Assembly: GCF_037975245.1 (NCBI RefSeq)
Contig: NC_092578.1
Span: forward strand, 19,603,821-19,667,820
Direction: 5' to 3'
DNA: 64,000 nt
Origin: Apostichopus japonicus
Taxonomy: Eukaryota; Echinodermata; Holothuroidea; Aspidochirotida; Stichopodidae
Part shown: in pieces, positions 1-64,000 of the stretch
Position numbering within the stretch: the first letter of the stretch is position 1
Layout of the letters: the number at the start of each line of letters is the position of its first letter
The notes under the pieces: generated by a model
What the model was told of the DNA's origin: nothing
The model's database searches: none
The model's input: only the letters and a program-made list of their open reading frames with translations
Program-made: the position numbers and the translations under genes

Positions 1-1
1 T

Positions 2-3000
2 GCACATCATGTTTCCAAGATTGTTTTCTTTGCTCGTGAAAAGCAAGAACCTACCCCAGAGAATATGGAGATTGTTTCCCTTGGTGTTGACCAGTCTATC
101 ATGTCTGTTTTTCGAGTTTGGGACTACATAGAAACACATCATGGTAATGATTTTGACTGGTACCTGCTTATACCTGATACAGTTTACCTATATGGTGGGG
201 CATTAATGGACTTTGTTGGGCACATGAGTCTCGGCCATGATGTTTACATGGGTATGCCTGTACTGGAAGAAGACAAGGAAATAACATATTGTAAAAAAGA
301 AGCTGGTGAGTACCAAACTATATATGAATATGATTGTGAATTGTTGTCATTCAAAATGGATGCACCGTGTGATTTAATCTCTCCCACATGTTGTCATTGA
401 ATATTAACATTGACCTTGTTGAATGAATACCATGTTCCCAAGGCAATTCAATAGGCATTGTTATATTATAAGATTACAGATAGAGGCCTAGCACTGTACA
501 GTACATACCAAGGTACTTCAAGTAGAAACTAAAGAGAAACATTAACAACAGCCAACTGAACTTCTAGGCTAGGTTTCTGCATTAAATTACCAACATACAA
601 TTTAACTACTGGGCTAGATTCCTCTTCTACTACTGGCTATGTTTCTTTACTACTAGGCTAGGTTCCTGCACGAGCTCACTGGAACTCTAATAGTACCATG
701 TTCTGTGCAATATCCTGCTCCCCTTCCCCACCTTTTTGACTATAAACTGTGTGACGTCAATAATCTTTTCATAGTCAACGTGTAGCATAAAATACAATTA
801 ACAGTTGCCTTCTTGTTGGGATTTTCATTTTCCAGGATACCTATTGTCAAGTAACCTCATGCAGAAAGTTGGTAGCCATTGGACAGAGTGTATGGAGAGA
901 GCATGGAGCAGCCTACCAGGTCTAGAGGTGGCTAGGTGCATCAAGCAATACACAGGGGTCCATTGCTCTAACAGTTTTGAGGTACAGGATAGCACTAACC
1001 CCTGGATCCTTTTTAATGTCATCTAATCAATATCATAATTCTGAATACTCACCTCCAGGTCATGTACTTTGTGTGTGATATGAAATACTTGCAGTTATTA
1101 TTATTTAGTAACTTAAAAGGGACATTCTCATAACACAGTTGATTTATAAAGTGGGCATAGTTCTTACAAACCAGTTCTTGATACAGTAAGTCTAGGTTGA
1201 CTAATTTTAAGTTAATTATTACATAAAAAATTCTAAGTTCAAAATTTAGGAAAATCTGCTGTTTTTCAAGTGATTAAAAAGTAAGAGGAGTTTGCGTAAC
1301 AACATATTAAGGATAGAAGTTGAAATTGTTGTAATTATTCTACCATTAAAAGGATGCTTCTCCTCACAGCAAAGGGACAGCAAAGAGCTCAAGTATTCAA
1401 AGTTTCCTGACACTTTGCCCCGGAAGGAAATCCTATGATTTCAGTCATTTATGTGATTAATTTAGCACACTTCAATTGTACTACTAATGATTGAGTTACT
1501 GTATATAGACAGTGTAATCTCCATTGTACATATATAGCTAGTGTTCTGCCAATTCAGCATAACATGATTTTTCCTGTTACAAATTGTGCCCAATGTCATT
1601 GCATCGACTTATACAGCAAGTCTATAGGCTTGCGAATGCCTTACCATTGATTCATTTAACCAGTAGCACTAGATTGACTGACAATTCAAAACAAAATGCA
1701 AGCAAGCCCTTTCAAATGGAACAAATTCGTTCTCATAATTTTTCACTATTTTATTGGCTTTTGTGTCATTTCCTTCTTATCTAGGGTTCTGTTTACAGAG
1801 CTTACAATTTCCAGGATAAGGCGCTCTCTCCCAGGGACTTTGAAGACAAGAGACTGCAAAATGCACTAGCCATTTACCATGTGATTGACCAGAGGTCCAT
1901 GTATAAACTTCACAAATTCTCTGCTGAGGTGGCCCTGAATCGTACCTACAAGGAAATAAAGAACCTGCAGGCATCAATTGAAGAATCCAGTCAGTATGGA
2001 CCACCAGAGTCCCGTAAGGTTACTTGGCCGACGGGATACCCTCCACCTTTCAACGTTACCACCAGGTTTGAGGTATTTGAATGGGAATATTTTACCATGA
2101 CACATATCTTTGGGACAAGTGATCAGGAACCGAAACTTCCCCTAACAGGGGCAGATAAATTGGATATTGATGAAGTTGTAACCACTTCAATGGGAAGACT
2201 GAATGAAAAGTATGCTGATGCCTTCACTCTGGGCAGGTTGGTCAATGGTTATCGTAGATTTGACCCGACTAGGGGGATGGAATATACGTTGGACCTAGAG
2301 CTGAAAATGACAAGTCAAAAGTTGAAGAAATCTATCCAGAAAAGGGTTCATTTGCTTCGCCCTCTAAACAAAGTAGAAATGATACCTATGCCGTACGTGA
2401 CCGAACAGACCCGGGTCACCCTCATTGTACCCGTTCAAGTTGACAGTCAAGACCAGTTGAAAGTATTTTTGGATTTTTACACCAGAGTTTGTATCGAAGC
2501 TAATGACAAATCCTCTCTCATGATGATATTCATATATTCACCGGCCCAGGCTCAGACGATGGCTTCTGAAGACGTCTTTGGAAAGTTGAAAGGGTTCATC
2601 TCCTACCTGGAGAAGAAACATTCCGAAGCCCAAATGTCCTGGCTTAGCGTCAAAACTACTGTCCCTTCCTTAGTTGCCCTTATGGATGTCATCTCGACAA
2701 AATTTACAGACAACGTTCTGTTCTTGTTAACTAACGTCTTTACAGAACTCTCAGTAGAATTTTTGAATAGAGCGAGAATGAACACCATAAACGAATGGCA
2801 GGTGTTTTTCCCTATACCATTCACCCAGTACGACCCAAACATCATATACAATGATACCCCCGATCCAGGACACATCACCATCATTAAGGGATCGGGGATA
2901 TTTGACAAGTCCCTTTACGAACATGCTAGCTTTTACAGATCGGATTACGTGACAGCCCGTAAACTATGGGATGAAAAGCACCCCGGGGTCGGCACAGATC

Positions 3001-3263
3001 ACATCCAATCCGATCTTGACCTCTTTGAGATGTTTCTTAATGCAAAGGTTCACGTGCTCAGGGCTGTCGATCCCGCACTCAAGCAGAGGTTCAAGGAACG
3101 TTTCTGTCGACCCACCTTACGAGAGGATCGGTACCACCAGTGTCTAGCAAGTCGAGCCGAAGGTTTGGCTTCCAGATCGCAGCTGGCAAAGCTGATATGG
3201 AGTTCAGAGAAAGATCTTGATGTACGAATCAAGACTATTCAAAGAAAGGGGGTTGTACATTGA
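2..3263 (+). CDS. CHPF: Chondroitin polymerizing factor (CHPF/CHPF2-type), 3' part of gene, three exons
   Basis: Coding exons 2-305 (open at the window edge), 836-981 and 1785-3263 (TGA at 3261-3263). GT and AG splice sites are present and phases agree (1, then 0). The product is a Golgi type II membrane protein of the chondroitin synthase family (CHGN domain) that partners chondroitin synthases in chain elongation. The N-terminal half resembles a GT31 beta-3-glycosyltransferase, but the metal-binding acidic triplet of the active synthases is replaced by IPDTVYLYG. In the C-terminal GalNAc-transferase-like half the DVD motif is replaced by FLLTNV, as in vertebrate CHPF. Recognisable family blocks include NGYRRFDPTRGMEYTLDLEL, PMPYVTEQTRV, WQVFFPIPFTQYDP and a Cys-containing C-terminus. 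About 640 residues are visible; the signal anchor and first exons are outside. CHPF and CHPF2 cannot be told apart from this. A synthase is unlikely because both catalytic acidic motifs are missing. Confidence 0.9.
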
Positions 3264-6200
3264 TGGTTTCTCTCGGATATGAGCAAGGTATCCCTTAGTT
3301 TGTGTGTTGTGCTGTGTGGTATGGTATATGTTGTTTCTTAAAAACACTGTGAACGTTAAGAAAAGAGGCTTTCTATCTGGTAAAAAAGTTATCAGGTTTA
3401 CTGGTCAGGGGAAGGAGAATTGATGCAAAATGTCATATTATGTTTAAAGGACACACCAACATAACCATCATCTTTGGCCTACTGTATGTGATAGCTTAGA
3501 TAAACATCATAAAATATCCTAAACAGCTGAGAAAAATTCTTATCCAATTTTGGAAAGGACGGAGATTTAATGTTCCTTCGCACATGAGGTTGAAGACTTC
3601 ATCAAGTCTAATATGACAACATCAAACCACATACGCTTTCTTTATCTGATGTTTTTCTTGATTTATTATTACAAAGTCAATTTTCTGCCATTGAGATGAC
3701 TTCGGCAAATGATGAATAAACAATATTGAGTCTCTTGGCTTCAATTGCAATACTGTTGACATTCTACCTTCGAAAATCTTAATAGCTGGAATGAAAAGCA
3801 AGGAGATAGTAACAGGTTTGGGAACTTAGTGGCACTGTGACATCACAGATTTAACAAAATTGGAGCTACTGGATAATTGATTTTAAACTAAAATACCTCC
3901 CGAATGGAGCAAGATTTCTCTTAGCTGATTTGGAGAGTGGATCGTGATACAGATCTCTGTAATTTATGTATAAGCTAAAGATAATCATTGAGTCTGTGCC
4001 TCCTTTAAATCATGAAGGGTTCGGACATGTTTGAAGGATTAAATTTTTGTGAATTTATCTTAAAAAATGTATTATAAAAGCATACAGTTAATCACAAAAT
4101 AATTCAAAAAGAAAATACAGTAGGTAATACGATATACTGCATTGTTCAACTTGAACTGTTTTGTGAATTAATTGCAAACACATTTTTTGGACGTTTTCTG
4201 TACAATTCTGTATCGTTTCCGAACTCCAATCGTGCTACCATTTAAAAAAATATTTATATTTCAAAACTGTAATACTTTTAAAGAGAACTGCATCATTCCA
4301 TTTATACCACTTTAACTTTTTCTACTTAATTTAATTAACACCTTGAACTGGCTGCTAAACGTTTGATACCCAAAGGCAGCCAGTCTTTCCTATGCATTTT
4401 CAAAAATGATGGAAAGTTTATTAGCATTAACAGAATTAAAATTACGAAAATGCACCATTGCCTCACTTCACCCAGGTGTGTAAATGGGGACGTGCGAGAT
4501 AACTTGTAAATATAGTCGGGTGTGTCGGTCTGTGGCTGCACCCTACGGGAAGTCCCCCAAGGGACACGTTGCCGTGGTGCTCGGTAGTGCCCGTGAGGGT
4601 TTGTTTGAATTGTGTACACTTTGGTGTGTGGGTGTGACAAGTTACCAATGACCTATTTAAAAATTGGATATTTCAGCAATCATTTTATGAAGGAATCATA
4701 ACTAAAATCCATTCCCAGTCTCCTCCCTAACCAAGCACTCCTCTAAAGAAGAATCTGAAAATGATAGCGTCCTTCATTGATCTTTGCTGGAATTTCATAT
4801 TATATTCATGTTTTTTACCCTTTTTTTTACCGTTAACTAAATGAATACAGTAGTTTCTTTACCTACTGTGTCACCAAGCATATTACATTTACACTGAATG
4901 ATAACATATGATGGCATACAGTAGGTTGTCCACTAACAGATAGAAACACATAGTTAATAACTCATGTAAAACTATTTAACTTATGAATATTGAATAGTTC
5001 AGAGATGTTTCAGGTGTAATAATGTTACTTAAAATCAATAGCTTTTAAGCATTGCATTAAATGTTGCTTTCCATTTGTGGAAGTATGCAAACTATATTTT
5101 ATCTATTCCCTAACCCATCCAGTCCAGTATAGTTTTGAATGGTTATCATCACCAGTTAAACATAGAAAAAATGAAAATTGAAAAGAAAATGAAAAAATCA
5201 TAGAATTTTTTACTTTTGTAGGTAATTTATTTTGTAACTTCACAATTGGTGCATCAAAACTGCTTGCTCTGTCTTTCAGCAAACTACACATCAACAAAAC
5301 CCCAATATTGGTTCTAGTAGTAATTTTGGACGACCTCTCCGCAGCTAATTCCTTCACATCAGTCACGTGTATGTCAAGGGGGGGGGGGGTTGTAAACTTC
5401 AAGAGACAGTAGGGACATGTGACTTTGATTTGAATGGGGGGGGGGTTAGGACCAAATAATAACCTCAACACTTTCCAACAAAATGGTTACTCTGTGCATC
5501 TCTTACCACAAAACAACAATAATAGTAATAACAATAATAATAAAGGAAAATGGTAGAATTATCCAAAAGGTGGGTTTTTTATCCATTTTTCAACAATTTT
5601 CTGTTCGTAGAAGGATATACAACATTTTGTTATGAAAACTGTATTTCACCAAATTAAAAGAAATTGAAGCAACTCAACTTTTTGTGATTTAAAGTATTAA
5701 TTCTGTAAAACTGATGTGTGTTCTAGAAACAGTAGTTAACTAATTCGATTTCTTCGCGATTATTGTGCCTTGTATACTTAATACTGATATTTATACTATA
5801 TTTTTAGCCTTCAAACTGTCCAAGGTCGCACAAAATCTGTCTTTTACTTCCTGTTAAAGTTTAATTAATTCTTACTACAACTCTTTTACACTGTGAGTGC
5901 TTAATTGTCGTGTGTGATGATCTTAGTAAATAAATGGTATATAAGAAAACTTTGACTTGGTCTACGTATCTCTTTTTAATTTGATGTAATGCGTATAGCC
6001 CGAGGAGGTGGGCGGGGGCAGATGTGAATTTTACAGGCCCTACGACGAAGGGGGATTGATGTGATGCGGACAGGTCCGACGAATGGGAAGGGGAGATTCA
6101 TGTGATGTGTATACAGGCCGATGAGGGGAAGGGGGTGGGGAGTGTTACATCACATATGTGGGTATGTAATCCTTAATACATTCAGCTCTAGAAAAAAATG

Positions 6201-6740
6201 ATTTTCACAACACAGACCTTTGATTTATAATAAGGAAACAGACAGCATGTTCCGGCGAGCATGGAATCCTGAGGCTTCCTTACAAAAGTTAAACAGTACG
6301 AAACGTGAGGAACAGAAGAACCAACATAGTTATCAAATAAACAAGAAGAGAAAAATACAAGAAATCTGTGTCTCATATTGTTGCTTATTAAGAATTTATT
6401 AAGGTTTTCTTGAAGGAATATGCATGCCTATACTGTAGCTTTTATAGCGGTACAAGACCCTAGAAAGAAACGAATTGTGTTCTGAGAACAAATAACCGTT
6501 TCCCGGAGAGCTGCATCGGTTCGTTGTATCGACTAATTGCTAGCCGCTCTTTTGAAGTTATTGAAATTTCGTTTGAATAATTAATTAATATTACGAATCA
6601 TACGAGATGGTATGCATTTTTCGATCCACCCAGTGTTGCATCTTCGATGAAATTATCAGCAAAGAAAGATATATTCAGTGACCGACGGAAGACATGTAAC
6701 CTCATGAAGTCGTGTGTGGTACTGCGATACGCGAGGACAG
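3264..6740. other. Intergenic region and CHPF 3' UTR; low complexity
   Basis: No convincing exon was seen. The CHPF 3' UTR begins here. AATAAA hexamers at 3715-3720 and 5929-5934 are possible polyadenylation signals but are unproven. The stretch contains the SINE-like fragment at about 4455-4640, G tracts at 5381-5390 and 5437-5446, and a G-rich stretch at 6000-6150. On the other strand TTTATT at 6395-6400 reads AATAAA and could end the SULT-A transcript about 340 nt after its stop. Confidence 0.5.
4455..4640 (+). repeat. SINE-like fragment
   Basis: The stretch is markedly GC-richer than its surroundings. It contains a CTTCACCCAGGTGTGTAAAT block, which resembles a conserved SINE segment I know from marine invertebrate genomes, followed by GC-rich sequence. 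No clear pol III A/B box pair was found, so the element is probably partial. The family is unassigned. Confidence 0.4.
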
Positions 6741-12125
<5,385 letters not shown>

Positions 12126-12661
12126 CTTCGCTGTAGTTCTTAATCTTCACAGTAAAGCCACTCCCAAATGTACTAGAGAAGTACTGGAAAATGTATATAA
12201 TTTTTGAACCGTCTTTAAAGTAGTCTTATTCAATAGGAAGTTCAGGATACTATATTACGTACACATCGTGTGTAAGAAGCATTATAGAATACTTAGCCAT
12301 CTGGTCATGCATTGTGTTAGTTTTATTAGCTTGCGCCGTATGGGCTGCAGGGTAGATAATTTCTTCCAGACTTTTCCTGCCGTTTGTTTGTTTTACTTGA
12401 TAATGGACAAATTATGCTGGTCTACTGAATTTGTTTTAATGTTAAGGGGCCACCCACCTTACTGACTGGCGCCCTAGAGAATAGGATAATGAGGGAAGGA
12501 ATATAAATAGTTGACTTCACCCTAAAGCTAAAACTACGACTAGAGCTGAAACAGTGGCGGCGATTTGTTTCAAATATTGGGGGGGGGGGGGACATTTGCT
12601 TGGGTGCAGGGGCGTAGCAACTTTCATCACCAAAAGGGTTCGCGTGCTTCGTGATATTTTG

Positions 12662-12732
<71 letters not shown>

Positions 12733-12766
12733 GTTTATATATATATATATATACATATATATATAC

Positions 12767-12830
<64 letters not shown>
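12662..12830. repeat. (TA)n microsatellite
   Basis: About 169 bp of TA dinucleotides with a few G, C and extra T interruptions. Open frames across it (Ile-Tyr repeats) are artefacts of the repeat. Confidence 0.97.
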
Positions 12831-12832
<2 letters not shown>

Positions 12833-12945
12833 AAGCGGAGCGCCACCAGTGGTTGGCGCACAGCGCACAAGAAAATTTCTGGTTTTGATAGCTCCCCCCC
12901 CCCCCGCCCATATCACCGGAAATGGCACTTCTCGGGCTTTAAAAT
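12831..12945 (+). repeat. Dispersed repeat copy 1 (AAGCGGAGCGCCACCAG type)
   Basis: The block AGCGGAGCGCCACCAGTGG...TTGGCGCACAGCG, followed by CACCGGAAATGGCACTTCTC, recurs with changes at 58829-58932. It begins directly at the end of the TA tract. Confidence 0.6.
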
Positions 12946-14219
12946 GACCAACCATATGTACACTTTTGCCTGAGAACCAGTTTTTCCAAATAGTTTTTTC
13001 CCATCCATAACCTATTTCAAGATAGTCACCAGCCTAGTCACACATCATGTTCGACCTCATCGCATCTCCTGTGGATCATTGCTTTTATAGGTAATTCTAC
13101 GTAACGGCCCACAATACCCGTCAGCCCCACTTTTCAAGGTATTTGTTCAGAATTTGAATAATAAATTCACTTAAAATCATACCCATAATGTTGCACGAAA
13201 TTTCATCTATGGACAACCAATATAGAAAGCCCCCTCCAACCCCCATCCAAGACCTGTCAAAATTGCACGAGTAGAGGGAAGTATGATGAAGAATGTTGGT
13301 CAGGGAATCTTCGGGAAAACTTCAGACACAGTTAATTTATTGGTGTACAAATATTAAAATCTCTTATAACGGCTTCTATAAACCTTCGATATCATAAAAA
13401 AATACCAAAAAAAAATATGCTCGAGGGGGCGGTCTCCCCCTTCGCCCCCCCCCCCTTGGCTTCGCGCCTGCGGTTAGAAATCTTGTAGGAAACAGGCCAA
13501 ACGGAAACCCAGTGAACCCATATCGATGTGGATCATATATGATTGTACGTACTTACACTCATACACAAGAACTGTAAAGACATTATGATAATAATCACGA
13601 GTGACAACATGCTATACGGTCACAGGTCACAGAAACGAGCACGACGAGTCATTTTGTTGGATGAAGTTTTAGCCACCGCCAAATAGGATTTGGATAAATA
13701 ATCTCACGCATCATTTTCTATTTATAGCCACAAACAAAAAGCCACAAAATATTAGGAGGGATATTAGCTACTATATCCCCCACCTTAAATATTGGGGACA
13801 TGCCCCCCCCCCCCAATGATCTCCGCCCATGAGCGCAAATATGTTTACTTCATTTCAATTTAGTTAATCGGTTTATACACAAATTCAATAAGAAACACAT
13901 GATATTTGTCATAAGATTGTCAAAGATCAACATATTTATTTGATACCATAGAATGTCTGCCCATGCATCAGATCTGAAATACATTAGAATATATACAGAA
14001 ACACATACACCCCAGTAACACCCTTCATGGGAGTCACTTTCAGCCAGTATATAAAGGTTCATCTCCTACTCAAATCAGTCGAGGGACACTGGTCTGAAGA
14101 ACTTCACAGTAATACGAAAGGGAGCGAATCGTGCCAATTACTGCCATAAATTGTTGCGTATTAAGTATATCAATAATACAATTAAATATCAATTATACAT
14201 ATATAAATTAATAAAGATC

Positions 14220-14420
14220 AACACATCAGAAAAATTCCACCTCACAACCGGTTTCGTCCGTTTGGGACTCATCAGGCGAAGGTAGGAATCGAACACCGGA
14301 CCTTTGTGTCACAGATCGAAGTCCGTACCACTCGACCAGAGTGATTTTAGTGGTGTGTGAATGCGTATAAAATGGCTTTGTGCAAGTGTTAATGAGGGCG
14401 TATAACCCTAGTATATATAT
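14220..14420 (-). mobile_element. tRNA-derived SINE-like element carrying a hammerhead ribozyme core
   Basis: On the minus strand a pol III A box TGGTCGAGTGG (14338-14328) is followed at tRNA-like spacing by a B box GTTCGATTCC (14294-14285). The sequence runs straight on into a hammerhead core. tRNA-promoter elements carrying hammerheads are known in other animals (for example Smalpha of schistosomes, and animal retrozymes). The tRNA fold itself is degenerate. Element ends are uncertain. It lies 115-315 nt past the SULT-B stop, in the same orientation. Confidence 0.65.
14248..14299 (-). ncRNA. Hammerhead ribozyme core (type III-like)
   Basis: Read on the minus strand: CTGATGA (14275-14269), stem II GTCC/GGAC (14268-14265 with 14259-14256) around a CAAAC loop, then GAAA (14255-14252). 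Stem III pairs CCGG (14251-14248) with CCGG (14299-14296), followed by U at 14295. All invariant core positions of CUGANGA...GAAA are present. Weak points: the base at the cleavage position (14294) reads G where H is expected, and stem I pairs poorly. This copy may therefore be slow or inactive. Confidence 0.7.
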
Positions 14421-14534
14421 ATATGTATTTATGTGTATATTATATTGTAAATGAAGAATACACATAAGCATGTCTTGAAAAATAAAATATTCAATAACTG
14501 CCAAACTGCCGTAGATAGTAGATGCTAATTTTAA

Positions 14535-20625
<6,091 letters not shown>

Positions 20626-20696
20626 GTTGAGAGACAAAACTTCAATTTCCAACTATGGCTATCTATTTCAAAGGTCACTGGCGCAGCATTGGCCTC

Positions 20697-20982
20697 CACG
20701 AGCGTTTTGAGAAAAAGCACTTTACCCTCCGTCGTTTTTAAATACATGTTTCATTTACATAACCATGTTTAATAAACTTACTGCGACCATATGTCATCTA
20801 TATTTTAATTATTTGTTTCCTTCTGAACATAATGCTGAACACGAGCGTTTTGAGATAAAGCACCTTACCCTCCGTCGTTTTTAAATACATGTTCATTAAC
20901 ATAACCATGTTTAATAAACTTACTGCGACCATATGTCAAATTCATCTTTATTTTAATTATTTGTTTCCTTCTGAACATAATG
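20697..20982. repeat. 143-bp tandem duplication upstream of SULT-B
   Basis: CACGAGCGTTTTGAGA begins at 20697 and again at 20840. The two units run in step through CCCTCCGTCGTTTTTAAATA, ACCATGTTTAATAAACTTAC and CTGAACATAATGCTGAAC with only small differences. It begins about 70 bp upstream of the SULT-B ATG (minus strand). Confidence 0.9.
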
Positions 20983-21621
20983 CTGAACATATGCTACCTA
21001 ATTCAAAGTAAAGATAAAATTGCAACCTTCAAAAATATTTGATAGACTTGTTTGTGTTCCATGAAGCCTAATTTGGACAACCTCTAGAAAAACTTGAAAT
21101 AGTCAGTGGATCTGTCTATTGGGCTTGAGAGTGATAAGCCCTTTTGTTCAGTGACTTCTGAATATGTATTTGAGCAAGTACAGCCTGGTTTGGCATAAAA
21201 AAATATCAGTATGCTCCATATGACTTTTGTAATAACAGGTTGGAGCTATCTTCAAATAATAATTAACTATCCAGATTTATTATGAAGTATTGTTAATTTG
21301 CATAGTTCCAGAGACACTGATTGTAAATAATCTGATGAATAAGACTTTACAAGACTTAAGCTGTGGGTTACAGGCAGGGACGTAGCTAAAGCCTGATGAT
21401 TGGGGGGGGGGGGCTGTAGTGGCTGAAATTCAACTGGATGGGTTTTGAAGCCTGAAAATTCAGACTGCTGCCTAGTACCCCTGAAAAAATAAATTACGAA
21501 CCAATTTTGGCAAAGATTCAAGAGTTCCGTGAGACGTACCAAGTAACGTACTCTAACTGGTACAACTACTACTGACTATCATTGAGTGTTTTAATCGTAT
21601 ACCATAGAGACAATATATATA

Positions 21622-22444
21622 CCAGTGACGTAGCCAGGAATCTGCAAGGAGGAGGGAGGGGGAGAGGATATTTTGCAATTTATATGGGGGAGGGGCTTAA
21701 GGAGGGGGTGTCCCACTTCCCTTTGAAAATTTTTTTAACAATCGAAGGTCCTTAGATGTGATCTGGTGCAATGTTTTGCCAGTTTCATCATTATCATATG
21801 ATATCATATTATCAGCAGATTTTGTTTCCGGTTTGAATTTTTATTTTACATGGTCTTTTACATATTATATCAGAAAGACAAACATAGTGCTCTTTTACAA
21901 TTTTTTCCAGTACGATGATTCTTGTTTATTGTCCAATGTCTGGACTTTAATACATTTGACAAACTTAACTGATGGACAATATAAACTTTCATATTTAGGA
22001 GTGTAATAATTACTTATAGGAAGCACGTTTCACATACGATTGCTAGCTTAGCTTCAAAACATGCTGTTCGTGCAACAACTAATGACGAATCATAGAAAGG
22101 ATGAAAACGCACGTTGTCGTCTTGGTTGTGCATACGGTTCATGAATCTCCATCAAGTGCGGTTAGGAAGGCTAGATGTATTTTATTACGCAGTGGCCAAC
22201 TGTAGGCTGGTAATAGGCTATAGGCTAAATTTAGCTAATTGCAAAACTAAGTAGCTGAATCAGTAGGCCTGAATGTAACTACGATTATAATCAAGTTAAC
22301 AGAGCTGACGAGTATTCAAGATCAAATGAGCACTGACAAATACCATGCAAGAAAACCAACAGTTTTTAATATGTTTTCGACACTGAAAGGGGGGGTGGGA
22401 GCAATGGCTCCTACTGCTCCCCCCCACCACTGGCTACGTCCCGG
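21622..22444. mobile_element. Candidate short DNA element with inverted ends
   Basis: The left end is CCAGTGACGTAGCCAGG (21622-21638). The right end is CCACTGGCTACGTCCCGG (22427-22444). The inverted core is GACGTAGCCAG. Flanks share ATATA, but in simple sequence. Interior ends carry G/C runs. No transposase frame was seen. Confidence 0.45.
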
Positions 22445-23061
22445 ATATAAACTGAACCTACTTGAAGCTAGAGAACAGGGTCACCCCACCCAATAGCAAA
22501 ATTAGTACATAAATAAATTGAATTGAAGCTGGCGAACGTTGTACGCTAGTTCTATTAGGCATTTTTTTTAAAGTATCCAAAATCATACCAAGCTTTGTTT
22601 CTCAAAGTGGCAAGGAAAACGTGGTAAATATTTCACAATATTTCACAATCACAGGAATATATGAATAGGCCTAAGTAAATTTTCCAACTATCTTCAGTTA
22701 TACCAAGTTTGAGGTTACAGGTGACAAATTCATCAATATGTTATCAATTTCATAGATATAGTTTGGGAGAGTGGTTACCTGGACTGGAGACAAGTAAGAG
22801 AGGAGTGAAGATTACAAATCAAGTTTGCATTTCATGGTCTAGATGAAGGCTGACTGTTAGTGTCTTTAATACTGATGAATGAATACTACCATGATTCTAA
22901 ATTGGTTGTCCAATATTTAAGATTGGTTCTAATTGGTTGTCCAATATTTAAGGGCAACTCAACACCATATGTACAATCAAACACCGAACACTGATTAATA
23001 ACTTTACAAAACTTTCTTCATAATTATAACATTGTGTTGATTCCATCTATCTCACAAGATC

Positions 23062-26000
23062 TCAAAGTCTAGCTTGGAGGAGTAAACTTCTCATGATTAT
23101 CAAGCTTCGCGACAGGTTCTGGTAAAAGCTCATCGTGTCTGTGCTTGGACAATTCTTGTATGTTGTGACTGCTACACGATAACTGCAAAGAAAATCACAA
23201 GATGATTATCATCAATAGATCATGGTTGGTACACTCAAACACTCAATTGATAGCAACACAATAGAAACAACAATCAAATGGCAATTAAAACAATAAATCA
23301 AATCATATTTAAGAATTGTGATGTGCATGGTTACCCAGGATACTTATAGATTAGTTCCCCTTCCTGCAATTCAAGGAATAAACTTCTCCTCTAAACACTA
23401 TTTAATGTTTACCTTCTCTATCACGGCTGCTTTAATTCATACTTTGAACAGCAAATGACGAATGTTTCTCACAGCTGGCGTATCTCACAAGGTCAAATGG
23501 CTGTCCATGTGGACAGCAAAAGTAAACATGTATTATGCATGACTCTTTATCAGAATATTTTTGACATTCCACTTAGTGGGTGCATTTTATATCAAAGGAA
23601 ATATGAATTCCATTATCACTTCACCTTGTGCCCACAATTACAAAATTAAAGACAATTAGTAACGACCTCCAACAGTATTATTATCGATATCTGGTACTTT
23701 GACATGATATTAATTTCAAAATAAAATAAAACTGTTAGAAAACTGCTTATCCACTAGAGAGCCTGTGTAATAGAATGTGTAAAAGTAAGTTGGCCTGACA
23801 TTTCGATCCTAGCTAGCCTCTGAAGAAGATCCTGCTAGGATCAAAACGTCAGGCCAACTTACTTTTACACATGATATTCATTTAACAGACAAAACAGCAT
23901 ACAGTATTATCGCTGCAGGAAACTCTAACTGCGCACTGAGGAAAAATATGACTTTCATAAAAAATATCCTGCTATCAGGAACATCCCTACCACCACAAAG
24001 ATACAAGATCAAGACTTACTTGTCATTTTCAATACCGTAGAAGCAGCCATAACCATCGTGGCACATGGCAGAAACAGCTCCATGTATTGGAATGTAACCC
24101 ACCAGGCTAGTGGATAGCTTAAAATTGCCTCCTCCACCACTAAACAATATCAACAAGGGAAAGAAAACAAACCAACTGCTCAGTTACTACAACTCCTGAG
24201 TAATAATACTTAGCTCACCATCTGACAAGAACTTCATATAAAGCAAACAAGAAATGGGTTCTGCCATAATTGTGACTTGAACAATGTTAAATGAATACCC
24301 TGTTTCAACATCTATATTCATATGGTTATTTGAGGGAAACTATTTTTGCCAGATAATCCTGTCATTACTGCTGAGAGTAGATCACATTACAACTTCTGTT
24401 ATTTCTACACCACGGCACACATCACAAAGCTAAACTTTCATTACTGCTGAGAGTGGATCATAGTACAACTTCTGTTATGTCTACACCACGGCACACATCA
24501 CAAAGCTTAACTTTCATTACTGCTGAGAGTGGATCACGGTACAACTTCTGTTATGTCTACACCACGGCACACATCACAAAGCTAAACTTTCATTACTGCT
24601 GAGAGTGGATCATGGTACAACTTCTGTTATTTCTACACCACAGCACACATCACAAAGCTAAACCTTTCATTACTGCTGAGAGTGGATCACAGTACAACTT
24701 CTGTTATGTCTACACCACGGCACACATCACAAAGCTAAACTTTCATTACTGCTGAGAGTGGATCATGGTACAACTTCTGTTATTTCTACACCACAGCACA
24801 CATCACAAAGCTAAACCTTTCATTACTGCTGAGAGTGGATCACAGTACAACTTCTGTTATGTCTACACCACGGCACACATCACAAAGCTAAACCTTTCAT
24901 TACTGCTGAGAGTGGATCACAGTACAACTTCTGTTATGTCTACACCACGGCACACATCCCTTAGCTAAACCTTTCATTACTGCTGAGAGTGGACCACAGT
25001 ACAACTTCTGTTATGTCTACACCACGGCACACATCCCTTAGCTAAACCTTTCATTACTGCTGAGAGTGAATCGCAGTACAACTTCTGTTATGTCTACACC
25101 ACGGCACACATCCCTTAGCTAAACCTTTCATTACTGCTGAGAGTGGACCACAGTACAACTTCTGTTATGTCTACACCACGGCACACATCCCTTAGCTAAA
25201 CCTTTCATTACTGCTGAGAGTGAATCACAGTACAACTTCTGTTATGTCTACACCACGGCACACATCCCTTAGCTAAACCTTTCATTACTGCTGAGAGTGA
25301 ATCGCAGTACAACTTCTGTTATGTCTACACCACGGCACACATCCCTTAGCTAAACCTTTCATTACTGCTGAGAGTGAATCGCAGTACAACTTCTGTTATG
25401 TCTACACCACGGCACACATCCCTTAGCTACTGTAAACCTTTCATTACTGCTGAGAGTGAATCGCAGTACAACTTCTGTTATGTCTACACCACGGCACACA
25501 TCCCTTAGCTAAACCTTTCATTACTGCTGAGAGTGGATCACGGTACAACATCTGTTATGTCTACACCACGGCACACATCACAAAGCTAAACCTTTCATTA
25601 CTGCTGAGAGTAGATCACAGTACAACTTCTGTTATGTCTACACCACGGCACACATCCCTTAGCTACTGTAAACCTTTCATTACTGCTGAGAGTGAATCGC
25701 AGTACAACTTCTGTTATGTCTACACCACGGCACACATCCCTTAGCTAAACCTTTCATTACTGCTGAGAGTGAATCGCAGTACAACTTCTGTTATGTCTAC
25801 ACCACGGCACACATCCCTTAGCTAAACCTTTCATTACTGCTGAGAGTGAATCGCAGTACAACTTCTGTTATGTCTACACCACGGCACACATCCCTTAGCT
25901 AAACCTTTCATTACTGCTGAGAGTAGATCACAGTACAACTTCTGTTATGTCTACACCACGGCACACATCCCTTAGCTAAACCTTTCATTACTGCTGAGAG

Positions 26001-29000
26001 TGAATCGCAGTACAACTTCTGTTATGTCTACACCACGGCACACATCCCTTAGCTAAACCTTTCATTACTGCTGAGAGTGAATCGCAGTACAACTTCTGTT
26101 ATGTCTACACCACGGCACACATCCCTTAGCTAAACCTTTCATTACTGCTGAGAGTGAATCGCAGTACAACTTCTGTTATGTCTACACCACGGCACACATC
26201 CCTTAGCTAAACCTTTCATTACTGCTGAGAGTGAATCGCAGTACAACTTCTGTCTACACCACGGCACACATCCCTTAGCTAAACCTTTCATTACTGCTGA
26301 GAGTGAATCGCAGTACAACTTCTGTTATGTCTACACCACGGCACACATCCCTTAGCTAAACCTTTCATTACTGCTGAGAGTGAATCGCAGTACAACTTCA
26401 GTTATGTCTACACCACGGCACACATCCCTTAGCTAAACCTTTCATTACTGCTGAGAGTGAATCGCAGTACAACTTCTGTTATGTCTACACCACGGCACAC
26501 ATCCCTAAGCTAAACCTTTCATTACTGCTGAGAGTGAATCGCAGTACAACTTCTGTTATGTCTACACCACGGCACACATCCCTTAGCTAAACCTTTCATT
26601 ACTGCTGAGAGTGGATCACAGTACAACTTCTGTTATGTCTACACCACGGCACACATCCCTAAGCTAAACCTTTCATTACTGCTGAGAGTGGATCACAGTA
26701 CAACTTCTGTTATGTCTACACCACGGCACACATCCCTAAGCTAAACCTTTCATTACTGCTGAGAGTAGATCACAGTACAACTTCTGTTATGTCTACACCA
26801 CGGCACACATCCCTTAGCTAAACCTTTCATTACTGCTGAGAGTGGATCACGGTACAACATCTGTTATGTCTACACCACGGCACACATCACAAAGCTAAAC
26901 CTTTCATTACTGCTGAGAGTGAATCGCAGTACAACTTCTGTTATGTCTACACCACGGCACACATCCCTTAGCTAAACCTTTCATTACTGCTGAGAGTGGA
27001 CCACAGTACAACTTCTGTTATGTCTACACCACGGCACACATCCCTTAGCTAAACCTTTCATTACTGCTGAGAGTAGATCACAGTACAACTTCTGTTATGT
27101 CTACACCACGGCACACATCCCTTAGCTAAACCTTTCATTACTGCTGAGAGTGGACCACAGTACAACTTCTGTTATGTCTACACCACGGCACACATCCCTT
27201 AGCTAAACCTTTCATTACTGCTGAGAGTGAATCGCAGTACAACTTCTGTTATGTCTACACCACGGCACACATCCCTTAGCTAAACCTTTCATTACTGCTG
27301 AGAGTGGACCACAGTACAACTTCTGTTATGTCTACACCACGGCACACATCCCTTAGCTAAACCTTTCATTACTGCTGAGAGTGAATCGCAGTACAACTTC
27401 TGTTATGTCTACACCACGGCACACATCCCTTAGCTAAACCTTTCATTACTGCTGAGAGTGAATCGCAGTACAACTTCTGTTATGTCTACACCACGGCACA
27501 CATCCCTTAGCTAAACCTTTCATTACTGCTGAGAGTGAATCGCAGTACAACTTCTGTTATGTCTACACCACGGCACACATCCCTTAGCTAAACCTTTCAT
27601 TACTGCTGAGAGTGAATCGCAGTACAACTTCTGTTATGTCTACACCACGGCACACATCCCTAAGCTAAACCTTTCATTACTGCTGAGAGTGAATCGCAGT
27701 ACAACTTCTGTTATGTCTACACCACGGCACACATCCCTAAGCTAAACCTTTCATTACTGCTGAGAGTGAATCGCAGTACAACTTCTGTTATGTCTACACC
27801 ACGGCACACATCCCTTAGCTAAACCTTTCATTACTGCTGAGAGTGAATCGCAGTACAACTTCTGTTATGTCTACACCACGGCACACATCCCTTAGCTAAA
27901 CCTTTCATTACTGCTGAGAGTGAATCGCAGTACAACTTCTGTTATGTCTACACCACGGCACACATCCCTTAGCTAAACCTTTCATTACTGCTGAGAGTAG
28001 ATCACAGTACAACTTCTGTTATGTCTACACCACGGCACACATCCCTTAGCTAAACCTTTCATTACTGCTGAGAGTGAATCGCAGTACAACTTCTGTTATG
28101 TCTACACCACGGCACACATCACAAAGCTAAACCTTTCATTACTGCTGAGAGTGGATCACGGTACAACATCTGTTATGTCTACACCACGGCACACATCCCT
28201 TAGCTAAACCTTTCATTACTGCTGAGAGTGAATCGCAGTACAACTTCTGTTATGTCTACACCACGGCACACATCCCTAAGCTAAACCTTTCATTACTGCT
28301 GAGAGTGAATCGCAGTACAACTTCTGTTATGTCTACACCACGGCACACATCCCTAAGCTAAACCTTTCATTACTGCTGAGAGTGAATCGCAGTACAACTT
28401 CTGTTATGTCTACACCACGGCACACATCCCTTAGCTAAACCTTTCATTACTGCTGAGAGTGAATCGCAGTACAACTTCTGTTATGTCTACACCACGGCAC
28501 ACATCCCTTAGCTAAACCTTTCATTACTGCTGAGAGTGAATCGCAGTACAACTTCTGTTATGTCTACACCACGGCACACATCCCTTAGCTAAACCTTTCA
28601 TTACTGCTGAGAGTGAATCGCAGTACAACTTCTGTTATGTCTACACCACGGCACACATCCCTTAGCTAAACCTTTCATTACTGCTGAGAGTGAATCGCAG
28701 TACAACTTCTGTTATGTCTACACCACGGCACACATCCCTTAGCTAAACCTTTCATTACTGCTGAGAGTGAATCGCAGTACAACTTCTGTTATGTCTACAC
28801 CACGGCACACATCCCTTAGCTAAACCTTTCATTACTGCTGAGAGTGAATCGCAGTACAACTTCTGTTATGTCTACACCACGGCACACATCCCTTAGCTAA
28901 ACCTTTCATTACTGCTGAGAGTGAATCGCAGTACAACTTCTGTTATGTCTACACCACGGCACACATCCCTTAGCTAAACCTTTCATTACTGCTGAGAGTG

Positions 29001-32000
29001 AATCGCAGTACAACTTCTGTTATGTCTACACCACGGCACACATCCCTTAGCTAAACCTTTCATTACTGCTGAGAGTGAATCGCAGTACAACTTCTGTTAT
29101 GTCTACACCACGGCACACATCCCTTAGCTAAACCTTTCATTACTGCTGAGAGTGAATCGCAGTACAACTTCTGTTATGTCTACACCACGGCACACATCCC
29201 TTAGCTAAACCTTTCATTACTGCTGAGAGTGAATCGCAGTACAACTTCTGTTATGTCTACACCACGGCACACATCCCTTAGCTAAACCTTTCATTACTGC
29301 TGAGAGTGAATCGCAGTACAACTTCTGTTATGTCTACACCACGGCACACATCCCTTAGCTAAACCTTTCATTACTGCTGAGAGTGAATCGCAGTACAACT
29401 TCTGTTATGTCTACACCACGGCACACATCCCTTAGCTAAACCTTTCATTACTGCTGAGAGTGAATCGCAGTACAACTTCTGTTATGTCTACACCACGGCA
29501 CACATCCCTTAGCTAAACCTTTCATTACTGCTGAGAGTGAATCGCAGTACAACTTCTGTTATGTCTACACCACGGCACACATCACAAAGCTAAACCTTTC
29601 ATTACTGCTGAGAGTGAATCGCAGTACAACTTCTGTTATGTCTACACCACGGCACACATCCCTTAGCTAAACCTTTCATTACTGCTGAGAGTGAATCGCA
29701 GTACAACTTCTGTTATGTCTACACCACGGCACACATCCCTTAGCTAAACCTTTCATTACTGCTGAGAGTGAATCGCAGTACAACTTCTGTTATGTCTACA
29801 CCACGGCACACATCCCTTAGCTAAACCTTTCATTACTGCTGAGAGTGAATCGCAGTACAACTTCTGTTATGTCTACACCACGGCACACATCCCTTAGCTA
29901 AACCTTTCAAGTACTAATCTTGTTGTTGGCTTGTCTCGGAAACTTAAAAGCTTTTACTGGTATCATTCACATTACAAGTCTGGTGCACTACCATTAACTT
30001 TTATGTTACCATGTGCATTTTAATTTCTTGCTCTGTATGGTAAAGTACAGTTCACTCAGATGATGAGGAAATCAACATAAAATGTAGCTTAATTGCAGGT
30101 TTACCATGAATGCTTCAAACCTCTTAGCATGGATAATAAGCTTGAGGTTCTGTTGTTAGCTTCGCACAAAGTTATCATAGAAAAAAAGTTCTTAGTATTT
30201 GCTAACTGGGGTGCTGAAAGAAGGTGCAGTATGGGGAGAGCGATATGGGGGAGGTAGGCACAAAGTTTGAAGGGCAGTGACACATGTGACTTTGAGGGGA
30301 CATTCCAAAACGTTAACTCAAAACTTTAAAAAAATACAAAGGCCATACATACCACATTCCAGTTTCTTATTTTTTTTTTTCCGACCAGATTCATACAGGG
30401 GTGGAGGGTGGGAGGGGTGTGGAAGGAGCACGTTTAAATGATCAAATGAATTCTCTTTTCACCTCTTTGTGTAGCTTGGATGGGTAAATATAGCTGGTAG
30501 TTCTTCTCCCGATTCCAAAGCTAGAATGTATAAGCCTAGTAGATGTCTGTCAATGCCTCTTCCTTCTCTAGCTTCCTCCATTAGATACAGGTATTTACCA
30601 TGAGCTTCTTTCATTAACGAGTACCGTTCACTTTTCTGTATTTTTTGGAAAGATATTAAACAAATTTAAACACAAGGGTGACCATATGTAAGTCAACATG
30701 AAGTGTGCTAGGTTGTCCTTCACAAAAGTCAACAGTAATGTAACTTTGCACAGCTAGCTTGATTAAATCATGACACTGTAACATTGTATATGTTAGAGAA
30801 AGAGTGAGACTGGGTTCACACACCACTGTAAAAAGGTTGCCAGACCCTAAGAACAGGCATAGCTAAAATTCAGCATAAACAAGAAGATTTTGGTTATAGT
30901 ATTATATAAGTTAGTACATAGTAGCTGATATTTCTACTGTCCACTAACAAACTGAATAAGAGTCTTAGAGAGCAAATATCTGGATTTACTTTCTTGTCAA
31001 GACGATCTGTAACTAATCTATTTTGTCGATCAATATCTTCACTGATGAAAAACCATGACACTACTCTCAATGTCTCTTTCTTACATAGATATGATGCAGA
31101 AACTTACAGTTTTGCTGCTATCTAGCATTGCCTTACACCAATCAACGACCTCTTGTGAAGTCCCTCTCACTGTCTCTGTGCGACCATGATAGAACTGTCT
31201 TGTGGTGGCTGTTTCATAGCAAGGAACACATCTGTTGGGTCATATAAAGCGGATGAAGAATATATATGCAGGTATCATAACTAATTCACAATGCTAAGAG
31301 CACAAACATATTTTTAAAGTATATAGGTAGTGAAGATCTCTCTGTTTGCTTATGGGTTTAGTTTTAATCTTGAACTGCAAGACTTCATCAATATCTTGCT
31401 CAGATTCTGCCAGAATTTCATAAGGAGTCAAAGAAAGGAGAAATGTCCGTAACATCATGCATGCCTTAACGTTTCATAATCTGTTAGCCTTGTAAATTGG
31501 TGAAATAATTCATGAAAAGTGTCTCCAAGAACCACAATGATGTTTCCTTGTTTCAATATAGCAATTGTAACCATTTTGTAGTTAAGGGGTTCTAGATTGA
31601 ATAGTCTTTGATGAGAGCTTCCATTTTATGCAGACATTATTTAGCCCACATCAAAACTTCCCATATTTGCTATTACAGCATGTCATCAAGACTGAAAGAT
31701 GATATGGAGACAATTTTTGCTTTCCTTTGATGAAGTATTTTACAAAAGTGTTTATCAATTTAAACACAACAAAGGCAGCGTATAAAAGACGTTATCTATT
31801 TGAATGACTCAGAAGATTGAGATAAACTTACGTTTTGTACATGGTGTAGTATGTTAACTGTATCGCTAACTGGAAAAATGCATCTGGATGGAACTTCTGG
31901 CTCTTGACAAACTTCTTACCATATCCACCTATGTCACTGCAAATTATGTCAATGTTACTTGCCTGAGGAGGATCGAGAAGGGACAGATATTACAGCAGAG

Positions 32001-35000
32001 TTTTCGAGAAGCGAGAATCATTACAGTGTAGTTTGTCCAGAAGCTAGATATGTTACAGCGTAGTTTGTCAAGAAGTGAGATATGTTACAGCATAGTTTGT
32101 CGAGAAGCGAGATATATTGTCAATCTTATTTGCCAATGAAATATAAGAAACATAACTATCCCTGCAAATTTCATCAATTGATCTTTCAAGTGTTACTCTC
32201 CAGTACATGTAGTCTTAATTTGCAAGATATTAACCTGAACCCTTTATGGGTTATTTGTAACTACTTTGAGATGTAAACAAATGAACTTACTAGTCGTTCG
32301 TACGTCTGAGTGGCATGTTCCATAGCCACGTTGACCTGTTCATCCGTGATAAATAGTAACTCTTCTGGGTCATACTGGGTCACTAGTTTACTGTTGTTTC
32401 CCTGCGGTAAACAAGCAATGGCAGCATCCATGAAGAAAACTTGCTGTTTTTACTATCTAATATATTGTGCAGTATATTATACATATTTTGTTTTGATTAG
32501 TTTAATATTAATGTTTATCTGCTCCAAATCATTGTTTGAATTCAAAACAAAAATGTTCAAAGAAAACATAATAATGTTGTTTTATTTTATTACAAACTTT
32601 ATACAACAAACTGTTAACTTCATATCCAAAAGAGGCAATCAGTGAGGTAAAAGATATCATATAAGAATTATTATTATGATGACTGCAATTATTTTATCTC
32701 AAACAATATCCAATCATCAAGGATGATGATGCCTTGCTAAGAGGATGGGATTGTTTTCTTTCAATATCATTCTTTTGTACTTTATGGAAACTTTTCCTGC
32801 ATGAATATAAACATGATAAGCATGTTATCTTCTTTCTTGCCTTTGGTCACTCAAATAGACAGCCACTTACTTTGAATATTCACTGATGTCAAATCATTTT
32901 GTAAGCAAACACTTTCAACACCAATGACATTGAAATGAAAGAAACCTCAGGGGAATTTAAAGCTGCTAAATGCAGGGCAAGGAGAAATGAATGTTGTAAT
33001 ATTAAATTGTTAATATTTTAACATTACATGGAACAGATGAACACTCTCACAGCACACATTTTGACAACTACAGTTTTCACTCACCGGAAATCTGGTCTCA
33101 AGAGACTTGATTTGCATATGGCACCAATATGAATACATGGCTACAACAATACCATCTAGTGGCCCATGCTACAAAACAGAAATAAGAAAAGTGTAGCATT
33201 AGCAACTAGGATATGAAATTGTCTTTAACACTCCATTTTTAATACATTCTTGTTAAATTAGTGACATTCTCCTCATGTCTTATAATTTAATATTGCTGCG
33301 ATTTTTGATCCGATAATATATGCAAAAGTTACCAGCCAACTTTACTTTTAAATAATCTTGAAGATGTTCTCATGAGGTTTGCAATCAGTGCCAGATAATA
33401 TAGCAATTTAATTGGTATAATTACAGCCACGCCCTCTTCACTGCTCACATGGATTTGCAAGAAAGGATCAATAGAACAGAAATGTAGTATGCAATACTTC
33501 AGAGAGCTTTGTTCATTAACCGGAACTAATTAGAATTTAGAGAACTCACAAAAGGAAACACTTTTAACATTAAACAAGTTTGGCAGATAGAGGTCCAGCT
33601 GGCTACATCTGGCATTCTTAAGGTTCAGCCAACTGTGATATTTAATTTAGACTTACATCTCCAGTTGAGCCAAAGGTTCCATTCTGGAAACATATGACGT
33701 TGTAAGATTTATCGTACCATCGGTCACGTGCGTTAGGACCTACCATGCTCTGCCACATGAGCTGAAGAAGAAAGGTAAAAGATGTTGTAGTCCCTTCTCA
33801 TCCAATTGCAACTTTTCAAATATCAGGATCCAAGCTCTGTTAACATTGGTTAGAATTAAAAGCCTAAATGCATGATAAGAAAGATTTATAAATGTTTACC
33901 CTTATTTAGTTATGTCATTGTACATAAGAAATAAAACAAATCTTTGAGGGCCAAAAGATCTACAGTAGGAGGCAAGAAACTTACAAGATTACCAAAGCTA
34001 CTTACTTACTCTGCAAAAATAAGCACACACCATTTCAATATCCCACACTGTTGTGATTTGGAGAACCTCATTCTTATTCCTTCAATCAGTTGCAATTCTT
34101 ATTTTTCTTAATAGTTTGAATTCTTATTTTCCTATTATATTAATATGTGCAATTCATAGTTTGGTATCCTTTTAGTGTATTTTCATGTATACTATTTGTA
34201 TTATTCTTATTCCATCTTATCATTGTATTGTCTTATTGCGAGCATTTAATTGCCCATTTTTGGTGCTTATTAAAGTTTATTTGAATTGAATTTGAACTGA
34301 ATTGAAAATGGTACCAGCAGATTTTCAAAATTAAATTAAAATGTTGTGCTAAAAGAAGATAAAGCAAGACTTAGATTGTACCTCTGAGATGTTGGTAGGA
34401 TTTTCTGTATCCAGACATGCCACGAAAACAGCATTGTTGATGATATCAAAGTTTCTTCCATTGGCAGGATCCACTGAGTGCATGTATTTGTAAGTCTGTA
34501 AATGTAAAAATATTTAGGTTTAATGAAAGAACAAACGTGCAATTTAAAAAATGTACTAACCAGCTTTATACAACACCTAATTGTATTCTGGTAATTTGAT
34601 TGGTCAATTGCTCGTTGATTGCATGCAAAATCCGCTCTATTCCACTCTATGAAATAGAACCATGGGTTATACTTTTTTTGGTAGCACTTTTTTCGATGGT
34701 AAGAGAGCAGAGAAACCTGTCTGTTCAAAACAATCTGCTGCATGAGTGCATTTTACCCATCTTAATATAATATGTTGTATAAAACAAATAATGAATGGTT
34801 TCCATTCGTGCGATAGTGCAAATATTTCATTCGTTGAAAGATGTTCCATAGAATACAACACATGGAATGTTCCATTCAACTCGGCTGCGCCTCGTTGAAT
34901 GGAACATTCCATCTTTCAACTCATGCAGTAGCACAATGTTAGCAAGGCAGTCTACCAAGGAATGATTTTACCAACAATAAATGCTTCTCATTGATTCACT

Positions 35001-38000
35001 TGATAGTTCCCCTTCAAACAGACAGACTAACAGACAGACAGACTAATATCATCAAATATCCAAACTGAAAGTTTTATGACCCGTTAATCATGCATATTTG
35101 GCATTTCAAAACAGTTTTACAATATCTGTTACAAGACACATTTACTATACCGTTGGATTTGTGCATTGTTAGTTTGAGAACTAAACAGAGAGAACCAATA
35201 AACAGCTGACCTTTGATCTGAGACCTGGTTATTAATCTAGTTCATAAGTAGATAAGAAAGTCGGGTAAACAAGTTACCTTGCTCCAAGATATTCTGTCAT
35301 CTGCTGTTAGTATTCCAATCCCTTGTCCAGGGCTCACAGATTTCTCTTTGATAAGGGTTAATCGTCTGAGAAAATAAAAAAAAGTTTAAAACAACTTTAA
35401 ATTAGTTAACTTTAGTTTAAATTAATTTTTAACTTTAAATTAGTATTTGCCAAGTTTTTTGGGTGATACAGTATATGGTGGTAAATGGAGAGAGCACACA
35501 TGAATGATTACATTAAAAGTATTTTTTTAGCTTTTATAAGGACTACACTCAAGGTAAGATAATACTTGGCAACATTATTAATGTTGATGTCTTAGAGCAT
35601 GACATTAACATAGCATTATTCTGTTGATATACAGTAGCATTGACTTTGAATTTTTCTGTTGACATAGCGTTATCCTTTTGACATAGCGTTGATATAGCGT
35701 TATATATTCAGTTTTGGCAGAATGGTATCGGAATAAGCCAGTTACAAGTTGATCACTTTTGTCGTAATTTTTTCAGGCAAGCAGCTAAACACATTTCAGT
35801 TTTGTAAGAAACACTATATATATTCTAGCATATTTTAGAGTATTCTGGAACAGTAGAAACTACTGTCATGTGACTGTAGAATAGATATAATCCACTGCTT
35901 CTTTGTTTGATCGGGTGTAACTATCAGCACAAAAGAGAAAAGATATCTATATTTAATAATATCGGTTGAATAAATTCTGTAAAAACTTAGACCAGATCTT
36001 AAAACCATTTACAGATCAGTATTGTCAACTGTCTTCAGATTAACAAGATTTGGAGATTTTTAAGAGTACTCTTAAGTCTATGTGGCCAGGGAGTTCTTAT
36101 ACCACATCATTCCATTATCCTGATAGTTTATAAATGTACAGGATTTTACTATAAGTGTTATAATAGGATCCTACTAAAATAATATACTGATAAATATTGA
36201 ATTCTTTACCTTAGTATTTCCAGTGTCCCAACCCTCTCTCCATCTTCATCGAAGAGCTTGTCCATTTTGAATATGTGACCGTTACACATTACAATGATGT
36301 AATCTGGACAGGGTCCTTCATCCTCTACAGGAAAATGAAAATGATTTATACTCCCTAGAATGATTTATACTTCCTAGAATGATTTATATTCCCTAGAATG
36401 ATTTATACTCTCTAGAATGATTTATACTCCTTAGAATGATTTATACTCCCTAGAATGATTTATACTCCCTAGAATGATTTATACTTCCTAGAATGATTTA
36501 TACTTCCTAGAATGATTTATACTTCCTAGAATGATTTATATTCCCTAGAATGATTTATACTCTCTAGAATGATTTATACTCCTTAGAATGATTTATACTC
36601 CCTAGAATGATTTATACTCCCTAGAATGATTTATACTCCCTAGAATGATTTATACTCCTTAGAATGATTTATACTCCCTAGAATGATTTATACTTCCTAG
36701 AATGATTTATACTCCCTAGAATGATTTATACTTCCTAGAATGATTTATACTCCCTAGAATGATTTACACTCTCTAGAAACTCCATGTAAATCTGGTTCAT
36801 TTTGTCTCACTGCTTTTATCTGGCCTTTCTAGTATTTACTGCAGTAAAACATCTTTCAAGAGCTTACCAGTTTTAAAATTTCTCACAAATTGGTCGGTGG
36901 ATTCCCCTGGTATCCTGGATGTACAAAAGAGAGACCTGATTTGATTCATAGCAAACACTTGATCCCCAGAAGAACTCTTCATGACCGGTAACTTCTGCCT
37001 GAGATGAAAATGAATCCGAAAAGAAAGAAAGAAGGGCTACATGAGGTACAAGATACATAAACAAAATATCATTTGTATTAAGGTATGAAACCAACTTTGT
37101 TCTTTAAATTTTATGATTTGATAAAACGATGTTACTTTAGCTTTAACATATGATTCATTAATGGCAGAAAGCAATGACTAACTTCTGGTTCTTAACAATT
37201 TTGGTTAAGAAATTGTAACCATTCAAACTACGCAAATTAGCGACAAAGTTGACCTCCCTAAGATAAAAGATCCTGCTCAGATATGTCATATTTTCTTCCG
37301 CTTACCAGGAAGGCTCATAATTAACTTATTCTTTGGTTCACAGATTTGAAGAATAAAATATTTCCCTTTACTTCTACCTAATAAAAAGCAAAGTTTTAAA
37401 ACTATTACCTTCTAGCATCTTGAAAGTAGCCAAGTGCAATCCACAAAAACACTGATGTCCTTTCAAGTTGCGTTCCTTGCCAGGGGGGCCAAATATCTTT
37501 GATGGCAAACAGAGGACCAACCATATTACCGACTGCAGCCAGTGGTCCACGAGATTGCAGGTATGCATACTCCTCCCACCATTTCTCCACCTGAGAGCAA
37601 TTTAAGAAAAACAGAAAACTAAAGTGATTGTTACAAAATATCGCTCTATTAAAGTATTTAGTTAAAAAGTACCAAGAAGTAGAAGGCGCGGGGGGCGGGG
37701 GAGGGGGATGTCAAATCAAGAATAAAAGTGAAAGCAGGCTTACATTAATTTTTTTGGAAACTTTGACCTAGTCCAATCTGTGGTTGTCCAAGACTTATCT
37801 CCAGCATCTCTATGCATTATTATGCTAATTTAACTAAAGTAAAGCAGTAGGCTGAATGAATTCTTTTATGCAGTACATAATACATCCTCAACAAACTGTT
37901 GTCTAATCATAATTCTTTGCTCACCCAGTTTTTCTCTCTCTTTGACTTTTCCAGAAGTCTCTGGTGAAGTTTTTGTCCAATGCCTCGTCCAAATTCGTCA

Positions 38001-38705
38001 ACGATTTTCTTCGTCTCTGCAAATTCTTCATCTGTTACTAGTGGCTTCACTAAAAGAAGGAACAGTCCAAAATGGTTAGTAATTAAAAGTTAAAACAAAT
38101 AAACAAGACTAACAAACAGTGTCAGTTTTCATATGAACACTGGGAAGTCAATGACATGTTGGTATTTATGATAATATCAGTTTCCTTTAAAACTGACTCA
38201 CTTACATTACCTGTCTCTGCCATACCATTGCACTCCCATCAACCTGATAATATTCCGGCAATTTAAATACTTTCAGCCCTTGACTCTCCCCTCTTATCTC
38301 CTCTCCTTCATTCTCACCAGCAATAATTCCTACAACATTACTGACCCCTACAGTGCAATACCACTAAATGCAATTAATGATTGGACAAGTTTGCTTCAAT
38401 GAGAGTGTTTTGTTACTCTTTAATTATTCCTCATGCTACACACCTGAAATGCCACCTTCCACCCGTCTCACATTTGTAGCCATTGAAAGCACAAATCTGC
38501 TCGGGTTTTTGTCACCTTAGCAAATTTAATCATAGAAGATCCGATTATGGAAGATAAATAAGGCTTATTTACCTGAATCAAGGTACTTGTGGAGAGTGGA
38601 ATCGAGTGAAGGGACGGGCAAAGAAGGTAAGTTTTCATCGTACTGGAAAGTCTTTTCCTTCAAGAGATGCCCTGACTTTACACCATAGGTAGCATTTGAT
38701 GTCAT
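23062..38705 (-). CDS. CROT: Peroxisomal carnitine O-octanoyltransferase-like (CROT), complete, 15 coding exons
   Basis: Coding exons on the minus strand: 38705-38573, 38049-37925, 37590-37409, 36998-36868, 36324-36210, 35365-35278, 34495-34382, 33761-33657, 33168-33085, 32401-32291, 31962-31832, 31231-31108, 30635-30463, 24139-24020 and 23182-23062. All join in phase to 1857 nt (618 residues; human CROT is about 612). The enzyme moves medium-chain acyl groups between CoA and carnitine so shortened fatty acids can leave peroxisomes. Visible: N-terminal TFQYDENLPSLPVPSLD, WPPWQGTQLERTS, catalytic His332 in DHGPLDG, CYETATTRQFYHGRTETVRG, GIDRHLLGL, and GGGGNFKLSTSLVGY. Gly559 matches the residue that admits medium chains in CROT (carnitine acetyltransferase has Met). 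The C-terminus is ARL, a PTS1-type signal. The start Met is in an exon whose acceptor is at 38729-38730, so a 5' UTR exon lies further upstream, unidentified. Confidence 0.93.
23725..23872. repeat. Dispersed inverted-repeat element, copy 2, with long hairpin
   Basis: ATGTGTAAAAGTAAGTTGGC (from 23775) is mirrored by GCCAACTTACTTTTACACAT (ending 23872). The arms of about 38 bp surround a loop with CTCTGAAGAAGATCC. It is preceded by the same ACTGTTAG...CTGCTTATCCACTA block as copy 1. It lies in the last CROT intron. Confidence 0.85.
24361..29908. repeat. 77-bp tandem repeat array, about 72 copies
   Basis: The unit contains AAACCTTTCATTACTGCTGA, GAGTGAATCGCAGTACAACT, TCTGTTATGTCTACACCACG and GCACACATCCCTTAGCT in order (77 bp). 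The 5.55-kb array fills about 88 percent of CROT intron 14 (24140-30462). Left-edge copies are more diverged (ATCACAAAGCT ending, GGATCA variants). Copies towards the right are nearly identical. One copy near 26251 lacks GTTATGT, and two copies (25429-25433 and 25665-25669) share an ACTGT insertion. The 77-bp length is not a multiple of three and the unit holds stops, so it is non-coding. Confidence 0.98.
31990..32115. repeat. Short tandem repeat, about four 32-bp units
   Basis: Units start with TTACAG and contain TAGTTTGTC and AGAAGC. They lie in CROT intron 10, just upstream of exon 11 in transcript order. Confidence 0.8.
34070..34310 (+). mobile_element. LINE 3'-end fragment with TTGAA-type tail
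   Basis: An AT-rich stretch ends in ATTAAAGTTTATTTGAATTG followed by imperfect repeats of AATTGAA. That is the usual shape of a non-LTR retrotransposon 3' end. No coding part was recognised. It lies in a CROT intron, antisense to the gene. Confidence 0.45.
34835..34920. repeat. Foldback (hairpin) sequence
   Basis: ATGGAATGTTCCATTCAAC (34862-34880) is perfectly mirrored by GTTGAATGGAACATTCCAT (34894-34912) around a GC-rich 13-nt loop. GTTGAAAGATG further left is mirrored by CATCTTTCAAC on the right. It is probably the end of a short foldback or MITE-like element in a CROT intron. Confidence 0.85.
36340..36778. repeat. 19-bp minisatellite, about 23 copies
   Basis: The unit is TCCCTAGAATGATTTATAC, with TT, CT and TC variants at the second and third positions. 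It occupies most of the 543-nt intron between CROT exons 36998-36868 and 36324-36210, and stops about 15 nt short of the 3' splice site. Confidence 0.97.
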
Positions 38706-41700
38706 TGTGGCAGTCGGTGCCGAACAGCCTGAGAATAAAATAAGTTAAAGGTATTGTACCCTGCAGTATAAAGCTCACATGTGATCAAGCACAAACCAAG
38801 TTACTACTAACACTAATCTTTGTACCACATATCCTTCTATACCCCACAGGAATCAAAACACATCTTAAAGTTCCCTATGTGCATTGCAATCGTCTCAGCC
38901 GAAAACGTCTGGAAAAATCAAACAACCCTAGCATGTCCAAAGCTCAATACAAAAAGGTACATTTAAACACATTTTACTGTTTAATAATGCAACAAATTTC
39001 AGTGTAGCATACTGTATTATTTGCAATTATATGTTTTAAAAGCAAAACATTTGTGGCATCCAAACATTTATGACTCCAGCGCACTTTTTGCTGCAGTTTT
39101 TCTTCCTATACTATAATTTAAACAACTCGGCAAGAGGTACTATAGAAGAAATGTCTTTATATGCTGGCAGAAATCACATACCAACTGTAGGACTATAGCA
39201 GTGTTGAACATGTTTAAATGTTACTTATTGAAAAAATCCAGACATCCCTGTCAGGTAAAAAATGATTGAATATCCAACCTACATGACAGTTTATATTCGT
39301 ACTGAGATTATATACTTCGTTTCCAATACACACTGTTCTAGTGTCAGTAGTGTGTGATATTAATGCATACAGGAAATGCATTTGCTCAATCACAGAGTAA
39401 TTCAAAAGTTTTAGTAATGCTACTAACCTTTATAAATTATCCTTGTTTGTCTCACTGTTATTGCTTGTGATGCATTAGTCAGTAACCAGTGCAGCTTACA
39501 CTGAAAATTCATAACTGTGTATGTAATAATGGTAGATTACTACCATAACTTACAGAAAATTTTCAATTGCTTAAAAACTTAATTCAAGGCTAACAAATTT
39601 ACTGACCCGAAAGAAGTTATAAATTATCTAATAGTTCATTAGCATTACACACTAATTCAGCTGCTAGTGCTAACAGTATTCGAAAGTATTATCCTGGAGG
39701 TTCTGCACCCGGACTTATTCAGCGATAAATTTCAATTAAACATTTCAACTAAAATGTCTCAGCGAGGCAAAAGGATTTCAGGATGGCAGTAAAAAGCTTA
39801 CTGAAGTCTTAGCTACAGTGACCATTTATTTGACATTGTAGGCTAGCAAAGATTAATGATCTTTAAGTATTGTAGACTAGGAAATGCAAAACTAAAAGCA
39901 CTTGGCAGCCCATAGAAATTCTATATGGTATATATAATTTGTACATACCCATAAGGCTAAACCTCTAGTTGACCATGACCCAAGGTATAACTTATCTTAT
40001 ACTTAGCATGCACTAGTTGTGTGTGACAGCAATACATGGCTAATATTTCAATGCTGTCATTTGATATAACTTTGTAATAAATTATGATTATGAAATGATA
40101 CAGGCATGCATCTATATGGTTTAATTGACACCGACCTGTATGCTTTAATATTAAGGTTATTACAGCATTAATACACTTACAGGCCCAGACTGAAATTGGC
40201 AATTCTAGATTTCCAAACTTCTACTACACAACTATATAAAAGACTGTGAAAATAATCAGCAAATATCAAAAGCAAAAAAGTTTTGAAATGCGGTAATATT
40301 TTTGGTAATTTAGTTTATGCTACCGAAGCAGATGAAAAATCTTTTAAAGGACCCAAGCAAAGCAAACTGATGAATCTTACCAAAATATTTGAATGCTTAC
40401 AAAACAAGATGGTTACCTATCACTTCCACAGAGTTCAGATATGGCTATATCTTATTCAATACAAATATTTTCTTCATGTTTCGCTCAAACCCTGAATAAC
40501 ACAAAATGTAAACAATAACACTGTCACAATGGAAACTGCCATCATAACTCAAATTATATCAACAAAACATATATGGTACAGTAGTGTACTGTATGTACGT
40601 TCTATAGTTAAACTCTAGTTTACCTACCAAAAAAAACAAAACACCTTTTGTCATAAAGATTACAGTCAAACTTCTGATCCTCATTAATATCTGATTGCAC
40701 ACAGAAGCAGTAAATAAGACAATTTTCACGATGTGACCTTTGCACCTGCAGCACTGATAAATATAGTTTGATCAACTTTGAAACAAGTTTAAGCACCGTT
40801 TGGTTATCTCTTCCTGTAATCTTTCAGAACTGACGAAATGAAATAAGATTATAAGGGCAAAGGAATCCTCAAAACTGGGACAACCTCCAATGTTTTGTAA
40901 AATTTAAATTTGGTCACCTGCAGACACATATTCAAAGTAACATGACTTGCAATTGCAACATTAATCCAAAACTTTTATTTTTTTACATTTTCAAACATGA
41001 AGTTTACCTAAACTTAATATAAACTATTTACCATGTATACAAGTTTTCAAACTTTGTCCTCTGTTGACCTCAAATGATTTTTGAACTTCTCAGCAAACAA
41101 ATGGGATCTTGAACTGAACAAACACAGAACCTTGTGTAACAGAGGAGACCATTAATTGCCAAATGTACAACAGCTGGAATAGTGTACATACACTAGTGAA
41201 CATTATGCAATTCATGGAGAAAACTGTAAAAAGTCAGACTTTACTGAAATTAGACTAGAATGTCTTAGGATGGACAAGAGCCTCAAGGTTAGGAAGTTAC
41301 ACACTAAGAAAAAAGAAGACATAACTTTGCAAACTTAAAGTAACATAATGGGTCCTATTATGACACAAACAGACTTTGCACAGGCAATGATACTCATTGT
41401 CAAATAAATATACTTGAAAGTTTGTACTGTGAACATCTAGTTTTTCGAAGTGTTAACAACATGCACATCTATAGTTTATATATTTTGGCATCAATTTGAA
41501 GCAGCTCAAGTTATTTTCTGCAGCAGTATCTTTGCTAATAATGGTGCTGTACCGTTACCAATTATGGCGCAGTCTACATAAAAAAGGGTAGGATGTCTCT
41601 GGTATTCAATTGGATGACCTTCACTAAGTTAAAGTACTATCCTACTTTTTCGATACTCCCAGAGATATGTAAAGAATAATGTTTGGATATTTCTTTCATT

Positions 41701-42719
41701 CTCTCATTGGACAAGAACAAATACTTCTAGCTGATTCAAGAAAGCTAATACAAAATCAGATTTAGACAAAGCATCTGACAGCATATTCATGGAAGGGCTT
41801 AAGGTTGGAATGACCCAATGGCGCCGAAGGGAGGAAGGAAGTGCAATGCACACCCCCAAGGGGTGGATTCCAGGGGACTGGTGGGGGTCCAGGGGCAATG
41901 CCCTGGAAGCTCTGGGGTATTTTAAGCAATTTTTGGCATTAGAATGAAGCATTTAATTATCTTCTAATGACATTGGATGCACACTTAACAGACCACATAA
42001 ACCACCATTTGACCACTAGTATATATACTAGTATATAATAGCATTTTCAATAACAACTCGGACTAACAGCCAATACATTTGATGATGCAGGGGGCTTGCT
42101 GGTGAGGATGATGGCTGCCCATCTATGATGGGTACGTGTGAAGCGTGCCCCAAAATATTATTATACTATAATAATATTAAAGTTCCCTCTTACTTCCTCT
42201 TGTCTCCTTGCCTTTCCTTTTTCTATTAAATACTTTATTTTTCGATCCATTCATGGGGGGCCTGTGGCAATTTGAGGGCACAGGCCCCCATGTAGTGCAC
42301 CCCTGTTATATTGTATTTACTTTAATGATTAGTTTTGTAATATCTTTGTATTATTAAGTGACATTCTCCTGGTTAACAGTTTTACAACACATAATTCAAG
42401 TGAGGAATAAATATACATGGTTAGCTGGTTGTCTAGCGGCACATAAGTAATGTGTGGTGAGGGAAGCACAATTGGTTTGTTTTTCTTCACAAAAAATAAA
42501 ATAAGACAAGCTGTTGTACGTAATTTCGAAAAAGTTTCACTTGTAATGTAAGAAGGAATATTATCAATCTTGCTGCAAGTTTAGTTGAGTTTAGAGACCC
42601 AAGGATCAGGAAGCCTTACAGTAGCTTATCTGAGTCCCTATCCGTGTTAGATTATGGATGAACACCGGCTTATATTTCAAGCCTTCTCTTTTCGATAAGT
42701 GCATGCTCAGAGGATCACG

Positions 42720-43100
42720 AGGCAGGGATATGAATTCACTCCCATTCCTGTGATTGGGACCACCATTTAACATCCCCATCCCAGCTGGGGCGAGAGTGTT
42801 TACCCAAGCATCTGACCACCTTCTCTAAAACTGAGGTAGACAAAGTCCCCATATTCAACATCACTGCAGTGCAGCCATGACGAACAAAGTTGTTTCGAAA
42901 CCAAGTGAAAAACAGAAACAAACTCCTTTTCCCATTTTCACAAACCAGAAATACCAAATCGATGGAAGACCCGGCACATCACCACTGAAGCAATTTTTTA
43001 AGAGGTCAAGAGTATCTCGCTCCTGGTGGAATTTTGATCCTGAAACCTAAGAATTGTGAGGTGGAAACTCTAACCGCTGAACCACGCCTTTGCCTAAAAG
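42720..43100 (-). mobile_element. tRNA-derived SINE
   Basis: On the minus strand A box TGGTTCAGCGG (43084-43074) and B box-like GGATCAAAATTCC (43040-43028) are spaced as in a tRNA. They are followed by an unrelated body containing GGGGATGTTAAATGGTGGTC. A related GGGATGTTAAATGGCAGTCC occurs near 57505. The ends are approximate. Confidence 0.6.
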
Positions 43101-44676
43101 TCAACAAGGCCTGTGCAAACCATGTTACAATATATTCCTCATGTGTTATGGCAAACTTTTAAAGTCTCAATACGTGTATGCTGATGAATTTCTGAAAACA
43201 AACTTCAGAAGCAGATTCAATGTTTCTTAGTCTAAATGCACTCTGACCAGGCGGGTTTAATTGAAAAAAGCTGTTGCAATCGAAAGAAAGAAATTTATTT
43301 TCTGTTGCCCTTATGGGGCGCACAATTTACTGTAAAATTACTGTCGCCACCCATAGTCGTATGAATTAAGGCCTAAGCCACCTAACGGTCGTAAACAATG
43401 CAGAGAGATTTGATTGGCACATGATCTGTTGGGCGGGGCTTGCAAATTTTGATTGAATTTGTAGAATCCACAGACTCGTTAATATATCTGGCGAATTTTA
43501 TTCAGCTCAAAATTTTTAACGACATATATAACTCAATAAAAATAATCAATATTGATATGAAAATTGCCTAGAACGGTGTTATTTTCACTGAGCTTTTAAG
43601 GCAGTAAGCTGGAAAGGTCAAAGTTAAAATTTGGCAAACACACATAGAGACTAAGATCAATTTTGCCCCAGCACAGCCTCTCTACCATACTAATGTCTTG
43701 GCCTAAACAAACTAGGCGACCTGTTGTTGTGTTTTGCCCACTCAAGTCTTTAAGTTAGGCCATTACCCGTTAGGCTATGCGTAGGTCTGAACTTTAGGCA
43801 TAGATAGTCTGATTCCTAGGGCCTAGCTAAAGTCATGACATTAAGAGAGAAAGACTAACAGACTTGAGCTAGCCTGAATGTACTGGAAACCTAAGTTAGC
43901 CTAGTCCCAACATTGGCATCATGAACTTCTCTACTTTGGCTAGGCTCAAAGTCAAAGTAAATGACCGACTCCGTACAGTCACACAGGCATAAGTTATATC
44001 TTACAAGTTTTACGGTGTACAAAGCCAATACGATTTCATATCACAAGACTAGGCTACACTACTACTATTGTACTAAGTCCTACCCTTTTCCTACAGGCCA
44101 CAGTAGGCCTAACGTTTGGTCCAATTTAGTGAGTCAAAGTAGCCTGGTGTTTAACCTTTGATCGTCGCAGATGTTTTGCAGCTCAGTATTTTAAGCTTTC
44201 TCTATTACCTCTTCGATCCAGGAGAGCAAAATAACAAATTGAAGTGAAACCCGTCAAAATGCAGTACTCGCAGCTTCTTTCATGCAGAGATATACTTCAT
44301 ACTTTTCTGAGCAATTGTCAACAATACACACACACAAACTGTCAGCAGTCATGGTTAACACCGAAATCTTTGTATATATGCGGGTATGATAAGCGTTGTA
44401 GGTTTGTTATTGCATGTAGGAAGTATCTACAGGTACCGGTGTTATTAGGGAAAACACTGACTACTGATCCAGGGGCCACTGCGTGCGAGATCGATGTATA
44501 CTTATTATAAACTTAAATTATGTAGACCCAGAAGAATGTATCTCGACATTTTTTTATCGAGATAATAATATCCAGGTAGATAAGAAAGCCTGTGGTATTC
44601 AATTTACCAACTTTGTACTTTATGATAAAATATAATCACACTCATGCAAAATGCTGAAGTAGTTTCTAGACTTGAT

Positions 44677-44757
44677 TCATGTGTAAAAGTAAGTTTACTT
44701 TTACACATTCTCCTACACAGGCTCTCTAGTGGATAAGCAGTATGCTAACAGCTAGTT
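44677..44757. repeat. Dispersed inverted-repeat element, copy 3 (inverted, short hairpin)
   Basis: TGTGTAAAAGTAAGTTTACTTTTACACA is a near-perfect short hairpin, followed by CACAGGCTCTCTAGTGGATA and GCTAACAG. These are the reverse complement of the outer blocks of copies 1 and 2. The middle of the element is missing. Confidence 0.75.
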
Positions 44758-44900
44758 TTATTTTATTTTGATTTTATTAACCAAGACTTTTTCGATGACA
44801 ACTTCATGCTAGTAAGCTCACGTCATAATTTATGTCGTTTGTTTCCTTCTAAACTTTCAATGGAAATGATGAAGTAAAACACAAAGTAGGTTTAATATTC

Positions 44901-45140
44901 GGCATAACTTTTTTTTCTAATAGGGTTGTGAATGAGTGGAATGGTTTGCCTGAGAAAGTTGTACTTGCAAGTAGTGTCAATGGGTTTAAGAATGCTTTGG
45001 ACAATCACTTTAAGCTTTGTAATCAGGTCTGAGTGTTTGTGTCTTCAGTTTTTTTCCTCTCTAGCTCTCCTATAGAGTCCTTGATGGGGACTTGAGTGTC
45101 CCTCCTGATCCCTTTTTTCTAGTAAACTAAACTAAACAAA
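44901..45140 (+). mobile_element. Non-LTR retrotransposon (CR1/L2/Jockey-like) 3' end, truncated
   Basis: Frame 44901-45032 ends in a stop and encodes NRVVNEWNGLPEKVVLASSV and then NGFKNALDNHF. This is the typical C-terminal tail of reverse-transcriptase ORF2 proteins (R-V-x-x-W-N-x-L-P). It is followed by a short 3' UTR and a TAAACTAAAC repeat tail ending about 45138. It is 5'-truncated, as most LINE copies are. Confidence 0.8.
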
Positions 45141-46673
45141 ATTGTTCAAAGTCAATGGTACCAATTAAAGACAGTTCATGCAAACATGAAAAGACTGATG
45201 ATATCTTGAGGGTCAAATCATACTGAAAATGTACACTCATTAACCCTGATTTGATAAACATGAATCTCAGCTCTATTTGCATGAATCTCAGCTCTATCTG
45301 ATAGTTGTAATTTTATTTGTAACCCTTTTTCTCTGAAACAACTTATATATTTGAAGAAATTGCTGACAATACAGTCAAAGAGTGTGGTAGTGTGCATGTA
45401 ACAATCAGTGTAGTCCAACTAGCTTTTGTCAGAATATATCATATTTATCAGTGAGATGCATTATTAACAAAAACTGTCGATTACTAATAGTGTTTTGTTT
45501 TGCATAGAACGGCAGTTCCTGTCTAAAGATGTAACTAAAATCAGAGCCGTGTAGGCTATATACTGCATTCATTAGAGATCCTATCTCTAACAGTCATGCT
45601 TAACGAGCGCCATCACTCTCATTGGAAACTTTTCTCTGTTTTTTTAATGATGACGTATGTTGTGTGTAAATGCGATGATATAGTATAATAGAAAAACCAA
45701 TGACGATCAATACTATCGGCCTACTGAGGGATTCCTCACATTGTCATATTGAATGTAGTAAACTTTGCATTTTCGTTCGATGCTTACAGGTGATACAGTT
45801 ATGTACTTTTGCGTGTTCCTCTAGGTCGTCAAATGAAATTTTTATTGGGATCAGCGGAAACGTTATTCGTTCAGAACTGACCATAAATTCGCAGCGGTCA
45901 ATACATTGAGTACATTTATACCAGGTATGAGTAAAATGTAGTTTATTTAGGAAGCAAAAACAGTTAACCATTCATGTAGGCCTTATATGGTTAGGGTTAG
46001 GCGACATAATGTTATGGTTAGGCTTAGGTCTAATATTAGAAGCAGTAACTACCTATGGCCCAAATAAAGATGAACGAGTGGATGTTCATTAGTTATGACA
46101 GGTCAGGCGAAAGTTATCCCAAGTGTCGACACATGCAGTTAGTATACAGCCACTGCCTGAAAACTTGGGCAGAGAAAAATACTTTGTCAAGCTTACTTGG
46201 ATGATGTTACTATCCCAAGGGTCTACTCAAGGTTATTGGCTGAAAATAGCCATGGTTGGAAACATTTAGCATACAAATCTTGCAAATTTGATTTATTGTA
46301 TTACAGAATAATCTCCAAAACAGCAACTGAAGTCTAACAGTTAGTAGGCTTAACTTCTTAACAGCCTTTTGATCTAAAAAATGACAGTTCTTTTCTCATT
46401 TTGGGTTGGTCTACGGACGTACTGAACATTATGAACTTCCATCCATCAGTACCTTTTGAGCATGCTCATAATTGTCATATATGTATCTGACTAAAGAATG
46501 CAAATATCTCTTCTCCGTTAATTTATAACATGAAAACAAATCAGAGAGGCTTTTCAAATCACAATCTTTGAAGTTTGTGTGGTAGTATTTGTACAAAATG
46601 ATATTTTTAACTCATATGCACTTAATTTTCAGTGCTTGATAGTTCATGTATTATTATTATAATTATTGAAGAT

Positions 46674-48446
46674 TTAGGGAAGCCTCGCAAATCTAACCGC
46701 TGGTTCCAGGCCGGCGGAAATCTCGCAACCCTTGCTCATTATGCATGTGCATATTCGTCCCATGGTTGAATGCACACCAGCTGGTTGCCAGCCCGAGTAA
46801 TGAGCACAGCATCCTGACAACACAAGGCTGGTTATTGTTCACAAACAATGAGCAAACTTGGCCATATGACTGGATCAACTTTGACAGTTTTGACAGTCAA
46901 TAGAGTGGTAGTTTATGTTGCAAATTGACTTATAAACTAAAATCCGCCACTACCAAATGTCTGAGATTCAGTACTTTATATAATTCTTGCAAATCTTCCA
47001 CGTTATCAAACCTCACAAATAAAATTTCTTGGTCTCTTATGAAAGATTGTGACAATCCGCTACTCGAGAGTTCGATAAAAACAGCCTTTACCTGGGCCTA
47101 TACATGATGAGCCTTGTTCAAAGGGTGGTACGTAACTATGATTTAAAAAGTGAATGAGCCATATTGCATCAAATATATGCCCCCCAAGAACTTTGGGAAA
47201 CCCATATTGACATATAAGTACCAAAAGTTAAGCAAAACAATAATTAAGCTATGCCACATGTGTATGCTAACTACAAACACCATCGACCGTAACATTGATC
47301 TCTGCAGCTAACTGCGACACAATTTCAGCGAATAAACAGATGGTTAGGCTTGATTTTCCCATTGACTTTAGTGTGTTGTTAGGCTGCTTTGTGGTGAGAG
47401 ATATAAGTGACTATTTGGTGAGAATTTTAATGCAAGCTTATTTGCAATTTACAGTTTCAGTTTATTTCTCCACATCGTATTGCATTGTATGAAGCAGAGA
47501 ACCTTCAAGCTGCTGTATAGCTCAGCCCCAGTATGATCATGACATGTGTATAACTGACAAACTTTTCCAGAAACGTAATTGTGTCACATCATATAGTATG
47601 TGTTCTATTGGTATAATATCATTTCACTTTCGTATTGTTGTGTGCACCCTTCCCACTTCCCACACGAATATCTCAGTCATCTTTATCCATCGAGTCCTCT
47701 TGAGCCAACCAAATAACTATACCCGCTAATATAACAATTTTTAATACACCCTTCCAAGAAAACATTACCAATTGCTCAATCAGTGATACATGATATTGAA
47801 AAGGGATGTCTACGATCTACCTGGCTAAAAAAAAGTACAGATTCGCTGGAGTGCAAAAATTGCCCTACAATCAACTGATTTTTTTAACCTGTCTGGGGAG
47901 TTAAGGTCCTGTTCTTCACAAGTAGGATTATGCTTTACGCCTTCCTGTATGTTAGGTTCTGGTTCACACTAATGTGCATATGTACAAGAAGTTAGATTGT
48001 GATTTGGTTTCAGTTTTTTAGATTTTTAAATCTTAAAAATTCAGGAAACTTGTCCAAAAGGCAAAAAAAGTTTTTGTTCCCACTTGGCCGAATGAGAAAA
48101 TAAGAAAGTTAGCATTTTAGATTCATGCAGTGTAAATTCACATTTCCTTATTTATTTTTCACAGAAGTTTTGCCTATGCAGAAGGATAAAATATGGCCTA
48201 TAAACACACTATCTTTGTGGAACGTTTGAATACCTTTTGACTTTAAGAGAGTTATGATCTTTTGTTCAACTCTGTGTTAAATCGGCTTAGTAACAGCTTG
48301 ACTGCGGCTGTGAATGTAACTGTATAGCGTGGAGGGTAGTTTGGAGACACTGTGCACTCGACTCATTATCTGCTTGTAGCTGTGCTCATTATAGCCGTGG
48401 AAAAATCCACCGGGAACTGGCGGTTAGATTTGCGAGGCTTCCCTTA
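46674..48446. mobile_element. Non-autonomous PIF/Harbinger-like DNA transposon
   Basis: Perfect 24-bp terminal inverted repeats beginning GGGAAGCCTCGCAAATCTAA (46677-46700 and mirrored at 48420-48443) are flanked by TTA on both sides (46674-46676 and 48444-48446). A 3-bp TTA/TAA duplication is the mark of PIF/Harbinger elements. The 1767-bp interior has no long frame or recognisable transposase, so it would depend on an enzyme made elsewhere. Confidence 0.8.
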
Positions 48447-48704
48447 ATTGTTCCAAGAATTATTAAATGAAAATTGCCATGTATAAATCATTATGCATTT
48501 GGCAAATATCTTGTTTGGTTTTACTATATAGATTCCTAAACCATATAGGGACTAGATTGTTTGTTTCAATTCAAGATAGCTGATTTACAATTCAGTGTTA
48601 TTTGTGGAAACCTTCTTCTATATTACAGAGAGTGATTACAAGGTAATTTAACATATATGGTATAGTAGACATCATCTCAGGTTCATTCAGTCCTAAGTTT
48701 CAGT

Positions 48705-51700
48705 ATGGATTTTCCACTGCGGTTCTTGACATTGATTGCTGTACTGGTCCATACTTCAGTGACTCAGACTCCAGTAACGACTAGTACCACTCCGATACCA
48801 ACAGAAGTCAATGAATGTGAGTGCACCTCTTTATTCATATTGTCATGATGTTTATTAAAATTATTTGTAAGTCACAATTAAATGAAGAAAAAGATAAGAG
48901 ATAAAATTTCACACTAATTTTGACCTTGAGTCATTCAAATTAGCCTCCCTTAGGCTAAATTAACCCATTGCTGAAGAAGCCCCTGAAGGCGTGAAGAATT
49001 TTGTTGATCTAGAAGAGCCTTTTGGTAATGAAAATGTACCAAAATATTATTTTTGTTTTTGTAAGTAAGCAGTGCCAATATTTTTTCATTTTAGCAGAAG
49101 CATTTGTTGAAAATACAAACAATAATGTGCCATGCATGTTCTTGATAAATTGTTAAAACTGTAGTTAAAAATTTATTCAATTTGTTGAGAACCATTCCAA
49201 TACTGGAATTTGGTAATGAGAAATGCACAGAGGATCCATTTATAACTTTTGCTGGAAAGTAGTTAATTGTTTGCGTAAAATGTTGGCTCCCTCATAAGAG
49301 ATTGCATTGCAATTATTAAAAACAGAATCTGATCAAACTTTGTATTTTTTCCATTTCATTTCCAAACACATTAACTACAGAGCAATATGGCCCAGAGTAA
49401 AGTTTGCTTACAAATTTATGATATTTACGCATAAAGACACGGTGGCTTATGAATCTTGTTATTCTGTAGGGCATTACAAAATGAGGAACTTTATTTGCAA
49501 TTACATGGTCATTACTTGTCTAGCAATTGTCCAGTCATCCTACTGCTCCTACTTTCTAGTCCATTTTGTTAAACTGTTTTTTCCTAACTGTGTTTGTTTG
49601 CTTTGTATAGGCTGGTTCTCAAAATGCAGTGTATTGCTGCACAGTGAAAGTGTGCATATTTCTTATCTTGATTATCAATGCCAACAAATTTGGGAAATTT
49701 GCACCCAATTTATTATTATATTCATTTTTCTTCATTTCATGGATCTGTTTTAAGTCCAGAATGAACATGAATAAAATGTGCCTGCGTTTGTCCTTCCTTT
49801 CCTTCATTTCTCCCACTTTTGATCTCCCTTTTCTACTGTTTCATTTGTTACATTTGTCCATTTTTTCCCTTTTGTAGTTGGGCAATTCCATGGTAACGGA
49901 AGGACATTGGGACTAATTTTCTGACATTTAAACAAGTATATCATGAATATCCCCATTAATTACAACAAATAATTGTCATCATTGACTAGCTATAACTACG
50001 TACTTCAATTTTCACATATTTTTTTTTCCACAAACCCTTCCTATTTTTGAAATATGAATATTAATGAGGTCGGTAACGGAAAGACAGCAAACGGACAAGG
50101 GTTTTCACAGGTCTTGAGTTTATTGTAAAACTCTGTGAATTCTATGGAGTAATATTATTTTAGAGATGAGAAATGTTATCCCAATACTGTTTCCTATACT
50201 GTACCACTTTCCATTCTGAAATTATTGCTTTGGTTTTCTAGAAATATTGTGCTAATTAAAGTTAAATTTGGTAACGGAAGGACGGTAACGGAAGGACAAA
50301 ATGTCCACTCAGTTACAGTGTGCAAAGAAGAGTATATCACAATGTTGACACAATAATATAATTGTTAGAACCAACATTCCAGTGTGAACTATAACAATGT
50401 ATTGACCATCAAAAGCAAAAATATGGAAGTTATTTCTAATTATCAACTAATCACATTATGTTAATTAACTGTAGGTCAATAACTGAAAAAGTGAAACTGA
50501 AAAAGTTGAAGCATCTATCACTATATTCAACTGAATTTATTCTAAAATGATAATTAACTGAGGCTGAAGTCCTACTACTTTAGAAATAATCACCTGCTTA
50601 TTAATGGGAAGTGATTGTATCTAAAAGTACAAACAAACAGTAGTTTTTAACTGTAAATTTGTTTTTTCTACATGAGTATCTAGAAACAATATTTCAGTTA
50701 TCAACTACAGTATCACATGGAGGCAGTTAAACATGGGTTCATTTATTTCATTCCTAAAGCAGAGGTTCCTGATCTTCAATTCTTTGTTAATAATGGGAGC
50801 ATAATTTTAGCATAATTTTGATGTCACACACGTGACCAAAATAACGCAAAAGTTTTCATAAAAAGTAACTGATGTGCCTTATGATGTCCACACTTGATAT
50901 GCAACCGTTCTTGGTGCACACTGTTAGTTCTGCAAAATATCCAGTCAAGTAATTATTCCTACAATGAATTCATAGCCTCTTATTAGTCCTCACACATGTG
51001 ACCGATGATCACGTGTGTGACATTTGTGCATGAAAATGCAGAATGTCACACACGTGACCCAACAATGTCACACACGTGACCCTCCAAATCATGGCAGTAA
51101 AACTGTATTAAAGTAATTCCTATGGAATATCAACATCAGTGCTGTTCTGTGGTCATTACTAGAGTCAACATTTGCACTGAAAATTGCATACGCACAATGA
51201 AAATTCAGAATGTCACACACGTTACCCAACAATGTCACACACGTGACCAGATTTTTTTTACCTTATGTAGTATTATGCTAATTTTAAGAAGTGAAATATT
51301 GAGGTGAAATGTCTTGTAAGAATAGAAACACATTAAGGTAGAAACATGAGAAATTAGGGTTATTCAGCCCTGTTAGAAACTGAGGAATTTGCCAATGTTT
51401 TTTTGAGCAAAATAGCCAGTTTCATTTCACGTCACACACATGACCGACCTTTATATGACCTCTGCCAGCACATGAATGTTCTGATTTTGGCTAAGCAATA
51501 TATGGTTTTGTAAAATAATCCCCTAGTGCATACTTAAGTACTAAAATCAACCTTACTTTCTTTACCTAAAAGTAGTTACTTAGTGGTAAAGTGCAAATCT
51601 CCTCATTTTTCAGTCACACACGTGACCGAGAATGGCTCTACCATGGAATTGCCCCTTACAGTAGTAGATATAAACATCACTCTCAGAATCAACAACTCCC

Positions 51701-54700
51701 ACAGGATGCTGTATACAATATATATATGTATGCATGCAATGATATTTACTTTTAATCATAGGCAAATGACTCAATTATCTGACTGGAAAAACAAAATTGT
51801 CCTTCCGTTACTGTCCTTCCGTTACCAAAATGGTAACGGAAAGACAGGTTTTAATCAATCATAATGAACAAACGAAGAGGACCAGGGTGAAAATAATTAT
51901 TTCATTTTGTTGGCCAATCTAAACTTGCTTTGAAGATGAACTTTCATTTTAATCATGCTGCAACTTTTCCTGAAAAACTAAAAAAAGTTATATTTTCGGT
52001 AACGGAAGGACATTTCAAATGGCAAAAATACCGAAGGGCACTGAAGCGGAACCAATGAGGAAAAGGGGCGAAAATATTATCCATTCAGTTTTCCATGATC
52101 TATACTCTCACATGGTAGTGGCTGATATCATTCATATACTCGCTATCAATAGCAGTGACCAATAGTTTTTATTACCAATCATCCAATTTTCTGTATCAAC
52201 TCATGAATATTCAATTACCCATATATTTCCATTCCAAAATGCATGAAAATTGCATTTCTGAACCTGATTCTGGAAAATATGGACTCTTAGCTTTCATTTG
52301 ACACCAAATTTACTATTGTCACACACTTTTAATTTTTTGGGTATCATGTCCACTTTCTCATGGAATTGCCCAGTTATAAAAGTACAAAAGTTATGCTGTA
52401 AGATATACTGTAAGGCATCATCCCCTACATTTATTTCTAATTTACAATAACAGTTATTCATGCTTCATTAATGTTAGTCTGTGAGCCAGCCGGCCAATCT
52501 GGTCCAGGAGTCAGATGTAACACAACAGGTCTGTGCATCCCATTGGCAGCTATATGTGATAACCATGACAACTGCGGTGATGGGGAGGATGAATTGCAGT
52601 GTCCCGGTAAGTACAGACATATTCAGTTTACATTGATTTCAGTGAAGCTTCTTTATAGTGACAGAAATATTATTAAATATTGATAAAATAAGTACAAAAT
52701 TATTGTTGACCACTTTACATTTTGTATGGTATATATGCAAATAACTCAAAGCAATGTATGCTTTATTGTTTCTGTACATGACTGCATTTATCTTGCATGG
52801 TCTATAAAGGAGGTCATCTTTAGCTGATTTTTTTTTCAGAACAAATGCTTGTATACTATTACTAATTGCTATAATTTCCTATTGAAAAATATACATGCAG
52901 TGGTTGCTAGTATTATTGTATGTTCAATACTGTTCATGTAGGCTGTTGTAGTGTAATATTATGGATTATATTTAATTGATGCTATAACATTCCTTGAAGT
53001 TCCTTAGGTACTATGGATTTTTGGTCTCTGTCTTAATGAGTACAAGAACCCTATATGCTTTTCTGTGAAGTTCAATGATCAAAGTCTGAAAAATTGAAAA
53101 TGAATCACAAAGCCAACTTAGACAACAAGCCCAAGTTGGGCGAGATCCATATTTAACGATTCCCTCCACCTGACACTATACACAGAGTTCTATTGTGTAA
53201 TATTATAGTGTGTAATATGTTGAATTCAAAGGGATATACTTTAGAAAAGTACATTAGTATTCGGTTTTGAGCTTGTACACAGTCCAAAAGTTGCATTAGT
53301 ACTCCCATGGTACTTGATGAGGACAAATAAATAATTCTTACTGCTGGAAAGTCAATACCCATAAAACTGCAGTTTCAAGCTGAACTTGTGAACATGCTTG
53401 AAGATAGAGTCATATTCCAGTACAACCAGACAGTGCATGAGGGAAACTAAATTTATATGATAGTAATATGAGCAGAACATGTATTCTATATAAATGTATA
53501 TACAAATATAAAGATAGATAAATATATCTATACGTATATATATTGATACACATGTATATAGATCTATTTATACCATTAAATCCTGCCTTTGGTCGACATC
53601 TGTTAAAAGTTAACATTTGGTGGACAAAAGTTGTATATATATATCTGTGAAAACATGTGTAATTGAGTTAATGAATGCCAAAGGCACACTTCTATGGGAC
53701 CCCTTTGCCATTCCTTCATCTGTATTTTTTACTACATAGTCGGTTAGAGATATACACTTTTTGGGCCTTGATAGATGTCCACTTAGCGTATTTTATATAA
53801 ATTGTGTATGATAGGGGGTCTTTGTATATATGTCTACATTAAGTCATTTCTAAGGGACAGTATATGTTTACTTAAAACCCTCATTTCGAGTGGACAAACA
53901 TATATCTTCATAAAACTAATGGAAAAGTTGTGGTTGTAAAGAGATTTGACTAATTCTAACCAAGATCTGGACATTAAGGTTAATCATCGACCCTTTGATT
54001 GAATACCTTCTGTTGGACTACTACCAACCGAAATTGAATCACCTCACCACAAATGATGTGCAAATGATGTGCTGAAATTGCATTTAATAGTTTATATCTT
54101 AACATGAATTTGTTAGAAAGACAGAAGCGTCATTCTTCAAACGGAATGTTGCAAATTAATATATGGAAATAGCTGAAAATAAATATAGCAATTAGTAACT
54201 AATATAAATTTATGCTGTATTTTTAAAGGACTACGCACTTGTCCAGGTGTGTTGGAGGAAGTTGTGGTGAACTTGGTCCTTCCTCGAATTTCAAGGGATG
54301 AGGCCACTATATGTTGGACCCATTTTTTAAAAGGATCGTAGAATGTCTGAGACGTAAGATGTTAGGGGAAATAATTTCACTCGTGAGGTCTAGAGGAGCG
54401 AACTTTGTAACTCCTCCTCATCCCTCTGTGAATAATGTACAAAATGGTTTTAAGCAGACTGTTTGCCAATAAAATCATCTGAAATTACATCTTAGCCTGC
54501 TAAGGCAGAAATTTTCCAAAATAAACTTGTAGTGATTCCTGTGCACTCAGTTCCACAAAAAAGTTCTTTCACTAGTAAGTGGTTTATAATTAGTGAAAAA
54601 TAGTCTTCATACGTTGCTTGTTATCAAAATGACAACCACAATAACATGATGTTTGATTAATTTTAGGGAAGGAAATGTGTTTTGGTATTTTCTTTTTATA

Positions 54701-57700
54701 TATTCCTAAAGTTTCAAACTTCAGTCTGTGAATAGTGACCAGTCGTAACTGCGATGGTGATGGTTTGGTCCTAACTGAGATAACAGGGAAATTGCACATA
54801 TTGTTGATAATGGATTCCACACTTTATTCAACATAAACAGAACTTCACTGCCATCATTCTAAGACCATCTAGACGAAGGATGGGCTTTGAATGTTATGAG
54901 CATGGTTGATGGTATTGATTGCAGAAATATTGAGCAATATTCCGCATGTCAATTTCTTCTAAGTCGTAAATGGAGAGTGGATTTTTCGATGTGGCAAGGA
55001 TTTCCCAAAGTTGCAGGTTGACTCATTGAAATTTTTTCCGAGGATTGCTATGCACAATATTGGGCTCATGAAACGATACTATGTTATAAATACCATACAC
55101 ACACACAAAACACGAGAAACCAAACATTAAAGTAGGTCCTGTCTAAATTGCAAACAAAATTATATTGCTTCCTCTAAGAAAAAAGCAAGCATACCATGCA
55201 AAAGTAAAACAAGGAAGGCAGACAGACCATGCAAACAACCTTTCTTATTTTTTTTGAAACAACAAAACAACAGTCATAATAAGAAATTCAAGGCAGTTGA
55301 AGTTTGAAATACCTACAGAATACCTCCACTTTTTCTTAAGTCAAAAACATGAGTGTGAATTACATCTTGATCTCAGTGAGCTTGAATCGAGGGAGAAATA
55401 TATTTCTTAGTTAAGTTGACTAGCCTAATTAAGAGCTCTCCTATGGTGAGGAATGGCAACAAGTAGCTGTTATCATTTCTACTATTTCCAGTTTTTGACT
55501 TATGACATGCACACAGCCTTCCCCCCCACCCCCTGACAATTGAGTTGCAATGTATCCAAGTTTTACATGTTTTTTTTTCACAAAAGTGTAAAAATTGTGC
55601 ACCAAGTGGCTCCATTGGGGTTTTTATGTTTGAAAAATCTCCAGGCTCTGAGGGGAAATGTACGATCCTCAGAACCCCCTTACACCACGTACACGAGACA
55701 TGCTGCGTTAACTCGCGGAGGTACACATTCAAACATTCCCAAAGAAAATCATGCGTATACCCATAGAGAAGAATGTTCCAATCTCATTATAGTATATATT
55801 CAATCTAAGGAAGATTAGAGGAACTATGCCATCAGGATGTCGGTACAAGAAATCTAAGATAATAGGCAGTCGACCATATTGGGGGCAATGCAGAATATAT
55901 TGGATGCACCACAAGGTTTTGAAGCAGTCTACTTATTCTGGCTGGAGTTCCTTCTAGAGTGCTGTTTTGGCTCACCCCTGTGATGTAGGAGTATAAGATC
56001 ACACTGATAAAATGGAAATATATCCCTTACTGGATATGATATGGATCGAAGATTAAAAATTGTCTCTTTGAGGAACTATGCCATCAGGATGTCAGTACAA
56101 GAGATCTAAGAAAATCGGCAGTCGACCACATTGGGGGCAATGCAGAATATATGTCGTTTATGCAACACAAGGTTTTGAAGTGCCAGTCTATTTATTCTGG
56201 CTGGAGTTCCTTCTAGAGTGGTGTTTTTGGCTCACCCCTGTGATGTCAGAGTATAAGACAACACTGATAAAATGGAAATATATCCCTTATATATCCCTAA
56301 GTGCCAAGTAACTTTGCACTCACATGTTGCCTAGAGTAGCTGACATTAAGACCCAGCATGAACTGTCACTTTTCAGAGACAAGAAATGAAAATATTTATA
56401 TTATGAAACTCAAAACATAAATTTTCTTTTAAGTTGGCTTGTTCAATTTAAAACAATTACAAGGCAGTGAAAGTTAATTTTTAAATAACCATACTGAAAC
56501 CTACCAAATTAATTTATATAATCCCAATTGATAACAGAGAATTAATATTGCCTCTTATGCAAGACCAAGAATGAAAATGCTTAAAATATGCAGCTCCAGA
56601 TATAAGTTTAAAAAAATATTATTTTTTTTCTACAACATAACTTCTGGAAGTACCATCAAGCAGTTTGGTTTAACATCTTGGCAGTAGGAAATACAATGAT
56701 AGAGAAACAAACTTAACCTTCTTGAAAGTGAGTTAGAAACTTGACAATGCAAATTGGGGATGTATATGATCACTTTGCATTAAAATGTGCATTGTAAGTT
56801 ATATATTACAGCCTGTCTTTTATATGGTTGTGGACATAACCCCCTGTAGAAATTATGCTAATTTCATGTCAAGAGTATGGACTACATATCTGTGAGGCAT
56901 TAAGTTTTATTAATGTTTGTGTCAACTGCTTCACTAGTGTATGATACAACTACTCTAAAATTCAATTGCTATTAAAAGCTTTGCAATGAAGATATACCTA
57001 TCAAACTTTTCTGTGAAACACAAAAAACATGAAGTCTTCTTAATGACCCAATTTGAAATCACTATTTTATATGTCATTGAACTTCAACACGTGGTTAATG
57101 GTTGAAGACCACATGCTTAACAGGCGGTAGTTAGACGCAAAGTTGATAGCGCACTCCGGAACAAGGAAAAGTATTTCCATTGTGTGATATGTACCTATGT
57201 GTGGTCGCAAATATTGCTCAAACAATACGTGGACATGAAATTGTCGACGTAATGTAGAAGTCCACGAAATATCTCAATTTTTAAAATGGAATTTGCCTTG
57301 TCCAACATACGAAGACAGCATAATGCAATTGGCTTTATTTTAATAGTAAATACATTAAACTGCCAAAAATTCCACTAACTTAAAACTGATATGTTCTGGT
57401 AATGATCAAACCTGCAAGGTTTAGGGGGCTTCACCTCTTAATTCCCATCAGCTTTAGATCATTCACACTCTTTGCCCTCCTTTTCCCATATTACTACTAA
57501 CATGGGATGTTAAATGGCAGTCCTAGGAGCAGAAATGGGTGCAATGACATGCCTGCCTTATAATTCTCTGGTCATATTAATATCCAAAAGAATAGGCTCA
57601 ATATAAAATCTAGTGTTCATTTTTGATCGTCGAACACATGGAAGTGGTTTCAAAAGAGCTTTTGTTGGCTTCCTACTACTTTGGATTCACGAAGGTCAAC

Positions 57701-60700
57701 TGTTAAAGTTTGTTGTATGTTCTTGTGGAGACCTTGCAAGTGTTTGCCATCAAACACAATCCCATAAAAATACTATATCTATAGGCTAATTTTATTTGAA
57801 ATTTAGGCACAAAGGCATTCCTTGAAGAAATTCCACTCAAAATTGATCATGACAAGTGCAAAGTTCAATAATGCAGCCATGAAATAAAAATTCTTTAAAC
57901 TTGAAGATAGCTAGGTTATAGACAAAACTTTGTGGTACATATGTATGTAAGTATGTATGCATTTCCTCCTGCAAGCAGGAATATGAATAAAAAATAAATA
58001 AATGTATAATTTTTCTCAGCTGGTTCATCAGTTTATATATTTGTATTAAGGTTTATGAGGAACGATAAATATATAGAGTGAAAAAACGTACCTGACATGC
58101 CTATGATAACACTGCTCACCATTTTGTATTTATTGAAAAAATTTACATTCAGCATTTAACATTCAACATTTATTAGCTGCCCACAAAAGTGGCCAAAGGG
58201 TATAGCTATATTTATGTATGGGCTACTGCAGAATCTATACTCATGCAATACCTTACTTGATTGCTGATCATATGAACCCATAACTAGTTTGACTCAAATT
58301 GTTGGCAATATGTACAATGGTAAAGTGCCGATGCCTCAAAGTTTGGAACTTAAACATACCGGCCTAAAATAGTCTGCAATTTATATACAGGATTTCCTTC
58401 ATGCTTAGAAGGAAGTTGTATTGTAAATGGAACATACATTTATTATCAAAAGGTCTGGGTTATGCACATCTTTGCAGATTAGGAAATCCTGTGTGCACTT
58501 CTGACAGTAACCGGAACTTCCTTCACAGAAAAAGTGCAGAACAACTCTCTAGTATAGCCCGGAATGATGAGAAAGGCAACTTTGTCGTAGTGATATCATC
58601 TTTTCATTGTCATAGATGTTACTTCCTTCATTGCAACCCTTAGTAATGACGAGCTATGCTTTAAAAGTTATGTATCTCTTAACACTGCAGTTTATAATCA
58701 GCCTTGAAAGTTAATTGTCAGGACAAAACTTTGGAGAGATATTTTGCAGAAGTCAGTGATCTTAGACAGTGGGGGAGCTAGGGGTATTGGTCAGGAGGGG
58801 CGAGAATGGTCTGCAGGGGCACTTCCGACACTATCTAAGCAGAGCGCCACCACAGGTTGGCGCGTAGCGTACAGAAATTTTTTGAGTAAAGATACTCCCT
58901 TGATCGCCGGAAATGACCCTTTCCGGGCCTGGCTAATTTGCAGATAAACGAAGAATAAATAGGTGTCATCGCCAAATTACACCAACAAAATGTTACAAAT
59001 GTCAATAGGAAGATGAGAGTGCAATAAAAAAGTCAATAATCGCGAATAAGTGACTGTAAGGCCGGACGCTCTGCCACTGACCTTAGAGAATTATTGACCA
59101 TCCATTGCCTATTGATCATCCAAATAATCATCTACAATTCATTAACATGCGGTTGAAAGAAGACCGAAATGAGAAATAAAATCATTGCAAATTTTAGTTA
59201 ATGTGAACTTAAATTTTTTGATTGTTTTATTCGTTACAGGTAAAGACGTTATCATTTGAAGCCTTACATCTCTGTATATGTATTCAACTCTCAGGGTTAA
59301 ATCCTGGGCCAGCTTAACACCCTCTGGTTCCTTATAGGTTCCATATATGCTTCCCACTCCCCTATAAGCTGAGAATTTTCGGGCACCTACTGAAAGAAAA
59401 ATAAATTGCAATGTGTTTTTCAATGGTTAAAAACTGATATTATTATGATCATCGTTATTGTAACAACTTCCCCAAAAGTTATAACCAACATGGAAGGGTT
59501 ATAACACGGCAAATGATTGTATGTAATTGTTATGTGATGTAATAACCTATGGATGCCTATATGATATGCACATTAACATAAAAAAAATTGGTTATATTTT
59601 TCGAGCAAGTCGTTACAGCCCCTCCCAAGTCAAGTTGGGCTCCTATGCAGCTATGCTGACAGATCTTAGGATGAATAAACAAAAGATGGCTGTGGTACAT
59701 GAGACTGGTTAGTTGCAGGCCAATGGCTGCTGTCACAAAATGTTCTGAAAAATTTCCTTTAATTATCCTCTTTTGCTTGGAATTTCAGAGAGTGAAGATT
59801 GTGTTAATAGGAAGAATTTAGCAGACCAGATTGTAGAAGTATGTCCTTTAGACCGGCGTGTGTTAGAAGGTCAACCAGACAATAATCTAAATGACACATG
59901 GATCTTTGAACAACCTGAATTTGATTCCAACAAAACAGAATACATTGTAGAGGTATTATTACATCTTGTTATATATATATTAAAGAAACTTTTAACCTGT
60001 TGTTTCTGGATTTCAGTGCTTTAGAAATGTATTCATTGTTGTTAACATTATTATTATTAATACACAGTGGCTCTGCTTTTGTGTCCATGGTAACATAATT
60101 CCTAATGTTAACTACAAGTACATGCTTCTTCATCATTGTTTCTTAATTTGTGAATATGTATAGTTTGTACAGTTTCTTGTTATTGGAGACGGTGTGTTGA
60201 AATGTCTATACAACTCTTGATAATTTGAATGATCCTATTGGCCAGTAATAGTACATGCTCTGTGTATGCAATGCTGTGTGTTAGACACTTTTTCTTGAAA
60301 CTATATGAATCGATCATTTGTTGCATCCTATTTATAAGGTTAGGTTGCTCCAATGTCAGTTCCAGCTATAGGCAAGCTTGTTTTCACTAATGCTCTGTAT
60401 TCCTGACACTCAGCCAAGGATTCAGAGTTTCTTTCTGTTGGAGAAAATGTAATATTGCATTACTTGATCGTAAATGTGACCTAGCTAAATCTTTTGTCCG
60501 TTGGTCAAGTAAGATTCAGTATGTAGGTCTACTACATGTGGACTTCAGCTGATTAACTTAATGATTCATTTAAAGAAAAAAGCATGTGGAGATGTTAATA
60601 GGAGACATAACTAATCTAAAGTGGTAAATACTTTTTTAAACCACAGCACATTCACCAAACTTTGTCTGTTTTTAGGGGATATATTTTCTTATACATGCAT

Positions 60701-62976
60701 GACTCATATGACTGGAATGAGCCAACTACATCTCAAATCACATCACAGAAGCCAATTGATCTTGAACCTCTAATTAAGAATATAGCCTAATTGGAATTAC
60801 ATCTAACGAACCGGCCACTGTTATAGACAATACCAAGATTAAAATACACTTTCACTTTGTGTTACAAAATATGGCCAAAGTAAAGAAGTTTCACTTTCTG
60901 ATTGCACTTTTATTATTTAACTACAGATAAGACAAAATAGCGACCACCTCAATTCTCAAAACATGATCTTTCCAAATTAAATTCCTCAGATGTGAAAATG
61001 AAACAAAATATCTGTAATTATAAGGCATGACACTTTCACTAATAAACTGTCTAGTGTTAGGTTAATTCCCATTAATGCATTAGATCACAGACATCTGTAC
61101 TAGCTAGCTACAGTAGGATACTTCAGAAACAATCATGGTCAAATAACTTGTTACTGTTTTTATTGCCAGGGTTTGTACTGTCTGATTACAAAGTAAGAGC
61201 AAACATAGAGTAACCTTGCCAACTTCAAATTTGAGGCACATTATGTACCTTCCATACTCCATTCCAACCCTATCTGCTTCAATTACTGAGTAAATGATAA
61301 GTTAATACAGAATTTGACTCTACTTATATCAAAATAAAACATTAAAAAAAAAGTGCCAGAAATCTTCTCTACAGCTGTATTCCGATTTTCATGATATTCA
61401 TCAGCTTAAAATATGTTGATTTTTGAACATGCTAACTGAATGATGACATCCCCCTGCAGCTGTGCATGGTCTATATGTTAATGGTTATTTATTGTTTTAT
61501 AAATTCTAATAACTCCACCAAAACATGCTCTGTTATCACCAAATAAACAACAGGTCATGATCGGATGTAAGGTAGTCAACAGTAACATGATTAAAGCACT
61601 GTTATAGCTATTAAAGACCATGAGAGTGATATGTTTTTACATAGAGTCTGACAATTTAGGAACTGAAATCCAAATGTAGTTTAGTTTCTTTAACCTCGGA
61701 ACATTAATTAGTTTAAATCATCATTCCTCAAGTGCGATACAAACACAACCTGGACTACAAAGGTAAAATTTATGGTTGAAAGTTTTAGCAGTTGAAAAAC
61801 AAGTTTCAGTTCATTGCATTCTTCATTCTTTTTGATGCCACTTTAATAACTGTTAAATTGTTTCTCTATAGGTGACCCTGAATATGTCTCAACTATATAT
61901 CACTGAACCAGCTTTATTCCAGTTGATCATTTCCAGTGACCTGTCTAGCAACTCAATCATCAGAGTTTTACTTACAAACTCTTCAAGTCTGATCCAAACA
62001 AGGCCATTAGCAGCTCCCCTTTACTTTGACCCTTCAGTAACAGCTTCCCTGCAGCTTCTTAAAATAGATCAATTCTCTCCAGAGGTCCTTTCTGGAGCAC
62101 TTTCTTTAACTCTTGGTTCTGGAGAATGTGAGTCTGCAACTCTTAGTTGTTTACATCTTGTTGGAGAAGCTGTTGCATGGATGGAAGACAGTAGCTGTTC
62201 TGGAAATCTGGGCGATGCCATCTATGTGGATCTCTATCTACCCGTTGAAATATGTCAATGTAAGCAACAAGAACAAACATTTAACTTCATACTTGTCAAA
62301 ATAAAAAGTCTTTAGAAGTATATTCCCATCTTCAAGTCACACATGCACCTGATAATTCTCCATTTTTCAGGGGGTTATGAAAACTTATGAAGGAAATATC
62401 AGAAAGGCATCTGACTTAGTTACTTTCAGTTTGGGAATTAGAAATTGTGACGGTCAAAAACGAAACAGAGATAAAAAAAAAAGGAAAGAACAAAGGCAGC
62501 ATAACAACAGATGTTGGTATCTTTTTAACAAATCAATCTTTGAATTAAAGTGTACATACCGTACTATATGGATGCAGTTACAAAGCGTTTTACCAAAGAG
62601 AAAGAATAAAAACAGCTATAACTGTTGGTATGTTTTTATCGTTTCATAGGCCAGTGTACTGTGAAGAATTTGCTGAGAGGAGCATTATATTGAACACATT
62701 AACCATGATAGTTTACTCATTTGTTGCAGTTACTAAATACAACTAGCAGATATCAACTGCTTAATTTATTGTGAACAATATAAAAGAAATAACTAAAAAC
62801 TCTTGATACATCCTTATAAACGATGTGTTTATTGTTCTCAGCTGCAGTGCTACCAGAATGTTCTGCAGGTGAATCTCCTTGCAGATCAGGGATTTGTGTT
62901 CCAAACACTGTTTTTTGTGATGGATACGATGATTGTGGAGATTTAAGTGATGAGGTTGACGTGACTTGCCAGCCAG
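48705..62976 (+). CDS. LDL-receptor class A protein, secreted or type I membrane, 5' part of gene
   Basis: Coding exons 48705-48816, 52478-52606, 59789-59952, 61872-62259 and 62842-62976. GT and AG sites are present and phases agree at every junction (1, 1, 0, 1, and 1 at the edge). About 308 residues: a hydrophobic signal peptide (about 1-21), a Thr/Pro-rich linker, and a first LDL-receptor class A module with six Cys and the calcium-type ending [17 protein letters not shown] domain of about 180 residues that I do not recognise follows. It is beta-strand-like with several NxS/NxT sites and Cys pairs and may be a very diverged CUB. Then comes a second class A module ending [13 protein letters not shown]. 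The gene continues beyond the window, so a membrane anchor cannot be judged. Class A modules bind ligands in a calcium-dependent way outside the cell. Extra exons inside the long introns cannot be excluded. Confidence 0.75.
50823..51627. repeat. Cluster of GTCACACACGTGACC motifs
   Basis: Copies start at 50823, 50989, 51007 (inverted), 51045, 51067, 51212, 51234, 51431 and 51613, with small changes. Each contains an inner CACGTG or a one-base variant. A partial GTCACACAC lies at about 52317. Confidence 0.9.
51798..51846. repeat. Hairpin of three GGTAACGGAAGGACA motifs
   Basis: Two inverted copies (51798-51811 and 51812-51826) are followed after five bases by a direct copy (51832-51846), giving a 15-bp stem with one mismatch. 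Other copies: 49892, 50072, 50270, 50284 and 51998. Confidence 0.9.
55818..56290. repeat. Direct repeat, two copies of about 215 bp
   Basis: GAGGAACTATGCCATCAGGA at 55818 recurs at 56070. Both run through GGCAGTCGACCA, GGTTTTGAAG, TTATTCTGGCTGGAGTTCCT and GATAAAATGGAAATATATCC. A few small insertions or deletions separate them. Confidence 0.92.
58829..58932 (+). repeat. Dispersed repeat copy 2 (GCAGAGCGCCACCAC type)
   Basis: AGAGCGCCACCACAGGTTGG...CGTAGCGTACAGAAATT followed by CGCCGGAAATGACCC matches the block at 12831-12945, with the same order and spacing of words. Confidence 0.6.
59362..59525 (-). repeat. Fragment related to the 63116-63500 element, inverted
   Basis: TTTTCGGGCACCTACTGAAAG, ATTGCAATGTGTTTTTCAAT, TGTAACAACTTCCCC and CGGCAAATGATTGTATG are the reverse complements of blocks at 63240-63405 and occur in matching order. 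Confidence 0.8.
60062..61871. other. Intron of the LDL-receptor A gene, nothing recognised
   Basis: AT-rich sequence without clear repeats, exons or RNA genes. Confidence 0.5.
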
Positions 62977-63115
62977 GTGGGTACTGATGATTAGTATCTT
63001 CAAAATTAAAACAATAAACCTGCTCACCATGCTTGAAGATAAGTTTAACATACTTTATGTAAATTATTATACTCAATATTAACACCTTTTTCTCTCAATT
63101 TTCAATACTGTCAAT

Positions 63116-63500
63116 CATAGGCGTAGGCGCCCAATTTGATGGGGGGGGGGGGGCTGTAAAGGCTTGCCCGAAAAATATAACCAACATTTTTCGTGCGTCA
63201 ACATGCTAATGTGCATATAGGCATGGATCGGTTATTGCATTGCATGCCAAGAACATACAATCATTTGCCGTGTTATTACCTTTCCATATTGGTTAGAATT
63301 ATTGGGGAAGTCGTTACAATAATAATGATGATAATAATATAAGTTTAACCATTGTAAAACACATTGCAAATTATTCTTCTTTCAGTAGGTGCCCGAAAAA
63401 TTCCCATCATATTGCCCGAATTTTCACAAAAAAATTTTGGTTGGGGGACTGCAGCCCCCCAGCCCCCCCCCCCCCCCCCCCCCCGCCTCCTACGCCTATG
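63116..63500 (+). mobile_element. Short DNA element with inverted ends and long G/C runs
   Basis: The left end CATAGGCGTAGG (63116-63127) is mirrored by CCTACGCCTATG (63489-63500). A 14-base G run lies just inside the left end and a C run of over 20 bases inside the right, so the ends can pair further. It contains TGCCCGAAAAATATAACC near the left and AATTCCCATCATATTGCCCG near the right. No target duplication was found. It lies downstream of the last visible exon, presumably in an intron. Confidence 0.65.
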
Positions 63501-64000
63501 CTACCAAGCTGGATAATCTTCAAGGGTTATGCCTATAAGGTCAGTATGCTAGTACCAGTGTGTAATGGATATAAATAAGAATCGTCACTATGGGTCGATC
63601 TCAGTCTGTGTACTGACATTATAAATAAGTACAAAAGAATCGCAGAGTTGTCAGTATTGCTGTGGCATAGCCAACCAAATTACCGACTGAATCGATCGGA
63701 TAAGAAAAAAACCAGCTCCAACCAAAAACCAACTCAAGGTCTGTAGAACCCATTTATTCCCACCACTGCCTGAATTAATCTTTGAAAGTCTATGAAATTC
63801 AAGGAGCAGAACTTGATGGTACCAATATATCACCATGGAAATGCAAAGATTAAGATTCTCAAACATTATAAACATAGATAGATTACAAAACTATACATAA
63901 AATGATTCAGACTGAGTGTTTTCATTGTCTGACTTTTATTTAAACATTTCAGAAGATATCCATAACTTTGTGTCACTATATATATTTTAAATAATTAAAT
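63501..64000. other. Presumed intron to window end, nothing recognised
   Basis: AT-rich sequence with no further LDL-receptor A exon or known repeat visible before the edge. Confidence 0.4.

Follow-up and report, generated by a model that had tools for sequence, protein, structure and literature searches.

What is a hammerhead ribozyme core, set against a pair of tRNA-type promoter boxes, doing behind a sulfotransferase gene of the sea cucumber Apostichopus japonicus? The window in which it lies is the whole 64,000-nucleotide stretch of contig NC_092578.1 that was analysed. An initial annotation, made from the letters alone, had described it as a weakened copy of a tRNA-promoted retroelement which might cut the mRNA of the preceding gene, SULT-B. 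In the present work we asked how the ribozyme would fold, whether the boxes belong to it, how many relatives it has and what could have moved them.

The window copy and its neighbourhood

The hammerhead core and the A and B boxes were found to adjoin each other on the minus strand, from 14338 down to 14252, as had been described, and CTGATGA, a 4-bp stem II and GAAA do follow one another at 14275-14252 (Table 1). Each arrangement occurs once in the window. The combined A and B box pattern turned up in one of 60 dinucleotide shuffles (mean 0.017) and the pattern of CTGANGA, 4-bp stem II and GAAA in two of 60; the boxes, CTGATGA, stem II and GAAA in the window are beyond chance. A covariance-model match, which the initial annotation had looked to for support, is present, namely to RF02275 (HH9; E 8.4e-4 over the whole window), and falls below the gathering score of 52 bits, a level which nothing in the Rfam scan of the window reached. 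Another copy of the family, L025, scored 40.0 bits with the same model, again under 52, and since both scores are below gathering neither sequence is classed as HH9.

Aligned with the unit of L025, the window copy (locus L016) extends over 214 nt at 86% identity (BLAST). Unit positions are given here as u numbers, u1 being the base directly after the predicted cleavage site. Judged from the alignment, the window copy is a single, 5'-truncated copy of less than one 341-nt unit, and its B box reads TGTTCGATTCC where the family form is GGTTCGATTCC. The exon pieces of SULT-B match PF00685 (sulfotransferase), and the distances from its stop codon (14537-14535) that had been given for the ribozyme proved about right. 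A 101-codon frame spanning the copy has no Pfam match. The best matches for target-site duplications around it are AT-repeat stretches and are unconvincing. The paralogous SULT exon at 6848-6744 was also compared for a 3' flank in common or an empty site, an idea that was rejected, as the best match past the exon is 19 nt long.

Several other features of the window were recorded. It holds several sulfotransferase exons and, at 1785-3263 (+), an open reading frame of the chondroitin N-acetylgalactosaminyltransferase type (PF05679, E 8.1e-132). A satellite with a 77-bp unit (about 72 copies, 97% matches) occupies 24354-29909, with a GC skew of about -0.28 at 24001-28000. Two 33-nt inverted repeats with a doubled 14-mer (50267-50299 and 51797-51829, 97% identical, about 1.56 kb apart) look like the ends of a non-autonomous DNA transposon, and a 133-nt inverted repeat pair is found at 59431-59563 and 63214-63346 (84% alike, 3650 nt apart).

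Table 1. Features of the window copy and of the adjoining end of SULT-B (window coordinates)
Feature	Position	Strand	Remark
SULT-B last coding exon	14535..14645	-	stop TGA 14537-14535
Retrozyme-type unit copy (L016)	14199..14412	-	u175 to u341, then u1 to u50
A box TGGTCGAGTGG	14328..14338	-	A-box pattern in 64/72 aligned copies
B box TGTTCGATTCC	14285..14295	-	GGTTCRANNCC in 51/72 aligned copies
Rfam RF02275 (HH9) covariance-model match	14225..14292	-	31.0 bits, below gathering
Stem I 5' strand	14276..14285	-	last pair is the final base of the B box
Core strand CUGAUGA (C3-A9; DNA CTGATGA)	14269..14275	-	
Stem II hairpin GUCC-CAAAC-GGAC	14256..14268	-	
GAAA	14252..14255	-	
GAAACCGGU	14247..14255	-	core GAA and palindrome ACCGGU (predicted loop-less stem III between two copies)
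Predicted cleavage site	14245..14246	-	between U17 (14246) and G1.1 (14245)
Stem I 3' strand GUGAGGUGG	14237..14245	-	
TTTTT, possible pol III terminator	14230..14234	-	just past stem I
AATAAA	13935..13940	-	closest canonical poly(A) signal downstream of the window copy

Topology and predicted fold of the ribozyme

The initial annotation had paired a 4-bp stem III back to a strand overlapping the B box, and had noted a G at the cleavage position and a weak stem I. We rejected this type III topology: in the standard numbering of hammerhead core positions it places G at position 17, and with a hairpin of -0.1 kcal/mol its stem I is in effect absent. Both apparent defects disappear when the window copy is read as type I. 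Position 17 is then a U, directly after ACCGGU, stem I has nine pairs with one bulged U, stem II has four pairs and all core positions are correct; CUGANGA, GAAA, the A15.1-U16.1 pair, a position 17 other than G and stems I to III are all present. According to this model the hammerhead is of type I, with stem I open and stem III formed by the loop-less palindrome ACCGGU. A single ACCGGU is unable to close on itself and would therefore pair between two copies, which is the only way in which the stem III of the window copy would form.

The minimum free energy (MFE) fold of the window monomer is not a hammerhead, and that of two window copies folded together is a double hammerhead. Under a single relaxed rule, applied to real and shuffled sequences alike, a double hammerhead was called in one of 3000 arm-shuffled controls and in two of 2000 in which the palindrome was retained. 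A stricter rule passed 0 of 2000 shuffles and failed on the real sequence too, because A14 pairs with U17 in its fold; with A14 and U17 forced to stay unpaired, the window dimer gave two separate hairpins. L025, which has C17, cofolds into a double hammerhead in which neither A14 nor C17 is paired and a 6-pair stem I is followed by an internal loop. The energy gained on dimerisation was discarded as evidence, being ordinary (at least equalled by 1354 of 2000 shuffles). In the dimer fold the bases of the B box pair within an extended stem I, and it is in this form that the proposed sharing of bases between promoter and ribozyme strand holds.

Conservation of the fold was followed in a 72-row alignment, taken from L016-L075, whose rows nearly cover u234-u34. 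Position 17 is C in 66 copies, T in five and G in one; a G comes next, and the U17 of the window copy would fit CpG decay of C17. All 11 core letters are kept in 50 of the 72 copies, 48 of which also have U16.1 and A, C or U at position 17. The helices are 97.4% paired, compared with at most 49.1% in slid controls (stem II 97.6% and the stem III palindrome 97.2% of cells). Covariation is thin, with double changes at two of 13 pairs; two positions between the boxes that change together, u274/u282, were excluded from it because both changes resemble CpG decay. Self-cleavage of two paired ribozymes is predicted to occur after GUC, and we agree with the initial annotation that the window copy is somewhat weakened.

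Could this copy nevertheless have been domesticated to cut the 3' UTR of SULT-B and so regulate the gene? It is in the sense orientation and begins 122 nt after the stop, and the AATAAA at 13940 would place it within a longer SULT-B 3' UTR. Such a role is highly improbable, as the ribozyme is a lone copy in need of a partner, has U17 and an altered B box, and an ATTAAA already overlaps the SULT-B stop codon. The most that a single dimer-type ribozyme with U17 might do is to cut in trans together with a second transcript, and we found no support for the suggestion that self-cleavage acts on the SULT-B mRNA.

A family of tandem 341-bp units with internal boxes

The genome of A. japonicus (671.6 Mb, 35 contigs) was searched for relatives. 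The window query gave at least 44 matches, with 40 of 980 candidates scored. Strict hammerhead cores number 303 (155 + 148) and exact A-B heads 237; the reversed form of either pattern was not found once. The multicopy mobile element proposed at the outset, on the condition that other genomic copies exist, is borne out by these numbers. A chance resemblance, for which the sub-gathering Rfam score is the one argument, is refuted by the same 303 and 237 exact matches against 0 and 0 reversed, and we give it practically no credence.

From this genome with its 303 strict cores we read a subset of 90 loci (L016-L105), namely 30 selected for their similarity to the window query, 30 for that to the L025 query, and the first 30 in the list of matches to the hammerhead pattern. 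Removal of alignments shorter than 100 bp and of near-duplicates left 81 distinct copies. The family unit measures 341 bp between successive cleavage sites and is repeated in tandem, with a GC content of 0.416 and 0.419 in copies on C10 and C9. Arrays comprise one to about three units, the longest run seen being 1004 bp, and 28 of the 81 copies reach 400 bp or more. The cleavage junction is crossed in 75 of the 81, which would fit a circular or an uncut multimeric RNA as template. The longest frame of the unit has 85 codons, and a 150-codon frame in copy L066 has no Pfam match. The family thus shows what characterizes metazoan non-LTR retrozymes: a type I hammerhead, tandem units (here of 341 bp), low GC and no protein-coding region. 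At one locus (L020:1729-1807 and 1886-1964, +) two pieces 157 bp apart consist of u310-u50 only, without the A/B head, and may represent another arrangement of the family.

IMG/VR and GTDB contigs were also searched by pattern and gave 8, 5 and 2 stretches, none of them a relative when the printed context was inspected by eye. Some of the IMG/VR contigs were of interest in their own right. In L004 (7375-7500, +) a hammerhead-like motif follows tRNA-Trp within an array of 25 tRNA genes, and in L005 (about 4756-4804, -), L003 (7949) and L007 (1718) such a motif lies 3' of a sequence resembling a B box or T arm. ARAGORN found no tRNA in the last three, and none of the four has a hammerhead family match at gathering.

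Are the boxes a part of the element or a chance neighbour? Among the 30 loci for which the hammerhead pattern was the sole criterion of choice, both boxes (at most two mismatches) are present in 24, spaced 38-43 nt apart in 21 and 16-23 nt in three; after removal of near-duplicates the count is 18 of 23, and shuffled upstream sequence contained both boxes in 0 of 2000 cases. Over 72 alignments from L016-L075, every one chosen by similarity, divergence is 0.032 in boxes and ribozyme compared with 0.066 in the rest of the unit, despite several CpG in the former. Equally low values were reached by eight of 340 rotations for boxes and ribozyme together, by 22 of 340 for the boxes and by 17 of 340 for the ribozyme, each taken alone, and none of 17 shared variants falls within boxes or ribozyme. 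As judged from this conservation, the A and B boxes are part of the retrozyme-type unit, and we infer that the internal pair is a promoter of the pol III type. A run of TTTT or longer occurs near the 3' side of the ribozyme in 67 of the 72 copies. A pol III transcript would stop at the TTTTT right after the ribozyme, when about 125 nt long and short of the rest of the unit, so that full-length units may not be driven by the boxes.

The boxes stand at tRNA spacing, 43 nt from start to start, and this raises the question of whether the family is a classical tRNA-derived SINE with a hammerhead, moved by a LINE in the manner of the schistosome Sm-alpha, which the available portions of PMC2770079 and PMC4918200 describe as a tRNA-Gln SINE with a hammerhead. 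A recognisable tRNA fold, as expected of such an element, was not found: Rfam gave no tRNA match in the window, the head or L025, and ARAGORN no tRNA in the window head or L025 at default or 85% thresholds, one appearing only when these were lowered to 50% for the window head and 75% for L025. Nor does the 5' end of the element consist of a tRNA part; the boxes sit inside the tandem 341-nt unit, which has no fixed 5' end, and the 5' ends of the copies are scattered over the unit. Preferred internal 3' ends and head-to-head copies, both described below, would moreover be unexpected for a LINE. We therefore consider a SINE of this kind unlikely.

Integration ends and the putative driving enzyme

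The 3' ends of the 81 copies are far from evenly placed. They lie at u40-54 in 35 copies, at u70-90 in 24 and elsewhere in 22. The second class is spread over u72-87 and is not a single site, the outermost common end being 87 and the inner one about 50. Behind none of the 35 ends of the first class does the sequence of the unit pick up again in the next 200 nt. In 57 of the 81 copies a tract of (TA)4 or more lies in the 60 nt beyond the 3' end, compared with 159 of 5000 60-mers drawn at random from the flanks; such a tract stands before the 5' end in 27 of the 81 copies. Among 70 distinct loci (duplicates removed), 19 contain head-to-head copies with the 3' ends outward, none contains tail-to-tail copies and 51 are without inversion. 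As a pattern, with 22 of the 81 ends fitting neither class, the two internal 3' ends, the signs of extension on both strands and the AT-rich target are those of Penelope-type integration. In the literature covered, mostly other than subscription papers, we found no retrozyme for which ends of this kind are described.

Penelope-like elements are reported to carry minimal hammerheads, reportedly in the work of Cervera in 2014 and Lunse in 2017. For the Penelope of Anolis, two neighbouring internal sites serve for the start of reverse transcription in vitro, and initiation usually falls in an AC-rich stem loop that lies 111-118 bp past the beginning of the ORF (PMC11167929). Its ribozyme cuts 26 bp into the ORF, which by subtraction gives a distance of 85-92 nt from cut to start, and an optional tail of 30-40 bp separates the two start sites. 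Both strands are cut and extended, the targets being AT-rich; the ribozyme is dispensable for insertion in vitro and cuts only when the protein is present (PMC11167929). In A. japonicus itself, GAAACGTC lies 81-83 nt before (TA)n in all four Penelope-like copies read (L106-L109), which are near-identical relatives of one family, three of them chosen by a pattern requiring (TA)n; no CTGATGA is present in the stretch preceding GAAAC. This tail pattern with its obligatory (TA)n was counted by hand at 28 distinct places (75 raw matches). The 3' parts of the retrozyme and of the Penelope-like copies show a weak likeness, scored equally high by 12 of 500 shuffles.

A Penelope-like remnant was also observed at L097:140-1003 (+), where a GIY-YIG piece recognised by Pfam follows a piece without Pfam match that we take, by its motif, to be RT-like. 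The Penelope-like 3' end and a retrozyme 3' end face one TA-rich tract there from opposite sides. L098 is a near-duplicate of this locus.

Is it possible that the copies are merely solo pseudo-LTR fragments of an autonomous Penelope-like element and have no independent existence? The integration signature is similar, the hammerhead-like GAAACGTC is similarly placed, and minimal hammerheads occur in Penelope pseudo-LTRs according to the part of PMC7761336 available. The tandem unit, however, closes on itself at 341 nt and contains no RT and GIY-YIG frame, its longest being the 85 codons mentioned above. Furthermore, among the 31 longest frames listed for the 90 loci, Penelope-like pieces were recognised only in L097 and L098, in the orientation opposite to the retrozyme. 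We regard this origin as quite improbable; by its sequence the retrozyme-type family would be at most a client of Penelope, not a member.

Our preferred explanation, in which we have good though not full confidence, is that the family is a non-autonomous retrozyme-type retroelement with A and B boxes and a type I hammerhead, moved by a Penelope-like enzyme; comparison with the Anolis system suggests that it is probably a Penelope-like element that mobilises it. We hypothesize the following cycle. The unit would be ordered as A and B boxes, minimal type I hammerhead and a 3' segment that holds the start points of reverse transcription. Units may be transcribed, at least partly, by RNA polymerase III from the internal boxes, and ribozymes on tandem or separate RNAs would join by ACCGGU and, in the predicted fold, cut after GUC. 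The monomers would then be ligated to circles, or multimers would persist, and either could account for the copies that cross the cleavage junction. A Penelope-like reverse transcriptase and GIY-YIG endonuclease, the putative enzyme, would cut AT-rich (TA)n DNA, and reverse transcription would begin at internal positions of the RNA, some 50 or 70-90 nt past the cleavage site, on both strands. Such an internal start on both strands would give rise to the preferred 3' ends, the tandem copies, the ragged 5' ends and the head-to-head pairs. Perhaps the window copy landed in this way in the AT-rich DNA 122 nt behind SULT-B, where it now appears to be decaying.

How does the family compare with known systems? 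Metazoan non-LTR retrozymes, in the accessible part of the description by Cervera and de la Pena 2020 (PMC7229834), likewise have a type I hammerhead, tandem repeats of about 300 bp, a GC content below 45% and dimers to multimers, and are non-autonomous without a protein-coding region. The present family differs in the conserved A and B boxes that adjoin the ribozyme, in its loop-less stem III and in having its Penelope-like ends mapped. The 2020 review (PMC7761336), in the portion available, states that retrozymes seem to be promoterless and that their repeats show no motif naming the driver; the A and B boxes now offer a candidate promoter where that text saw none. The Sm-alpha element is SINE-like, multicopy and combines a tRNA-related segment with a type I hammerhead (PMC2770079, PMC8490949 and PMC4918200, as far as the accessible text goes). 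Since tRNA and hammerhead are already joined in schistosomes, according to the same portions of PMC4918200 and PMC2770079, the combination alone is not new. By these partial descriptions, Sm-alpha is set apart from the present family, in which the tRNA-like head is degenerate and the strand of the B box doubles as stem I. The hammerheads of newt and axolotl satellites also have a weak stem III and work better as dimers; in the section of PMC7229834 available their stem III is one pair with a palindromic tetraloop, whereas here it is a 6-nt palindrome without a loop.

Penelope-like elements (PMC11167929) share with our family the minimal dimer-type hammerhead, the tandem copies, the AT-rich target, the signs of extension on both strands and two preferred 3' ends, both internal and separated by tens of nt. 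They differ from our family, which lacks an ORF with a known domain and has tRNA-like boxes and a unit of only 341 nt. That Penelope-like elements drive retrozymes was suggested in 2020, on the grounds that the two co-occur, have hammerheads in common and form tandem copies, as the available part of PMC7229834 has it. The genomic ends carry the pattern that in vitro work on a Penelope-like protein subsequently measured (PMC11167929), and this makes the 2020 proposal directly testable: the end pattern in a genome suggests which enzyme is the machinery that moves animal retrozymes. It may be, and we put this forward tentatively, as something slightly short of likely, that the family is to Penelope-like elements what SINEs are to LINEs, a pol III-promoted hammerhead retrozyme in which one strand serves both the tRNA-like head and the ribozyme and in which the copies, placed at (TA)n, reflect internal initiation of the Penelope type on circles or multimers of RNA. 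If so, it would be the first known retrozyme family with both a built-in promoter and an integration signature that names its driver.
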